Assembly (NCBI RefSeq): GCF_001889165.1
Contig: NZ_CP016020.1
Span: forward strand, 372,001-436,000
DNA length: 64,000 nt
Reading direction: 5' to 3'
From: Bacillus weihaiensis
GTDB taxonomy: Bacteria > Bacillota > Bacilli > Bacillales > Bacillaceae
Program-made: the position numbers and the translations under genes
Part shown: piece by piece, positions 1-64,000 of the stretch
Position numbering within the stretch: position 1 is the stretch's first letter
Layout: each line of letters begins with the position of its first letter
The notes under the pieces: generated by a model
The model's input: only the letters and a program-made list of their open reading frames with translations
Told to the model about the DNA's origin: nothing
The model's database searches: none

Positions 1-2093
1 GGAAAGCTGGCTCTCCAAGTTCTATTATTCCATCGGATAATTTCACTGCTCTTTTTGACCAGTCAAGAGAATTTGATGCAGGGAATTATTTTATTCAAAC
101 GTTAGCAGATGACACTGTAAGAGTTGAAGTGGATGGACAAGATAAGATCAATCAAAAAATTGATTCAAGTGGTTCAATTAGTAGAGCACTATGGACAAAT
201 GTATCAAAAGGTTATCACTCTATTAAAACCCATTATTCAGAGAGTACTGGTGATGCTGCACTATACTCCCATGTCGTCCCTTTAAATGATTGGGTAGCGT
301 ATTATTATCAGAATGAGTGGGTTTTAGGGAAACCAGAAGGCTCGAAGGTCCTTTCTTCTGGTAATAATGGAAGACTTTATGAAGATTTTGGTAGCGGTTC
401 TCCTATCCCAAATATCATTTCTAATGATAATTTTTCAGCTAGATACGTAACAGCAAAACAACTACCAGCAGGTGATTATGTATTTAGGACAAAAGCAGAT
501 GATGGGATAAGGGTATATGTTGACGGAGAAATGGTATTAGATAGATGGACTGAAAGTGGATTTAAAGATGACGATATTAAGGTCACAATTAAGGATAACT
601 CGACCACTAAGGATATTCACTGGATTGAAGTAAGGTATCTTGAAAAAATAGGTGATAGTAAGATAGATTTTCAGATTCAGCCTTATTCAGAAGTTATTCA
701 GACGGAAAACTGGGTTGGAGAAATCTACTCAAATAAAACACTAAGTGGAATTCCTGTTATATTAGGTGGCAATGGTACGTCAAATCAAATTACAAACTTA
801 GATTTTTCATGGGGGTTAAATAGTCCACATAGATTAATCCCATCTGATAATTTCTCTGCTAGATTTACTAAACGTGTGAATTTGGGTGCAGGAACATATA
901 TTTTAAAAACCACTGTAGATGATGGAGTCCGAATTTTTGTGAATGGAAACAAAGTAGTTGATTCATGGCAGAATGGTAGTGAAAGGTTACTAGAAACGAA
1001 TGTAATCTTAAATTCCGGAAAGCATGAAATTGTGGTAGAGTATTTTGAGAGCGAAAAGGATGCTACATTAAAATTTGAGTTAATTAATATAACCTCACAA
1101 AATGGTAAATTTGTATCTTCTATTAACCTACCACTTTATAGGTCGTTTGAAGAACTATCAAATTTTTATATCCATTTACCGTTCTATAATTCTTCATATA
1201 CTAGATTAGATGAGTTAGGCTATGGTGAACTTGTTTATATTCTTGAAGAAAAACAGTATGGAGCAAGAGTTCAAACTGTTGATGGTAACATAGGATGGGT
1301 TCATAAAGATTATTTGGAAAACAACCTAGGAGAGGACTATTGGTTAGTAAAAGAAGGACGTAACTTTAGAGACAATCCAGGTACAAGTGGAACAACAGTT
1401 ATTGGAAGTGTCTCTGCAGGCGAAAAAGTTAAATTGTTGGAGCATAAATCAGTTGGTGGTACGTATAGTGAATGGTACAGAATTGAAACTCAGTCAGGTC
1501 AAAGAGGTTGGATTTGGGGTGCAATAAGTACGGATGGTAATCAAGGCTATAACTTAATAAAGTATGAATTTGATCAAGTTGGTAAAACAGTGAATAAGCT
1601 GACTCCATTTACTCCTATAAATACTGTTTCAAATGTAACAGCCGATCAAATTAATAGATATATTGATTCAAAAACTAATGGTAAGCAAACAAGTATGACT
1701 GGTATGGGACAAGCATACATTGAAGCTCAAAAACAGAGTGGTTTAAATGCTATATACTTGTTAGCTCACTCAGGTTTAGAAACTGGCTGGGGTACATCTG
1801 GAATTGTGAAAGATAAGTATAATTATTATGGGATTGGAGCGATCGATTCAAAGCCTGCTGAAGGTGCCTATAACTACTCTACAAAAGAGGGTGGGATTAT
1901 TGCTGGAGCAATTTGGATCAGTAATAATTATGTTGTCAGAGCATGGGATAAGGATGATCGAATTCCATATTATCAACCAACTCTTGATAACATGAGAAAT
2001 GATAATAGCTGGCATCAGTATGCAGCAGATGAAGCTTGGGCAGTGAAAATTGCTTATAATTCTCATGACTTTTATCAATTTATCAACAAGTGA
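1..2093 (+). CDS. Cell wall hydrolase, PA14 repeats + SH3 + glucosaminidase, 5'-truncated by window edge
   Basis: The frame is open from base 3, so the start lies before the window; the GTG at 129 is only an internal codon. Three PA14-like repeats are visible (rest of one at 3-200, then about 282-700 and 708-1090), each with a PSDNFSAR-type stretch and a DDGVRIFVNG-type strand. Two bacterial SH3-like modules follow (about 1190-1530) and a C-terminal glucosaminidase domain (about 1640-2090) with the likely catalytic Glu in LETGWGTS (codon at 1779). It is probably a secreted N-acetylglucosaminidase cutting peptidoglycan, with PA14/SH3 modules for wall or glycan binding. The signal peptide is outside the window. 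Domain calls are from recognised motifs; substrate is inferred. Confidence 0.8.
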   Translation, partial: KAGSPSSIIPSDNFTALFDQSREFDAGNYFIQTLADDTVRVEVDGQDKINQKIDSSGSISRALWTNVSKGYHSIKTHYSESTGDAALYSHVVPLNDWVAYYYQNEWVLGKPEGSKVLSSGNNGRLYEDFGSGSPIPNIISNDNFSARYVTAKQLPAGDYVFRTKADDGIRVYVDGEMVLDRWTESGFKDDDIKVTIKDNSTTKDIHWIEVRYLEKIGDSKIDFQIQPYSEVIQTENWVGEIYSNKTLSGIPVILGGNGTSNQITNLDFSWGLNSPHRLIPSDNFSARFTKRVNLGAGTYILKTTVDDGVRIFVNGNKVVDSWQNGSERLLETNVILNSGKHEIVVEYFESEKDATLKFELINITSQNGKFVSSINLPLYRSFEELSNFYIHLPFYNSSYTRLDELGYGELVYILEEKQYGARVQTVDGNIGWVHKDYLENNLGEDYWLVKEGRNFRDNPGTSGTTVIGSVSAGEKVKLLEHKSVGGTYSEWYRIETQSGQRGWIWGAISTDGNQGYNLIKYEFDQVGKTVNKLTPFTPINTVSNVTADQINRYIDSKTNGKQTSMTGMGQAYIEAQKQSGLNAIYLLAHSGLETGWGTSGIVKDKYNYYGIGAIDSKPAEGAYNYSTKEGGIIAGAIWISNNYVVRAWDKDDRIPYYQPTLDNMRNDNSWHQYAADEAWAVKIAYNSHDFYQFINK

Positions 2094-2142
2094 TAATGAT
2101 TTTGCTTTTCAAAGATAGTTCCCTCTGAGGAGATTATCACAG

Positions 2143-2195
2143 AAAGACTGTAGACAAACTCGGTTAATATCGGGCTAGCCTACAGTCTTTTTTTA
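2143..2195 (+). terminator. Intrinsic terminator of the wall hydrolase gene
   Basis: Arms AAAGACTGTAG and CTACAGTCTTT enclose about 26 bases and are followed by a T run. A terminator with the same arms follows ctpB near 49199. Confidence 0.8.
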
Positions 2196-2272
2196 GTATG
2201 AGATAAAAGGATACGGGTGATGTGTAGGTTTAGTAACATTAATGCTGGATGGTTTGTATTTTAGCTAATAAT

Positions 2273-2329
2273 AAAAACCCGAACTATTGTAATACTCTAT
2301 TAAAGAGTTATGAAATAGTCGGGCTTTTC
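2273..2329. terminator. Bidirectional terminator, mainly for the minus-strand polysaccharide operon
   Basis: Outer arms AAAACCCGAACTATT and AATAGTCGGGCTTTT with an inner ACTCT/AGAGT stem. Read on the minus strand it ends in GGGTTTTT, directly after the glycosyltransferase gene that ends at 2387. Confidence 0.75.
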
Positions 2330-2386
2330 TTTGTATTCTGGAGTGATATATAGGATAAGCTACTAAGCAATTCTATATAGCTATAA

Positions 2387-3559
2387 TTATTTTTTCGAGT
2401 TTTTAATTGAATGATCTATCTTTTCTGCGTTTACAGTCCAAGTATAATGATTCTTAATAAATTCTCGAGCATTTGCACCCATCTGTTGAATTAGACTCTC
2501 ATCTTTTGCTAACAATAAAATCTTTTGTTTTAAATCTTCGTTCGTATTTTCATCTAGTAGAAATCCATTATGAGAATCTTGGATCAGATCCTGACATTGT
2601 CCAAGTCTAGGAGCAATAACTGGTTTAGCCATTGCCATATATTCGAATACTTTTAGAGGTGAAAAATAAAAGAAATCAATGTTATTGTAAGGAGCAAGAG
2701 CGATGTCAAATAGATTTATTGCTCCTGGAACATCTTGATAATTAAGGAAGCCTGTAATGAATACATAATCCTCAATCTCGTAATTTTTTATTTTCTCCTC
2801 TAAACGTTCACGCTCATTTCCATCACCAATGATTAAGAATCGGATATTAGGATTTTCTTTAATTAAGCTTGGTATTAGGTCAATTATTCTTTCTACACCA
2901 TGCCAAGACTTAAGGCTTCCTAAAAATCCAAGTACTGTCTTATTAGCCCATTTCTCATTGATTTGCTTTAATTGCTCAGGAGCAGAGGCATTTAATGTAA
3001 ACTTATCAATGTCTACTCCATTTGGAATGACAATCGATTTTGTTGTATCGTACTCGTTCTCTTTGAAATAATTTAATAATTCATTGGAAACAACAGTTAC
3101 AACATTAGCATGTTTAAAGATGAATTTTTCAAACCATCTGGCAAGCTTTAAATAGTATCTGCCTTCAATATCACGTTCATAAATGACTGAACCATTTACT
3201 TCATATACAACAGGTATCTTTAATATTTTCCCAACAATTATGGCAGAAATATCATATATAGAGTATCTGTTTATAATACTATCCGGTTTGTGTTTTTTAT
3301 ATAATTTTAATAAACGTAAAATTCTAGGGATATTTAATAACAAGGACTTAATTTCTTTTAGTACCAACTTAGGATAGCTTGATTTAGCCTGTACTAAGCT
3401 TTTTTGTAATTTAATATTTTCTAAGTAATTCTGATTTCTTAGAGATAATTCTATTGGGATGATTTCATTACCTATTTCTCGCATCGCATGCATAAATTCA
3501 TTTGCATGCACTTGCGAACCTTCCCCGGAATGAAACCATGATAGGTATAGAATCTTCAT
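2387..3559 (-). CDS. GT4-family glycosyltransferase
   Basis: 390 residues with the GT-B fold pattern. The N-terminal half begins MKILYLSWFHSGEGSQVHANEF. The C-terminal half has FLGSLKSWHGVERI, LIIGDGNERERL and the nucleotide-sugar motif SPLKVFEYMAMAKPVIAP. It should transfer a sugar from a nucleotide donor to a lipid-linked or growing surface glycan in the cytosol. It is last in a four-gene minus-strand operon and overlaps the upstream polymerase gene by 4 bases; the ATG has a GGTGAGG ribosome site. Donor and acceptor cannot be told from sequence. Confidence 0.85.
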   Translation of the reverse strand: MKILYLSWFHSGEGSQVHANEFMHAMREIGNEIIPIELSLRNQNYLENIKLQKSLVQAKSSYPKLVLKEIKSLLLNIPRILRLLKLYKKHKPDSIINRYSIYDISAIIVGKILKIPVVYEVNGSVIYERDIEGRYYLKLARWFEKFIFKHANVVTVVSNELLNYFKENEYDTTKSIVIPNGVDIDKFTLNASAPEQLKQINEKWANKTVLGFLGSLKSWHGVERIIDLIPSLIKENPNIRFLIIGDGNERERLEEKIKNYEIEDYVFITGFLNYQDVPGAINLFDIALAPYNNIDFFYFSPLKVFEYMAMAKPVIAPRLGQCQDLIQDSHNGFLLDENTNEDLKQKILLLAKDESLIQQMGANAREFIKNHYTWTVNAEKIDHSIKNSKK

Positions 3560-4953
3560 GTTTGTTTTTCCTCACCTTTTAAATTAGCGTTGTATAGTAA
3601 ACCAATGATAACAAATAGGATGGTAATAGATTGTAAATTATACCATACTTCTGCCACCATTCCCATGACAGCATAGCCAACTAGCGTTAAGTTTAATGTC
3701 ATACCCAATACTTTTTTCCCTGTGTTTTCACGTGAAATTTGAGAGAAGGTTCTCACGAAAAGATAAAGGTAAAGGCCAGCCATAATAAGAAGGCCCACAA
3801 TACCATATCTTGCTAAAGTATAGAGATATGAATTATCTGCAAATCTTACAAAGCCATCCTTCATAGGACCTAATCCAAATACTGGTGATTCTTTAAAAAT
3901 GGTTAAATTTTGTTCCCAATAATAATATCTACTTTTAAATGAGCTAACTGATTCAACAGATTTTTTTATCTTATCTGTGTTACTATTCTTTGTCTCTTTT
4001 GTTATGTCCTCTTCTTCATTTCCTGTATTGTTTTCTTCAACATCAGGCTCTTCATCAGTCTCAAAGTTAGTAATCATCTGATCAGCTGCATAATCTAAAT
4101 AAGGTATTTGTGGGATTAGAAATAAGGCTAATGCAGCAAATATTGCTATAGTAAGGAAACCATTTGTTATTACAGTTAATATTCTTACTTGTCTTGTAAT
4201 TATCTGCAATAATATCCAATATACAATCACTCCAAGAGTACAAATAACAGCAGTTCTTGAAGTGGTGAAAAACACACTCAATAAGGAGAGAGTTAATAAT
4301 GCATAAGACCATATTTTATTTCTCTTCACCATAAAAGTAATATAGCTCAATATAAAAGCTACAGCGATGATGAGAAATGACCCGTACATGTTAGGGTTTT
4401 GAAAAGTACTGGTAATTCTATGCTGGTTAACAATCATTTTCATTAAACTTTCACTTGATGTATATAACAAGCCAATATGGTAGTTAATATTAAAAATATT
4501 AAAAAATTGTAAAACCCCAAATAACTCAATGATCACAATAAATATAAAGAATGGCTTTATAAAGCTACTTATATTCTCTATCTTTACATTTTTTGCAATT
4601 AAATAAAAGCTAATATAAAAACCGTATCTATATAACTCAATTAAATCTGCAATTGATGTATATTCTGGTTTTTGGATAATTCCAGATATAGTTGATATAA
4701 TTAGAGATAGGATACTGAGTAATAAGAAAAGAAATATATAGTCTGATTTCCACACAGTAGTGAGAAGGGATTTTATATTTACTTTAACAAACATTGTAAG
4801 AATAATAAAACTAATAAATAGAATAATAAGTGGTATTAGTTTTACAGATATGGCTCCGAAAAGAACACCTGGAGCAGGTTTTAGCATAAGTAGACCAAGT
4901 ATAAAGATAAATAGAGGGATTTGATAACGTTTGTTTATTAATCTGTTAGGCAT
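3556..4953 (-). CDS. O-antigen ligase/polymerase-like membrane protein (Wzy/TuaE type)
   Basis: 465 residues, almost all hydrophobic, with about 10-12 predicted membrane segments and a long extracytoplasmic loop near residues 285-335 that is rich in Glu, Asp, Asn and Thr. The Wzy_C-like region follows (ESPVFGLGPMKDGF). Such proteins join lipid-linked repeats into a polymer or ligate glycans at the outer membrane face. The neighbours (GT4, CapK-like, GT2) support surface polysaccharide assembly; TuaE of teichuronic acid synthesis is the nearest B. subtilis analogue by architecture. Exact reaction is not known. Confidence 0.75.
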   Translation of the reverse strand: MPNRLINKRYQIPLFIFILGLLMLKPAPGVLFGAISVKLIPLIILFISFIILTMFVKVNIKSLLTTVWKSDYIFLFLLLSILSLIISTISGIIQKPEYTSIADLIELYRYGFYISFYLIAKNVKIENISSFIKPFFIFIVIIELFGVLQFFNIFNINYHIGLLYTSSESLMKMIVNQHRITSTFQNPNMYGSFLIIAVAFILSYITFMVKRNKIWSYALLTLSLLSVFFTTSRTAVICTLGVIVYWILLQIITRQVRILTVITNGFLTIAIFAALALFLIPQIPYLDYAADQMITNFETDEEPDVEENNTGNEEEDITKETKNSNTDKIKKSVESVSSFKSRYYYWEQNLTIFKESPVFGLGPMKDGFVRFADNSYLYTLARYGIVGLLIMAGLYLYLFVRTFSQISRENTGKKVLGMTLNLTLVGYAVMGMVAEVWYNLQSITILFVIIGLLYNANLKGEEKQT

Positions 4954-4975
4954 AAAAAATTCCTTTCTTTAAAAC

Positions 4976-6268
4976 TTATTCCTCATCTTGTACTTCTGAG
5001 ATAAAGTCACGTACTTTTTGTTTGTAATTCACTCTGACCATCTGATCCTGAATACTATAGTCCATATCGTCTCCAAAATACTTATTCGCTTCTTTTTCTA
5101 TTAGGTTTCTTTCATAATCTGAAATTTTTTCTTCAACATTAATATTTAACTGACCTTTTACTTGTTGAATGGCTTGATAGGTTAAATTAATATCATGTTC
5201 TAGAGCGATGTTTTTAAACATATAATAAAGAACGAAGCTTGGGTATGAATCCTTGTGACCGTATATAGATTTACCAGTTCTTCCAAGAATATCTTTAATA
5301 ATAGGATGCTTCATACCACATGAACATTGAGTACTTGTATCAATTGAAATATAATCACCTATTCTATAACGAATAATAGGGAAGGATTTTGACTCTAGAT
5401 TAGTAATTACGGCTTCTCCATCTATTTCTTCTACGATCATATTCTCCATAGTGATGTGCATATGACCATGTGGACATTCAAACGCAATAATACCTGCTTC
5501 TGCAGCACCATATTCACTAATAATCTTCTGGCCGAAAGCACGTTTTGCTTCCTCCTGATATTTATCATAAATCTTTTCAGAAGTACCTTTTACCATTTTT
5601 AGGTTAAAGTTATTATTCAGTTTCTTCTTATTAATTAGTTTGGCTACCTCATATATCATGGTTGAATAGCCTTCAACATAATCTGCCTTCTCAAGCTTTT
5701 TTGCAAATTCCCTTACATCTTCTTCCTTAAAAGAAAAGATTCGAAAGCGGTTTTGTAAAAAGTCTAAAAATTTCACTTTTTTTTGTTTTTTTCTGTCTAT
5801 ATTATAGCCCCAGAAATAACCATTTCTATCCCATGGCATAACACCATACCAGGAATATCCTCTAAACATTGCAGCACGATGAGCTGCATCCCATTCTTTG
5901 TTACGATAGAATGTTAAAACTTGTCCAGAACTACCGGAAGTTTCGGAAAAGAAAAGCTTATTAAACTCATTCTTAATAAGTATTTCGTCATTATTACTAA
6001 CTAAGTGTTGTTTAGTAATGGTAGGAAACAATTTAATATCTTCCAGTGATTTTAAGTCCTCTGGAGTTACGTTATGTTCATTGAAAAGCTCACGATAGAA
6101 TGTGGAATGCTCATAAGCCCAAGTAATTAATTCCTTTGCTTTCTTATACTGATGGCTTTTTAAATCATCTATTTCCCAAGATTCGCTACTTTTTAAGAAT
6201 TTATATTTATTAAATATCTCCTTATTGCGAATTTGAGTACCTAATAAGTAAACAAATTTTGAAATCAT
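4976..6268 (-). CDS. CapK/phenylacetate-CoA ligase-like adenylate-forming enzyme
   Basis: 430 residues with the ANL-superfamily phosphate loop SETSGSSGQVLTFYRN, the SEYGAAEAG motif and the YRIGDYISID motif near the C-terminus. Members of this CapK branch lie in capsule and exopolysaccharide loci and are thought to activate or transfer acyl groups onto glycans. A Cys pair in STQCSCGMKHP may bind metal. It overlaps the upstream GT2 gene by 4 bases, so the two are probably translationally coupled. The substrate is unknown. Confidence 0.75.
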   Translation of the reverse strand: MISKFVYLLGTQIRNKEIFNKYKFLKSSESWEIDDLKSHQYKKAKELITWAYEHSTFYRELFNEHNVTPEDLKSLEDIKLFPTITKQHLVSNNDEILIKNEFNKLFFSETSGSSGQVLTFYRNKEWDAAHRAAMFRGYSWYGVMPWDRNGYFWGYNIDRKKQKKVKFLDFLQNRFRIFSFKEEDVREFAKKLEKADYVEGYSTMIYEVAKLINKKKLNNNFNLKMVKGTSEKIYDKYQEEAKRAFGQKIISEYGAAEAGIIAFECPHGHMHITMENMIVEEIDGEAVITNLESKSFPIIRYRIGDYISIDTSTQCSCGMKHPIIKDILGRTGKSIYGHKDSYPSFVLYYMFKNIALEHDINLTYQAIQQVKGQLNINVEEKISDYERNLIEKEANKYFGDDMDYSIQDQMVRVNYKQKVRDFISEVQDEE

Positions 6269-7080
6269 GAACGGTTCTCCTTATTTTTATATTTAATTGT
6301 TTCTCTTAGTGATTTAAAAAGAAGCTGTAATTTTTTGTTTTCATCAAGTAAGTTTTGCTTTCTTATAAAGAAAAGAAAAGTCATAGCAAGTCCTACAGGT
6401 AAATTATACATCCTTCTAAACATGGGTCCTTTTCCAATAAATGTTATATCGTTTAATCGCGTACTAGTTGCTTTTTTTTCATGATAAACAATTGTTATTG
6501 GTTCATAAGAGATTGTATAACCTAACTTAGACAAATCTGTAAGGAAGATGTTTTCTTCTCCTGATGGGTACTTTGCACCTAGACCAAAATTTGTATCAAA
6601 TCTGAGATCACTTTTATTAACTTTCAATAGGTTAATGAAAATCTCAATAGAAGATTTAGTTAATAGGTTACGTTTTGTAACTTTATTTTGAGGTTCCGAT
6701 GGATAATTTCTAAGAAACATTTCTTTATCAGGATCGTACATCTGGAAACATAATATTTCTGATTTTTTTTCACTAATATTCCTTTGAACAGTTTCTAAAC
6801 TATCTGGTAGGTACCAGCAATCATCATCAGAAAAAGTAACAATGTTTCCTTTAACATATTCTAAACCAACATTTCTAGCATGAGATAATCCCCTCTTTTG
6901 AATTTGAACATGTTCAAATTCAAACTTATATTCTTGAAGTATTTCTTCTACTTTTAGATGATTATCTTGTGAAACAACAATAATTTGAAATTTCTTGTAT
7001 GACTGTTTATCTAAACTTGAAAATAACCTTGTTAATTCTTTTTCTCTATTTCCCAATGTCGGTATTATAATACTAATCAT
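6265..7080 (-). CDS. GT2-family glycosyltransferase, first gene of the polysaccharide operon
   Basis: 271 residues. GT-A fold signs are MISIIIPTLGNREKELTRLF at the N-terminus, SHARNVGLEYVKGNIVTFSDDDCWY with the metal-binding Asp cluster, and GAKYPSGEENIFLTDL. It probably adds one sugar to the glycan built by this operon. A C-terminal hydrophobic stretch (about residues 222-240) may attach it to the membrane. The ATG at 7080 has an AGGAGG site on the minus strand. Confidence 0.8.
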   Translation of the reverse strand: MISIIIPTLGNREKELTRLFSSLDKQSYKKFQIIVVSQDNHLKVEEILQEYKFEFEHVQIQKRGLSHARNVGLEYVKGNIVTFSDDDCWYLPDSLETVQRNISEKKSEILCFQMYDPDKEMFLRNYPSEPQNKVTKRNLLTKSSIEIFINLLKVNKSDLRFDTNFGLGAKYPSGEENIFLTDLSKLGYTISYEPITIVYHEKKATSTRLNDITFIGKGPMFRRMYNLPVGLAMTFLFFIRKQNLLDENKKLQLLFKSLRETIKYKNKENRS

Positions 7081-7438
7081 AACGGGCCTCCTAGCAGCTG
7101 AGGGAATAAGTATTTGTCAAAAAATATTGTCGAAAATACAAAACAAATTGTATTATAACATATAATCCCCTAATTTTGGATTAAACAATTATATATCTAA
7201 ACGAGAGGTTTCAAAAATATTTAATCCACATTACATGTAAATGACATTTGGTAAAACTTATGTAATTTTCTATCTAATCATGTTATTATTTGTGAATGCA
7301 GTCATAACTAGTGGACTATGTTATAATATATGTGATTTTATTGATCATTTTATATATATAATTAATCCTTTGATATCCAAGACCTTCATGTTAGTGTCTC
7401 TAATAGAAACTGTGATAAAAATTAGGAGTGTGTAATAG
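7081..7438. other. Divergent intergenic region
   Basis: 358 AT-rich bases between the minus-strand operon and galU. An extended -10 (TGTTATAAT, 7319-7327) faces galU. The only ORF here (64 codons from 7241) has no ribosome site and looks spurious. Nothing else recognised. Confidence 0.5.
7319..7327 (+). promoter_or_regulatory. Extended -10 box upstream of galU
   Basis: TG-T-TATAAT is a consensus extended -10 hexamer 112 bases before the ATG. The -35 region (around 7299) is weak. Confidence 0.45.
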
Positions 7439-8311
7439 ATGAATGTAAAAAAGGCTATTATTCCAGCTGCTGGGTTAGGTACAAGGTTTTTACCTGCGAC
7501 AAAAGCTCAGCCAAAAGAAATGTTGCCAATTGTTGACACACCAACAATTCAATATATTATTGAAGAAGCTGTAGCATCTGGCATTGAGGATATTTTAATA
7601 GTAACTGGTAGAGGGAAACGAGCAATAGAAGACCATTTTGATAAGACGTTTGAATTGGAAGAGAGCCTTGAGAGAAAAGGAAAATATACGCAATTAGAAG
7701 AAATAAGAAAAATATCTGATATGGTTGATATCCACTATATTAGACAAAAGGAGCCAAAAGGTTTAGGACATGCAATTTGGTGCGCTAGAAAATTCATTGG
7801 TAATGACCCTTTTGCTGTGATGCTTGGTGACGATATTGTTGTGTCTGATCCACCGTGTTTAAAACAACTAATCAATGCTTTTGAGGAAAAGGGCTCTTCT
7901 ATTGTTGGTGTGCAAGAAGTTTCTAGGGAAGAAACATCAAAGTATGGGGTTATAGACATTGCCGAAACGAATAGTGAAAATAGCATACTGAAGGTGAAGG
8001 ATCTTGTTGAAAAACCTGATCCACAAGTTGCTCCTTCAAATATGGCGATTATGGGTAGGTACGTTCTTACTCCAGAAATATTAGATATTCTAGAGCATAT
8101 AGAACCTGGCGCGGGGAATGAAATTCAACTTACAGATGCGCTTAAAAAGTTAAATGAGGTACAAGATATCTTTGGATATAATTTCTCTGGTAGAAGATAT
8201 GATATTGGAGATAAATACGGATTTGTACAGGCTACAGTAGAATTTGCTTTACAAAGAGATGACTTAAAGGGTCCTCTTCGTAAATGGTTGAAGGAAATTA
8301 TTGGCGATTGA
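7439..8311 (+). CDS. gtaB: UTP-glucose-1-phosphate uridylyltransferase (GalU/GtaB)
   Basis: 290 residues, the usual family length. It contains the nucleotidyltransferase signature AAGLGTRFLPATKAQPKEM, the MLGDDIV metal/sugar motif and VEKPDP. It makes UDP-glucose, the precursor for glucosylation of teichoic acids, glycolipids and exopolysaccharide. The ATG follows TAGGAG at about 7422. It lies between two polysaccharide gene sets, so it may be a locus-specific copy; gtaB or a paralogue cannot be separated from this window alone. Confidence 0.9.
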   Translation: MNVKKAIIPAAGLGTRFLPATKAQPKEMLPIVDTPTIQYIIEEAVASGIEDILIVTGRGKRAIEDHFDKTFELEESLERKGKYTQLEEIRKISDMVDIHYIRQKEPKGLGHAIWCARKFIGNDPFAVMLGDDIVVSDPPCLKQLINAFEEKGSSIVGVQEVSREETSKYGVIDIAETNSENSILKVKDLVEKPDPQVAPSNMAIMGRYVLTPEILDILEHIEPGAGNEIQLTDALKKLNEVQDIFGYNFSGRRYDIGDKYGFVQATVEFALQRDDLKGPLRKWLKEIIGD

Positions 8312-8330
8312 TAACCAGGTGAAATAAAAA

Positions 8331-8378
8331 AACACCTTAAAGAACCTTGTCTTATGACAAGGTTTTAAAGTGTTATAT
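8331..8378 (+). terminator. Terminator after galU
   Basis: Long hairpin: AACACCTTAAAGAACCTTGTC pairs with GACAAGGTTTTAAAGTGTT around a TTAT loop, then ATATTT. It lies only 20 bases before the next gene. Confidence 0.65.
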
Positions 8379-8397
8379 TTACATTGAAAGGACGTAA

Positions 8398-9540
8398 TTG
8401 TTTATGTGGATGGAAATAGTGCTCTGGATCTTAATAGGGCTATCAGTTTATATTTATGTCGGATATCCAATTTTGTTGAAGTTTTTATCCATTTTTATTA
8501 AGAAAGAAAATCAAAGTAGTCAAGACTATAGACCAACAGTGTCCCTCTTTATAGCAGCCTACAACGAGGAAAAAGTAATTAAAGAAAAAATTGAAAATGC
8601 ATTGCAACTGGACTACCCAGAAGATCTTCTAGAAATAATAGTTGTTTCGGATGATTCTACAGATAAAACGAATCAAATTACACAAAGTTTCTCAGAGAAA
8701 TATGCTAATGTTCATCTTAATATAGTAAAAGGAAGAAAAGGTAAAACAGCCGCATTGAACAAATCTGTCCATTTGGCTAAGGGGGATGTTTTAGTTTTTT
8801 CAGATGCAAACTCAATGTATGATGAAGATGCATTAATGGCACTTGTTAAGCACTTTAATGACCCATCAATTGGAGGAGTTTGTGGAGAGCTTAGATTACT
8901 AAATTCGACTAACTCTTCTATAGGAGAATCAGAAGGAGCTTACTGGAAATATGAAAAACTTTTAAAACAACTTGAAACAATAACCGGAACATCAATTGTC
9001 GCAAATGGCTCAATATATGCTTTGAGAAAAGAACTATTTAAGCCTATGAATCCCAATGTAGGAGATGATATGCAAAACCCATTAATTATCATTTCTCAGG
9101 GAAAACGTTTTATTTACGAGCCTAATGCTATTGCAAGGGAAGAAACGTCTACTGAGTCTAAAGAAGAGTTTAATCGTAAAGTAAGAATCGTTACAAGAAG
9201 CTTTACAGGAATTATGCACTATGCATACGTGTTAAATCCTTTTAGAAATTTTGACTTCTTTTATAAATATATGTCGCATAAGTTTCTTAGATGGCTTGTT
9301 GCTTATTATATGATTGCAATTTTTTTAATTAACCTTTTCTTGTTAGATAAAAGTCCTTATATGGTTATCTTTATTTTACAATGTGCCTTTTATGTACTAG
9401 CACTTATGGGTATTAAATGGAAAACCAAATTGACGTATATCCCCTATTACTTTTGTCTAGTGAACTATGCTGCCTTACTTGGTACAGTTCGTGCGATGTC
9501 TGGTAAACGTCAAGCGACATGGAAACCTACTTCAAGGTGA
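8398..9540 (+). CDS. Processive-type membrane glycosyltransferase (GT2)
   Basis: 380 residues. One N-terminal membrane segment (about 5-28) is followed by a GT2 domain: FIAAYNEEKVIKEKIENAL, VVSDDSTDKT, FSDANSMYDEDALM and VANGSIYALRKELF. Several C-terminal membrane helices follow (about 300-365). This layout matches cellulose/hyaluronan/poly-GlcNAc synthase relatives, but the QxxRW motif is not obvious. The start is TTG at 8398 (GAAAGGA five bases upstream) or ATG at 8404. Product polymer unknown. Confidence 0.75.
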   Translation: MFMWMEIVLWILIGLSVYIYVGYPILLKFLSIFIKKENQSSQDYRPTVSLFIAAYNEEKVIKEKIENALQLDYPEDLLEIIVVSDDSTDKTNQITQSFSEKYANVHLNIVKGRKGKTAALNKSVHLAKGDVLVFSDANSMYDEDALMALVKHFNDPSIGGVCGELRLLNSTNSSIGESEGAYWKYEKLLKQLETITGTSIVANGSIYALRKELFKPMNPNVGDDMQNPLIIISQGKRFIYEPNAIAREETSTESKEEFNRKVRIVTRSFTGIMHYAYVLNPFRNFDFFYKYMSHKFLRWLVAYYMIAIFLINLFLLDKSPYMVIFILQCAFYVLALMGIKWKTKLTYIPYYFCLVNYAALLGTVRAMSGKRQATWKPTSR

Positions 9541-9583
9541 CTTTTATATTGACGTAAGTGATAAATTTAATTCGTTACTTATT

Positions 9584-9630
9584 AAAAAGACTAAAACAGA
9601 CTTTTTTAAAGGTTTGTTTTAGTCTTTTTA
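9584..9630 (+). terminator. Terminator after the membrane glycosyltransferase gene
   Basis: Arms AAAAAGACTAAAACAGAC and GTTTGTTTTAGTCTTTTT. It is symmetric enough to work in both directions. Confidence 0.75.
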
Positions 9631-10080
9631 AATGCCATTTCTAAAGTATAATTCTTAGCTAAAACAATATTAGTTGATTTGTGCGAAAGGTACGTATCTC
9701 CAGCATAAGTTGTGAGAATGGTGAGGTTCCACAGGCTAATAAGTTGATGAAGTTCCTAGACACCTGTTGAAAGCGAATGCTTCTATGGGAGATTGGTGTT
9801 AAAAGTATAAGGAATAGGTAACAGATTGTAACAATCTATTCCATTAAAGGTACAAGTCTAAGAAGAAAAAATGCCACTAAACTTCATAGAGGAGCTTTTT
9901 CCTAATCCTTAAAGCAATGCAAGAGAGTTAACGAAAAGAGAGTAGGTTAAATAAATCAGGCAGCATTTCTTTTGCTGGTCGCCTATAAGTAGTAGGTGCC
10001 TAGCGTATTTATATAATGTATAAGAAGTTTATGGTGGTCCTTATTAATAGGTAGTATGTAGCTGTAATAATTACTTAAAT
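9631..10080. other. Non-coding stretch with a degenerate dispersed repeat
   Basis: 450 bases without a credible gene. Bases 9690-9790 carry a decayed match to the repeat at 51345-51515: GTGAG..CCACAGGC, then further on TGTTGAAAGCGAATG. Nothing else recognised. Confidence 0.5.
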
Positions 10081-10116
10081 AAAAAACAGTAGCCCATGAT
10101 GAGCTACTGTTTTTTG
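10081..10116 (-). terminator. Terminator of tagO
   Basis: AAAAAACAGTAGC and GCTACTGTTTTTT flank a short loop; on the minus strand it ends in a T run just after the tagO stop. Confidence 0.85.
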
Positions 10117-10122
10117 TTTAGT

Positions 10123-11208
10123 TTATTTTTCTCGCATTCGAGTAGTTGTAGTATTGGGTGACATTCTTTTAATCATATTAATAAGTGGCTTTCTTTTCCC
10201 TATTAAACCGATGATTTCTGCTGTTAATTGAATAACTATAATAAGGACTCCGATTATTATTAATGAAACCCATAATGTAGATGTTGAGAAAATAATCGCT
10301 GAAAACCCAAATAGAATTCCGATTCCATATATAATCAGTACAGTTTTTCTATGGCTAAATCCCATTGCAATTAAACAATGATGTAAATGGGATTTATCAG
10401 GTGCTGATATTCTTTGTTTGTTAAGTACACGTCGAACAATAGCGAAAAATGTATCAAATATTGGAATACCTAGAATAATAATTGGAATAATTAAACTAAA
10501 TAGGGTTACACTCTTAAATAGTCCCATCATTGAGATAACTGCTATGGAGTAACCTAAGAATAAGGCTCCTGTGTCACCCATAAATATTTTAGCTGGATGG
10601 AAATTAAAATATAAGAATCCGATAATACTTCCAATTAATATAATACATAATGGGACAATAACAAATTGATTATTTAGAACAGACATTGCAAGTATTGAAC
10701 CAATAGCTATAGCTGAAACTCCTCCAGCAAGCCCATCTAATCCATCAATTAAGTTAATTGCATTTGTTACACCAACAATCCATAAAATTGATAAGATTAC
10801 ACCGAGAGTACCTAGTTCAATTCTATCTCCAAATGGAAATGTAATGAAGTCTATATCAATGCCGGAAAACACAACAATACTTGCTGCAAGGATTTGCCCA
10901 ATAAATTTCACCTTAGCAGATAACGTGTATTTATCATCCAAGATACCTATTGCTAAAATTATGAGAGCCCCAATACTAGCAGGAACAATGTTGGGAATTT
11001 GTGGCTTTAAGTAAATGAAACCAGCAATTACACCAAATACTATAGCTAATCCGCCTAGTCTTGGCATTAATGATTGATGAACTTTCCTATGGTCTGGTTT
11101 ATCTACAAATCCATATTTTACAGCAATATGTTTAACAATTGGTGTGGTTATTAGTGTTACAATGAGTGATATACAAAAAGCGATAATATAATTTACTAGT
11201 GTGTCCAT
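10123..11208 (-). CDS. tagO: UDP-GlcNAc:undecaprenyl-phosphate GlcNAc-1-phosphate transferase TagO
   Basis: 361 residues with about ten membrane segments. Family motifs are PDHRKVHQSLMPRLGG, the catalytic loop NAINLIDGLDGLAGG, FNFHPAKIFMGDTGALFLGY and PDKSHLHHCL. It catalyses the first membrane step of wall teichoic acid (and related polymer) synthesis, loading GlcNAc-1-P onto undecaprenyl phosphate. The tagO-yvyE-degSU neighbourhood matches B. subtilis. Confidence 0.93.
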   Translation of the reverse strand: MDTLVNYIIAFCISLIVTLITTPIVKHIAVKYGFVDKPDHRKVHQSLMPRLGGLAIVFGVIAGFIYLKPQIPNIVPASIGALIILAIGILDDKYTLSAKVKFIGQILAASIVVFSGIDIDFITFPFGDRIELGTLGVILSILWIVGVTNAINLIDGLDGLAGGVSAIAIGSILAMSVLNNQFVIVPLCIILIGSIIGFLYFNFHPAKIFMGDTGALFLGYSIAVISMMGLFKSVTLFSLIIPIIILGIPIFDTFFAIVRRVLNKQRISAPDKSHLHHCLIAMGFSHRKTVLIIYGIGILFGFSAIIFSTSTLWVSLIIIGVLIIVIQLTAEIIGLIGKRKPLINMIKRMSPNTTTTRMREK

Positions 11209-11375
11209 TCGTTCACCTCTTAATATAAAGGTTCTTTTTAGGCTACCTATGTTAGCATAACAGATTTTAAGTAAATATCAATTGAAAGTTTTGGTGTTCA
11301 TTTGTAAAATAGATGAAATTTTTAATTATGTGCATATTTCATATACCCAATACAATCTTTAGGTAAATATTTTTT

Positions 11376-12008
11376 TTACTTTTCCTCTTCGATATAGATA
11401 TCCAAACCTCTATAAATATTACTTCTACTATTTGTTAAGTCCACTATCCAATCATGAAATTCACTCTCATCATCAATTGGTATATAGCATTCCACTATTA
11501 CATCCTCTGCATAATGGATATTTTTAATTAATGTGGATGTATTTCTTAACTCATTTTCCAATTTACCTAATAGAGTGTAATCAACTTTAATTTTAATCAC
11601 ACGCATTAACCTTCTTTCAACGATCCCTGCAGCCTGTAAGCCTTCTGAAACAGACTTTCCGTATGCGCGGATAAGTCCACCGCCCCCGAGCTTAATCCCA
11701 CCGAAATAGCGAGTCACAACGACGACCGTGTCTTTTAGGCCTTTCTTTTTTAAGACCTCTAGCATGGGGACACCAGCTGTACCTGTTGGTTCGCCGTCAT
11801 CGTTGGCCTTTTGGATCTGGTCATTCTCACCAATTAAGTAGGCTGAACAATTATGATTGGCATTGTGATGCTTCTTTTTTATTTGTTGAATAAAGGAAAT
11901 GGCTTCTTCCTCTGTAGTCACGCGTTCTGTGTAACAGATAAACCGTGATTTTTGGATAATAATTTCATGCTCTCCATAGCCTTTTACGGTATAATAATGT
12001 GAAAGCAT
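11376..12008 (-). CDS. yvyE: YvyE/YigZ (IMPACT) family protein
   Basis: 210 residues from the ATG at 12008, chosen because AGGAGGTG lies 7 bases upstream; a longer frame to 12032 has no such site. It carries the UPF0029/IMPACT N-terminal core (KKKHHNANHNCSAYLIG, DDGEPTGTAGVPML, TRYFGGIKLGGGGLIRAYG) and a DUF1949-like C-terminal domain. IMPACT proteins are linked to translation stress control; the bacterial role is unclear. Confidence 0.88.
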   Translation of the reverse strand: MLSHYYTVKGYGEHEIIIQKSRFICYTERVTTEEEAISFIQQIKKKHHNANHNCSAYLIGENDQIQKANDDGEPTGTAGVPMLEVLKKKGLKDTVVVVTRYFGGIKLGGGGLIRAYGKSVSEGLQAAGIVERRLMRVIKIKVDYTLLGKLENELRNTSTLIKNIHYAEDVIVECYIPIDDESEFHDWIVDLTNSRSNIYRGLDIYIEEEK

Positions 12009-12149
12009 GCTTGCACACCTCCTGACAAGCAAGCAGATTTAGAATAGTACATTCCTTTATTATAAAACGACATTTTTTTTACTTCAATCGTTAATAATGT
12101 GACAAACTAATTACAAAACCATAAATGTGATGATTACGGAGGGTTTTAA

Positions 12150-13313
12150 ATGAACTCCAATAAAAAAATGGATAGCAAAATACTTGATGAAGTTTTAGAT
12201 AAAATGATAAATACGGTGGATGGTAGTAAGGACGAGATTTTTCAAATTGGTGAGCAATCACGTCAACAGTATGAATCACTTGTTGAAGAGTTAAAGGAAA
12301 TTAAGTTTCAAGTTGGCAAGGTTATTGAGGATGGAGACAAGCTTGAGGCACATGCACGATTTGCTCGAAACCGTCTGTCGCAGGTTAGTAAGCATTTTAG
12401 AGAATTCTCTGAGGATGAAATTCGAGATGCTTATGAGAAAGCACATAAGCTTCAAACCGAACATTCGATGCTACAGCAGCACGAAAAGCAATTACGTGAC
12501 CGTCGAGATGAATTAGAGCGTAGGTTATTAGGGCTGCAAGAAATCATCTCTCGTTCAGAGGCACTCGTTAGCCAAATTACGGTTGTGCTTAATTATTTAA
12601 ATAGAGATTTACGACAGGTTGGAATACTTTTAGAGGATGCACAGAAGAAACAGGATTTTGGTTTGCGGATTATAGAGGCACAAGAAGAGGAGCGAAAGCG
12701 TGTATCACGTGAAATTCACGATGGTCCTGCACAGATGCTTGCCAATGTGATGATGCGCTCAGAGCTAGTTGAACGGATATTTAAGGAACGAGGGGCTGAA
12801 GAAGGTTTTAAGGAAATTCGTAATTTGAAGAAAAATGTACGAAATGCATTATACGAGGTTCGAAGAATTATTTATGACTTAAGACCAATGGCATTAGATG
12901 ACTTAGGTCTGATCCCTACCCTCAGAAAATATATGAATACAATCGAAGAATATAATGGAAATACGAAAATTCATTTTCAAAGTATGGGAGATACGGTAGA
13001 AACCAGATTGCCTTCACGATTTGAAGTCGCGCTTTTTCGCTTAGCGCAGGAGGCAGTTACAAATGCCTTGAAGCATGCGGAAGCAACGGAAATTAACGTA
13101 AAGGTCGAAATTACAAAAGAAATGATCACATTAGTTGTGAAAGATAATGGAAAAGGGTTTAACATTAAGAAAAAAGTGGGTAATAAGGATAAGAAATCTT
13201 TTGGACTCATTGGTATGAAAGAACGAATAGATCTTCTAGATGGGAAAATAACAATAGATTCTAAAGAGGGATTAGGGATTTTTATCATGTTTCAGGTGCC
13301 TAATCAGCAATAA
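12150..13313 (+). CDS. degS: Sensor histidine kinase DegS
   Basis: 387 residues and no membrane segment, as expected of cytosolic DegS. An N-terminal coiled-coil sensor region (about 30-180) precedes the HisKA_3 box EERKRVSREIHDGPAQ with the phospho-acceptor His190. The ATPase domain follows (RLAQEAVTNALKHAEA; DNGKGF; FGLIGMKERIDLL). It phosphorylates DegU to control exoenzymes, competence and motility. GGAGGG precedes the ATG; degU follows after 91 bases. Confidence 0.95.
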   Translation: MNSNKKMDSKILDEVLDKMINTVDGSKDEIFQIGEQSRQQYESLVEELKEIKFQVGKVIEDGDKLEAHARFARNRLSQVSKHFREFSEDEIRDAYEKAHKLQTEHSMLQQHEKQLRDRRDELERRLLGLQEIISRSEALVSQITVVLNYLNRDLRQVGILLEDAQKKQDFGLRIIEAQEEERKRVSREIHDGPAQMLANVMMRSELVERIFKERGAEEGFKEIRNLKKNVRNALYEVRRIIYDLRPMALDDLGLIPTLRKYMNTIEEYNGNTKIHFQSMGDTVETRLPSRFEVALFRLAQEAVTNALKHAEATEINVKVEITKEMITLVVKDNGKGFNIKKKVGNKDKKSFGLIGMKERIDLLDGKITIDSKEGLGIFIMFQVPNQQ

Positions 13314-13404
13314 TTGAGAAAACAAACCATTTAATTTGGTCTAAAGACATATTGACGGACTAGCTAGCCAATAGACTAGAATAGGATTGTGGGGAGGCAT
13401 ACGT

Positions 13405-14091
13405 ATGAAAACAAAAATCGTAATTATTGATGACCATCAATTGTTCCGTGAAGGTGTAAAACGCATCTTAGACTTTGAGCCAAGCTTCGAGGTTGTTGCG
13501 GAAGGTGATGATGGTGAAGATGCATTAGAAATAGTTGAATCACATAAGCCTGATGTTGTGATTATGGATATTAATATGCCAAACATGAATGGCGTAGAAG
13601 CAACAAAGCAGTTAATAGAAGCTAATGAGGATACAAAGGTCATTATTTTGTCCATCCATGATGATGAAAACTATGTTACACATGCGTTGAAAACAGGTGC
13701 TAGAGGCTACTTGTTAAAAGAAATGGATGCTGACACACTAATTGAAGCAGTAAAGGTTGTCGCAGACGGAGGCTCTTATTTACATCCGAAGGTCACACAT
13801 AACCTTGTGAATGAGTTTAGAAGATTGGCAACGTCAAGTGGACAAGCTACCCCTACGCAACCACTACAGCCAGAAATTCGTCGCCCATTACATATTTTAA
13901 CTCGTCGTGAATGCGAGGTTCTACAAATGCTAGCAGATGGAAAAAGCAACCGTGGGATCGGTGAGGCTTTATTCATTAGTGAAAAAACAGTTAAAAACCA
14001 TGTGAGTAACATTTTACAAAAAATGAACGTAAACGACCGAACTCAAGCTGTTGTGTTTTCCATTAAAAATGGCTGGGTTGAAGTAAAATAA
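13405..14091 (+). CDS. degU: Response regulator DegU
   Basis: 228 residues from the ATG at 13405 (GGGGAGG 7 bases upstream; an upstream in-frame GTG at 13387 is rejected). Receiver domain has the acidic pair IIDDHQLF, phospho-acceptor Asp55 ([13 protein letters not shown]) and the switch Lys in GYLLKEM. The LuxR-type HTH is at the C-terminus ([36 protein letters not shown] in outline). It activates degradative enzyme genes and, with SwrA, the fla/che operon. Confidence 0.96.
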
Positions 14092-14107
14092 TAGATGGAT
14101 AAGAATT

Positions 14108-14133
14108 CAGCTCTTTTGGGGCTGTTTTTTTTG
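14108..14133 (+). terminator. Terminator of degSU
   Basis: Short hairpin CAGCTC-TTTTG-GGGCTG followed by about nine T. Confidence 0.7.
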
Positions 14134-14203
14134 TTTTTAAATTATTTAATCTACTCCGAACGACTAAATGTTCATTTACTTATAAATGAAGATATTATTC
14201 CAT

Positions 14204-14290
14204 CTAATACCTGCATAATCCACGCATAGTAAAAATCAATATTGAAAAAACGACCAGATAAAAACCACCTAAAAAAACCTTCAGCTCCAT
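14204..14290 (-). CDS. Possible 28-residue membrane peptide
   Basis: On the minus strand AGAGGGAGTG (14295-14304) precedes an ATG at 14290. The frame reads 28 codons with a hydrophobic core (VFLGGFYLVVFSILIF) and a basic C-terminus (MRGLCRY), ending at TAG. One membrane helix with positive-inside charge is typical of small bacterial membrane proteins. It lies divergent to degV in a 328-base gap. No family recognised; the frame could be chance. Confidence 0.4.
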   Translation of the reverse strand: MELKVFLGGFYLVVFSILIFTMRGLCRY

Positions 14291-14419
14291 TAGTCACTCC
14301 CTCTAAATTATGTCATAATAGAAAAAGACCAAAGCATATAATATAGAACTAATGAAAATTAAATTTAATTCCATTAAAATAATTAAGACAATCTAATTGG
14401 ACAAGGAAGGTACCTAAAT

Positions 14420-15262
14420 ATGAAAACGGCTATTTTAACAGATAGTACAGCCTATATTCCTAAACAAATACGCGAACAATACAACATACATATGATTCCC
14501 CTCAGTGTTATCTTTGGAAGTGAGACTTACCAAGAGGAGGTTGAGATTACAGCGGAGGAGTTTTTTGCTGAAATGAAGCAACATCAAGAGCTCCCAACTA
14601 CTTCTCAACCACCAGTTGGGGAATTTGTCGAGCTTTTTGAAGCATTGTCAAAGGAGTATGATGCAGTGATTTCCATTCATCTTTCGAGTGGGATTAGTGG
14701 TACATATAATGGTGCGCTAACAGCTGGGACAATGGTAGAGGGGATTAAGGTGTACCCATTTGATTCTGAAATCAGCTGTATGGTTCAGGGGTTTTATGCA
14801 CTTGAGGCAGCGGAATTAGCAGAAGACGGTGCAGAACCAGAAAAGATTATGGAGCGGTTAAATGAGATGAAGCGATCTATGCGTGCTTATTTTATGGTGG
14901 ATGACTTAACAAACCTACAGCGCGGTGGCCGTCTAAGTGGTGCTCAAGCGCTAATTGGTAGTCTACTTCAAGTAAAACCAATTCTTCACTTTGTCGACAA
15001 AGTAATCGTGCCTTTTGAAAAAATTCGCACTAAGAAAAAAGCTCTTAATCGAGTGTATGAATTGTTTCATGAAGACGCCAGTCAAGAAATTCCGATGCGA
15101 GCAGTGATTATTCATGCTAATCGTCCCGACGAAGTTGAAGGCATAAAAAGAGATTTAGAGCAAAAATACCCTCATGTCGAATTTATGATTAGTTATTTTG
15201 GTCCAGTTATCGGTACACATCTAGGTGAAGGGGCTATTGGACTAGGTTGGTATAAGAAATAA
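14420..15262 (+). CDS. yviA: DegV family fatty-acid-binding protein
   Basis: 280 residues with DegV hallmarks: ILTDSTAYIP at the N-terminus, LSSGISGTYNGA in the lipid-binding cleft and the RGGRLSGAQALIG loop. Relatives bind a fatty acid and act as FakB-type partners of a fatty acid kinase. The position after degSU matches yviA. The start has AAGGAAGG upstream. Role inferred from family. Confidence 0.88.
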   Translation: MKTAILTDSTAYIPKQIREQYNIHMIPLSVIFGSETYQEEVEITAEEFFAEMKQHQELPTTSQPPVGEFVELFEALSKEYDAVISIHLSSGISGTYNGALTAGTMVEGIKVYPFDSEISCMVQGFYALEAAELAEDGAEPEKIMERLNEMKRSMRAYFMVDDLTNLQRGGRLSGAQALIGSLLQVKPILHFVDKVIVPFEKIRTKKKALNRVYELFHEDASQEIPMRAVIIHANRPDEVEGIKRDLEQKYPHVEFMISYFGPVIGTHLGEGAIGLGWYKK

Positions 15263-15360
15263 GTCACGGAGAACTTTGGCGTATTTTGGAGATATATGGT
15301 GGAAAAGTACGAATGTTACACTACTTTTATCCTATCTTTTTATTGGAATATGGACAGATG

Positions 15361-15412
15361 GAAAACCTTCCCTCATACTGCAAGTAAATAAACTTTTATT
15401 GGGGAGGTTTTC
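15361..15412 (+). promoter_or_regulatory. Inverted repeat covering the comF-operon ribosome site
   Basis: GAAAACCTTCCC (15361-15372) pairs 11 of 12 with GGGGAGGTTTTC (15401-15412). The right arm contains the Shine-Dalgarno of the 70-residue ORF at 15420, so folding could hide it, or act as a weak attenuator. Confidence 0.5.
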
Positions 15413-15419
15413 TAGTTAA

Positions 15420-15632
15420 ATGGACACTACTTCCACCCGCACTCGCTATACTACAAAGGAAGAATCAAAGCGTACATATCGTCATTGGACAACCTTAGAA
15501 GACCGTAAATTACTGCAATTAAGAAACAATGGAATGAAATTTCGCTTAATCGCAAAGGAACTTCAACGAACACCAATTAGTGTTGAAAAACGCTACCGCA
15601 AAATCCTTCAAAATCAATGGGGTGAATCATGA
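15420..15632 (+). CDS. Small Myb/SANT-like helix-turn-helix protein upstream of comFA
   Basis: 70 residues, basic. WTTLEDRKLLQLRNNGMKFRLIAKELQRT resembles a Myb/SANT-type DNA-binding fold (Trp-led helix, then LIAKELQRTPISVEKRYRK in outline). GGGGAGG precedes it and its stop overlaps the comFA start (ATGA), so the two are translationally coupled. B. subtilis comF is not known to me to begin with such a gene. DNA binding is inferred; function unknown. Confidence 0.65.
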   Translation: MDTTSTRTRYTTKEESKRTYRHWTTLEDRKLLQLRNNGMKFRLIAKELQRTPISVEKRYRKILQNQWGES

Positions 15633-17122
15633 GATTTATCTTAAAGGATCAATGTTTATCTCCAACATTCCTACATCAAGAGGGCTTACCTTTTTCTCGA
15701 ATTGAAGCCTTACCTCACATATCGACCAATTATCAATTCAATCATTTACCACAACTTCAATCATTTTTATCAGGAAAGGAATTACTCTTATCTGAAATTC
15801 CTTTTCCGGTAGATATTATTCATACTCACTACGAAAATGGCTGTATTCAACTCAATTACGGAATAACCAAAAAGCAAAAGACGAAATGCTGTCATCGTTG
15901 TGGAAATCAAGATGAACATCTATTCGCATCCTTTGACTGTGCTAAATGTGGAGAGAAGGACTGCACCTACTGTCGGAAATGCATAATGATGGGCAGAGTT
16001 AGTGAATGCACGCCGCTTTATTACTGGAGTGGACCCGAAGAGAAATCCTCTTCACAAACCGTCTTTACCTGGGAAGGAACCTTGTCACCAGGTCAAATGC
16101 AGGCCTCCGAAAAAGTGGTCAGCACAATAAAAGAAAACAAAGAAATATTAGTATGGGCTGTATGTGGTGCAGGGAAAACAGAGGTTCTTTTCGAAGGGAT
16201 TTACCAAGCGTTGAAGGATCATAAACGTGTGTGTATTGCTACACCGAGAACCGACGTTGTGCTAGAACTTGCCCCTAGGTTAAAAAAAGTGTTTCCAGAA
16301 ACGAGTATTAGTGCTTTATATGGTGGAAGCGATGATAAAGCCAAGCCAGCGACTCTCGTCATTTCCACAACACATCAGCTTCTTCGTTTTAAAGAAGCCT
16401 TTGACGTTATCATCGTTGACGAAGTAGACGCCTTTCCATACACCGCAGATCAATCTCTTCAATTTGCTGTTCAAAAATCACGAAAAAAACAAAGCTCACT
16501 TATATACTTAACGGCTACACCTTCACAAACGTGGAAAAAAGAAGTTGCTCTAAACAGGCGACCATTTGTAAAGATACCAGCTCGGTACCATGGACACCCT
16601 CTGCCTGTACCAGAGTTTCACTGGTGTGGTAATTGGAAAAAGCAGTTAACAAAGAATCAAGTACCAGCAAAGGTTATCGACTGGCTTAAGGAAAGACTAG
16701 GAAATGATAAACAAGCCTTTTTATTTGTGCCTTCTATTCAAGTAATTGATCAGGTCGTAACAATTTGCCAAAAGCTTGATTCAAGAATTCTAGGGGTGCA
16801 TGCTGAAGATCCAGAAAGGAGGCAAAAGGTAACCGCCTTTCGAAATAAAGAAATTCCGATTATTGTTACCTCAACCATTTTGGAACGGGGTGTTACGATT
16901 CCAAATAGCGACGTTGCTATTTTGGGAAGTGAAGAAGAAATTTTTACAGAGAGTGCACTTGTCCAAATTTCAGGGAGAGTAGGAAGAAGTGCAGCCTATC
17001 CAACCGGAGTCATAAGGTTCTTTCATTTTGGCAAAACAAAAGCGATGATAGATGCCAAAAGACATATCTGTCAGATGAATGAAGAGGCAATGAATAATGA
17101 CTATATTACCATAAAAAGGTAA
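15629..17122 (+). CDS. comFA: ComFA, DNA-uptake ATPase
   Basis: 497 residues. A zinc site of CxxC motifs lies at about residues 86-130 (CCHRCG, CAKCG, CTYCRKC). Superfamily 2 helicase motifs follow: Walker A AVCGAGKTEV (about 178-187), DEVD at about 264, LTATPS and the C-terminal QISGRVGRS arginine finger. ComFA is the membrane-associated ATPase that helps pull single-stranded DNA through ComEC in transformation. It is followed by comFB after 77 bases. Confidence 0.95.
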   Translation: MRFILKDQCLSPTFLHQEGLPFSRIEALPHISTNYQFNHLPQLQSFLSGKELLLSEIPFPVDIIHTHYENGCIQLNYGITKKQKTKCCHRCGNQDEHLFASFDCAKCGEKDCTYCRKCIMMGRVSECTPLYYWSGPEEKSSSQTVFTWEGTLSPGQMQASEKVVSTIKENKEILVWAVCGAGKTEVLFEGIYQALKDHKRVCIATPRTDVVLELAPRLKKVFPETSISALYGGSDDKAKPATLVISTTHQLLRFKEAFDVIIVDEVDAFPYTADQSLQFAVQKSRKKQSSLIYLTATPSQTWKKEVALNRRPFVKIPARYHGHPLPVPEFHWCGNWKKQLTKNQVPAKVIDWLKERLGNDKQAFLFVPSIQVIDQVVTICQKLDSRILGVHAEDPERRQKVTAFRNKEIPIIVTSTILERGVTIPNSDVAILGSEEEIFTESALVQISGRVGRSAAYPTGVIRFFHFGKTKAMIDAKRHICQMNEEAMNNDYITIKR

Positions 17123-17199
17123 ATATCTTCTCAAATGAACGGCGTTATGTCATAATAAAATATGCGTTTAAACAACTGTAAAAATGAGGAGAAGAAGAG

Positions 17200-17508
17200 A
17201 TGGTAACGAATGCCATGGAGCGTATAATAAATGATTTATTAGATGAATATAAAAATCGTCTTTCTTTAACCTGTACCTGTAACGAATGCTTAGATGATAT
17301 TCTAGCTCTTACCTTAAATGGAATTAAGCCTAGATATGTTACAAATCCTGATAAAGTGATGTACGTGAAAGCGGAATATTTCGATAAGCAACAAATGACC
17401 TCTCTCTTAGTGAGACTAGCTGAATGTGCCAAATTTGTTTCAGATCACCCGACGTGTAAAACACAAACAAAGGAGCATGATCCTTATTCATTGCCTAATT
17501 TGTCATGA
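17200..17508 (+). CDS. comFB: ComFB, late competence protein
   Basis: 102 residues starting at ATG after GAGGAGAAGAAG. It contains NAMERIINDLLDEY and the Cys cluster TCTCNECLDDILALTLN that marks the ComFB family. Relatives in other phyla bind cyclic dinucleotides; in Bacilli it is dispensable for transformation. The frame overlaps comFC by 32 bases. Confidence 0.9.
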   Translation: MVTNAMERIINDLLDEYKNRLSLTCTCNECLDDILALTLNGIKPRYVTNPDKVMYVKAEYFDKQQMTSLLVRLAECAKFVSDHPTCKTQTKEHDPYSLPNLS

Positions 17509-18175
17509 CCATTTATCCAATAAGATGTCATGGACAAGTTTGCTTTTGTCATCAAAGAAGCCTATCTGTGATACGTGCACCGAGTCATTATCTAAGATTA
17601 CAGGGCCAACCTGTCCTAGCTGCTCTCGACCTCAAGTCACAACTACCCTCTGCTTAGACTGTATGAAATGGAATGATCATCCCGTTTGGAAGCAACAGCT
17701 TGATAAAAACATTTCTATTTATTCGTATACGGATTTTATGAAAGAGGTACTTGCAGCCTTTAAATTTCGAGGTGATGCAGAGCTTGTCACTATTTTTCAT
17801 AAAGAATTTATGGACATGTATCAAAGAAGGTACGAAAAAGAAAAGCTAGATTATGCTGTCCCGATCCCTCTTAGTATGGAGAGACTTTACGATCGAGGCT
17901 TTAATCAGTCTCAATTATTAGCAAATTGTCTTCCACTCCCACAAGTTGATATCCTCAAGCGAATTCATCTAGAAAAGCAATCCAAAAAAACAAGACAACA
18001 ACGAATAGCAGCAGAAAATATGTTTTCTATTAAAGATCCAGCGTTAATTAGAGATAAGAAGGTTCTCTTGGTTGATGATTTATACACAACGGGAACCACC
18101 CTACGACATGCGGCAAAAGTGTTGAATGAAAATGGGGCTAAGCTCGTGTTTTCCCTAACGTTAATTCGTAGCTAA
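17477..18175 (+). CDS. comFC: ComFC, phosphoribosyltransferase-like competence protein
   Basis: 232 residues from the ATG at 17477. A longer frame to 17426 lies inside comFB and is less likely; the A-GGAG before 17477 is unusually close, so coupling to comFB is likely. Zinc-finger Cys pairs lie at the N-terminus (CLIC, CDTC, CPSC, CLDC). The PRPP-binding motif VLLVDDLYTTGTTLR is near the C-terminus. It works with ComFA and DprA in DNA uptake. Its stop codon is part of the SigD promoter of yvyF. Confidence 0.9.
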   Translation: MILIHCLICHDHLSNKMSWTSLLLSSKKPICDTCTESLSKITGPTCPSCSRPQVTTTLCLDCMKWNDHPVWKQQLDKNISIYSYTDFMKEVLAAFKFRGDAELVTIFHKEFMDMYQRRYEKEKLDYAVPIPLSMERLYDRGFNQSQLLANCLPLPQVDILKRIHLEKQSKKTRQQRIAAENMFSIKDPALIRDKKVLLVDDLYTTGTTLRHAAKVLNENGAKLVFSLTLIRS

Positions 18176-18199
18176 AAAAATCTCTGAAACTGCCGATAT
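18173..18199 (+). promoter_or_regulatory. SigD promoter of yvyF
   Basis: TAAA (18173-18176), 15-base spacer, GCCGATAT (18192-18199): a perfect match to the SigD consensus. The TAAA is formed by the comFC stop codon. Confidence 0.85.
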
Positions 18200-18235
18200 A
18201 ACAAATAGAACAGTCAACGAATAGGAGAATGCAAG

Positions 18236-18655
18236 ATGGGAGAATTAGCGAATTGTCCGAAATGTAATGCATTATTTGTCCAAACACAATTTAGAACCGT
18301 TTGTGACGCTTGCTATAAACTAGAAGAAAAAAAGTACGAAATCGTTTATCAATTTTTGCGTAAACGTGAAAATCGTAAGGCTATGCTTCACGAGGTTGTT
18401 GAAGCTACAGAAGTAGATCAAGAGCTTATCTTAAAATTCATCCGTCAAGGTAGAATTCAGCTCTCCAATTTTCCTAATCTAGGATATCCATGTGAAAAGT
18501 GCGGGAAAGTGATTAGAGAGGAACGACTATGTGAAAGCTGTAAAAAGGACATTCACAAGCAATTAGATCAAATAGAGCAGGAACAATTGATTAGTGAGCG
18601 TAATAGAGTACAGGAAGGAAAAACTACTTATTACTCACAAAGTCCTAAAAAATAA
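18236..18655 (+). CDS. yvyF: YvyF, flagellar operon protein
   Basis: 139 residues. N-terminal CPKCN...CDACY and C-terminal CEKCGKV...LCESCKK form two zinc-ribbon-like pairs. They surround a helical region. It is the conserved gene before flgM in Bacilli; YvyF is thought to modulate FlgM or late flagellar expression. AGGAG precedes the ATG. Function is by position. Confidence 0.85.
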   Translation: MGELANCPKCNALFVQTQFRTVCDACYKLEEKKYEIVYQFLRKRENRKAMLHEVVEATEVDQELILKFIRQGRIQLSNFPNLGYPCEKCGKVIREERLCESCKKDIHKQLDQIEQEQLISERNRVQEGKTTYYSQSPKK

Positions 18656-18662
18656 AAATAGC

Positions 18663-18689
18663 TAAACATTTGAACGACAAATCCGATAT
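18663..18689 (+). promoter_or_regulatory. SigD promoter of flgM
   Basis: TAAA (18663-18666), 15 bases, TCCGATAT (18682-18689): one mismatch from consensus. It allows SigD to drive its own anti-sigma factor and the hook-filament junction genes. Confidence 0.8.
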
Positions 18690-18728
18690 ATCACCTATAT
18701 AAATGATCGTAGAAAGTGAGGGAATGTC

Positions 18729-18992
18729 ATGAAGATAAATAACATGGGTTCAATGGGGATTAACCCATATAAGCGTAACGCAGAAAAAAATGCTCAAGCT
18801 TCGTTACCTTCCCAAGGTAAAGAGGATAAAGTAGAGATTTCCTCAAAAGCGATTGATCTTCAGCAAACAAATGAGGTTGTAAAGGCGAGACAGGAAAAGG
18901 TTCAAGCCATTAAAACACAGGTTGAAAATGGTACGTATACAATTGATCCAAAAGCAATTGCAAAGGGATTACTTCAATTCTATCAAAAATGA
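18729..18992 (+). CDS. flgM: Anti-sigma-D factor FlgM
   Basis: 87 residues, the usual size. A disordered N-terminal half is followed by the SigD-binding region DKVEISSKAIDLQQ and VKARQEKVQAIKTQVENGTY in outline. FlgM holds SigD inactive until the hook-basal body is complete. AGTGAGGG lies upstream of ATG. Confidence 0.93.
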   Translation: MKINNMGSMGINPYKRNAEKNAQASLPSQGKEDKVEISSKAIDLQQTNEVVKARQEKVQAIKTQVENGTYTIDPKAIAKGLLQFYQK

Positions 18993-19020
18993 GCGGTAAC
19001 ACACTAATGGAGGGTTATTT

Positions 19021-19512
19021 ATGGTAGCAGAAAATTTAATTCACACGTTAGAAAAGCTTTTACAGCTCCATCAAAATCTCTATCAAGTAGCCCTTCAAAA
19101 AACTGATTATTTGAAAGAGAACAACGTCGATAAGCTGAAAGAGCTGTTAAAAAAAGAGCAAATGTTTGTTCAAGCCATCAAACAAGTAGAAGCGGAACGA
19201 ATTCAATATACAGTCGAATTTCTTGGAACTGAAGATGAGGTTAGCCTATCTGCTTGTATTGATAAGGCAGAAGGTGACAATAAACAAAAACTTGAAGAAA
19301 TTGCACGTGAGTTTGCGAGCATAATGGACAAGCTAAAGGCCGTTAATCAATTGAATCGAGACTTAACAAATCAGGCACTTCAATTTGTTTCTCTATCGCT
19401 AGACATGCTTATGCCACAGCAATCGATCTCTAACTATCAACGTCCGGACGGTAAGGTTTCACAAGCAGGAGACTTAAAAAATAGACAATCTATCTTTGAT
19501 TCACAAGCATAA
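19021..19512 (+). CDS. flgN: FlgN-type chaperone (YvyG)
   Basis: 163 residues, mostly alpha-helical. It has the FlgN family pattern: heptad-like Leu in LIHTLEKLLQLHQNLYQVAL, KTDYLKENNVDKLKELLKKEQ, then a disordered C-terminal tail. It escorts FlgK and FlgL to the export apparatus. GGAGGG precedes the ATG; flgK follows 18 bases later. Confidence 0.9.
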   Translation: MVAENLIHTLEKLLQLHQNLYQVALQKTDYLKENNVDKLKELLKKEQMFVQAIKQVEAERIQYTVEFLGTEDEVSLSACIDKAEGDNKQKLEEIAREFASIMDKLKAVNQLNRDLTNQALQFVSLSLDMLMPQQSISNYQRPDGKVSQAGDLKNRQSIFDSQA

Positions 19513-19530
19513 CGGAGGGAGGAAAAAGAT

Positions 19531-21090
19531 ATGACATCAACGTTTTTTGGTTTAGAAATAGCGAAGCGCGGAATGTTCACGCAACAAAGCGCGCTATCAA
19601 CAACAGCCCATAATATAGCAAACGCGAATACACCAGGATACACACGTCAGCGTGTTAACTTTGTTCAAACAGAAGCCTATCCACCTGTTTCAAAAAATAG
19701 CCCCGTTATTCCTGGTCAATTAGGTACTGGAGTAGAGGCTGGAACGGTTGAACGAGTGAGAGAGAGCTTCCTAGATGTTCAATATCGAAATGAAAATAAT
19801 AAAGTAGGCTATTGGGAGAATCGTGCAAATGCTCTTGAAAAGATGGAAGAAATCATGAACGAGCCTTCTGACACGGGACTTTCCGTGACAATCGATCGTT
19901 TTTGGCAGTCATTACAGGATCTGGCAATCAACCCAACAAACGCAGGAGCTCGTTCTGTTGTTCGTGAACGAGGAATTGCGTTAGCAGAAACCTTTAACTA
20001 CCTATCTACTTCTCTTACATCTATTCAAGGTGACCTGAAGAATGAATTAAATGTATCTGTGAAAGAAATTAATTCACTAGCAAACCAAATCAATAATATT
20101 AATAAACAAATCTCTCAGGTAGAGCCTCATGGCTACTTACCAAACGATTTATATGATGAACGTGACCGATTAATCGATCAGCTTTCTTCTTTAGCAAACA
20201 TCAAAGTGTCAAATACCTCTTCTGGAGGAAATCCACTAGCGGTGGCAGAAGGCTTATCAACTATCCAGTTAGTCGATGACTCTGGAAATGTACTAGGAAC
20301 ACTTGTAGATGGACAAACAAAATCAGTTAATGAATTCAAAGTAGGTTATAACGCGACGAATGGCTTAGTTGAAAATGTCTCACTTGGTGCAGCATCAATT
20401 GAGATTATGAATTTTAACAATACTGGGAAGATTAGTAGTTTAATTGATTCATTCGGCTATACGTATGATAATGCTGGAACTCAGATTGAGCAGGGCTTAT
20501 ATCCTGAAATGCTTGCAAAGCTTGATACAATGGCGTTTGAGTTTGCGAAGCAATTTAATACCATTCATCAAGAGGGCTGGAGTGTTGAGGATTATAATTC
20601 AGGAACGAAAACACCTGAGGACTTCTTTTCATTTGGTGGGTCATCATTAACAGATGCAAAAGGAGCTTCATCGCTTATCCAAGTATCCGATGCAATTAGA
20701 TCGTCAACTGATCATATTGCTGCTGCAATGCCTGGTGCAGACGGAACCGTTGCAATCGGAGATAGCTCTAATGCAATTCGATTATCAGAAGTGAAAAATG
20801 GAACCTTCCTAATCGGTGGCGAAACAACAACAATCCAAAACTACTATGAAGGTATTATCGGTGGAATGGCCGTTGACACTCAGGAAGCGGAGCGCTTAAC
20901 AACCAATAGCCAAACACTAAGAGATTCAGTCGATACTCGCAGGCAATCAGTCAGTGCTGTTTCCCTAGACGAAGAAATGACAAATATGATTCAATTCCAG
21001 CATGCCTACAACGCATCAGCTCGAATGATCACGATGCAGGACGAGATCCTTGATCGTATCATCAACGGCATGGGGATATCAGGAAGGTAG
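19531..21090 (+). CDS. flgK: Hook-filament junction protein FlgK (HAP1)
   Basis: 519 residues. The N-terminal flagellar rod/HAP motif is LEIAKRGMFTQQSALSTTAHNIANANTPGYTRQRV in outline. The C-terminal D0 helix contains SLDEEMTNMIQFQHAYNASARMI. It forms the first ring between hook and filament. GGAGGGAGG lies upstream. Confidence 0.96.
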   Translation: MTSTFFGLEIAKRGMFTQQSALSTTAHNIANANTPGYTRQRVNFVQTEAYPPVSKNSPVIPGQLGTGVEAGTVERVRESFLDVQYRNENNKVGYWENRANALEKMEEIMNEPSDTGLSVTIDRFWQSLQDLAINPTNAGARSVVRERGIALAETFNYLSTSLTSIQGDLKNELNVSVKEINSLANQINNINKQISQVEPHGYLPNDLYDERDRLIDQLSSLANIKVSNTSSGGNPLAVAEGLSTIQLVDDSGNVLGTLVDGQTKSVNEFKVGYNATNGLVENVSLGAASIEIMNFNNTGKISSLIDSFGYTYDNAGTQIEQGLYPEMLAKLDTMAFEFAKQFNTIHQEGWSVEDYNSGTKTPEDFFSFGGSSLTDAKGASSLIQVSDAIRSSTDHIAAAMPGADGTVAIGDSSNAIRLSEVKNGTFLIGGETTTIQNYYEGIIGGMAVDTQEAERLTTNSQTLRDSVDTRRQSVSAVSLDEEMTNMIQFQHAYNASARMITMQDEILDRIINGMGISGR

Positions 21091-21100
21091 GTAAGAAAAC

Positions 21101-21982
21101 ATGCGCGTAACGCAAAGTATGCTAGCAGCTAATTCACTAAAAAACTTAAGTAAAAGCTACTCCAATATGGGCAAATACCAAGACCAACTAGCAACAGGCA
21201 AAAAAATCAATCGACCTTCTGATGACCCAGTTGTTGCGATTAAAGGAATGTTCTATCGTACGAATTTAACTGAAGTTGAACAATATAAGCGTAACTTAAA
21301 TGAAGGGTATCAGTGGATGGAAAGCTCGGAGCAGGGGATTGAGCATGCGACGCAGGTGACTCAAAGAATTCGTGAGCTTTTGGTACAAGGAAATAATGGT
21401 TCGAATAGTACCGAGGATTTAAAGGCGATTGCCGTTGAGATTGGTCAATTGAAAGAGGATTTAGCAGGTGTTGCTAATACTCAGGTGGCCGGAAGATATA
21501 TCTTTAATGGGACAAAAACAGATAGTAAACCTGTGACGATAAATGGTGATGGAACAATTTCGGTTGCGATGAATACAGAAGCATTCAATGTAGAGGTATC
21601 AAAAGGGGTTCAATTAAAGGTTAATATAAATCCTACCAATGTTTTTGGACAAGAATTTTTTAATACATTACAATCGATTGAGGATTCCCTAAACTCAGGG
21701 AATATGACAAATGGTGATGAGCTTCTAAGTAAGCTTGATGGTCATTTTGATGTGATGTCCGCAGAACGCTCTGAAATTGGCGCAAGATACAACCGCTTAG
21801 AAATGATAGATGCCCGTATTCAAGATCAAGAAATTATTGCGAACCGAATTCTTTCTGAAAATGAGGATGCTGACTTAGAAAGAGTCATTACAGATCTTAC
21901 GATTCAAGAAAGTATTCATAGAGCTTCTTTAGCGGTTGGATCGAAGGTTATTCAACCAACTCTCATTGATTTTCTAAGATAA
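21101..21982 (+). CDS. flgL: Hook-filament junction protein FlgL (HAP3)
   Basis: 293 residues. It starts MRVTQSMLAANSLKNLSKSY with the flagellin-like D0 helix and KKINRPSDDPV loop. The C-terminal helix DLERVITDLTIQESIHRASL matches the family. It forms the second junction ring. It begins 10 bases after flgK stop. Confidence 0.95.
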   Translation: MRVTQSMLAANSLKNLSKSYSNMGKYQDQLATGKKINRPSDDPVVAIKGMFYRTNLTEVEQYKRNLNEGYQWMESSEQGIEHATQVTQRIRELLVQGNNGSNSTEDLKAIAVEIGQLKEDLAGVANTQVAGRYIFNGTKTDSKPVTINGDGTISVAMNTEAFNVEVSKGVQLKVNINPTNVFGQEFFNTLQSIEDSLNSGNMTNGDELLSKLDGHFDVMSAERSEIGARYNRLEMIDARIQDQEIIANRILSENEDADLERVITDLTIQESIHRASLAVGSKVIQPTLIDFLR

Positions 21983-21996
21983 ACTAATAAAGATAT

Positions 21997-22031
21997 AGGT
22001 CTGACGCATACTTGATGAGTCAGACCTTTTT
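21997..22031 (+). terminator. Terminator-like hairpin between flgL and yviE
   Basis: AGGTCTGAC and GTCAGACCT enclose 13 bases and are followed by TTTTT. It should reduce read-through from the flgM-flgL unit into yviE-fliW-csrA. Confidence 0.75.
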
Positions 22032-22072
22032 AATAGAACTTTTTATATAGATTTTATAGGGAGTGAGAAGAA

Positions 22073-22645
22073 ATGAATGTCCCGCAAATACGAATGCAAA
22101 GTATATCTGCGCAAATTAGTATTCATACTAATAAGGCAGAGCAATCAATCCAGCAACCAAAGGCAGAGTTATCTATTGAGCAGCCGAAAGCAACGTTACA
22201 TATTGAGACAACCCCTTCCCGCTTAACAATTGATCAAACAGAAGCATGGGCAGATATGGATTTAAAGCATGTATCAAGACGCATACAGGAAGCAGTAGAA
22301 AAAGGGAAGCAGGATATTCTAGAAGGAATATCTAGAAGAGTTCAAGAGGGGGAACAATTAAAAAGAATTGAAAATGGAGGGAATCCGATTTCAGAAATCT
22401 CTCGAAGTAGAAGTGGGAAGCCACCACAGCCCATTAATATTCGATTTATTCCTTCCACAGGAAGCGTGAAAATTCAATATGAGCCTGCGAAGGTGAATAT
22501 TGAGGTGCAAGAGAATAAGCCAAAGATTGAAGTTGACATTAATAAACCGATTATTGACTTTACACCAGGTACAGTTGAGGTAGAATTGGAGCGCTACAAT
22601 GACTTGCAAATTGACTTTGTAGAAGGAAAGAAGGGAATAGAATAG
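22073..22645 (+). CDS. yviE: YviE, DUF6470 family protein
   Basis: 190 residues built from short beta-type repeats rich in Gln, Pro and Ile (IQQPKAELSIEQPKATLHIE; EPAKVNIEVQENKPKIEVD). GAGTGAGAAG is upstream. It is always found between flgL and fliW in Bacillus; its molecular role is unknown. Confidence 0.85.
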   Translation: MNVPQIRMQSISAQISIHTNKAEQSIQQPKAELSIEQPKATLHIETTPSRLTIDQTEAWADMDLKHVSRRIQEAVEKGKQDILEGISRRVQEGEQLKRIENGGNPISEISRSRSGKPPQPINIRFIPSTGSVKIQYEPAKVNIEVQENKPKIEVDINKPIIDFTPGTVEVELERYNDLQIDFVEGKKGIE

Positions 22646-23083
22646 ATGAAAATTGAAACAAAATATCATGGAGAGATTACGTTAGAAGAAACATCCATTA
22701 TGCACTTTCAGAATGGGCTTCCAGGTTTTATAGAAGAAAAGAAATTTGTCCTTCTTCCATTAGATAGTGAATCTCCATTTATGATTTTACAGTCGATTGT
22801 AACGAAAGATTTAGGATTTATATTAGTCAATCCATTTCAATTCTTCCATAGCTATGAGTTTGAGCTTTCAGCAGTAGATAAAGAGCTATTAGAGATAAAG
22901 GAAGAAAAGGATGTCGCTGTTTGGACTATTTTAACAGTAAAGGATCCATTTGTAGAATCAACAGCAAATCTACAAGCGCCCGTTATTTTTAACATTCGAA
23001 ACAATGTCGGAAAACAAGTTATCTTAAATCATACGATGTATCAAACGAGGGAAAAACTGTTTCCTGAAAAAATAGAGAAATAG
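22646..23083 (+). CDS. fliW: Flagellar assembly factor FliW
   Basis: 145 residues with the FliW core: [31 protein letters not shown] and [12 protein letters not shown]. FliW binds free flagellin or CsrA; when flagellin is exported, FliW frees flagellin to be retranslated by blocking CsrA. The start codon directly follows the yviE stop, so the genes are coupled. Confidence 0.94.
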
Positions 23084-23094
23084 GAGGTGGAAGT

Positions 23095-23328
23095 ATGCTT
23101 GTTCTAACAAGAAAATTAAACGAATCGATTCAAATTGGCGAAAATATTGAAATTACAGTGCTATCGGTGAAGGGGGATCAAATTAAGCTTGGAATTAAGG
23201 CTCCACAAGATATTGAGGTTCACCGAAAAGAGGTTTATATGTCTATTCAAGAGTCCAACAATGAAGCAGCTTCTATCCTCCCCAATATCATCGACATCTT
23301 AAAGAACACATCGAAAAACCTTAAGTAA
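23095..23328 (+). CDS. csrA: Carbon storage regulator CsrA
   Basis: 77 residues. N-terminal [23 protein letters not shown] and [17 protein letters not shown] match CsrA in outline. It is an RNA-binding dimer that represses hag translation. GGAGGTGG precedes ATG. Confidence 0.95.
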
Positions 23329-23350
23329 AAAAACTTGAGGTTTTTTTCTT
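23317..23350 (+). terminator. Terminator of csrA
   Basis: AACCTTAAGT and ACTTGAGGTT around AAAAAA, then a T run. The left arm lies in the last csrA codons. Confidence 0.8.
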
Positions 23351-23366
23351 TTTTCTACAAAAACTA

Positions 23367-23393
23367 TAAAACTATCTTAAAGCCTGTCGATAT
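23367..23393 (+). promoter_or_regulatory. SigD promoter of hag
   Basis: TAAA (23367-23370), 15 bases, GTCGATAT (23386-23393). One mismatch from GCCGATAT; about 105 bases before the hag ATG. Confidence 0.85.
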
Positions 23394-23449
23394 ATATAGT
23401 AAGAGGTTGAACAAGTGGCGGCCGACACAAGTGACACCTTAAATTAGAA

Positions 23450-23487
23450 GATTCACAGGGACGTGAATCAACATACATTCAGGGAGG
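23450..23487 (+). promoter_or_regulatory. CsrA-binding leader elements of hag
   Basis: GATTCAC (23450-23456) and GTGAATC (23463-23469) form a 7-bp hairpin whose loop AGGGAC carries a GGA, the CsrA recognition motif. A second GGA-rich site, AGGGAGGA (23480-23487), is the Shine-Dalgarno. This two-site layout matches the known CsrA control of B. subtilis hag. Binding is inferred. Confidence 0.75.
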
Positions 23488-23497
23488 AAACATTAAA

Positions 23498-25222
23498 ATG
23501 AGAATTAATCATAATATCGCAGCTTTAAACACTTATCGTCAGTTGAATAGTGCTTCAACTGCACAATCTAAATCTATGGAGAAATTATCTTCAGGTCTTC
23601 GTATTAACCGTGCAGGAGATGATGCTGCAGGTCTAGCAATCTCTGAAAAAATGCGTGGACAAATTCGTGGTTTAGACCAAGCATCTCGTAATGCTCAAGA
23701 TGGTATAAGCTTGATTCAAACTGCCGAAGGTGCATTAAATGAAACTCACGATATTCTTCAACGTATGCGTGAATTATCTGTTCAAGCTTCTAATGATACA
23801 AACACCGATACTGACCGTGGAGCAATTCAAAAGGAAATTGACCAATTAACAAATGAGATTGACCGTATTGGTAATACAACACAGTTTAACAATAAAAATT
23901 TATTAGATGGCTCTCAATCTCAAAGTGTAACTTTAAATAATACAAATACCAAAGTACTAAAAGCCGAAGTAGTAACTAGCACAGAAACAGGAACCTACTC
24001 ACTTCAAGTAGCAAATAAGAGTACTACTGCTGCAAATTTAGCGGCTAATGGAACTGGGGTTACAAGTGCAGATATTACTATTAATGATACTGGTTTCGAT
24101 GTAAATCAATCATATTCAGTTAAAGTTGAAGATGGTAGTAATAGTGGTAAAAAATTAACTTTTATGAGTGAAGATGGTACTGTTATTGATACACAAGATG
24201 ATGTAGATGTATCAAGTGCTGTTAGTTTAGACGCAAGTGGCACAACAACATTAGGAATTGGTGCTGGTAAAATTACTGGAAACGGTACTATGAAATTTGA
24301 TATTGGTATTAAGGCTGACTATACGGTAACTAATACTACGACTAACCAAGCTACAGCTAAAACTTTGACAACAACTGATGGTACTGTTAATGTTGGGGCA
24401 TTCCAATTAACGGTTGATAAAACTTTAACTGATGCTACTGATGCTACTGCATTAGGAGTAAGTGGTGAAGCAGTTCAGTTGCAAATTGGTGCAAATGAAG
24501 ACCAAAATATGCTAGTTGCAGTTAGAGATATGAGAGCACAAAATTTAGGTGTGGATAATATTGATGTTTCTTCATACGATAATGCTAAAGATGCAATTTC
24601 TACTATTGACAATGCTATAAAAACTGTATCAGAAGAACGTTCAAAACTTGGTGCATACCAAAACCGTTTAGAACACACAATTAACAACTTAGGTACATCT
24701 TCTGAAAACCTAACAGCTGCAGAATCACGTGTTCGTGACGTAGATTATGCTTTAGCTGCATAAGCAGTGAAAAGCACAGTCGTCCTAGCTGGTAACGGCT
24801 AGAGATCATAATCGGGTGAATTGCTGGAAACCCCTTAGAGCTTTTCTTACCACAACGTAGTTGGAAACGACATGCGTGATTGGTTTGAAAAAAGAAAAGA
24901 TTGGGCAATCAGCAGCCAAGCTCCTGTCTCGAAAGAGTGGAGAAGGTTCAACGACTAGGATAGACCATCTAAGGTGAAAGCTATGGTGATGAAATCCGTA
25001 GGTGAAACAATGTACATCAGCATTGTGAATCCGAAGTGCCCGACCCCTACTAGAATGCTAGAGGGTGAAGATATAGTCTAGTCATTTATGAAAATAAATG
25101 TTCGCACGATGGCGAAAGAAATGATGAACCAAACTAAGAATTCTATTCTTAGCCAAGCTGCTCAAGCAATGCTTGCTCAAGCTAACCAACAACCACAAGG
25201 AGTTCTCCAACTTCTTCGTTAA
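23498..25222 (+). CDS. hag: Flagellin Hag, split by a group I intron
   Basis: Exon 1 is 23498-24745 (416 codons), exon 2 is 25109-25222 (37 codons plus stop), giving 453 residues. Exon 1 has the D0/D1 N-terminus (MRINHNIAALNTYRQLNSAS; LSSGLRINRAGDDAAGLAIS), a variable middle of about 200 residues, and D1-C ending NLTAAESRVRDVD. Exon 2 restores MAKEMMNQTKNSILSQ and ends QGVLQLLR, the canonical D0 helix. Without splicing the frame reads five more codons (YALAA) and stops at 24761. The exon joint is placed by homology to uninterrupted flagellins and by the terminal G of the intron. It is longer than B. subtilis Hag (304) because of the surface domain. Confidence 0.9.
24746..25108 (+). ncRNA. Group I intron (IA-type) in hag
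   Basis: 363 nt with all four core elements. P: AATTGCTGGAAA (24819-24830). Q: AATCAGCAGCCAAGCTCC (24907-24924). R: GTTCAACGACTA (24946-24957). S: AAGATATAGTCT (25068-25079). Pairings seen: P2 CTAGC/GCTAG (24785-24802), P3 TCGGG (24812)/CCCGA (25039), P4 TGCTG/CAGCA, P6 CTCC/GGAG, P7 GACTA/TAGTC, P8 at 25044-25065, P9 CATTTAT-GAAA-ATAAATG (25083-25100). About 80 nt with extra hairpins between P7 and P3 suggest subgroup IA. No homing endonuclease frame is present. The exon ends in U and the intron in G, as required. P1 is not fully resolved: TTATGC/GCATAA spans the 5' site but the usual U-G wobble is unclear. Confidence 0.93.
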
Positions 25223-25236
25223 TTTTAGATTATTTG

Positions 25237-25270
25237 AAAGGGACTCTAGTTTTTACTAGGGTCTCTTTTA
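25237..25270 (+). terminator. Terminator of hag
   Basis: AAAGGGACTCTAG pairs with CTAGGGTCTCTTT across a short T-rich loop, followed by TTATC. Confidence 0.75.
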
Positions 25271-25296
25271 TCATTTTCACATTGGAGGGAATTTGA

Positions 25297-25566
25297 TTGG
25301 AATTGGAAGTGAAAATTAGTTACGAAGATAAGGGATATCAATTAGAAGTGTATCCTTTCAATGGGAACTTAATTAGTGCATCCCATTTTGAGTCAAAAGA
25401 TAGTCTTGAAGACACTATTAAAGTTGTTGAAAGGTTATTAAATAAGATTAATATTACGGAGGAATACGTTCATTTTTCTAGTAACTGTAACGGTGAAAAA
25501 AGAAGAGTATTAAGTATTGAAGACATAAAAAACTTTGCAGAACAAGATTTTAGAGAGTACTTGTAA
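25297..25566 (+). CDS. Hypothetical 89-residue protein
   Basis: TTG start with GGAGGGA six bases upstream. Acidic (MELEVKISYEDKGYQLEVYP, then KDSLEDTIKVVERLLNKINI) with an alternating beta/alpha look and no membrane segment. No family recognised. It opens the accessory segment between hag and flaG. Confidence 0.6.
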   Translation: MELEVKISYEDKGYQLEVYPFNGNLISASHFESKDSLEDTIKVVERLLNKINITEEYVHFSSNCNGEKRRVLSIEDIKNFAEQDFREYL

Positions 25567-25630
25567 TAACAGTAAAATCAAGCATATATCATAATATTGA
25601 ACATACATGTCCATGATGTTCATCAAATGG

Positions 25631-25661
25631 GGCTTCTCTCTTCGGAGGGAAGTCTTTTTTC
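25631..25661 (+). terminator. Terminator with a UUCG loop
   Basis: GGCTTCTCTC-TTCG-GAGGGAAGTC followed by TTTTTT. It ends the 89-residue gene. Confidence 0.75.
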
Positions 25662-25685
25662 TATTTTGGAGGAGGAATCGTAATC

Positions 25686-25988
25686 ATGACAAATCAATCT
25701 GCAAAACGTGTGAACATTGTTAGCCTAAAGCTGATGAAGGAATCAAGCATCCTTTACAAAAATCGAAGTGTACGAAGCCCGGAAGATGTTTATCAATTGT
25801 TGAAGCAGTTCTTAGGGGACGTGGATAGGGAATACTTTGTTGTTGTTTGTTTGGATACAAAAAACCAGCCAACAGCCATTAACATCTGTCACATTGGAAG
25901 CCTAAACGCAAGCATAGTACATCCAAGGGAGTGCTTCAAGCCTGCCATTTTGAGTAATGCTGCATCAATTCTTGTTGGTCATATATAG
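25686..25988 (+). pseudogene. Truncated RadC-like JAB/MPN protein
   Basis: 100 codons after a GGAGGAGG site. The visible part matches the N-terminal half of RadC proteins carried on mobile elements (SVRSPEDVYQLLKQFLGDVDREYF in outline, ICHIGSLNASIVHPRE, FKPAILSNAASILVGH). It stops right after the GH that should begin the metal motif GHNHPSGD, so the catalytic site is missing. A deletion has joined it to an unrelated frame. Confidence 0.8.
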
Positions 25989-25990
25989 GC

Positions 25991-26218
25991 TATGAAGCCC
26001 ATGATTTCTATCATGAAGAAATAGATGATTTGCTTATCCCAGCCGAACACTTTGAAAAGCTACCAAACCCATTACTTATTGAAGCAATATCTTATGTAGA
26101 TGATAAAGGATATGAATGGATTGCTGGTTATTTACTGGAAGAGGAAACGAGAAGGAAGGTGTACGAGGTGTGGATAAAAAATGGGGAGCAAATTGCCTAC
26201 GAGATTTATGTTGACTAA
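25991..26218 (+). pseudogene. 3' remnant of an unidentified gene fused to the radC break
   Basis: Open in the +1-shifted frame relative to radC with no start of its own: YEAHDFYHEEIDDLLIPAEH, then IEAISYVDDKGYEWIAGYLL and VYEVWIKNGEQIAYEIYVD. It looks like the C-terminal part of a small accessory protein. A shorter ORF starting ATG at 26030 lacks a convincing ribosome site. Family not recognised. Confidence 0.5.
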
Positions 26219-26220
26219 GC

Positions 26221-26404
26221 GAAATTCACGACATTTCTTACTGCAATCTAACGACAGAACTAAAAGGAATTAAATCATTTTTTGCAGAAACGATGAAGGG
26301 CAAAGAATTGGAATGACTTCCATATGAAAAAACTGCCGACATTATTATATAACTGTCGTGAGCGGATAGAAAGGAATTGGAAAATGGAAACAAAGAAAAC
26401 ATAA
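26221..26404 (+). pseudogene. Decayed coding remnants
   Basis: One frame (26221-26316) reads EIHDISYCNLTTELKGIKSF without a start. A second short frame (26324-26404, MKKLPTLLYNCRERIERNWK) runs into the next terminator. These look like tails of lost genes rather than working ones. Confidence 0.4.
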
Positions 26405-26454
26405 AAGGCTATTGGTGTATGAATGGCATACATCAATAGCCTTTTCTCATTTTT
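26403..26454 (+). terminator. Strong terminator in the accessory segment
   Basis: AAAAGGCTATTGGTGTATG and CATACATCAATAGCCTTTT around AATGG: a 19-bp stem with one G-U pair, then T-rich sequence. Confidence 0.8.
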
Positions 26455-26469
26455 GGAGGTGAATCCTTC

Positions 26470-26961
26470 TTGGATATTGGTGAATTTAGTCAATGGCTCT
26501 TTACAGAGGGGTAAGCAGCCAAAACAATCGAGTCCTATGTGAACGACGTTAAAGGGTTCCAATCATATTTGAATGAGAAGTTGAATGATGTTCCAGTCCT
26601 ATCCCGCTTCTCATTTGTTAGGTACAAGGAACATTTGATGAAGGAGGACTATGCCGTTTTTACCATTAACAAAAAGATTAATAGCTTAAAAGTTTACAAC
26701 GATTTTCTAAGAACCAAAGGATTTCTAAGTGAATCATTCATTCAGTTGAAGCGAGATAGAATCAAAATCGCAGCTGGGAGTGAGGACAACGTGGATGCTC
26801 TTTCGGATGAACAGGTGGAACAATTGCTTTTCTATGTTGAAAATAGAAGCAAGGTTAGTACTCGTAACAAGCTGATTGTCTATTTGTTGCTCTTTGGGGG
26901 AGTAAGGGTCAGTGAACTGATAGAAATCCCCCTAAGAGTAAAATTTCTTCTCATTTGTTAA
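26470..26961 (+). pseudogene. Broken tyrosine recombinase (XerC/integrase type)
   Basis: GGAGGT precedes a TTG at 26470, but TAA at 26512-26514 interrupts the frame (LDIGEFSQWLFTEG-stop-AAKTIESYVNDV). Downstream it continues with the SAM-like core-binding domain (INKKINSLKVYNDFLRTKGF) and the start of the catalytic domain including the first Arg (LIVYLLLFGGVRVSELIEIP). It ends after LRVKFLLIC, before the HxxR and Tyr motifs. So both a nonsense codon and a 3' truncation are present. The stop codon merges with the flaG promoter. Confidence 0.8.
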
Positions 26962-26985
26962 ACAATTTCAATATGAAGCCGATAA
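26959..26985 (+). promoter_or_regulatory. SigD promoter of flaG-fliD-fliS-fliT
   Basis: TAAA (26959-26962), 15 bases, GCCGATAA (26978-26985): one mismatch from consensus. TAAA is the stop codon of the recombinase remnant. Confidence 0.85.
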
Positions 26986-27020
26986 AAGTAATAGACTAAT
27001 AAATCATAGGAGTGTTCTAA

Positions 27021-27371
27021 ATGAGTGTTGAAAACATTTCTTCACAGCCTGCACTTCAGAATGTAGAAACTATCAGAATAGGTTCAAAAGAACCTCTATC
27101 AACGTATGGAATAGAAGATATAAAAAAAGGATCGGACGAAAATCCGAATAAAGATCAGCTTGAAAAAGTAATTAAAAGCATTAATGACTTTTTAGAATCC
27201 TCAAGTACACATCTACAATTTAAGCTACATGAGGAACTAAACGAATATTATGTCACAGTTGTTGATAATCAAACGAATGAAGTTGTTCGAGAAATTCCAT
27301 CCAAAAAAGTTCTCGATGTATATGCAGCAATGACAGAATTCATTGGACTTATTGTGGATAAAAAGATATAG
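27021..27371 (+). CDS. flaG: FlaG family protein (YvyC)
   Basis: 116 residues. The C-terminal half has the FlaG pattern: LQFKLHEELNEYYVTVVDNQTNEVVREIPSKKVLD in outline. It lies directly before fliD as in other Bacilli and may influence filament length. AGGAGTG precedes ATG. Confidence 0.88.
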   Translation: MSVENISSQPALQNVETIRIGSKEPLSTYGIEDIKKGSDENPNKDQLEKVIKSINDFLESSSTHLQFKLHEELNEYYVTVVDNQTNEVVREIPSKKVLDVYAAMTEFIGLIVDKKI

Positions 27372-27382
27372 GCGGTGATAAC

Positions 27383-28900
27383 ATGGCAATGCGAATTGGC
27401 GGCTTAGCAAGTGGTATGGATATTGATACGTTAGTTAGTGACTTAATGAAGGCAGAACGTATTCCTCTAGATAAACTTACACAGAAAAAACAAACGTTAG
27501 AATGGCAACGTGACGATTATCGAGCAATGAATACGGCATTAAAAGAACTTGATGATATGCTCTTTATTAATCAAGATAGTATTGGTAAACAAGCGACTTT
27601 TATGAAAAAGACAGTAACAAGTTCTGACGATTCTAAAGTTACAGCTAAAGCAATTAATGCACAAACAAACATCTCAGCAAAAATTGATGTTTTAAACTTA
27701 GCAAGTTCATCAACTTGGAAAACCTCTGGGGATATTAGTGGTTATATACCACAGAACATTGAATTAAAATTTAAAGTAAAAGATCCAGGAGCTACAGAAT
27801 ATCGATTTACATCTGTAAAACTAACAGCAACAGATACATTGGATCAGGTTGTAAGCAAAATTAACTCCTCTGGCATAGGTGTCACAGCGATGAAGGAAAA
27901 AATTAAAGATGCAGATGGTGATTATCAGGAGACGATTGTTTTTACGAACAACAAAACAGGTACTGGAGCAGAGATTTCCTTAGATGACCGAGATGATACT
28001 TCTGAAGCTACAACGCAAACATTTATGAGTAACCTTGGCTTCACCTTTAATGGGAAAGCGTTAAAAACTGATCAAGAGGGAATTGACGCAACTGTAAAAG
28101 TAAATGGGTATGAAATGCAAAAAAGCTCAAATACTTTTACGATTAATGGAATCCAATATACAGCTAAAGCTGTTACAACTAGCCCTGTATCAGTATCATC
28201 TTCTACAGATGTGGATAATATTTTAGATTCGATTGTTAAGTTTGTTACTAAATATAATGAAGTAATTGAAAAAGTAAATAGCAAAATATCTGAAACACGA
28301 TATCGTGACTACCAACCTTTAACAGATGAAGAAAAAGAAGAAATGGAAGATAAAACAATTGAACTTTGGGAAGAAAAAGCTAAAAGTGGTTTGCTAAAGA
28401 ATGATTCCATTCTTTCTAGCGGATTAAATAGCATGCGTATGAATTTTTATATTCCTGTAACGAATTCTTCTGCTATTGAAGGTTTTAAACAAATAGCTGA
28501 TTTAGGGATCACGACAACGTCTAATTATTTGGATAAAGGAAAATTAACCATTGATGAAGATAAATTGCGAGAAAAGATTCAAGAAAATCCAGAAGCTATC
28601 TATCAATTATTTAATGCAAATGGAACCTCTGAAGAAACAACAGGAATTGCAAAAAGATTGCGATCAACAATAAAAAGTACAATTAGCAATATCGAAGAAA
28701 GAGCGGGTAATGCCTTGAAAGTAAATAACCAGTTTACTTTAGGAAGAAACCTAAATCAAATCGACGATCAAATCGATCGATTTAATGACCGCTTAACTCA
28801 GATTGAAGATCGCTATTGGAGACAATTCACCGCAATGGAAAAAGCAATACAGAATTCAAATAACCAAATGTCTTATTTGATGCAGCAATTCTCATCGTAA
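27383..28900 (+). CDS. fliD: Flagellar cap protein FliD (HAP2)
   Basis: 505 residues. N-terminus RIGGLASGMDIDTLVSDLMKAERIPLDKL in outline; C-terminal coiled helix NQFTLGRNLNQIDDQIDRFN and MEKAIQNSNNQMSYLMQQF. It caps the filament and guides flagellin polymerisation. Confidence 0.95.
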   Translation: MAMRIGGLASGMDIDTLVSDLMKAERIPLDKLTQKKQTLEWQRDDYRAMNTALKELDDMLFINQDSIGKQATFMKKTVTSSDDSKVTAKAINAQTNISAKIDVLNLASSSTWKTSGDISGYIPQNIELKFKVKDPGATEYRFTSVKLTATDTLDQVVSKINSSGIGVTAMKEKIKDADGDYQETIVFTNNKTGTGAEISLDDRDDTSEATTQTFMSNLGFTFNGKALKTDQEGIDATVKVNGYEMQKSSNTFTINGIQYTAKAVTTSPVSVSSSTDVDNILDSIVKFVTKYNEVIEKVNSKISETRYRDYQPLTDEEKEEMEDKTIELWEEKAKSGLLKNDSILSSGLNSMRMNFYIPVTNSSAIEGFKQIADLGITTTSNYLDKGKLTIDEDKLREKIQENPEAIYQLFNANGTSEETTGIAKRLRSTIKSTISNIEERAGNALKVNNQFTLGRNLNQIDDQIDRFNDRLTQIEDRYWRQFTAMEKAIQNSNNQMSYLMQQFSS

Positions 28901-28918
28901 TAAAAGGAGTGTAATTTA

Positions 28919-29320
28919 ATGGCAATCAACAACCCATACGCAGCCTATCAGCAAAATTCAGTCACTACAGCAACACCAGGTGAGCTTACTCTTATGCTTT
29001 ATAATGGTTGCTTAAAGTTTATAAAACAAGCAAGTGTTGCGATTGAAAATAATCATTACGAAGAGAAAAATATCAACATCCAAAAAGCACAAAAGATTGT
29101 GACGGAGCTCATGGTGACATTAAATACAGATCAAGAAATCTCTAATAATCTCATGGTCATGTACGAATATATCAACCACCGTTTAACAGAAGCAAATATT
29201 CAAAATGATAGAGCCATTTTAGAAGAAGTAGAAGGCTTAGTTGTTGAATTTCGTGATACGTGGAAACAGGTCATTCAATTAAATCGTCAGCAGCAGCATC
29301 GACAAGGTGGACAGGCGTAG
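28919..29320 (+). CDS. fliS: Flagellin chaperone FliS
   Basis: 133 residues: NPYAAYQQNSVTTATPGELT, LMLYNGCLKFIKQA and a four-helix pattern. FliS binds the C-terminal D0 segment of flagellin, the part encoded by hag exon 2. AAAGGAGTG is upstream; the last base overlaps fliT. Confidence 0.95.
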   Translation: MAINNPYAAYQQNSVTTATPGELTLMLYNGCLKFIKQASVAIENNHYEEKNINIQKAQKIVTELMVTLNTDQEISNNLMVMYEYINHRLTEANIQNDRAILEEVEGLVVEFRDTWKQVIQLNRQQQHRQGGQA

Positions 29321-29673
29321 TGACTGCCATACAACAGGTTTACTCAATTACAGAGCAGCTGTTTCACTTACTCACAAAGCCTGTCGATAAAGATCAAAGA
29401 GAAGACCATATTAATAAAATTACGGAGCTGCTTGATGAAAGGGAGCAACATATTTTGCAGGTGAAAGCTCCTTTTTCTGCAGATGAGAAGAAGCTTTTTA
29501 ATCAAGTTGTGGCATGGAATGAAACGATTGAGAAGAAGTTTGTTGTTCTCAAGCAGCAAATTCAACAGGATATGGTTCAGCTTAAAAAATCAAAATCCTC
29601 GAACCAACAATACACTAATCCTTATCAGCATGTCTCAACGTCTGATGGCATGTTTTACGATAAACGAAAATAG
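29320..29673 (+). CDS. fliT: FliT, flagellar protein
   Basis: 117 residues from GTG at 29320 (TAGTG overlap with the fliS stop, AAGGTGG upstream). A longer frame starting at 29260 lies in fliS and is unlikely. Helical throughout (VYSITEQLFHLLTKPVDKDQ; DEREQHILQVKAPFSADEKK), with a disordered C-terminus. In B. subtilis FliT assists FliD. Confidence 0.85.
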   Translation: MTAIQQVYSITEQLFHLLTKPVDKDQREDHINKITELLDEREQHILQVKAPFSADEKKLFNQVVAWNETIEKKFVVLKQQIQQDMVQLKKSKSSNQQYTNPYQHVSTSDGMFYDKRK

Positions 29674-29682
29674 GTGAGGTAC

Positions 29683-30069
29683 ATGGTCTCTTTATCAAAT
29701 GAGCAATATGAAATGATTCATTTTTATTACAATCTATTGAATACAATTGAAGAAGGCTTTGAGTATATTGTGTCTAGTTTCGATTCTTTTCAGGTAACAG
29801 AGGCTGAAACTATTTTAAAAGATATCCTCTCAGCGTTTTATCATGTTGACTCCTCAAACAAGGTATTTGAGACAGTGTTAAAAGAGGAAGAAGTTCTTAT
29901 TGAGAAGCTGAGAAAATTTGACCAAGTGATCATGACAGTAGATGCAGATTTATCCATTTTTACTTCTTTTCAAAATAATCAAGAGCTTATCAAACACTCG
30001 CTAGCCCCATGCTTCATCGCTTGGAAAGAACTTGTTCAACATGAACTGAAACCATATATTATTCAATAA
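29683..30069 (+). CDS. Hypothetical protein at the end of the fliD operon
   Basis: 128 residues from ATG 29683 (AGGTGAGG site; an in-frame GTG at 29674 is inside that site). Acidic, helical: YEMIHFYYNLLNTIEEGFEY, DILSAFYHVDSSNKVFETVL. It directly follows fliT, so it may be another export helper, but no family is recognised. Confidence 0.65.
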   Translation: MVSLSNEQYEMIHFYYNLLNTIEEGFEYIVSSFDSFQVTEAETILKDILSAFYHVDSSNKVFETVLKEEEVLIEKLRKFDQVIMTVDADLSIFTSFQNNQELIKHSLAPCFIAWKELVQHELKPYIIQ

Positions 30070-30097
30070 AAACTCGTCTAACCAGGCGAGTTTTTTT
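30068..30097 (+). terminator. Terminator of the flaG-fliT operon
   Basis: AAAACTCG-TCTAACCAGG-CGAGTTTTTTT. The last eight bases (GTTTTTTT) are the left target duplication of the insertion sequence. Confidence 0.8.
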
Positions 30098-31479
30098 GGT
30101 TCTATAATAAATGTTGGGGTTTTTACACAATTTGAGTGCATAAAAAAAGCACGAAATCATCCAATTCTTTTATACTTGAGTTGACTAGAAACAAGTAAAG
30201 AGTGGAGATACGTGCATGAAGAATTCTAACATAAATTTACCTGGATTTGAAGAAGTGATAGTAAAGAATACCGAAATTTTTGAAGGGCATTTTTGTATTC
30301 ATGTAGAAATGCCAGTCTTAGAACACTCATGTCCTGAATGTGGGAGTATAACTTCTAAAATTCATGATTATCGAATTCAAAAGATAAAACACTTAAAATT
30401 GTTTGAGAGACACACCGTTGTTTTTTATAGAAAGCGTCGTTATTCTTGCGTTTGTGGGAAAAGATTTCCTGAACAGAATCCCTTTGTTGACTATTATCAA
30501 CGCTTATCGGTAGAGTTGAATCAAGCCATTAAGATTCGTAGTGTTAAAGGAAAAACCTTTAAAGAAACAGCTGAGATTTATGGTACATCCCCTTCTACCG
30601 TTGTACGTCGATTTGATGATCTGTCCCAAAATACTATTCAAGAAGATCCTAAAGAGCTTCCAAGGGCGATCGCTATAGATGAATATAAAGGGGATACGAA
30701 AGAAGGAAAATATCAGCTGATTATTGCTGATGCTGAAACGAGAGAACCTATTGATATATTGCCAAATCGATATAAAAAGACAATCAAGCAATACTTACAT
30801 CAATACGGCTCAAAAGTAGAGTTTGTTGTGATGGATATGAGCCCATCCTTTAAAGCAGCTGTCCAGGAAGCACTAGGAAAACCAGTGATCGTTGCGGATC
30901 GATTCCACTTTGTACGATATATTTATTGGGCGCTAGATCGTGTGAGAAGAAGATTACAAACAAATTGGCATGATTACGACCGTAAAAAGTGTAAGAAAAT
31001 GCGCTATGTATTCTACAAAAACTCAGAGAAACTAACCGAAGAAGACCGATGGTATTTAAAGCGATATGTAGGGTTTTCTGATGAACTAAAACGAGCTTAT
31101 GAACTGAAAGAAATGTTTTCTAAGTGGTTCAGAAAGGCAAAAGAAAATGGTTTAGAGTCAATCCTCCAGACTAAAGAATTATTACTTGGATTTTATCAAG
31201 AGGTGGAAGAATCTCATATTCCAGAGTTCAAAAAAGCAATACGAACCCTCCAAAATTGGCAGGTAGAAATCTTAAATAGTTTTGCTTATAACTATTCAAA
31301 TGGATTTTTAGAAGGAATAAACAACTTAACCAAAGTTATGAAACGAAATGCCTTTGGTTTTAGAAGCTTTAGTCGTTTTAGAGCCAAAATATTATTAACA
31401 CATAAGTATAAAAAGGTGGCTGTTCACGTTGGGTAGGGTGAAGCAATAATCACTTCACCCCAACATTTGACGTTGAACC
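30098..31479 (+). mobile_element. Complete ISL3-family insertion sequence (1382 bp)
   Basis: Left end GGTTCTATAATAAATGTTGGGG (in outline, 30098-30119) is an imperfect inverted repeat of the right end CCCCAACATTTGACGTTGAACC (in outline, 31458-31479). Both are flanked by an exact 8-bp direct repeat GTTTTTTT (30090-30097 and 31480-31487), the size expected for ISL3. One intact transposase gene lies inside. The perfect duplication points to a recent insertion. Confidence 0.93.
30216..31436 (+). CDS. ISL3-family transposase
   Basis: 406 residues. N-terminal zinc finger (CPECGSITSKIHDY ... YSCVCGKRFPEQNPF), HTH (GKTFKETAEIYGTSPSTVVRRFD), and DDE domain: AIDEYKG, VVMDMSPSFKAAV with VVADRFHFVRYI, and the C-terminal SNGFLEGINNLTKVMKRNAFGFR in outline. 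The frame is uninterrupted, so the element may still be active. Confidence 0.95.
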   Translation: MKNSNINLPGFEEVIVKNTEIFEGHFCIHVEMPVLEHSCPECGSITSKIHDYRIQKIKHLKLFERHTVVFYRKRRYSCVCGKRFPEQNPFVDYYQRLSVELNQAIKIRSVKGKTFKETAEIYGTSPSTVVRRFDDLSQNTIQEDPKELPRAIAIDEYKGDTKEGKYQLIIADAETREPIDILPNRYKKTIKQYLHQYGSKVEFVVMDMSPSFKAAVQEALGKPVIVADRFHFVRYIYWALDRVRRRLQTNWHDYDRKKCKKMRYVFYKNSEKLTEEDRWYLKRYVGFSDELKRAYELKEMFSKWFRKAKENGLESILQTKELLLGFYQEVEESHIPEFKKAIRTLQNWQVEILNSFAYNYSNGFLEGINNLTKVMKRNAFGFRSFSRFRAKILLTHKYKKVAVHVG

Positions 31480-31593
31480 GTTTTTTTCTAATCTCCCCAT
31501 CCTCCACATATACTCTTTACATACCTTCACCCACACTTCACGAATTTCCCTAAATTACATCAAAATTCACGAATTATTTAAAATTATTTTTCC

Positions 31594-31619
31594 GTTTAAG
31601 CAGGAGACAAGCAGGGAAA
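31594..31619 (+). promoter_or_regulatory. SigB-type promoter of hpf
   Basis: GTTTAA (31594-31599), 14-base spacer, GGGAAA (31614-31619), matching the SigB consensus. B. subtilis hpf (yvyD) is a known SigB and SigH target. The insertion sequence ends about 115 bases upstream. Confidence 0.75.
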
Positions 31620-31666
31620 TATAGAAGTAGTACTACATAGCTTTATCATAAAGGAGGAGTTCATAC

Positions 31667-32227
31667 ATGAGATATAACGTCCGAGGGGAAAACATTGAAA
31701 TAACTCCAGCATTAAGAGAATATGCAGAAAAGAAAATTGGTAAGCTTGAAAGATACTTCGAAGAGTCAGTTGACGCGAATGTAAATATTAATTTGAAATA
31801 TTATAATGATCAAGAGTCTAAAATTGAAGTAACGATCCCAATGACAGATCTTGTGTTACGTGCTGAGGAACATAACAAGGACATGTACGCAGCCATTGAT
31901 CTTGTTGTAAATAAATTAGAACGACAAATTCGTAAGCATAAAACAAAAGTGAATCGTAAACTACGTGAGCAAGGTGGTGCTCCGAAGTTTATGTTCAGCA
32001 ACTTCCAGTCCGAGGAAGTAGCTGTTCCTGACTTAGAAGATGAGGATGAAGAGGTTGTACGTACAAAGCGTTTCAATCTTAAGCCAATGGATAGTGAAGA
32101 AGCAATTCTTCAAATGGACATGTTAGGACATAACTTCTTCGTTTACACGGATTCAAAAACAAATCGGACAAATGTCGTGTATAAACGTAAAGATGGAAAA
32201 TATGGCTTAATTGAGCCTCAGGTATAA
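31667..32227 (+). CDS. hpf: Long-form ribosome hibernation promoting factor
   Basis: 186 residues. N-terminal S30AE domain ([29 protein letters not shown]) and C-terminal dimerisation domain ([52 protein letters not shown] in outline). The long form joins two 70S ribosomes into inactive 100S dimers in stationary phase and stress. AAGGAGGAG precedes ATG. Confidence 0.95.
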
Positions 32228-32233
32228 GATAAG

Positions 32234-32264
32234 AAAGAGCTTAGGGGAATCCTAAGCTCTTTTC
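32234..32264 (+). terminator. Terminator of hpf
   Basis: AAAGAGCTTAGG-GGAAT-CCTAAGCTCTTTT. Confidence 0.85.
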
Positions 32265-32284
32265 AAATTTCTCATAAATAAGTA

Positions 32285-32313
32285 TTGACGAAAATTAAGA
32301 AAGCGATTACAAT
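32285..32313 (+). promoter_or_regulatory. SigA promoter of the rbs operon
   Basis: TTGACG (32285-32290), 17-base spacer, TACAAT (32308-32313). Confidence 0.8.
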
Positions 32314-32316
32314 ACA

Positions 32317-32330
32317 TGTAACGGGTTACA
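32317..32330 (+). promoter_or_regulatory. RbsR operator 1
   Basis: TGTAACGGGTTACA, a near-perfect LacI-type palindrome starting four bases after the -10 box. It may also serve CcpA. Confidence 0.75.
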
Positions 32331-32360
32331 TAAGAAACACCTTTTTTTATTTCATTAGAC

Positions 32361-32374
32361 TGTAACCGGTTACA
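32361..32374 (+). promoter_or_regulatory. RbsR operator 2
   Basis: TGTAACCGGTTACA, a perfect 14-bp palindrome, 44 bases centre-to-centre from operator 1. Confidence 0.75.
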
Positions 32375-32419
32375 CATAAAACAACAGATTCAGTTGCATA
32401 CTGTATTGAGGTGTAAAAC

Positions 32420-33397
32420 ATGACAACAATTAAACAAGTAGCTCAAGAGGCAGAAGTTTCGGTTGCAACTGTTTCAAGGGTTTTAAATAATAATGGATAT
32501 GTAAATGAAGAAACACGTAAAAAAGTGCTTCAAGCAATAGAAAAATTAAATTATGTTCCTAATGCAGTGGCTAGAAGCTTATTTAAAAAGCAATCAAAGA
32601 CGGTTGCATTAATAGTACCGAATATAACGAATCCTTTCTTTCCGGAAGTGGCTAGAGCTATTGAGGATGTACTTAGTAGCGAGGATTATACATTAATTCT
32701 TTGTAATTCAGATGATCAAGAAGAAAAAGAACAGAAGTATTTTGAGATGATGAAGCAAAAGTATGTGGATGGAGTCATTATTGCGACAAGTACAAAATCA
32801 CCCACATATCTTGAAAAAAATGGAATACCTATTGTGGCAGTAGATCGCTATATTAATCAAAATATCCCATATGTTTCTGTAAATAATATTGAAGGAGCGA
32901 GAAAAGCCGTTCAGTATTTAAAAAATACAGGATGTAAGAGGATTGCTCATATTCGGGGCCCTGAGTATATTCACAACTCTGAAGAACGTTATCAAGGCTA
33001 CTTAACAGTAGTTAAGGATGAGTCATGGTTCCATAAAGGTCTAGTTGTAAATGGTCGCTTTGATGCAGAAACAACGATGCGTGTAACGGAGGAATTATTA
33101 ACATCGTACCCAGATGTTGATGGGATTTTTGCAGGGAATGATTTTATGGGGTTAAGTGTCATTAAGGCAGCGATTAAGCTAGGGAAGAAGATACCAGAGG
33201 AGCTTTCGGTAATTGGTTTTGATGGAATTAGCTTATCAAAATACACAAATCCTGAATTAACAACAATTGAACAACCAATATATGAAATTGGCTATAATGC
33301 AGCCAAATTGCTGTTAGATGTAATAGAGGGGAATGTGAGATCCACTTTCCATCATGAATTAGAGGTTTCCTTATATAAAGGTCAGTCAACGAAGTGA
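32420..33397 (+). CDS. rbsR: Ribose operon repressor RbsR (LacI family)
   Basis: 325 residues. LacI HTH (TTIKQVAQEAEVSVATVSRVL), then the sugar-binding domain (ALIVPNITNPFFPEVARAIE; GIFAGNDFMGLSVIKAAI; SVIGFDGI; TTIEQP). It represses the operon until ribose or a product binds. It is first in the operon, so it is autoregulated through the two upstream operators. Confidence 0.93.
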   Translation: MTTIKQVAQEAEVSVATVSRVLNNNGYVNEETRKKVLQAIEKLNYVPNAVARSLFKKQSKTVALIVPNITNPFFPEVARAIEDVLSSEDYTLILCNSDDQEEKEQKYFEMMKQKYVDGVIIATSTKSPTYLEKNGIPIVAVDRYINQNIPYVSVNNIEGARKAVQYLKNTGCKRIAHIRGPEYIHNSEERYQGYLTVVKDESWFHKGLVVNGRFDAETTMRVTEELLTSYPDVDGIFAGNDFMGLSVIKAAIKLGKKIPEELSVIGFDGISLSKYTNPELTTIEQPIYEIGYNAAKLLLDVIEGNVRSTFHHELEVSLYKGQSTK

Positions 33398-33411
33398 TAG
33401 AGGTGAAGAAG

Positions 33412-34317
33412 ATGAAGGAAGTAAAGATAACAGTCATTGGTAGTATAAATATGGATCTCGTTACGAAAACATCGGTTTCGCCTAAACAAGGTGAAACCGT
33501 TATGGGAGAATCGTTTTTCTCCGTACCTGGTGGAAAGGGTGCGAATCAAGCTGTCGCAGCTGCTAGGTTAGGTGCAAAAGTAAAGATGATTGGTAGAGTA
33601 GGATCTGATGCATTTGGTCAGGAACTGTTAGAGAATTTGTCTAAGGAAGGGATTTCTATAGACAGTGTGGAACCGGTTACACATACTTCGACTGGTATTG
33701 CATCGATTACACTTAGTGAAGGTGATAATAGGATCATTGTTGTGCCTGGTGCTAATTTTGAAGTAACACCCGAAGTGATTCAACAATATGAAGATTTGAT
33801 TGCGACAAGCGATATGATTCTTCTCCAGCTAGAAATTCCGCTTGAAAGTGTGGAGGAAGCGGTAAAGCTAGCAAAAAAACACGATCGGAAGGTTATTTTA
33901 AATCCGGCTCCGATTCAAAAGCTTCCCAAGGCTCTACTAAAGGATGTTGATTATCTCACACCTAATGAACATGAATTGCGTCTTCTCTTATCTGATCTAG
34001 ACCTGTCGGAAGTTGAGGTAGAGGAGATCAAATCAAAGTGTATTGTAACAAAGGGTGCAAGTGGTATTAGCTATTATGATGGAAGAGAAAATGTAGTGCC
34101 AAGTCATAAAGTAGATGTGGTGGATACGACAGGTGCAGGGGATTCAGCAAATGGTGCTTTAGCAGTTGCCATGAGCTCCGGTTTGTCCGTAAAGGCTGCA
34201 TGTGAATTTGCTAATGCTGTTGGTGCGCTTTCAGTGACGAAGCTAGGGGCGCAGAGTGGAATGCCGACAAGACAGGAAGTTGAGGATTTTCTTGTCAATA
34301 AAAGAGGTGATAAGTAA
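33412..34317 (+). CDS. rbsK: Ribokinase RbsK
   Basis: 301 residues from ATG 33412 (AGAGGTG upstream; in-frame GTG 33394 overlaps the rbsR stop and lacks a site). PfkB motifs: [30 protein letters not shown], and the anion hole [13 protein letters not shown] with the catalytic Asp. It phosphorylates D-ribose. It contains an operator-like sequence at 33668. Confidence 0.93.
33668..33681 (+). promoter_or_regulatory. Possible auxiliary RbsR operator inside rbsK
   Basis: TGGAACCGGTTACA differs by one base from operator 2 and lies about 1.3 kb downstream. It could be chance, since it also encodes residues of RbsK. Confidence 0.35.
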
Positions 34318-34712
34318 TGAAGAAGCAGGGGATTTTAAATAGTCATATATCAGAGGTGCTAACACATTTAGGTCATACAGATACGATTGTTATTGCCGAT
34401 TGTGGGTTACCTATCCCTCCAGGTGTAAGAAGAATTGACCTTGCATTAAAACAAGGAGATCCAAGTTTTCTTGAGACGATAAACGAAGTCATGAGTGACA
34501 TGGTCGTTGAAAAAGCAACGTTGGCTAAAGAAATACAACTGAAGAATGAAACTGTGCAAAAAGAAACGGTACAGCTTCTAGAAGGAATAGAGGTTCAGTA
34601 TGTATCACATGAAGAGTTGAAGGAATTAACAAAGAAAGCGAAGGCGGTCATTAGGACAGGAGAGGTAAGTCCGTATGCAAATATTATTCTTCATGCAGGA
34701 GTGATTTTTTGA
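34317..34712 (+). CDS. rbsD: D-ribose pyranase RbsD
   Basis: 131 residues: [29 protein letters not shown] in outline with the catalytic His, and C-terminal [19 protein letters not shown]. It interconverts pyranose and furanose ribose. The start overlaps the rbsK stop. Confidence 0.94.
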
Positions 34713-36208
34713 TGAAGCCTATTGTGGAGATGAAAAATATATCGAAAGCATTTTCTGGAAATCGCGTGCTCGAAAATGTTGATTTTGAAATAAGATCTGG
34801 CGAAGTTCACGCATTAATGGGAGAAAATGGTGCTGGTAAATCAACATTAATGAAAATACTAACAGGTATTTATCAACGTGATTCTGGAAGCGTTTACCTA
34901 AAGGGCGAGGAGGTTCACTTTAAAGATGCGAAGCAAGCAGAAGAAAGTGGAATTTCCGTTATTCATCAGGAGTTGAATATCATACCTCATCTATCGGTAA
35001 CAGATAATATGTTCCTAGGTAAAGAGCTTACTGTTGGACGATTTGGAATAATTAAACAGAAAGAAATGAGAAGGAAAACGAAGGAGTATTTACAGCAATT
35101 AGGCATTGAGATTGATCCTGATAAAGAAGCAGGAGAGCTATCTGTCGGTCAGCAGCAGATGATTGAAATTGCACGGGCTGTTGCTGCGAAATCAGAAGTT
35201 TTAATTATGGATGAACCAACAGCAGCATTAACAGATCGAGAAATTGAAGCACTATTTAAAGTGATTGTGAGATTAAAAGAGCAAGGCGTAGGGATTGTTT
35301 ATATTTCTCATAGGATGGAAGAGATTTTTCAAGTGTGTGACCGAATCTCCGTATTAAGAGATGGTGAATTTATTGGGGTGAAGGAAATACCGAAAACGAA
35401 TTTTGATGAAATTGTTAAGATGATGGTTGGTCGCCAATTAGGTGAAAGATTTCCAACGCGTCAGACTACTTTAGGGGCTGAGAGATTAAAGGTCGAACAG
35501 CTCACCTGTAAGGGTGTATTTGAGGATATATCGTTTTCAGTTCGAGAAGGGGAAGTGCTCGGTGTTGCTGGGTTAATGGGAGCTGGTCGAACAGAAATTA
35601 TGGAAGCTATATTCGGCTATCGTTCCTATCAAAGTGGGAGGATAGTGATTGATGGCAACGATGTAAAGATGAAAAATCCATATGAAGCAATCAAGCAGGG
35701 GATTGGCTTTGTTACAGAAGATCGAAAGGGAGAAGGACTGGTAGTAGATTTATCGGTACGTGAGAATTTTTCCTTAACGAATTTGGATCGAATTTCTAGT
35801 AAACAAGTAATTGCCTCTAGTAAAGAAGAGGAATTTGTAGATGAGCTTATAGAGAAGCTACACGTTAAAACAGCTAGCCGAGAGCTTTCTGTCAAATCAT
35901 TAAGTGGTGGAAATCAACAAAAGATTGTCATTGGAAAGTGGCTAGGAACGAATCCGAAAATTCTTATTTTAGATGAACCAACGCGTGGAGTTGATGTTGG
36001 AGCGAAAAAGGAAATCTATCAGCTTATCAATCAATTAACACAAGAAGGGGTAGCGATTGTGATGGTTTCCTCAGAATTACCTGAAATATTAGGTATGAGT
36101 GACAGAGTTCTTGTGATACATGAAGGGAAAGTATCTGCAATGATTCCGATTAAAGAAGCAAATCAAGAAAAAATTATGCAGGCAGCGACAGGAGGGAAAG
36201 ATTCATGA
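34712..36208 (+). CDS. rbsA: Ribose ABC transporter ATPase RbsA
   Basis: 498 residues with two ABC domains. First: [24 protein letters not shown]. Second: GLMGAGRTE (a degenerate Walker A usual for this family), [16 protein letters not shown]. The ATG at 34712 overlaps the rbsD stop. It powers ribose import with RbsC and RbsB. Confidence 0.95.
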
Positions 36209-37149
36209 AATCCTCAAATTGGGTGACATCAAATCTTCAAAAGCTAGGTCCTTTAGTAGGATTACTACTTATTACGGTCATTTTGTCTATCGTTAGTCCA
36301 AACTTTATGACAGTAGACAATATGTTAAATGTGTTACGTCAAGTTTCTATTAACGCTCTAATCGCTTTTGGTATGACGTTTGTTATTTTAACTGGTGGAA
36401 TTGATTTGTCGGTTGGTTCTATACTTGCCCTTGCCTCTGCTGTGACGGCTAGCTTATTAGCAAGTGGAATGGATCCAATCTTAGCCATTCTAGTTGGTCT
36501 TTTAGCTGGAGCGATCATGGGAGCAATTAACGGATTGATTATTACAAAAGGAAAGGTTGCCCCATTTATTGCAACGTTAGCAACTATGACAGTGTTCCGG
36601 GGGTTAACTCTTGTATATACCGATGGTCGACCAATTACAGGATTATCAAGTAGTGAATTGTTTGTACTAATGGGGAAAGGGTACGTTGGGTGGATTCCAG
36701 TCCCAGTAATTTGGATGTTAATCACTTACGGCATTCTTTACTTCATCTTAAAGAAAACAACATTTGGAAGACGTGTGTATGCGATTGGTGGAAATGAAGA
36801 AGCAGCGATTTTATCAGGGATTAGAACAGATCGAGTGAAAATCTGGATTTATTCCTTAACAGGTCTTTTATCCGCATTAGCTGGTATTATCTTATCATCA
36901 AGATTGAATTCTGCTCAGCCAACAGCAGGAGCATCTTACGAATTAGATGCTATTGCGGCAGTTGTCCTTGGTGGAACGAGCTTATCTGGAGGACGAGGTT
37001 GGATCTTTGGAACATTAGTTGGTGCGCTTATAATCGGTGTCCTTAACAATGGGCTTAATATTATGAATGTGAGCTCCTTTTATCAACAGGTTGTTAAAGG
37101 AGGTGTCATCTTACTAGCGGTATTGCTTGATCGAAAAAAATCAGCTTAA
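36205..37149 (+). CDS. rbsC: Ribose ABC transporter permease RbsC
   Basis: 314 residues, about eight to ten membrane segments. Family motifs [17 protein letters not shown] and [20 protein letters not shown]. The start overlaps rbsA by 4 bases. Confidence 0.95.
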
Positions 37150-37179
37150 TCTCATTTAATGAATAAGGGGGAATAAACA

Positions 37180-38115
37180 ATGAAATCAGTAATGAAAATG
37201 ATGTTTTTCTTAGTATTAAGCTTGGCAGTTTTAGTAGGATGTTCAACAGAACCACCAGGGGCTTCATCAGATAAATCATCTAATGAAGGTAGTGGAGATG
37301 ATAATGTTAAGGTAGGTCTATCTATATCAACATTAAATAATCCGTTTTTCGTGACTTTAAAAGAGGGTGCTGAAGAAGAAGCAAAAGCTAAAGATATTGA
37401 GCTTGTTGTAGTTGATGCGCAGAACGACTCTGCTAAACAAGTAAGTGATATTGAGGATTTAATTCAACAAGGTGTAGATGTTTTACTTGTAAACCCTACA
37501 GATTCAGCTGCAGTTTCAGCGGCAATTGAATCCGCAAACAGTGCAGATGTTCCAGTTATTACGCTTGATCGTAGTGCAGAAGGTGGAGAAGTGGTTGCAC
37601 ACATTGCTTCAGATAATGCAGCTGGAGGAAAAATGGCTGGAGACTTTATTTTAGAAATGCTTGGAAATGAAGGGAAGGTTGCTGAAATTGAAGGGATTCC
37701 AGGTTCTTCTGCTGCACGTGAACGAGGTCAAGGATTCCATGAAGCAGTTGATGCTGTAACGGAAATGGAAGTTGCGGCAAAACAAACGGCTGATTTTGAT
37801 CGTGCAAAAGGTTTGACGGTTATGGAAAACATTCTTCAAGGGAACAAAGACATTCAAGCTGTTTTCGCACATAACGATGAAATGGCATTAGGTGCACTTC
37901 AAGCGGTTGAAGCAGCAGGATTAACGGATGTAATTGTTGTTGGCTTCGATGCGACAGAAGATGCAGTGAAAGCAGTAGAAGACGGACGTTTAGCAGCTAC
38001 TGTTGCTCAAAAACCAGCAGTTATTGGACAAAAAGGAATTGAAACAGCGATTCAGGTTGCGAATGGGGATAGTGTGGAAGAGTTTATTCCAGTTGAGCTT
38101 GAATTAATCAAATAA
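37180..38115 (+). CDS. rbsB: Ribose-binding lipoprotein RbsB
   Basis: 311 residues. Lipoprotein signal peptide with lipobox LAVLVGC, then a Ser/Gly-rich linker and the periplasmic-binding fold (VGLSISTLNNPFFVTLKEGA; DSAAVSAAIESANSADVPVITLDRS in outline). It catches ribose outside the membrane. AAGGGGG precedes ATG. Confidence 0.95.
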   Translation: MKSVMKMMFFLVLSLAVLVGCSTEPPGASSDKSSNEGSGDDNVKVGLSISTLNNPFFVTLKEGAEEEAKAKDIELVVVDAQNDSAKQVSDIEDLIQQGVDVLLVNPTDSAAVSAAIESANSADVPVITLDRSAEGGEVVAHIASDNAAGGKMAGDFILEMLGNEGKVAEIEGIPGSSAARERGQGFHEAVDAVTEMEVAAKQTADFDRAKGLTVMENILQGNKDIQAVFAHNDEMALGALQAVEAAGLTDVIVVGFDATEDAVKAVEDGRLAATVAQKPAVIGQKGIETAIQVANGDSVEEFIPVELELIK

Positions 38116-38134
38116 TAGAATTCGATAGAAGGTG

Positions 38135-38165
38135 CAGAGAGCTAAAAAAGGCTCTCTGTTTCTAT
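38135..38165 (+). terminator. Terminator of the rbs operon
   Basis: CAGAGAGC-TAAAAAAG-GCTCTCTG followed by TTTCTATTT. Confidence 0.75.
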
Positions 38166-38279
38166 TTCAAGATTTACATAAAAATAACACTGTCTATTTT
38201 CGCCTAATTTGATAAGATAAGCACACGTTAGACCTCCACAGATGATAAGGATCCAAATCTAACAAGCATCCCTTGCCTG

Positions 38280-38308
38280 TTGTACCCCATCCCAAATAGT
38301 GCTAAAAT
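38280..38308 (+). promoter_or_regulatory. Promoter of secA
   Basis: TTGTAC (38280-38285), 17 bases, TAAAAT (38303-38308) with an extended TGC before it. 64 bases before the ATG. Confidence 0.6.
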
Positions 38309-38371
38309 AAAGGATAGACTGAATTTACTAGAATAATTAGATTTCCACTCTAAAACAGAGGAGCGTTTTGA

Positions 38372-40882
38372 ATGCTTGGAATTTTGAATAAGGTATTTGA
38401 TTTTAATAAACGTGCGTTAAATCGTTATGAGAAAATGGCTGATCAAGTGATGGCATTAGATAGCCAAATGAGCAGTCTATCCGATGATGCATTAAAGGCA
38501 AAAACACAAGAGTTTAAAGGTCGTGTTGAAAAAGGCGAATCGCTTGATGACCTTTTAATAGAAGCATTTGCTGTTGTTCGTGAGGCGGCAAAGCGTGTGC
38601 TTGGCTTACATCCGTATAAGGTTCAAATTATGGGTGGTATATCCTTGCATGAAGGAAATATATCTGAAATGAAAACAGGGGAAGGTAAAACCCTAACTTC
38701 TACAATGCCTGTTTATTTAAATGCGCTTTCTGGCGAAGGTGTTCATGTTGTAACTGTCAACGAATACTTAGCAAGTCGTGACGCCCACGAAATGGGTCAG
38801 CTGTATGATTTTCTTGGCTTAAGAGTAGGTCTTAACCTAAATTCTTTAACTAAAGATGAAAAACGTGAAGCATATGCTGCCGATGTCACGTATTCAACGA
38901 ATAATGAGCTTGGCTTCGATTATTTACGTGATAATATGGTTCTTTATCGGGAACAAATGGTGCAGCGTCCATTAAATTTTGCTGTAATCGATGAGGTTGA
39001 CTCCATCTTAGTCGATGAAGCAAGAACGCCGCTCATTATTTCTGGACAAGCTGCGAAGTCGACAAAGCTTTATATTCAAGCGAATGGCTTTGTTCGTCAG
39101 CTTAAGCAGGAAGAGGATTTCACATATGATGTGAAAACAAAAGCTGTTCAATTAACAGAGGATGGCATGACGAAGGCTGAGAAAGCGTTTGGCATTGAGA
39201 ATCTTTATGATATTACACATGTAGCGCTTTTACATCATATTAACCAAGCGTTAAAAGCACAGTTCGTGATGCAAAAAGACGTAGATTATGTTGTGGATGA
39301 AGGTCAGGTTGTGATCGTTGACTCTTTCACAGGTCGTCTAATGAAAGGTCGTCGTTACAGCGATGGACTTCACCAAGCTATTGAAGCAAAAGAAGCGTTA
39401 GAAATTCAAAATGAGAGCATGACGCTTGCGACAATTACGTTCCAGAACTACTTCCGTATGTATAAAAAGCTATCTGGTATGACAGGTACGGCGAAAACAG
39501 AGGAAGAAGAATTCCGTAATATATACAATATGCAGGTTGTTGCAATTCCAACGAACAAGCCGATTGCTCGTGATGACAGAGCGGATTTAGTCTATCGTTC
39601 AATGGAAGGGAAATTCCGTGCGGTAGTAGAAGAAGTAAAACAACGGTATGACTTAGGTCAGCCTGTACTGGTTGGTACGGTTGCTGTTGAAACGTCTGAA
39701 TTGATTTCACAGCTTCTTAAGAAAAAAGGTGTCCCGCATCACGTGTTGAATGCGAAAAACCATGAAAGAGAAGCGGAAATTATTGAAAACGCAGGTCAGC
39801 GCGGGGCAGTAACCATCGCAACGAACATGGCCGGTCGTGGTACGGATATCAAGCTTGGTGAAGGTGTTCGTGAGGCTGGCGGACTAGCTGTTATTGGTAC
39901 AGAACGTCATGAGTCTCGTCGTATTGATAACCAGCTTCGTGGACGTTCTGGTCGTCAAGGAGATCCTGGTATCACTCAATTCTATCTTTCAATGGAAGAT
40001 GAATTAATGCGTCGTTTTGGTTCAGAAAATATGATGAACATGATGGATCGTCTTGGTATGGACGATACTCAGCCAATTCAAAGTAAAATTGTTTCACGTG
40101 CGGTTGAATCTGCGCAAAAACGTGTGGAAGGTAATAACTTTGATGCACGTAAGCAGCTTCTTCAATATGACGATGTTCTTCGTCAGCAACGTGAGGTTAT
40201 TTACAAGCAACGCTTTGAGGTTCTTGACTCAGACAACCTACGTTCGATTGTCGAGAAAATGATCGCTTCTACAATTGAGCGAGTTGTGGGCACCTATACT
40301 CCACAAACAGAGGTAGAAGAAGATTGGAATCTTGATGGTATTGTCGACTACGTCAATGCAAATATCCTTGATGAACAGGCGATTTCTGTAAATGATCTTC
40401 GTCGTAAGGAACCTGAGGAAATGTCAGAGCTTATTACTAAAAAAGCCATTGAGAAATACAATGCGAAGGAAGAAGATTTCGGAGAAGAGCAAATGCGCGA
40501 ATTCGAGAAGGTGATCTTACTTCGTGCAGTGGATTCAAAATGGATGGATCATATCGATGCCATGGATCAGCTTCGTCAAGGAATTCATTTACGTGCTTAC
40601 GGACAAAATGATCCGCTTCGTGAGTATCAAATGGAAGGCTTCGCAATGTTTGAGACGATGATTGCGACAATTGAAGAAGAAGTTGCGAAGTACATCATGA
40701 AGGCGCAAATCCGCAACAACCTTGAGCGTCAAGAGGTTGCGAAGGGTCAAACTGCTGTTCATCCTAAAGAAGGCGATGAAAAAGTAAAGAAAAAACCAAC
40801 GCGCAAAGTGATTGAAACGGGTCGTAATGAGGCTTGTATATGCGGAAGCGGCAAAAAGTATAAAAATTGCTGCGGACAATAA
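38372..40882 (+). CDS. secA: Preprotein translocase ATPase SecA
   Basis: 836 residues. Walker A GEGKT (about 102-108), DEVD (about 207-210), preprotein cross-linking domain, [14 protein letters not shown], and the C-terminal zinc site [13 protein letters not shown] that binds SecB or the membrane. It drives protein export through SecYEG and is essential. GGAG precedes ATG. Sits before prfB as in B. subtilis. Confidence 0.97.
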
Positions 40883-40929
40883 TTCGCTTTCAACCAGCTT
40901 GCACGTTATAATAAAGAAATCATTATCCT

Positions 40930-40958
40930 GAGAGAGGTGTTTTGCACCTCTCTCTTGT
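40930..40958 (+). terminator. Terminator between secA and prfB
   Basis: GAGAGAGGTG-TTTTG-CACCTCTCTC then TTG. The T run is weak, so some read-through into prfB is likely. Confidence 0.6.
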
Positions 40959-40994
40959 TACGATATTCTTCAAATAAACTTAGAGGTGACTGTA

Positions 40995-42099
40995 ATGGAA
41001 TTAGTAGAAATTCGACAAGAGCTTGAAAAAACAGCTAAACGTTTAGCGGACTTTAGGGGGTCTCTTTGACTTAGATATCAAAGAAGCTCGCATTCAACAG
41101 CTTGAAGCACAAATGACAGCTCCAGATTTCTGGGATAATCAAAACGCGGCTCAGGCAGTGATTAATGAAACAAATGGACTAAAAGAAATGGTGGATCAAT
41201 TCCACAATCTAAATGAATCCTACGAAAACCTTCAATTAACATATGAGTTAGTAAAAGAAGAAGAGGACGAGGATTTACTTGCTGAGCTAGAGCCTGAGCT
41301 AAAGGATTTAGTTTCACAATTAAATGATTTCGAGCTTCAGCTTTTACTTTCAGAGCAGCATGATAAAAACAATGCAATCCTAGAGCTTCATCCAGGTGCA
41401 GGTGGTACAGAATCACAGGACTGGGGTTCCATGCTTTTACGTATGTACACACGTTGGGCTGAGAAAAAAGGCTTTAAAGTGGAAACTCTTGACTATCTTC
41501 CAGGTGATGAGGCTGGAATTAAGAGTGTGACGCTACTAATCAAGGGTCATAACGCTTACGGCTACTTAAAAGCGGAAAAAGGTGTTCATCGTCTTGTGCG
41601 TATTTCACCTTTTGACTCCTCAGGTCGTCGTCATACGTCCTTTGTATCATGTGAAGTTATGCCGGAATTTAATGAAGAAATTGATATCGAAATCCGGACA
41701 GAGGATCTAAAAGTGGATACGTACCGTGCAAGTGGTGCCGGTGGCCAGCATATTAATACAACAGACTCAGCTGTTCGTATTACTCACACACCAACTGGTA
41801 TCGTGGTAACGTGTCAAACTGAGCGTTCTCAAATTAAAAACCGTGAACGAGCAATGAAAATGCTTCAAGCAAAGCTTTACCAAAAGCGTATTGAGGAGCA
41901 AGAAGCAGAGCTTGCTGAAATCCGTGGTGAGCAAAAGGATATTGGCTGGGGAAGCCAAATTCGTTCCTACGTCTTCCACCCATACTCAATGGTAAAGGAT
42001 CATCGTACAAACACGGAAATCGGAAACGTCCACGCGGTAATGGATGGAGAGCTAGATCCATTTATTGATGCGTTCCTTCGTTCAAAATTGTCACAGTAA
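40995..42099 (+). CDS. prfB: Peptide chain release factor RF2 with programmed +1 frameshift
   Basis: ATG at 40995 opens 24 codons that end at an in-frame TGA (41067-41069). The slippery stretch AGGGGG-TCT-CTT-TGA-C gives a +1 shift, after which the frame runs from GAC at 41068 to 42099 (367 residues total). The shift site is the autoregulatory one known in most RF2 genes: low RF2 lets ribosomes shift. Domain motifs: [13 protein letters not shown] (stop-codon recognition) and GAGGQHIN (GGQ catalytic loop). RF2 reads UGA and UAA. Confidence 0.97.
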
Positions 42100-42122
42100 G
42101 TTTGAAATAGTACGTTAGATAG

Positions 42123-42158
42123 CACCCTGAATCGATGCAGATTCAGGGTGTTTTTTGT
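42123..42158 (+). terminator. Terminator of prfB
   Basis: CACCCTGAATC-GATGCA-GATTCAGGGTG then TTTTTT. Confidence 0.85.
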
Positions 42159-42219
42159 TTTGAATGAAAAGCGGCCGGTGTGCTCGGATTTTGTCGAAAA
42201 GTGAATATATGCTGCATTT

Positions 42220-42313
42220 TCGAAAATAAAAGGTGAAATATCGAAAATAAAGTAGCTACATCCGAAAATAAAAGTGCCAAATCCGAAAATAAACCGTCTA
42301 TTTTCGAAAATAC
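42220..42313. repeat. Array of five CGAAAATA(AA) direct repeats at exact 21-bp spacing
   Basis: CGAAAATAAA begins at 42221, 42242, 42263 and 42284, and CGAAAATA at 42305. The 11 bases between copies vary. The last copy sits in the palindrome TATTTTCGAAAATA. It is neither coding nor a terminator. The rest of the 42160-42573 gap shows no gene. Confidence 0.8.
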
Positions 42314-42573
42314 GACTATGATAAGGGGTTCTGAGATGGACTTACTTTCTCGTTACTCCGCGCAAGCCCAACAGATTCCAAAAAACCAGTATAGCGTCGT
42401 TCCTCCTGCATGATTTTCCCATGTATGCAAACACTACTAAGAACAGGGTTAACACTAGTCCTTTACTCCGTTAACACGTTATTTAACTGTTATTCACAGA
42501 CAAAAAAACGAGTGCTATACTCATCTATGGCTTATATAGAAAAGTGAGATACAAAGGAGGGACATCATACAAA

Positions 42574-43443
42574 ATGATGATGACAAAAAAACGAAATCAT
42601 ACTTATAATCCGAAGCTTGATAAGCTTATTGAATATATTTATATCATCGTAGGCTCGGCGTTTGTGGCAATTGGATTTAATTTATTTTTATTACCAAACA
42701 GGATTGCTTCTGGTGGAGTGAGCGGGATTAGTACAATATTAGATGCGACATTTGGATTTGAGCCAGCTTATGTTCAGTGGGCATTTAACATTCCGTTATT
42801 TATTGCAGGAGTTATTTTTCTAGGAAAACAATTTGGGATAAAAACACTGATTGGAACGATATTTGTTCCCTTCGTCGTCTATTTAACGAGAGAGTGGGAA
42901 CCTGCGACAATGGATCCTTTACTAGGCTCTCTTTTTGGCGGGATTTGTATTGGTCTAGGCCTTGGAATTGTGTTCAGAGGAAAAGCGTCCACTGGTGGAA
43001 CGGATCTAGCGGCACAGATTATACATAAATATACTGGGTTGTCATTAGGGACATGTGTGGTTCTTATTGATGGATTGATTGTTGTAACCGCAGCGTTTGT
43101 CTTTGATCTTGAAGGTGGATTATATGCCCTAATTGGGTTGTATGTTACAAGTAAAACAATTGATATTGTTCAAATTGGTTGGGGACGTTCGAAGATGACG
43201 TTGATTATTACGGGCAAGCAGGATGAGGTTCAGGATGCCATTTTAAATCAAATTGATCGCGGTGTAACAAGGCTTGCTGCGCATGGTGGATTTACAAATA
43301 ATGAAAGACCTGTTTTATTGTGTGTCGTCGACCAAACAGAATTCACAAAGTTGAAACAAGTGGTCAGAAGTATTGATCCCAAGGCTTTTGTCACGGTAAC
43401 AGATGCATCTGAGGTACTTGGAGAAGGTTTCAAAAAGGATTAA
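42574..43443 (+). CDS. YitT-family membrane protein (YvjA-like)
   Basis: 289 residues from ATG 42574 (AAAGGAGGG upstream; GTG 42544 has no site). N-terminal five or so membrane segments with FNLFLLPNRIASGGVSGIST and FRGKASTGGTDLAAQI, and a C-terminal DUF2179 domain (SKMTLIITGKQDEVQDAIL; DVTDASEVLGEGF-like end). Family function is unclear. Its place near prfB and cccB matches yvjA. Confidence 0.85.
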   Translation: MMMTKKRNHTYNPKLDKLIEYIYIIVGSAFVAIGFNLFLLPNRIASGGVSGISTILDATFGFEPAYVQWAFNIPLFIAGVIFLGKQFGIKTLIGTIFVPFVVYLTREWEPATMDPLLGSLFGGICIGLGLGIVFRGKASTGGTDLAAQIIHKYTGLSLGTCVVLIDGLIVVTAAFVFDLEGGLYALIGLYVTSKTIDIVQIGWGRSKMTLIITGKQDEVQDAILNQIDRGVTRLAAHGGFTNNERPVLLCVVDQTEFTKLKQVVRSIDPKAFVTVTDASEVLGEGFKKD

Positions 43444-43549
43444 ATTGGCTATAATGGCAGTGGTGTTGTATATTTTTTTTAGGGCTTATACTTTTTAAGC
43501 CAGTCATGAATGAAGACCTACATAATGAGGTTGAAGGAGGCACTTTACG

Positions 43550-43888
43550 ATGAAATCAAAGAAGCTTTTAGCCCTGTTTCTTGGGACTTCGCTTGTTTTA
43601 GCTGCTTGTGGTGGGGCTGAGGAACCGAAAGAAGAAGCAACAGAAACAACTGAAGGTGCCGAAACAGCAAATGCAAATCCTGAAGAAATCTATCAGCAAA
43701 CGTGTATTGGCTGTCACGGTGGCAATCTACAAGGTGGCGCTGGACCTAACTTAACAGAGGTTGGGGCAAAATATGATCAGGATGCAATTGAAAGCATTAT
43801 TATTAATGGCCAAGGAAGTATGCCGAAAGGGTTATTAAACGAAGCAGAGGCTGAAGTTGTGGCAGCTTGGTTAGCAGAAAAGAAATAA
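43550..43888 (+). CDS. cccB: Cytochrome c-551 lipoprotein CccB
   Basis: 112 residues. Lipobox LVLAAC with lipidated Cys20, an acidic Glu/Thr linker, haem site C52-I-G-C55-H56, and axial Met in GSMPKG (Met91). A membrane-anchored electron carrier facing outside, probably to a cytochrome oxidase. GGAGG precedes ATG. Confidence 0.93.
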   Translation: MKSKKLLALFLGTSLVLAACGGAEEPKEEATETTEGAETANANPEEIYQQTCIGCHGGNLQGGAGPNLTEVGAKYDQDAIESIIINGQGSMPKGLLNEAEAEVVAAWLAEKK

Positions 43889-44176
43889 TGCGGAACGAGG
43901 GTGACTAGTTCATCCTTTTTTTTTATGTAAAGATTTAGTCACGATACTTCCACAGACGATCCCCTAGGCTATAATTCCTACTTATACAATTAGTTAGAAA
44001 GTTCTAAAATGATTCATAGGAAACGTTTACAAAAATATGCATGCCATTTTACAAAAATAATGTTACATTATACCAACAAGCCTATTCTAAGCCCTTAAAC
44101 GATGCTATTTCGACATGTTTTAATATAGATGAAATGAAACTGTAACATAATTTAGTCTATATTTGTTGAAATTTGA

Positions 44177-44185
44177 TGGTATAAT
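44177..44185 (+). promoter_or_regulatory. Extended -10 promoter of ftsEX
   Basis: TGG-TATAAT, with TTGTTGAAA about 17 bases upstream. The 43889-44176 stretch shows no gene. Confidence 0.6.
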
Positions 44186-44219
44186 GGATTTTGTAGATAA
44201 AAAGACAAGGAGTTTTTCT

Positions 44220-44259
44220 GTCTATATTGTCGACATATATCGACAATAATAGACTTTTT
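44220..44259 (+). promoter_or_regulatory. Leader hairpin of ftsE
   Basis: GTCTATATTGTCGA pairs with TCGACAATAATAGAC around CATATA (one bulge), then TTTTTC. It lies between promoter and ribosome site and looks like an attenuator or stability hairpin. Confidence 0.6.
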
Positions 44260-44295
44260 CTCCAAAAAAACAAAACTTTAGGTGGTTTTCTTTCT

Positions 44296-44982
44296 ATGAT
44301 TGAGATGTCAGAAATATACAAAACGTATCCGAATGGTGTTTTGGCCATTAATGGTATTGATATAATGATAAACCAAGGCGAGTTTGTTTATGTCGTTGGA
44401 CCTAGTGGAGCTGGGAAATCAACATTTATTAAAATGATGTACCGCGAAGAGAAGCCTTCGAGCGGTAAAATTGTCATAAATGGTGTTGATCTATCGAAGC
44501 TGAAGGAATCAAAAGTTCCAATGCTAAGACGTAATATCGGAGTCGTCTTCCAAGACTTCAAATTGCTACCAAAGCTTACGGTTTTTGAAAATGTTGCCTT
44601 TGCATTAGAAGTAATTGGTGAAAATCAAAAGAATATAAAAAAGAGAGTCTTAGATGTACTAGATTTAGTACAGCTTAAACATAAAGCTAGATTTTTCCCA
44701 AATGAATTATCAGGTGGAGAGCAGCAACGTGTATCCATTGCACGCTCAATAGTAAACAATCCATCCGTTATGATTGCGGATGAGCCAACAGGTAACCTTG
44801 ATCCTGATACATCCTGGGAAATTATGCATTTATTTGAGGAAATTAATAATCGTGGAACAACAATTGTTATGGCCACACACAATAAAGAGATTGTTAATAC
44901 ATTAAAAAAGCGTGTCATCGCAGTTGAAGATGGGAAAATTGTGCGTGACGAAGCAAGAGGGGAGTATGGATTATATGATTAA
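44296..44982 (+). CDS. ftsE: Cell division ABC ATPase FtsE
   Basis: 228 residues from ATG 44296 (TAGGTGG upstream; the longer frame from 44227 covers the leader hairpin). Walker A GPSGAGKST (35-43), signature LSGGEQQR, Walker B DEPTGNLDP. With FtsX it forms a mechanotransmission complex that activates peptidoglycan hydrolases. The stop overlaps ftsX by 8 bases. Confidence 0.95.
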   Translation: MIEMSEIYKTYPNGVLAINGIDIMINQGEFVYVVGPSGAGKSTFIKMMYREEKPSSGKIVINGVDLSKLKESKVPMLRRNIGVVFQDFKLLPKLTVFENVAFALEVIGENQKNIKKRVLDVLDLVQLKHKARFFPNELSGGEQQRVSIARSIVNNPSVMIADEPTGNLDPDTSWEIMHLFEEINNRGTTIVMATHNKEIVNTLKKRVIAVEDGKIVRDEARGEYGLYD

Positions 44983-45865
44983 TACTCTTGGTCGTCATTT
45001 TCGTGAGAGTTTAAAAAGTTTAGCAAGAAATGCATGGATGACCTTTGCATCGATTAGTGCTGTTACTGTAACACTTATCTTGGTTGGGACATTTTTAGTT
45101 ATTATGATGAATTTAAACCATGTTGCATCTAACCTTGAGAAGGATGTTGAAATTAGGGTTCTTATTGATGTAACAGCGGATGAACAAGCACAAACAGCTT
45201 TAAAGAGTGAGATTGAAAAAATAGCGGAAGTAGATTCCATAGTTTTTTCTCCTAAGGAAGACGAGTTAAATAACTTAGTAGAAAGTTTAGGAGAAGAAGG
45301 GAAATCCTTTGAACTGTTTGAACAAAATAATCCACTTAACGATGTATTTGTTGTAAAAGCAAAGAATCCGAAAGATACAAATACAGTTGCAGAAAAAATT
45401 GAGAAGTTAGAAAATGCATCGAAAGTAAGATATGGGCAAGAACAAGTTGAAAAGCTATTTCAAGGAATTAGTGTAGCAAGAAACATTGGTCTTGGTTTAA
45501 TTATTGGTCTTATCTTTACAGCGATGTTCCTTATTTCCAATACAATTAAAATTACGATTATTGCTCGTAAACGTGAGATCGAAATCATGAGGCTTGTAGG
45601 AGCTACAAACGGATTTATACGATGGCCGTTCTTCTTAGAAGGATTATTTTTAGGTGTACTAGGAGCAGTTGTACCAATAACATTGATTGTTATTGCCTAT
45701 CAATCGATCTATTCTTTAGCATCCGAAAAACTTCAAGGATCATTTATTGAATTATTACCGTTCAGTCCTTTCGTCTTTCAGATATCAGCAATCCTTCTAC
45801 TAATTGGAGCAGTAATTGGTATTTGGGGAAGTTTAATGTCCGTTCGTAAATTCTTAAAAGCGTAA
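44975..45865 (+). CDS. ftsX: Cell division membrane protein FtsX
   Basis: 296 residues from ATG 44975 (AGAGGGGAG ten bases upstream). First membrane segment about 22-45, then a large extracellular loop (45-170), then three membrane segments with REIEIMRLVGATNGFIRWPF. The loop binds the cognate hydrolase in other species. See the M23 gene just downstream. Confidence 0.94.
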   Translation: MINTLGRHFRESLKSLARNAWMTFASISAVTVTLILVGTFLVIMMNLNHVASNLEKDVEIRVLIDVTADEQAQTALKSEIEKIAEVDSIVFSPKEDELNNLVESLGEEGKSFELFEQNNPLNDVFVVKAKNPKDTNTVAEKIEKLENASKVRYGQEQVEKLFQGISVARNIGLGLIIGLIFTAMFLISNTIKITIIARKREIEIMRLVGATNGFIRWPFFLEGLFLGVLGAVVPITLIVIAYQSIYSLASEKLQGSFIELLPFSPFVFQISAILLLIGAVIGIWGSLMSVRKFLKA

Positions 45866-45895
45866 ACTAGTAATCTTTTTGATTACTAGTTTTAC
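45864..45895 (+). terminator. Terminator of ftsEX
   Basis: AAACTAGTAATC-TTTTT-GATTACTAGTTTT overlapping the ftsX stop. Confidence 0.8.
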
Positions 45896-45980
45896 CATTT
45901 TTTAGTGTGATTTTTACAACCGTTACTTGGTGTTAAGTAGGTTTATGCTACATATTTTAACGCTTGGGGAGGAAAGAACA

Positions 45981-47318
45981 ATGAAAAGAAAGCTGATGAC
46001 GTATAGCTTGGCCGCTATTGTTGGGACAAGCAGTATTTTGCTTCCAACATATGAGAACACTTTCGCTCAAACGTTAGATGAAAAAAAGCAACAAATTGAA
46101 AATGAGCAATCTAATGTTTCTTCAAGTATTAATGAAAAAGAAAGTGAAGTATCAAAGCTTAAAGAAGAAGAAGCCAAACTAAATAATGAAATTAAAAAGA
46201 TTGATATCCAATATGCAGAAATTAATGGGAAAATCCGTGAAAAAGAAGCTAGTATAGAAGAAGCAAGGAAGAAAATTGAGGAATTGAAAAAAGAAATTGA
46301 GGCTGTTAAGGCTCGAATTGAAGAACGTAATAAGCTTTTGGAGGATCGTGCTCGAGCTCTTCAAGAGAGTGGCGGTATGGTTAGTTATTTAGATGTGCTT
46401 CTAGGTGCTCAAAGCTTTGGTGATTTTGTTGGTCGTGTTAATGCAGTCACAACGATTGTTGAAGCAGATAAAGAAATTTTAAAAGCGCATGAAGCAGATA
46501 AAGTTTTGTTAGAGCAGTCAGAAGCAGATCTAACGAATGAACTTAAAGCATTAGAAAGTAAATTAACAGAATTAGAGTCATTAAAGAAACAATTAAATGT
46601 TCAAAAGAAGAAAAAAGAAGAGATTATGGCTCAAGTGCAAGAAAAACATGATGAAGCGATACATGAAATTCATGAGCTAGAAGATGAAGCAGCATTCTTA
46701 GCTGAGCAAAAGAAAGCGATAGAAGCGGAGCAAAAGAGACAGGCTGAAGAAGCAGCTAGAAAAAAAGCAGAAGAAGAAGCGGCAGCAAAAGCAGCGGCAA
46801 AGGCTGCAGCTGCGAAGGCTGCTCAAAGTTCTAAATCTTCAAGCAGCTCAAGCTCAAGTAGTTCAAGCACAAGCAATTCTAGTTCTAGTAGTAGTAGTTC
46901 TTCCTCCCAAACGCCATCTGTAACAAGTGGTTCCTTTATGTGGCCAGCATCGGGTTCGTTTACCTCTGGCTATGGTCCAAGATGGGGGAAACTTCACGCT
47001 GGAATTGATATAGCAAACACAGCTGATGTACCGATTGTTGCATCAGCAAGTGGAACGGTTATCCGTGCAAACTATTCAAGCAGCTATGGAAATGTTGTTT
47101 ATATTTCACATAGTATTAATGGACAAGTATATACAACTCTTTATGCACACATGGAAACATTACATGTAAGCTCAGGCCAAGCCGTATCAAAAGGTCAACA
47201 AATTGGAATTATGGGTAATACTGGTCGTTCAACGGGTCAGCATTTACACTTTGAAATTCATAAAGGACCGTGGAATGGTCAAGTGAACGCAGTAAATCCA
47301 ATGAACTATCTACAATAA
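45981..47318 (+). CDS. Coiled-coil M23 peptidase, likely FtsEX partner
   Basis: 445 residues from ATG 45981 (GGGGAGG upstream; the longer frame from 45927 has no site). Signal peptide, two long coiled coils (about 28-105 and 170-260), an Ala/Lys then Ser-rich linker, and a LytM/M23 domain with HAGIDIAN (metal His and Asp) and HLHFEIH. It should cut peptide cross-links in the wall. Layout equals EnvC/PcsB-type proteins that FtsX activates. In B. subtilis the FtsEX client is CwlO (NlpC/P60), so this neighbour suggests a different catalytic domain. Partnership is inferred. Confidence 0.85.
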   Translation: MKRKLMTYSLAAIVGTSSILLPTYENTFAQTLDEKKQQIENEQSNVSSSINEKESEVSKLKEEEAKLNNEIKKIDIQYAEINGKIREKEASIEEARKKIEELKKEIEAVKARIEERNKLLEDRARALQESGGMVSYLDVLLGAQSFGDFVGRVNAVTTIVEADKEILKAHEADKVLLEQSEADLTNELKALESKLTELESLKKQLNVQKKKKEEIMAQVQEKHDEAIHEIHELEDEAAFLAEQKKAIEAEQKRQAEEAARKKAEEEAAAKAAAKAAAAKAAQSSKSSSSSSSSSSSTSNSSSSSSSSSSQTPSVTSGSFMWPASGSFTSGYGPRWGKLHAGIDIANTADVPIVASASGTVIRANYSSSYGNVVYISHSINGQVYTTLYAHMETLHVSSGQAVSKGQQIGIMGNTGRSTGQHLHFEIHKGPWNGQVNAVNPMNYLQ

Positions 47319-47334
47319 TAATACCCTTAGAAAA

Positions 47335-47366
47335 GCCTTCAAAACATTTTGTTTTGAAGGTTTTTA
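47335..47366 (+). terminator. Terminator of the M23 peptidase gene
   Basis: CCTTCAAAACA-TTT-TGTTTTGAAGG then TTTTT. The next 300 bases to ctpB hold no recognised gene. Confidence 0.8.
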
Positions 47367-47674
47367 TGATGGGAAAGAGAATATATATAAGAGACTGCGA
47401 TTTTGTGGGAAGAAAAGGAGATAGGAAGAGTAGTTTTATAATAAATGCCTTTTTTAAAGAAGAGCTTTCATAAGCATCGTACTGATCTTAAGCAATATAT
47501 TAGTATCCTTTAAATACCTTAGTTATATTGAATTCTGCATAGGATCTTCTTCACCATGACAAAGGTGAGATAAATTCCGTTACATGATTTGTCCAAGCAC
47601 GACATATACTAAAAAAAGCCTAACAACTACCAACCAATACATAAATTTACCGCAGAGGAAATAGGAGGGTACTC

Positions 47675-49141
47675 ATGAAGCGAAAAATTTCAGCATGGTA
47701 TTTGACAGTAGCTTTAGCCTTAGGAGCAGGAGGCATGTACGTAGGGCAGGAGCTTTTGAGCCAATCGTCGACGGCAAAAGCAGACTCAGATGCAATCCCT
47801 ACGTTTGGAAATGTATTCAATGCAGGGGAACAGGCCTCTGAAATCGAGGGCTTTGATAAATTTAAACAAGCGCTTGAACTCATCGAAACGAAATATGTCG
47901 AAGAGGTGGATGAAGAAGAGTTACTAGAAGGGGCCATTCAAGGTATGCTTTCTACCCTTGATGATCCATACTCTGTTTATATGGATAAGGATACGGCAGC
48001 ACAGTTTTCTCAATCACTTGATTCTTCATTTGAAGGTATTGGAGCAGAGGTTGGGATGAATGACGGAAAGGTTACGATTGTGGCACCGTTCAAAGGGTCT
48101 CCAGCAGAGAAAGCAGGGCTCCAGCCTAATGACCAAATCGTTAGTATTGATGGTGAATCTGTGGAGGGACTAGATCTGCATGAAACCGTACTGAAAATTC
48201 GTGGGGAAAAAGGATCCAAAGTAAGTATTGGAGTCTTACGTCCTGCTTCCAAAGAAACATTAACCTTCAATGTAGTTCGAGATGAGATTCCACTTGAAAC
48301 AGTGTTCGGGGAAATGAAAGAGCAGCAAGGGAAGAAGGTAGGGTATATTCAAATCACCTCTTTCTCAGAAAACACGGCTAAGGATTTTAAAGAAACTTTA
48401 GGAAAGCTTGAAAAAGAACAAATGGAAGGGTTAGTTCTTGATGTTCGAGGAAATCCTGGTGGTTATCTCCAAAGTGTGGAAGAAATCTTGAAGGAATTTG
48501 TCACAAAGGATCAGCCATATATACAGATTGAAGAGCGCAATGGTGATAAAAAGCGGTACTTCTCAGACTTAAAGGAGAAGAAAGACTATCCAGTAACGGT
48601 ATTAATTGATAAAGGAAGTGCTTCTGCTTCAGAAATTTTGGCGGGTGCCTTAAAAGAAGCCAGTGGCTATGATCTTGTCGGAGTAACGTCATTTGGAAAA
48701 GGTACTGTTCAACAAGCAGTTCCGATGGGAGATGGCAGTAATATTAAGCTAACCCTTTATAAATGGTTAACTCCGGAAGGAAATTGGATTCATAAAAAAG
48801 GTGTAGAGCCTACAATTACTGTAGAACAGCCTCCACTATATCAAGCAAGTCCGATTCAATTAGAAAAAGACTTGGTTCGTGATATGAACAATGAACAAGT
48901 GAAAACAGCGCAAATTGCTTTAAAAGGACTAGGTTTTGAACCTTCTCGTGAAGATGGCTATTTTAGTCCTGAGACCGAAACAGCTGTAAAAGCATTTCAA
49001 CAAACGAATGACTTACCTGTAAATGGGAAAGTTGATCAAGAAACAGCTAAAATGCTTAATGAAAAATTACAAGAGCTACGTGGTAAAGAAGAAAATGATA
49101 TGCAATTAAAAATGGCGATGAAAACGTTATTTGAAAAATAG
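47675..49141 (+). CDS. ctpB: Carboxy-terminal processing protease CtpB (S41)
   Basis: 488 residues. Signal/membrane anchor at 1-20, PDZ domain (about 100-185, DSSFEGIGAEVGMNDGKVTI), S41 domain with catalytic Ser317 in KGSASASEILAGAL and Lys342 in FGKGTVQQ, and a C-terminal PG_binding_1 domain (about 410-475). CtpB cleaves the SpoIVFA checkpoint in sporulation of B. subtilis. GGAGG precedes ATG. Confidence 0.92.
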   Translation: MKRKISAWYLTVALALGAGGMYVGQELLSQSSTAKADSDAIPTFGNVFNAGEQASEIEGFDKFKQALELIETKYVEEVDEEELLEGAIQGMLSTLDDPYSVYMDKDTAAQFSQSLDSSFEGIGAEVGMNDGKVTIVAPFKGSPAEKAGLQPNDQIVSIDGESVEGLDLHETVLKIRGEKGSKVSIGVLRPASKETLTFNVVRDEIPLETVFGEMKEQQGKKVGYIQITSFSENTAKDFKETLGKLEKEQMEGLVLDVRGNPGGYLQSVEEILKEFVTKDQPYIQIEERNGDKKRYFSDLKEKKDYPVTVLIDKGSASASEILAGALKEASGYDLVGVTSFGKGTVQQAVPMGDGSNIKLTLYKWLTPEGNWIHKKGVEPTITVEQPPLYQASPIQLEKDLVRDMNNEQVKTAQIALKGLGFEPSREDGYFSPETETAVKAFQQTNDLPVNGKVDQETAKMLNEKLQELRGKEENDMQLKMAMKTLFEK

Positions 49142-49197
49142 GTAACCTTTAGGCAGAAAATAAGTCCAGGTACTTGAGAATATGAATATGTAGCTTT

Positions 49198-49245
49198 TAA
49201 AGACTGTAGGTAGACTCATAACAGAGTTTGCCTACAGTCTTTTTA
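49198..49245 (+). terminator. Terminator of ctpB
   Basis: AAAGACTGTAGG and CCTACAGTCTTT with an inner GACTC/GAGTT stem, then TTTTA. Same arms as the terminator at 2143. Confidence 0.8.
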
Positions 49246-49370
49246 TAGGATGAAGTATTTTCCGACTTCTATCACTACTAGTACACGTTATTTTTTAAAA
49301 CAAAAGGACGTAAAAAACATACATTGAACGTACATCTATAGAAATCACATGAGAGGTAGGAGTTTAGCAT

Positions 49371-49718
49371 ATGAAGAAGACTAGTTATCAACGAGAGCTA
49401 GTTTATCAAGGGTTAGTGGATGAAATGAGTAGCGTTGTCTCTCAATTAAATGCTCAAGCAAGCTATAGTAAATATATTCGTTTGTTTTGTATGTACCTGG
49501 CTAATTACACAGCCAAGTCAACTATAGACGAGATTGATCAAAGCTGTGTGAAGGATTATTTTAAGTACTTAACAAAAAGCCATAAGCGGTTATCTATAAC
49601 GCTATCTGATATAAAAAAATCAATGCAAATGATTTCGGATGCATTACAAATTGATTTTGACCAGTCAATTAATGATTTTTCAATGACTAATAGTGATCTT
49701 TGGAATAACTTGAAATAA
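49371..49718 (+). CDS. swrA: Swarming motility protein SwrA
   Basis: 115 residues. The C-terminal half (YFKYLTKSHKRLSITLSDIK, MQMISDALQIDFDQ, DFSMTNSDLWNN) matches B. subtilis SwrA as I recall it, and it lies between ctpB and minJ as there. SwrA works with DegU-P to raise fla/che transcription. The frame is intact, unlike the frameshifted copy of laboratory B. subtilis. Confidence 0.87.
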   Translation: MKKTSYQRELVYQGLVDEMSSVVSQLNAQASYSKYIRLFCMYLANYTAKSTIDEIDQSCVKDYFKYLTKSHKRLSITLSDIKKSMQMISDALQIDFDQSINDFSMTNSDLWNNLK

Positions 49719-49857
49719 GCGTACTCAATTGTCTATAGAGATGGTAAAATATGAGTAACTAAAGAGCGTTTCATCGATACGTTACAAAAGGTAGCCTGCT
49801 TTTTGGACATGTTTGACTAAAGAGAAACGGCTAAAAACAATAAGGTGGGGTTCTGCT

Positions 49858-51045
49858 TTGATCGAAAATTGGTTACTTGAGCTACTATGGGCAGTTGGTC
49901 GCTTCTTCCTTCATCCGCTCTTTTATTTATTTTTTCTACTTACACTGACCTATGGCTATGTGCGAATAAAACGCGAACGAAAGTCGTTTCACATTCGGGT
50001 GGAGGATCTTTATCATGAGTTGAAATTTACGTATACAAAAGGGCTGCTTGCTGGTGTGGTTCTCTCCGTTCTACTGTTTGCCTTAGGTGTAAGCTTACCT
50101 TTTGGAACGATTGTCTTACTAGCGATCATTACGGCTATTATAGGTGCATCACTTCAGCTTCGCTGGTTTTCATCGGCTTATACAATAGGTCTTACTTTTC
50201 TCATTGTTTCATTACTACCCGTGTTAAATAAAGAATGGGTGAATGATTTTTTTGTGGGAATTTCAGATACAAGCTACATAGCTCTTAGCCTCTTAGCTGG
50301 ATTGTTACTTGTAACAGAAGGTGTGTTAATATTCCGTACATCTCATCAAAAAACATCACCGTCTATCATAAAAAGTACAAGAGGGCTTCCAATCGGCATT
50401 CATCAGGCAAATCGAACCTGGATGCTGCCGCTTCTGTTCCTTGTGCCAGGGGGAGAGTTAGTGTCTCCTGTCTCGTGGTGGCCTGTTCTCTCAATTGGTG
50501 GAGAGCCTTTTCTACTCCTGTTTATCCCATATTTCGTGGGGTTTCATCAACGAGTACAGGGATCGCTACCAGCTGAAAGCATGAAAACTACGGGCTTTCG
50601 AGTCATATGGCTAGGAGTGATCGCATTAGCGATCGCTGTAGGGAGTATATGGTTCACACCATTAGCCTTTGTTGCTATGTTTTTTGCCATTGTGGGTCGC
50701 GAATTTATCACAGTCCGTCAACGTATGAATGATGATTCTGCAGCATTTTATTTTTCAAAGCGTGATAAAGGCTTAATGATTCTAGGAATTCTTCCAGGGT
50801 CCCCTGCGGAAAAAATGGGACTGCAGGTGGGTGAAATGGTTATGAAAGTTAATGGATATGCGGTTAAAACCGAAGAAGAGCTTTATCAAGGCCTACAAAA
50901 AAATCGTGCATTCTGTAAACTTGAGATTGTTGATCATAACGGAGAAATTCGTTTTGCCCAATGTGCCCTTTACGATGGAGAACATCATGAGCTTGGTATT
51001 CTATTTGTGCAGGATGAGAAAAAGTGGGAGACGGAAGCGGTTTGA
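49858..51045 (+). CDS. minJ: MinJ, division-site topological protein
   Basis: 395 residues from TTG 49858 (AAGGTGG nine bases upstream; a longer TTG frame from 49813 is less likely). About eight membrane segments, then a cytosolic PDZ domain (MILGILPGSPAEKMGLQVGE). MinJ links DivIVA to MinD at poles and septa. Length agrees with B. subtilis (397). Confidence 0.9.
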   Translation: MIENWLLELLWAVGRFFLHPLFYLFFLLTLTYGYVRIKRERKSFHIRVEDLYHELKFTYTKGLLAGVVLSVLLFALGVSLPFGTIVLLAIITAIIGASLQLRWFSSAYTIGLTFLIVSLLPVLNKEWVNDFFVGISDTSYIALSLLAGLLLVTEGVLIFRTSHQKTSPSIIKSTRGLPIGIHQANRTWMLPLLFLVPGGELVSPVSWWPVLSIGGEPFLLLFIPYFVGFHQRVQGSLPAESMKTTGFRVIWLGVIALAIAVGSIWFTPLAFVAMFFAIVGREFITVRQRMNDDSAAFYFSKRDKGLMILGILPGSPAEKMGLQVGEMVMKVNGYAVKTEEELYQGLQKNRAFCKLEIVDHNGEIRFAQCALYDGEHHELGILFVQDEKKWETEAV

Positions 51046-51118
51046 ACTTGTAAATCTTCATACTCTTACGAAATGTGGTCATAATTATCCGGAAAAAAAC
51101 AATATAACTTTCAAAATT

Positions 51119-51145
51119 AGAGGGCCTTTTGGTCTCTTTTTTTTT
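51119..51145 (+). terminator. Terminator after minJ
   Basis: AGAGGGCC-TTTT-GGTCTCT with imperfect pairing, then a long T run. Confidence 0.6.
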
Positions 51146-51344
51146 ATAGGAGAGAGATAGTCTGCTAATAGATCAAGGTATTGAGCTTGAGAAACATACT
51201 TTCACTGTCATTATAAAAATCCGAGGCAGGGACATAAGTGTTTCAGTTAATGAGAAACCCGAACTATCAGGTGATTTTTCAATGAAAATCTCCTATATCG
51301 TTGGTTTTTTATTTTGTCGCTACATTTATTGATTGTTAATTGCA

Positions 51345-51515
51345 AGTGTAATGGAACGAAAGACACTTGACTCCGCGAGAGGTAGAGGAAAGGGTGAGAC
51401 CCCACAGGCGTAGCCGAGGAGGATAAAGCTTATTCCCTAGGAAAAAGCAGTTCATTTTTCCCCTGCGGAAAGCAAGTGGATGCAGCGTAATTGAACGTAC
51501 TTGTTCTTCCACCAC
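51345..51515. repeat. Bacillaceae-type dispersed intergenic repeat
   Basis: Contains the blocks GACTCCGCGAG, GGGTGAGACCCCACAGGCG, CCGAGGAGG and CCTGCGGAAAGCAAGTGG, in the order seen in repeats I know from many Bacillaceae genomes. It fills the minJ-map gap (51046-51644), where no gene is seen. A decayed relative lies near 9690-9790. Function unknown. Confidence 0.65.
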
Positions 51516-51605
51516 AACATATTAATAAGAACAACGTGTTATAGAGGACGCATTAATTGGAATTGTGGTTGTGAGGAAAAAAGTTACATTTATGCTAAAA
51601 TATAA

Positions 51606-52385
<780 letters not shown>

Positions 52386-52657
52386 ATATAGCATACACAA
52401 AAAGAAATTATTCTCTCAACCATTGATCACGTTCTGCCTTAGATTTTTGCCCGCGTTTTTTTCTTTTTTTCAGTTTTTTCTTCTTTTGGGGGGGAACTCT
52501 TTTATACGTCTTGAAAGCCTTGAGGCTCTAAGTATTCAATTTATGAATTAAAATAACAAAATTAGGAAGAGAGAAGGATAGAGTCTCAATGAGAGGTTTC
52601 AGACGAATACTATTCGATATTTTTTTCTAGGGGTTGATGTATGCCTATTAAAGATGG
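52386..52657. other. Gap between map and the sulfur cluster
   Basis: About 270 bases. Pyrimidine-rich and G-run stretches near 52450-52500 but no gene, no clear terminator hairpin recognised. Confidence 0.4.
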
Positions 52658-52686
52658 TTGACAATATACCTATTAGGGTATATTAT
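52658..52686 (+). promoter_or_regulatory. Promoter of cstR with CstR operator in the spacer
   Basis: TTGACA (52658-52663), 17 bases, TATTAT (52681-52686). The spacer holds ATACCTATTAGGGTAT (52666-52681). A repressor bound here would block RNA polymerase directly. Confidence 0.85.
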
Positions 52687-52759
52687 AAGTCCTGTAAGCT
52701 ACTTCAACACAAAACTTAAACGCATATATAGATATAAAAAAGATGAAGGGGATTGAGAG

Positions 52760-53020
52760 ATGGAATATAATGATGGAGTAAAAAATCGTCTGAAGCGGAT
52801 GGAAGGTCAGCTTCGAGGTATTTTAAACATGATGGAAGAGAATAAAGAGTGTAAAGATGTTATTACACAACTATCTGCAGTTCGTTCAGCGGTAGATCGT
52901 ACAGTTGGTGTCATTGTTAGCGAAAATTTAGTTGAATGTGTGCTAGAAGCTGAGAAAAACGGTGAAGATACAAACCAGCTTATTAAAGACTCTGTTAACT
53001 TATTAGTGAGGAGCAGATAA
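52760..53020 (+). CDS. cstR: CstR-type persulfide-sensing repressor (CsoR family, YrkD-like)
   Basis: 86 residues, all helical: NRLKRMEGQLRGILNMMEEN and the conserved Cys31 and Cys60 (ENKECKDV; SENLVEC). Copper-sensing CsoR has a His four residues before the second Cys; here that place is Asn56, so copper sensing is unlikely and the Cys pair fits CstR, which forms di- or trisulfide links with persulfides. AAGGGGA site upstream. Five operators around it define its likely regulon. Confidence 0.88.
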   Translation: MEYNDGVKNRLKRMEGQLRGILNMMEENKECKDVITQLSAVRSAVDRTVGVIVSENLVECVLEAEKNGEDTNQLIKDSVNLLVRSR

Positions 53021-53027
53021 AATTGTA

Positions 53028-53070
53028 TTGACTTCTCTTTTTTTGATTGATAATATACCTATAGGGGTAA
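53028..53070 (+). promoter_or_regulatory. Promoter and CstR operator before the first tusA
   Basis: TTGACT (53028-53033), 17 bases, TAATAT (53051-53056). Operator ATACCTATAGGGGTAA (53055-53070) overlaps the -10 box. Confidence 0.8.
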
Positions 53071-53105
53071 TGGTAAACGGAAAAAACTCGTGGAGGTTTT
53101 ATAGA

Positions 53106-53333
53106 ATGAACTCAAATAAACTACTAGATGCAAAAGGATTAGCTTGTCCAATGCCAATCGTAAAAACAAAGAAAGCAATGACTGACTTAGAACCAGGTCA
53201 AGTATTAGAAATTCATGCAACAGATAAAGGTGCAAAAAGCGATTTAACTGCTTGGGCAAAATCAGTTGGTCATGAGTTAATTAAACATGAAGTAGAAAAT
53301 GATGTTTTCAAGTTTTGGATCCAAAAAGGATAA
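53106..53333 (+). CDS. TusA-like sulfur carrier protein
   Basis: 75 residues from ATG 53106 (GGAGGT upstream; a longer frame from 53028 runs through the promoter). Cys14 in LDAKGLACPMPIVKTKKAM is the sulfur-carrying site; FKFWIQKG ends the fold. It should take a persulfide from a rhodanese and pass it on. Nearly the same sequence recurs at 54602 and 56474. Confidence 0.92.
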   Translation: MNSNKLLDAKGLACPMPIVKTKKAMTDLEPGQVLEIHATDKGAKSDLTAWAKSVGHELIKHEVENDVFKFWIQKG

Positions 53334-53351
53334 AAAATTTTATATAGAAAG

Positions 53352-53367
53352 ATACCTATGAGGGTAT
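53352..53367 (+). promoter_or_regulatory. CstR operator before the DsrE-like gene
   Basis: ATACCTATGAGGGTAT, 19 bases before the ATG. Confidence 0.75.
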
Positions 53368-53385
53368 ATTAATTAGGAGGTCATT

Positions 53386-53865
53386 ATGACGGAAACGAAA
53401 AAAACAACGATTGTATTATTTAGCGGGGATTACGACAAAGCGATTGCAGCATATATCATTGCAAACGGTGCAGCAGCTTATGATCATGAGGTAACGATAT
53501 TCCATACTTTCTGGGGATTAAACGCACTACGTAAGGATGAACATGTTGAACTGAAGAAAGGCTTTATGGAAAAAATGTTTGGAAAAATGATGCCAAGAGG
53601 CGCAGATAAAATGGGATTGTCAAAAATGAATTTTGCTGGAATGGGACCTAAAATGATTAAGAGTGTGATGAAAAAGCATAATGTCGTTTCTTTACCAGGT
53701 TTAATTGAAATGGCCCAAGAACAAGATGTTAAGCTTGTTGCATGTACCATGACAATGGATCTTTTAGGTCTACAAAAGGAAGAATTAATGGAAAATATTG
53801 ATTATGCGGGTGTTGCAGCATATCTAGCTGACGCTGAAGATGGAAATGTAAACTTATTCATCTAA
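53386..53865 (+). CDS. yrkE: DsrE/DsrF-like protein (YrkE type)
   Basis: 159 residues. TTIVLFSGDYDKAIAAYIIA and VTIFHTFWGLNALRK match the DsrE fold; a Met/Lys-rich loop follows (MEKMFGKMMPRGADKMGLSK). The likely reactive Cys120 lies in KLVACTMTMDLLG. Relatives relay sulfur between TusA-like carriers and rhodaneses. AGGAGG upstream; the rhodanese gene follows after 10 bases. Confidence 0.85.
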   Translation: MTETKKTTIVLFSGDYDKAIAAYIIANGAAAYDHEVTIFHTFWGLNALRKDEHVELKKGFMEKMFGKMMPRGADKMGLSKMNFAGMGPKMIKSVMKKHNVVSLPGLIEMAQEQDVKLVACTMTMDLLGLQKEELMENIDYAGVAAYLADAEDGNVNLFI

Positions 53866-53875
53866 GGAGATCACG

Positions 53876-54232
53876 ATGGACTATTTACCATATGGATTGT
53901 GGGCAATTCTTCTTTTTTTCATCATTCGTCGTATGTTTCCAGTTAAGGGAGTAAAGCATATTACAGTTGCTGAACTAAAAGAGAATCTTCATGATAAAAA
54001 CAAACAATATATTGATGTTCGGACATCGGCTGAATTCAAGGGCAGAAACATTAAAGGGTTTAAAAATATACCCTTACACCTATTATATGAAGCACATGGT
54101 CTTTTAAAGGAGAAAAAGGTTGTGCTGATTTGTCAAAGTGGCATGAGAAGTAATAAGGCAAGTAAGGTGTTGAAAAAGCAAGGATTTAAGAAGATTACAA
54201 ATGTTAAAGGCGGTATGAATGCTTGGAGCTAA
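53876..54232 (+). CDS. Membrane-anchored rhodanese
   Basis: 118 residues. One N-terminal membrane segment (YGLWAILLFFIIRRMF) and a rhodanese domain with active Cys86 in CQSGMRS. It should hold a persulfide at the membrane face. AAGGAGAT upstream. Confidence 0.9.
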   Translation: MDYLPYGLWAILLFFIIRRMFPVKGVKHITVAELKENLHDKNKQYIDVRTSAEFKGRNIKGFKNIPLHLLYEAHGLLKEKKVVLICQSGMRSNKASKVLKKQGFKKITNVKGGMNAWS

Positions 54233-54254
54233 AGACTTTAAGGAGGAATGAAGG

Positions 54255-54551
54255 ATGAAGGAAATGACAGCGAAAGAAGTAGAAAATCAATTAAATGAAG
54301 GTAAAGTATTTGATATTATTGATGTTCGGGAAACAGATGAAGTAGCAGAAGGAAAAATACCTGGTGCAATTAATATCCCTTTAGGTTTAGTTGAGTTTCG
54401 CATGCATGAGCTAGATAAATCGAAAGAATATCTTATGGTGTGTCGCTCAGGTGGAAGAAGTGGTCGTGCTTCACAATTTCTCGAAGGTCAAGGCTTTACC
54501 ATTATTAATATGACCGGCGGAATGCTTGCTTGGGAAGGCAAGGTCGAATAA
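54255..54551 (+). CDS. Single-domain rhodanese
   Basis: 98 residues, active loop Cys63 in CRSGGRSGR, preceded by DVRETDEVAEGKIPGAINIP. Cytosolic sulfurtransferase. AGGAGGA upstream, 22 bases after the previous stop. Confidence 0.92.
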   Translation: MKEMTAKEVENQLNEGKVFDIIDVRETDEVAEGKIPGAINIPLGLVEFRMHELDKSKEYLMVCRSGGRSGRASQFLEGQGFTIINMTGGMLAWEGKVE

Positions 54552-54568
54552 TTTTTTTAGAAAATTAA

Positions 54569-54584
54569 ATACCCGTAGAGGTAC
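54569..54584 (+). promoter_or_regulatory. CstR operator before yrkF
   Basis: ATACCCGTAGAGGTAC, the most divergent of the five copies. Confidence 0.6.
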
Positions 54585-54601
54585 TATTGGAGGTTAAAAG
54601 C

Positions 54602-55165
54602 ATGGAGAATATGAAAGCAAATGTAACATTAGACGCAAAAGGTTTAGCTTGTCCAATGCCGATTGTAAAAACAAAAAAAGCCATGACAAATGTGGAAGCA
54701 GGTCAAGTGTTAGAGATTCTAGCTACAGATAAAGGTTCATCAGCAGACTTAAAGGCTTGGGCAGAAAAAACAGGTCATCAATTTCTCGGAACAATTGAAG
54801 CGGGAGATGTGCTAAAGCATTATGTTAGAAAAGCTTCTGATGAGGAAACGGTTGAAAAGAAGCATCCACATGTGATTGATAATGCTGGGTTAGAATCTAA
54901 GCTAGGTGAAAACATTGTGGTACTTGATGTACGTGAATCAGCTGAATATGCGTTTCATCACATTCCTAATGCCATTTCTATGCCATTAGGTGAGTTAGAA
55001 GCTAGACTGGATGAGCTAAGCAAGGATTCAGAGATCTATGTGGTTTGCCGTACAGGGAGCAGAAGTGATTTAGCTGCACAAACACTAACGGAAAAAGGAT
55101 TTACGAAGGTTGTTAATGTTGTACCAGGGATGACGAGTTGGACTGGAGTAAAGGAGAGTTTATAG
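54602..55165 (+). CDS. yrkF: TusA-rhodanese fusion protein (YrkF type)
   Basis: 187 residues from ATG 54602 (GGAGG upstream; in-frame TTG 54587 lies at that site). TusA domain at 1-75 with Cys17 (DAKGLACPMP), rhodanese domain at 90-185 with Cys149 (CRTGSRSD). The fusion lets a persulfide pass within one chain. Similar to the first domains of S. aureus CstA. Confidence 0.92.
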   Translation: MENMKANVTLDAKGLACPMPIVKTKKAMTNVEAGQVLEILATDKGSSADLKAWAEKTGHQFLGTIEAGDVLKHYVRKASDEETVEKKHPHVIDNAGLESKLGENIVVLDVRESAEYAFHHIPNAISMPLGELEARLDELSKDSEIYVVCRTGSRSDLAAQTLTEKGFTKVVNVVPGMTSWTGVKESL

Positions 55166-55239
55166 GAGTTAGGGTTAGAGCTTGAACATTTTGAGTCTCT
55201 AACCTTTATGGATTCGTTTAAATTTTTTTACATTAAATT

Positions 55240-55255
55240 ATACCTGAGGGGGTAA
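55240..55255 (+). promoter_or_regulatory. CstR operator overlapping the yrkH ribosome site
   Basis: ATACCTGAGGGGGTAA. Its GAGGGGG half is also the Shine-Dalgarno of the next gene. Confidence 0.7.
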
Positions 55256-55261
55256 TTGTAC

Positions 55262-56389
55262 ATGACAGTTCAAGTAATGACAGCCAAAGAAGTGACGAAA
55301 AAGGTAATCAATAAAGAGAAATTATTTATTCTTGATGTACGTAATGAGGATGCTTTTCAGGATTGGAAGATCGAAGGAGAAAACGTTAAATATGTGAATG
55401 TTCCTTACTTTGATTTATTAGATGGTGTTGAAGAAATAATGGATCAGTTGCCGAAGAATGAGGAAATTTTAGTTGTTTGTGCAAAAGAAGGCTCTTCTAT
55501 TATGGTAGCAGAAATGCTTGCTGAGGAAGGGGTAGAGGTTTCCTATTTACAAGGTGGTATGAAGGCTTGGAGTGAATATTTAGAGCCAGTTAAGGTTGGT
55601 GATCTACAGGATGGCGGAGAAATCTATCAGTTCGTGCGTATCGGTAAAGGGTGTCTTTCTTATATGGTTGTATCAAACGGTGAAGCGGCCATTATTGACT
55701 CCACACGGATGACAGATGTTTATACTCAGTTCGCTGAGAATTTAGGAGTAAACATTACTCATGTGTTTGATACACACCTACACGCTGATCATATCTCAGG
55801 TGGTCGTGTAATCGCTGAAAGTACGGGTGCAACGTATTGGTTACCACCTAAGGATGCGACAGAGGTAACATTTGCATATCAACCACTAGATGGTGGTCAA
55901 GAAGTAACAATTGGGGATACAAAAATCACGATTCATGCCCTTTACTCACCTGGACATACAATTGGATCGACATCCTTTGTCGTGGATGAGAAGTTCTTGT
56001 TATCAGGTGATATTTTATTTATCGATTCAATTGGTCGTCCGGATTTAGCGGGTATGGCTGAGGATTGGGTTGGTGATTTACGTGAGAGCTTATACACTCG
56101 CTACCGTGAATTATCTGACGAATTAGTTGTTCTACCAGCTCACTTTATGATAATTGAAGAGTTAAACGAAGATGGAAGTGTAGCGGAAAAGCTAGGAACA
56201 TTATTTGCAAAAAACCACGGGTTAACTATTGAAAATGAAGCAGAATTTAGAAGGTTAGTAACAGAAAATTTACCGGCTCAACCGAATGCATACCAAGAAA
56301 TTCGCAAAACAAACATGGGGCAACTTACACCGGATGAAGAAACACAACGTGAAATGGAAATCGGACCAAATCGCTGTGCAGTGAGATAA
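55262..56389 (+). CDS. yrkH: Rhodanese-persulfide dioxygenase fusion (YrkH type)
   Basis: 375 residues from ATG 55262. N-terminal rhodanese (1-105) with Cys73 in VVCAKEGSS, then a metallo-beta-lactamase/ETHE1-like domain: H172-L-H174-A-D176-H177, [26 protein letters not shown] and PAHF. The iron site should oxidise persulfide to sulfite. Domain order is rhodanese first, opposite to S. aureus CstB. Fusion partners in one chain suggest substrate channelling. Confidence 0.9.
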
Positions 56390-56473
56390 AAGGTCTATCT
56401 TCTGAGGTCAATGGTACCTAGCTTATCTCTCTATAAGTACAAATGATTATCAATAAAAAGGAGTGTTCTATTC

Positions 56474-56701
56474 ATGGATGTTAATAAAGTAGTAGACGCA
56501 AAAGGATTAGCATGCCCAATGCCTATTGTACGGACAAAAAAAGCAATGACAGATTTACACTCAGGAGAGATTCTAGAAATCCACGCAACCGATAAAGGAG
56601 CAAAAAGTGATCTAACAGCATGGACAAGATCAGGTGGCCATGAACTCCTAAAGACAGAAGAAGACAACGACGTATTCAAATTCTGGATTAAAAAAGCCTG
56701 A
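56474..56701 (+). CDS. yrkI: TusA-like sulfur carrier protein (YrkI type)
   Basis: 75 residues, Cys14 in VDAKGLACPMPIVRTKKAM. Very close to the copy at 53106, so probably a recent duplication. AAAGGAGTG upstream. No CstR-type operator is seen in the 84 bases before it. Confidence 0.92.
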   Translation: MDVNKVVDAKGLACPMPIVRTKKAMTDLHSGEILEIHATDKGAKSDLTAWTRSGGHELLKTEEDNDVFKFWIKKA

Positions 56702-56787
56702 TCACGCATCTACTCAAAAAGATAAAATTTAGTCTGCACCACTTTAACGTGGTGGGGGTCAGGCACCAAAGTTCTTTATCGCTTTAC

Positions 56788-56813
56788 TTGAGTGGGGGCC
56801 TGGCCCCATTCAA
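56788..56813 (+). other. GC-rich hairpin before tauE
   Basis: TTGAGTGGGG-GCCTGG-CCCCATTCAA, ahead of the AAGGAGG site. A GTCAGGCACC motif lies at 56758-56767. Confidence 0.55.
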
Positions 56814-56830
56814 GATAAGGAGGAATCCAA

Positions 56831-57607
56831 ATGGATCTAGCATTTATTGTCACTATTTTTTTAATTGGTTTTATTGGTTCCTATATATCTGGGATGCTTG
56901 GCATTGGTGGTTCTATTATTAAATATCCAATGCTTTTATATATACCACCGCTGTTTGGAATAGCAACGTTTACGGCTCATGAGGTATCTGGTATTAGTGC
57001 AGTCCAGGTGTTCTTTGCAACAATCGGTGGAGTTTGGGCCTACCGAAAAGGAGGTTACTTAAATAAGACTCTCATTATGTATATGGGAGTTAGCATCTTA
57101 ATAGGTAGTTTTATCGGTGGTTTTGGTTCTAAGCTGATGTCAGAGAGTGGTATTAATTTCATCTATGGTATTCTTGCGTTAATTGCAGTAGTGATGATGT
57201 TTATTCCAAAGAAAGGAATCGACGAAATTCCGTTTGATCAAGTAACATTTAATAAATGGCTTGCATCAGGATTAGCACTTATTGTCGGAGTTGGGGCAGG
57301 TATTGTAGGGGCAGCAGGTGCATTTTTGCTCGTGCCAATTATGCTAGTCGTTTTAAAGATCCCTACAAGAATGACAATTGCTTCTTCACTTGCTATTACG
57401 TTTATTTCTTCCATTGGAGCGACAGTTGGAAAGATTTCAACGGGACAGGTTGATTATTACCCAGCATTAATTATGGTCATTGCTAGTCTAATAGCATCTC
57501 CTCTTGGCGCAATCGCTGGTAAGAAAATAAATACGAAAGTCCTGCAGATTGTTTTAGCATTGCTGATTCTTGCAACTGCTTTGAAAATTTGGATGGATAT
57601 CTTATAA
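56831..57607 (+). CDS. yrkJ: TauE/SafE-family sulfite/sulfur exporter (YrkJ type)
   Basis: 258 residues with about eight membrane segments and the two family repeats ([40 protein letters not shown]). It probably exports sulfite or another product of persulfide oxidation. Position after yrkI matches the B. subtilis yrk cluster. Confidence 0.9.
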
Positions 57608-57624
57608 AGAATACAATTACAGTC

Positions 57625-57662
57625 AAAAACCGAGGAGTGATAGATTCACACCTCGGTTTTTG
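57625..57662 (+). terminator. Terminator of the sulfur cluster
   Basis: AAAACCGAGG and CCTCGGTTTT around about 15 bases, then TGTCG. Confidence 0.8.
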
Positions 57663-58459
57663 TCGTCTTAGTCGCTATTTCCCGGGGAATCGACAAAAAA
57701 CGGGTGGAAACAAGCCACCGTTGGGTACTATCAATCATCTCAATACCTTCTAAACACACTGAGCTTAATCTTAATAAAACTACCTAAATGTTTTATGTCG
57801 AGAGTGCAGTGGAAAAGGATGAAAAGTGTAATCAAGTTAAAAAAACATAATGCAAACAAACCTGTGAGCATCGATTTAATAAAGTGTTATCAATAATAAC
57901 TTAGAATTTAGAAAAGAGGTGCTTCGACAGTTACCTATTCAGCGATAGACCTAAGCAAATCGTAGAAATTTCATTTGATCCTTAGAATGAAATAGGGAAG
58001 ATTAATCTTCCTGTAATGTTTGCTACGTACCAAGACTTAGTAGTCTCAAGTAGGACTACAAATATCAGACTGTACAAACATAGGGAAACCTCCACAAGAA
58101 GGCTCCATTCGAACCGAAATGCTTCAAAAGAATAAATCCTATATAAATTGAATTTTTCCTAATCAATAGTTAAATACTACCCAATGAGACAAATATATCG
58201 TTCTGAGTAAAGGTATCATTACCGTTGTGGTCGGTATTTTCTTGTTTTTCGCTGTGAACAAACGAGAAAATGTGCAATTATAAAGGTGAAGTCATTCGAC
58301 AAATTTCGAGTGGTGACAGGCACTATTCGACAAAACGCTACCTTTGTCATTTGTGTCGCGACAAAGTTAGTTTTCAACTTTCTTGAGGGTTGGGTATGGA
58401 TAATTTAAGATATGGGTAAGCTTTGTTGCTATTTTATTTAATGAAAGGGAGACAATCAT
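57663..58459. other. 800-base gap with decayed remnants
   Basis: No intact gene. TTTTTGTCG/CGACAAAAA inverted arms flank 57656-57700. Short open remnants include INLPVMFATYQDLVVSS (about 57995) and a membrane-like tail SKGIITVVVGIFLFFAVNKR (about 58207-58265). GTGGTGACAGGCACTA at 58311 resembles a motif at 56750. mtlA promoter not identified. Confidence 0.45.
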
Positions 58460-60373
58460 ATGGCTCAATCTAATATAAAAGTTAAAGTGCAAAAGTTTGG
58501 TAACTTCCTTAGCTCTATGGTACTGCCGAATATTGGTGCTTTCATAGCGTGGGGTTTAATTACGGCGCTTTTCATTCCAACTGGGTTCTTCCCAAATGAA
58601 AGCCTTGCCAATTTAGTTGGACCGATGGTAACGTACCTATTACCTCTGTTAATTGGTTATACAGGAGGTAAATTGGTCAATGATCAACGTGGAGGAGTTG
58701 TCGGTGCAATCGCGACAATGGGTGTCATTGTTGGTGCTCCTGATACGCCAATGTTTTTAGGTGCAATGGTGGCAGGTCCATTAGGTGGATATGTGATCAA
58801 GAAATTTGATCAACTTGTCGAAGGTAGAATTCGTTCTGGCTTTGAAATGCTTGTTAATAACTTCTCAGCAGGTATTCTTGGAGCAATCCTTGCAATCCTA
58901 GCGTATTTAGGAATTGGTCCTGCAGTTGATGCGTTCACAGAAGTACTTGTAGCTGGTGTTGACTGGCTAATTGCAGCGGGATTATTACCATTAACAAGTA
59001 TTTTAATCGAACCTGCAAAAATTCTTTTCTTAAACAATGCAATTAACCATGGAGTTCTTTCTCCGATTGGTTTAGAACAATCTCAAGATACAGGTAAGTC
59101 AATTCTTTTCCTATTAGAAGCTAACCCAGGACCTGGTCTTGGCGTATTATTAGCATTCATGCTGTTCGGTCGTGGAACGGCGAAGCAATCAGCATCTGGT
59201 GCGGGAATCATTCATTTCTTTGGTGGGATTCATGAGATTTACTTCCCATACGTATTAATGAAACCAATGCTTTTCCTTTCTGTTATTCTTGGTGGTATGA
59301 GTGGAGTGTTTACCCTTGTCTTATTAGGTGGAGGTCTTCAAGCTCCAGCATCTCCAGGTAGTATTCTTGCCATTGCAGCTGTAACACCTGCTGACGGTAT
59401 GGTGTATGTTGCGAACTTTGCAGCAGTACTTGTTGCAACGGTTGTATCATTCGTTGTTTCTGCGATTGTAATGAAAACAAGTAAGACAAATGATGAAGAT
59501 ATTAATGCAGCAACAGAGAAAATGCAGCAAATGAAAGGGAAGAAAAGCTCTGTAGCAGGTCATGTTTCTCAAAACTCAGGAACTCTTCCTGCAGAGGTAA
59601 ACAAAATCGTCTTTGCATGTGACGCAGGTATGGGTTCAAGTGCAATGGGTGCTTCTTTACTTCGTAAAAAAGTGAAGGAAGCTGGTTTAGATGTTTCTGT
59701 AACAAATACAGCAATCAGCAATCTTACAGCTGATACACAGGTTGTTATTACTCAGGAAGAATTAACACCTAGAGCGAAGAGTAAGCTTCCAGGTGCATAC
59801 CATATCTCAGTTGATAACTTCCTATCTAGCCCTGAATACGATAAGCTTATTGCGAGTCTTCAAGATGGAGTTACAGAGGAACAGGCTGAATTGGTAGAAG
59901 AATCTGAGCAAGAAGCTGTCGATACGGAGCCAAACATGGACAAAGATGATGATCTATTATTAGAGGAAAACATCTTTGTGGGCAAAGAATTTGCTAATAA
60001 AGAAGAAGTCATTCGCTTTGCTGGTGAGGCTTTAGTAAAAGCTGGATACGTAAAAGAAAGCTATGTAGATGCAATGTTAGAGCGTGAAGGCATCACAACA
60101 ACATATATGGGAAATAACGTGGCAATTCCTCATGGTACGGAGGAAGCGAAGAAAGCCGTTCTTAAATCAGGCTTTACCGTTATCCAGGTACCAAATGGTG
60201 TAGACTTTAATGGTGAGAAGGCAAAGTTAATCTTTGGTATCGCTGGTAAAGATGGTACACATTTAGATATCCTTTCAGGTATCGCTGTCATCTGTTCTGA
60301 ACAGGAAAATGTAGATAAGATGGTTCAGGCTAAAACAGCTAAAGAAATAAAGGATATGATTAACAGTAAATAA
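58460..60373 (+). CDS. mtlA: Mannitol PTS transporter EIICBA (MtlA)
   Basis: 637 residues with all three domains. Membrane EIIC at about 1-340, EIIB with phospho-Cys387 (IVFACDAGMGSSAMG), and EIIA with phospho-His558 (NNVAIPHGTEE). The EIIA domain is fused, whereas many Bacilli carry it as separate mtlF. It imports and phosphorylates mannitol. AAAGGGAG precedes ATG. Confidence 0.96.
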   Translation: MAQSNIKVKVQKFGNFLSSMVLPNIGAFIAWGLITALFIPTGFFPNESLANLVGPMVTYLLPLLIGYTGGKLVNDQRGGVVGAIATMGVIVGAPDTPMFLGAMVAGPLGGYVIKKFDQLVEGRIRSGFEMLVNNFSAGILGAILAILAYLGIGPAVDAFTEVLVAGVDWLIAAGLLPLTSILIEPAKILFLNNAINHGVLSPIGLEQSQDTGKSILFLLEANPGPGLGVLLAFMLFGRGTAKQSASGAGIIHFFGGIHEIYFPYVLMKPMLFLSVILGGMSGVFTLVLLGGGLQAPASPGSILAIAAVTPADGMVYVANFAAVLVATVVSFVVSAIVMKTSKTNDEDINAATEKMQQMKGKKSSVAGHVSQNSGTLPAEVNKIVFACDAGMGSSAMGASLLRKKVKEAGLDVSVTNTAISNLTADTQVVITQEELTPRAKSKLPGAYHISVDNFLSSPEYDKLIASLQDGVTEEQAELVEESEQEAVDTEPNMDKDDDLLLEENIFVGKEFANKEEVIRFAGEALVKAGYVKESYVDAMLEREGITTTYMGNNVAIPHGTEEAKKAVLKSGFTVIQVPNGVDFNGEKAKLIFGIAGKDGTHLDILSGIAVICSEQENVDKMVQAKTAKEIKDMINSK

Positions 60374-60381
60374 GAGGAATC

Positions 60382-60421
60382 CAGAAAGGCGGGTATTATA
60401 CCTGCCTTTCTGTTCTACTTT
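60382..60421 (+). terminator. Terminator-like hairpin after mtlA
   Basis: CAGAAAGGC-GGGTATTATACCT-GCCTTTCTG then TTCTACTTTTT. Confidence 0.7.
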
Positions 60422-60572
60422 TTACACCATTCACTTATTTTTGATCATACATACTACATGAAGTCAGGAAAGGGCTGGATCAATCTTAGACAGCCAATAC
60501 TCTTATGAGAACAGTCACATGTTTACAAATAAAGCTTATAAGGAAAGCTTATAAAAGAAATGAGTGGATAGA

Positions 60573-62654
60573 ATGGTTATCACTTCTAGAGAAAAATCCA
60601 TCATTGATCTAATCATAAGAACCTCCGGAAAGCATACTGTTTCAACTCTGGCTGATTATTTAAATGTTAGTGGAAGAACCATTCAGCGGAACTTAAAATC
60701 AGTAGAAAAGATTCTTCATGAATATCAAGTAGAATTAAAGCGCACGAATAATGAAGGTCTTTTCATTGACGGAAAAGACGAACAAATATTCAAATTGATT
60801 CAAAAGTTAACGAGTATAGTGCCTACTGACGAAACACCTGAAGAGAGAAAATTAAGCTTGCTGATTATTTTGCTTCAAGAAGGTCCTTATTTTAAAAAAC
60901 AAGTGATTGCAAATCAGTTAGGTGTTAGTCAGGCTACTCTCACAGTATATCTCGATGAGCTTGCAGGCTGGTTAAGTAAGTTCTCCATAACACTCACGAG
61001 GAAAAGGGGAGTGGGTGTGGAGGTGTCAGCTGATGAGGCGAATAAGCGACATGCTTTAGTTAATTTCTTTATGGTTTATTTTTATGAAGAAATGATTGAA
61101 AGCCTATATCTCATTCAAAAGGGTAATCAGTTCTCCACACCGATTTTAGGTTACTTTTCACCGGATATTTTGCAGATTGTTGATCAAGTAACCAACTTAG
61201 CTTTGAGTAAAAAACAAATCAGGTTAATTGACAGTGATTATATTGGGCTTGTTGTCTATACGTGCTTGACTATTCAACGGACAAAAAATAACTTAATGCT
61301 CGATGAATTAGTCATAAAAGATCAGGTTGAGACGCATGAGTATAGACTGATCGAGTCAATAGCGGGTGAATTAAGTGAAAGGCTATCTGTCTCATTAACC
61401 AAAAGTGATCTTTATTTTTTAAGTGTCATCTTAAAGGGTTCGAAGGTTCAAGCGGCTGATTCAATCGATTATGATGGAATCATTTTAGGACAGCTCATTA
61501 AAAAGGTAATAAGGAAGGTATCATCTAAGCTTCATGTTGATTTATCTGATGATTTTTCACTGTATCAAGGGTTAATGGCGCATATGGAGCCTTCTATCTA
61601 TCGATTAAAGCAAAAGATGGAGTTATTTAACCCGATGACAGAAGAGATCAGGAAGAAGTATCCGGTTTTGTTTATGGCTGTGAAAGATAGCTTGGAAAGC
61701 GAATTTAAAGATATCCAATTTCCAGATGATGAGGTTGCCTTTATAGTTCTTCACTTTGGTTCTGCTCTCCTTATGCAAGAAGAAGATGTGAATATAAAAG
61801 CGGTGGTTGTTTGTCCAACGGGGATAGGCACATCTAAGATGCTTGCTAGCAGAATTCAGAAGGAAATTGCCGAAATTCAAACTGTTGAGATTCTGTCTCT
61901 TACTGAGTTTCAGGCAGCTACCTTTAAAGAAGAAGATATTGTAATTTCCACTGTAAGGCTCCCTTATACTGATCTTGATTATACACTTGTAAGTCCATTA
62001 TTAAGTGAAAAGGATATACAATCTATCCGTAATTACGTAAAAACCAACTTAGAGAAGTTAACAAGAATCACAAAGAATGTAGAGCCTGTGACAAAAGATA
62101 TCGGAAAAGGTAAGCACCCTAAGGTGAGAGAACTTTTACAAGAAATAAAGGATGTTTCTTTCAGTATTGAGTCCATTTTAGATAATTTTCGTGTCTACCG
62201 AAAAGAACATACTGGTACCCATTTACCTGTGTTAACAGAAATGGTGGAACAGGCAGAAAAAGATGGTCTTCTAACCGATTCACATGAAGTGATGTATGAA
62301 TTGCATGAGAGGGAAAAAAAAGGTGGTTTCGGAATACCTGAGACCACGATGGCGCTATTTCATTGCCGAAGTGAACATATTAAGGAGTTAATTTTTCAAA
62401 TATCACACCTTAATCAGCCCTGTACAATTAAAGGGATGAATGGGGAAGAAATGGAAATGAAGAGCCTTCTTTTAATGCTTGCACCTGCTAACATGAGCAA
62501 GAGAGAACAAGAGATATTAAGTATCATCAGTACAAGCTTAATTGAGAATAATATGTCTATGATGATTTTCTCCTCTTCCAATGAATCAATGATTCGAAAA
62601 AAATTAGAGGATCTATTTTTAGAATACTTACAAAATAATTTAGTAAAGGAATGA
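60573..62654 (+). CDS. mtlR: Mannitol operon activator MtlR
   Basis: 693 residues from ATG 60573 (GTG at 60564 is also possible; the ribosome site is weak). Two N-terminal HTH segments (STLADYLNVSGRTIQRNLK; VIANQLGVSQATLTVYLDEL), two PRD domains (about 190-405), a Gat-type EIIB-like domain with Cys413 (VVCPTGIGTSKML), and an EIIA-like C-terminus. PTS phosphorylation of these parts tunes activity toward mtl genes. Confidence 0.93.
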   Translation: MVITSREKSIIDLIIRTSGKHTVSTLADYLNVSGRTIQRNLKSVEKILHEYQVELKRTNNEGLFIDGKDEQIFKLIQKLTSIVPTDETPEERKLSLLIILLQEGPYFKKQVIANQLGVSQATLTVYLDELAGWLSKFSITLTRKRGVGVEVSADEANKRHALVNFFMVYFYEEMIESLYLIQKGNQFSTPILGYFSPDILQIVDQVTNLALSKKQIRLIDSDYIGLVVYTCLTIQRTKNNLMLDELVIKDQVETHEYRLIESIAGELSERLSVSLTKSDLYFLSVILKGSKVQAADSIDYDGIILGQLIKKVIRKVSSKLHVDLSDDFSLYQGLMAHMEPSIYRLKQKMELFNPMTEEIRKKYPVLFMAVKDSLESEFKDIQFPDDEVAFIVLHFGSALLMQEEDVNIKAVVVCPTGIGTSKMLASRIQKEIAEIQTVEILSLTEFQAATFKEEDIVISTVRLPYTDLDYTLVSPLLSEKDIQSIRNYVKTNLEKLTRITKNVEPVTKDIGKGKHPKVRELLQEIKDVSFSIESILDNFRVYRKEHTGTHLPVLTEMVEQAEKDGLLTDSHEVMYELHEREKKGGFGIPETTMALFHCRSEHIKELIFQISHLNQPCTIKGMNGEEMEMKSLLLMLAPANMSKREQEILSIISTSLIENNMSMMIFSSSNESMIRKKLEDLFLEYLQNNLVKE

Positions 62655-62659
62655 TAATG

Positions 62660-63799
62660 ATGAAGAAAGCCGTTCATTTTGGTGCTGGAAATATTGGTAG
62701 AGGTTTTATTGGTTCCCTTTTTTCTCAATCAGGTTATCATGTAACCTTCGTAGATATTGCCGATCAGATTATTAATAAACTAAATGAGGAAAAAAAGTAT
62801 AATGTCGTATTAGCAACAGAAGAGAAAGAGACTGTAACAATTGAAAATGTCTCAGGTTTAAACAACCTTCACCAAGTAGAGGATGTCATTCAAACGATTT
62901 CGGAAGCAACCTATTTAACAACGGCAATTGGACCAAATATTTTACCAAGAATCGCTCCGCTAATTGCACGTGGTATTACAAGTCGTCTCTCTTCAAGTAA
63001 TGAAAAGCTATATGTTATTGCTTGTGAAAACCAAATTGGTGCAACGGATATTTTAAAAGAGCATATTATGGAAAATCTTGATGAAGATACGAAGGCAAAG
63101 CTTGACGGTCGCGTGTATTTCTTCAATTCTGCTGTAGACCGTATTGTTCCAATTCAAGATCAAGACTCTTTAGATGTGCTTGTAGAGCCTTATTATGAGT
63201 GGGTTGTGGAAACGAAAGAAAGCATTCCACATGTAGAAGGAATGACAATTGTAGGAGATCTTGCTCCGTTTATCGAGAGAAAATTATTTACGGTTAATAC
63301 AGGCCATGCAGTTATCGCTTACTTTGGATACCTTCAAGGAAAAGAAACAATCGATAAGACTTTAGCGGATGATCAAATTGCAAATCAAGTGAGAGAGACA
63401 TTAAAGGAAACGGGTGCTTATTTGGTTAAGCAATATGGTCTTAATGAAGAAGAACATACTGCCTATATTAACAAAAACATTGAGCGCTTCAAAAATCCAT
63501 ATTTAAACGATGGTGTAACAAGAGTAGGCCGTGCACCAATTCGTAAATTAGGACCAGAAGATCGTCTTGTTCGTCCAACAACTGAGGCTCAAAAAGCAGG
63601 CTTAGCTTATTCAAACCTTGCTAAAGCTATTGCAGCAGCCTTACTTTTTGATTATCAAGAAGATCCAGAAGCAACAGAAATTCAAAGCATCATTAAAGCA
63701 GATGGAGTAGCAGCTGTACTTAAAAAGGTGAGTCATCTAGAAGAAGATAGTGAGATTACACAAGAAGTGATGAAGCAATATGACTTATTAAAGAAATAA
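62660..63799 (+). CDS. mtlD: Mannitol-1-phosphate 5-dehydrogenase MtlD
   Basis: 379 residues from ATG 62660 (AAAGGA nine bases upstream; ATGs at 62651 and 62657 are alternatives). Rossmann motif HFGAGNIGRGFIG and the catalytic-region Lys/His in NTGHAVIAYFGYL. It oxidises mannitol-1-P to fructose-6-P with NAD. It starts beside the mtlR stop, so it is coupled. Confidence 0.95.
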   Translation: MKKAVHFGAGNIGRGFIGSLFSQSGYHVTFVDIADQIINKLNEEKKYNVVLATEEKETVTIENVSGLNNLHQVEDVIQTISEATYLTTAIGPNILPRIAPLIARGITSRLSSSNEKLYVIACENQIGATDILKEHIMENLDEDTKAKLDGRVYFFNSAVDRIVPIQDQDSLDVLVEPYYEWVVETKESIPHVEGMTIVGDLAPFIERKLFTVNTGHAVIAYFGYLQGKETIDKTLADDQIANQVRETLKETGAYLVKQYGLNEEEHTAYINKNIERFKNPYLNDGVTRVGRAPIRKLGPEDRLVRPTTEAQKAGLAYSNLAKAIAAALLFDYQEDPEATEIQSIIKADGVAAVLKKVSHLEEDSEITQEVMKQYDLLKK

Positions 63800-63813
63800 T
63801 GTAGCACACTTAC

Positions 63814-63857
63814 AAGCTTACAGAATTGGGGAGTACCCTTTTCTGTAAGCTTTTTTT
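63814..63857 (+). terminator. Terminator of mtlRD
   Basis: AAGCTTACAGAA and TTCTGTAAGCTT then TTTTT. Confidence 0.85.
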
Positions 63858-63913
63858 GTTTTGGTCTTTTAAACTGGTGAGATTGATAGATGTTTTGTCA
63901 CCTTTCGTGTACT

Positions 63914-63951
63914 AAAAAAGAGCCCGCTACTCTATGAGGGTAGTGGGCTCT
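63914..63951 (-). terminator. Terminator facing a minus-strand gene beyond the window
   Basis: AGAGCCCGCTAC and GTAGTGGGCTCT. On the minus strand it is followed by TTTTTT. The last 49 bases hold at most the end of that gene. Confidence 0.65.
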
Positions 63952-64000
63952 AATCGACAGAATTTTGGCGGTAACCAACACAGATTATGCCAAATCAGCA

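Follow-up and report, generated by a model that had tools for sequence, protein, structure and literature searches.

A group I intron of subgroup IA2 was reportedly described by Hayakawa and Ishizuka (2009, 2012) in the flagellin genes of Geobacillus stearothermophilus and other thermophilic Bacillus. Temperature-dependent splicing is known for flagellin group I introns, and the text citing this work makes no mention of a peptide tag in the passage concerned (PMC4853749). According to a passage on bacterial group I introns, in-frame stop codons at the intron start are common (PMC3984707). It has long been asked how self-splicing introns can persist in bacterial protein genes, where ribosomes arrive ahead of splicing, and the usual answer is that translation halts at a stop codon before ribosomes run into the ribozyme; at the locus analyzed here, the fate of the premature protein, too, seems to be set by the intron. 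The E. coli ssrA tag, AANDENYALAA, ends in YALAA, and RqcH of Bacillus adds alanine tails to unfinished proteins that are then read by ClpXP, as outlined in part of PMC11317155. Within the ssrA tag, the terminal Ala-Ala is described as the most important element for ClpXP, other Ala-Ala ends likewise target ClpXP, and changes of the Leu or Tyr raise KM only modestly (passages of PMC7652416).

We analyzed a 64,000-nucleotide stretch of the Bacillus weihaiensis genome (the window) containing a flagellin gene interrupted, as in the related bacterium G. stearothermophilus, by a group I intron. The first 15 nt of this intron encode an ssrA-like C-terminus, followed by an in-frame stop. As with ssrA tagging by tmRNA, an incomplete protein would end C-terminally in ...YALAA, or ...AA-COOH, whereas the intron tag is written in the same transcript ahead of a normal stop codon, making tmRNA unnecessary. 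The resemblance extends to the alanine tails added by RqcH, in that unfinished proteins would acquire Ala-ended C-termini legible to ClpXP; the intron tag is encoded, however, and RqcH adds Ala without a template. While the intron is of a known kind, the coding module appears new as far as open-literature searches reach: the open-library literature, with most subscription papers outside its coverage, yielded no paper describing a degron or a C-terminal replica encoded by an intron.

Intron identity, splice junction and P1 helix

A covariance search placed RF00028 at 24736-25100 on the plus strand (96.3 bits against a gathering score of 50, E 1.3e-23, model positions 1-253), the sole RNA-family match in the window at the gathering threshold. 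This agreed with the first-pass annotation, made from the sequence without database searches, which had located a group I intron at this place inside the flagellin gene (Table 1) and had described its conserved core and paired helices, its GAAA-capped P9 and its terminal G. A consensus fold of 20 divergent relatives showed covarying helices and comprised 94 pairs, 34 of which carried at least one change on both sides. Removal of the 363 nt joins RDVD to MAKEMMNQTK, as previously proposed, and this junction is contiguous or near-identical in relatives without an intron at this position, hereafter site A. An alternative junction giving RDVDYAKEMM was rejected because uninterrupted relatives have RDVDMAKEMM, or a sequence close to it, and because it cannot accommodate a U.G pair. 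The sense strand of the intron contains no long frame (longest stop-free run, 40 residues), which bears out the earlier statement that an endonuclease frame is missing; one frame of the antisense strand is open over 83 residues. Judged by its sequence, the intron is a compact group I ribozyme of a known kind, predicted to be self-splicing and without an endonuclease.

Table 1. Coordinates and supporting evidence of the flagellin intron features in the window, with the intron sites B and C found in relatives
Feature	Position	Strand	Content or evidence
Flagellin exon 1	23498..24745	+	416 codons, ends SRVRDVD; Flagellin_N match at the gene
P1 and extension	24743..24784	+	fold of -16.7 kcal/mol; consensus fold
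Group I intron	24746..25108	+	363 nt, terminal G; RF00028 and consensus fold of 20 relatives
Candidate in-frame tag YALAA and stop TAA	24746..24763	+	read solely from unspliced RNA
Internal guide sequence GUCGUC	24779..24784	+	window fold, relatives, consensus fold
P9 hairpin, GAAA loop	25083..25100	+	RF00028 match; consensus-fold columns 371-388
Flagellin exon 2	25109..25222	+	reads MAKEMMNQTKNSILSQAAQAMLAQANQQPQGVLQLLR, then stop (MAKEMM...VLQLLR)
Site-B introns	near the gene's end		L013, L076, L120, L122 etc. (55 loci), plus L121, L313, L338
Site-C introns	before flagellin's last 15 residues		L317, L318, L320-L322, L325, L341, L343-L350

The P1 helix had been thought to lack a clear U-G pair at the splice site. 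Such a pair exists, however, as U24745.G24779 in the fold of the window strand, and it recurs in 20/20 divergent introns of the consensus fold (columns 9-52), whose pairs are the same as in the window. In the P1 core, exon GAU at 24743-24745 pairs with the guide at 24779-24781 (G24743-C24781, A24744-U24780, U24745.G24779), and these pairs run on into a long intron hairpin (24746-24778) that carries the tag codons on its 5' strand and the stop codon in its apical loop. The segment 24740-24784 folds at -16.7 kcal/mol, a stability equaled by none of 200 shuffles. The guide GTCGTC was present in 74/74 site-A introns collected with RF00028 and in 113/113 among the pattern-scan matches listed, and the last exon base showed no changes on the intron tree. 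Exon GAC at 24737-24739 is able to pair with 24782-24784, which may be why the third base of this Asp codon changed only twice on the tree, compared with 37 times for the next codon. Versions of P1 adjoining the splice site (GUAG with CUGC, or UUAUGC with GCAUAA) fail in relatives and were dropped in favor of U24745.G24779 because 24742 changes and 24760 is free there.

Such introns are far from rare, contrary to what had been stated: 196 of 397 genomes sampled from the order contained an RF00028 match at E <= 0.001, and 74 of the 159 RF00028-derived loci examined were flagellin introns at the same site. The initial interpretation was sound as to the compact intron, its junction and its lack of an endonuclease, but it missed the P1 pair, overstated rarity and left the unspliced frame unread. 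PF00669 was detected in two genes of the genome, the interrupted flagellin and a shorter gene 2.4 kb upstream that we take to be FlgL-like. Because the sole detected flagellin gene carries the intron, filament assembly should depend on splicing. An ORF of 140 codons at 26539-26961, resembling a truncated tyrosine recombinase, sits among the flagellar genes.

The unspliced frame in the window and at site A of relatives

Read without splicing, the gene ends in RDVD-YALAA-stop, with TAA at 24761-24763 and a product of 421 residues instead of 453. The host tmRNA tag, as called by ARAGORN, is GKTNNNLALAA and ends in LALAA. In 52 other intron-bearing genomes, 33 tmRNA tags were called, all ending in AA, so that 34/34 tags called in the 53 genomes examined share this end; the other 19 of the 52 had tmRNA genes that went uncalled by ARAGORN despite strong Rfam matches (L186-L190, L370-L383). 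The residue preceding Ala-Ala, which is Leu in the window and E, S, Q, K, F, I or A in some relatives, showed no clear agreement with the host tmRNA tag when compared by eye. The pattern of kept (Y..AA) and free residues in the tag fits the ranking of elements read by ClpXP, and P1 may be a further constraint on the Tyr codon.

We searched 80 genomes of the family and 397 of the order with RF00028, and the 159 loci examined comprised the best matches and 100 further listed places, all gathered by the Rfam model with the tag ignored; one locus at 26.6 bits, under the cut-off, was excluded from the counts (L003). Site A was occupied in 74 loci and a second site, site B, in 55, with both occupied in 31 and neither in 61, one of which (L121) was later recognized as site-B. 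The window's flagellin gene contains intron A only. All 74 site-A introns were distinct in sequence and would add 5, 6 or 8 residues, reading YALAA in 46, YVLAA in 6, YTEAA, YAFAA and YDLIAA in 3 each, and nine other forms in the rest. The tail ended in AA in 69/74, the remaining 5 ending in VA, AV or AS.

Named genomes were additionally scanned with a pattern that specified the exon and the intron core and left the tag unspecified, returning at least 118 stretches. Seven of 118 contained no flagellin sequence at the match, and one of the 114 unique rows was an uninterrupted flagellin (L223); their exclusion left at least 113 unique site-A introns, and 109 of the 113 among the matches listed end in AA. 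The hosts include Geobacillus, Anoxybacillus, Halobacillus, Planococcus, Sporosarcina, Heyndrickxia coagulans and a strain labelled B. subtilis. Combining both collections gave at least 156 unique site-A introns, of which, among the matches listed, 148 end in AA and the other 8 in VA, TA, AV or AS. In some clades, E, Q, K or S precedes Ala-Ala. Searches of 299 genomes from the phylum and 37 from one class also turned up site-A introns outside the order, reading YAEAA (4) and YAKAA (1). The intron of Geobacillus proteiniphilus (L262) reads YALAA and that of Parageobacillus caldoxylosilyticus (L263) YAFVA. A further site-A intron (L092:893-1260, minus strand) is without the usual stop and reads three more codons, giving YALAASAA before a TGA stop.

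Selection on the peptide and competing explanations

Substitutions were counted on a tree of the intron body built from 156 introns, with tail counts taken from the 140 that have five-codon tails. Changes at the first, second and third codon positions numbered 2, 0 and 1 for TAT; 7, 10 and 10 for GCT; 12, 11 and 10 for TTA; 1, 5 and 13 for the second GCT; 1, 1 and 57 for GCN; and 0, 0 and 17 for TAA. The two terminal Ala codons thus accumulated 8 changes at their four first and second bases versus 70 at their two third bases (binomial p ~4e-25), and the 15 nt past the stop show no such rhythm. These substitution patterns lend good support to the view that the last two codons of the peptide and the stop are under selection. 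Shared ancestry or chance, in which YALAA was an accident of one ancestral intron and the tag is under no selection, would account for the clustering of site-A introns on the core tree, which left out 11 sequences failing the pattern and is without branch support values. We regard this explanation as exceedingly improbable, and the substitution pattern already contradicts it, provided that the tree-based counts are correct, with 57 changes at one wobble base versus 2 at its two neighbors. Furthermore, different peptides with the same AA end occur at site C, and AA is an infrequent end elsewhere, expected in 0.3% of random tails, found in 13/934 other ORFs of at least 150 codons, and found in 0/156 and 1/156 when these introns, among the matches listed, are read in their other two frames.

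Because the tag stretch also forms a hairpin, part of its conservation, including that of the Tyr codon, may be due to the RNA, and features beyond pairing were sought in 89 introns of equal length. The hairpin is stable and shows two-sided changes, and the codon rhythm is absent on the tree from tag codons 2 and 3, which accords with the first 18 nt being kept for P1 and its extension, the peptide being a by-product. That RNA structure alone is responsible nevertheless seems quite improbable to us, because the Ala-codon bases 24755, 24756, 24758 and 24759 had changed on the coding strand in only 0, 4, 0 and 1 of the 89 introns, while their RNA partners vary far more often, even to mismatches. 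Two-sided changes were commonest at the third bases 24751 (17) and 24757 (14) and rarer in codons 2 and 3, which are unconstrained, at 24749 (5), 24750 (4) and 24752 (1); in this count the guide GTCGTC was appended by script once found per row, so that its three exon-guide pairs are no independent count. The unpaired loop was likewise free at its wobble base only, with 24760 being C in 26, T in 25, A in 21 and G in 17 introns, 24761-24762 being UA in 89/89 and 24763 being A or G. The Ala-Ala end also persists through changed hairpins, insertions and a lost stop, as in YDLIAA, YDLAAA and YALAASAA. Alternatively, the Ala-Ala-stop context might favor fast termination or ribosome release, leaving the ribozyme free to fold, with proteolysis uninvolved; in-frame stops near intron starts are, in the passage available on this point, widely regarded as protecting intron folding (PMC3984707). 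We consider this account improbable. In most other introns examined, the stop near the intron start is not preceded by Ala-Ala, and in many of those in nrdE and thyA it directly follows the exon; site-B introns end in native LLR, LLQ or LLG. Proteolysis appears to be the most likely use of the tag.

Proposed fate of the unspliced protein and other insertion sites

Protein made from unspliced RNA is probably marked for destruction by five intron codons, and we consider it quite likely that the intron self-tags unspliced flagellin for ClpXP, the P1 extension doubling as a short coding cassette. Ribosomes trailing RNA polymerase would arrive at the intron, 1.25 kb into the gene, ahead of splicing, translate the five intron codons (YALAA) and halt in the P1 apical loop, before the guide and the core of the ribozyme. 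The truncated flagellin would then be marked for ClpXP by its Ala-Ala carboxyl terminus, in the manner of ssrA tags and Ala tails, and upon ribosome release P1 could refold, leading to excision of the intron and synthesis of full-length flagellin. Three points are inferred here: ribosomes translate unspliced RNA, the tag is recognized by ClpXP, and the cell gains by clearing non-exportable flagellin. Left untagged, the truncated protein would not be exportable and might still hold FliW, falsely signalling 'enough flagellin'; the tag would clear this FliW-holding form. Directly upstream of the flagellin gene lie two genes that we take, by resemblance, to be fliW (22646-23083) and csrA (23095-23328). 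A tag of this kind would link introns to tmRNA/RQC-type quality control, and it could tie flagellin output to the rate of splicing and hence to temperature.

At site C, encountered in the phylum and class searches, the tails read DEMAA, EVRWAA, EEIAA, EGIAA, EGLAA, EAPAA, ERMAA, EEMAA or EGMAA, with an AA end in 15/15. At site B, by contrast with these Ala-Ala ends, the first 42 coding bases of the intron encode, in frame, a replica of the 14 residues with which native flagellin ends (for example, replica QSNQMPQGVLQLLR and exon QANQQPQGVLQLLR, each followed by a stop), and unspliced RNA would still yield full-length flagellin. The last residue of the replica matched that of the host exon in 55/55 first-found introns (R in 50, Q in 3, G in 2). 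As the first site-B list required a second C-terminal copy, the introns were recounted from the 3' exon side, which presupposes no replica: 73 C-terminal exons were detached from a 5' exon, 58 being preceded by a replica and 14 by an AA tail. For the remaining one (L325), the script found no 5' exon and the tail is EAPAA; no tail other than a replica or AA occurred among the 73. We think it likely that the 5' end of flagellin group I introns is a coding module selected for the fate of the unspliced protein, an Ala-Ala degron at sites A and C and a replica of the native C-terminus at site B. If so, self-splicing introns would avoid harm, or exert regulation, by two opposite routes where transcription and translation are coupled.

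The group I introns of the same order in genes that we take to be nrdE and thyA resemble the flagellin introns in RF00028 membership and in having an in-frame stop near the intron start, but among the 61 loci without a site-A or site-B call, many of them stop directly after the exon. Some nrdE introns read KSA, KVA, RVA, KTA or RVV before the stop, and these A/V-ended tails may represent a weaker form of intron-encoded tag. Single other loci end in SPLVA, SPLAV, KDAA or EQAA, and at six loci (L089, L101, L128, L130, L145 and L146), no frame, flagellin motif or tRNA was found. An nrdE-like gene of the B. weihaiensis genome itself harbors another group I intron (L002:1501-1954, 61.8 bits), with an unspliced frame reading SRRGRVV followed by a stop.
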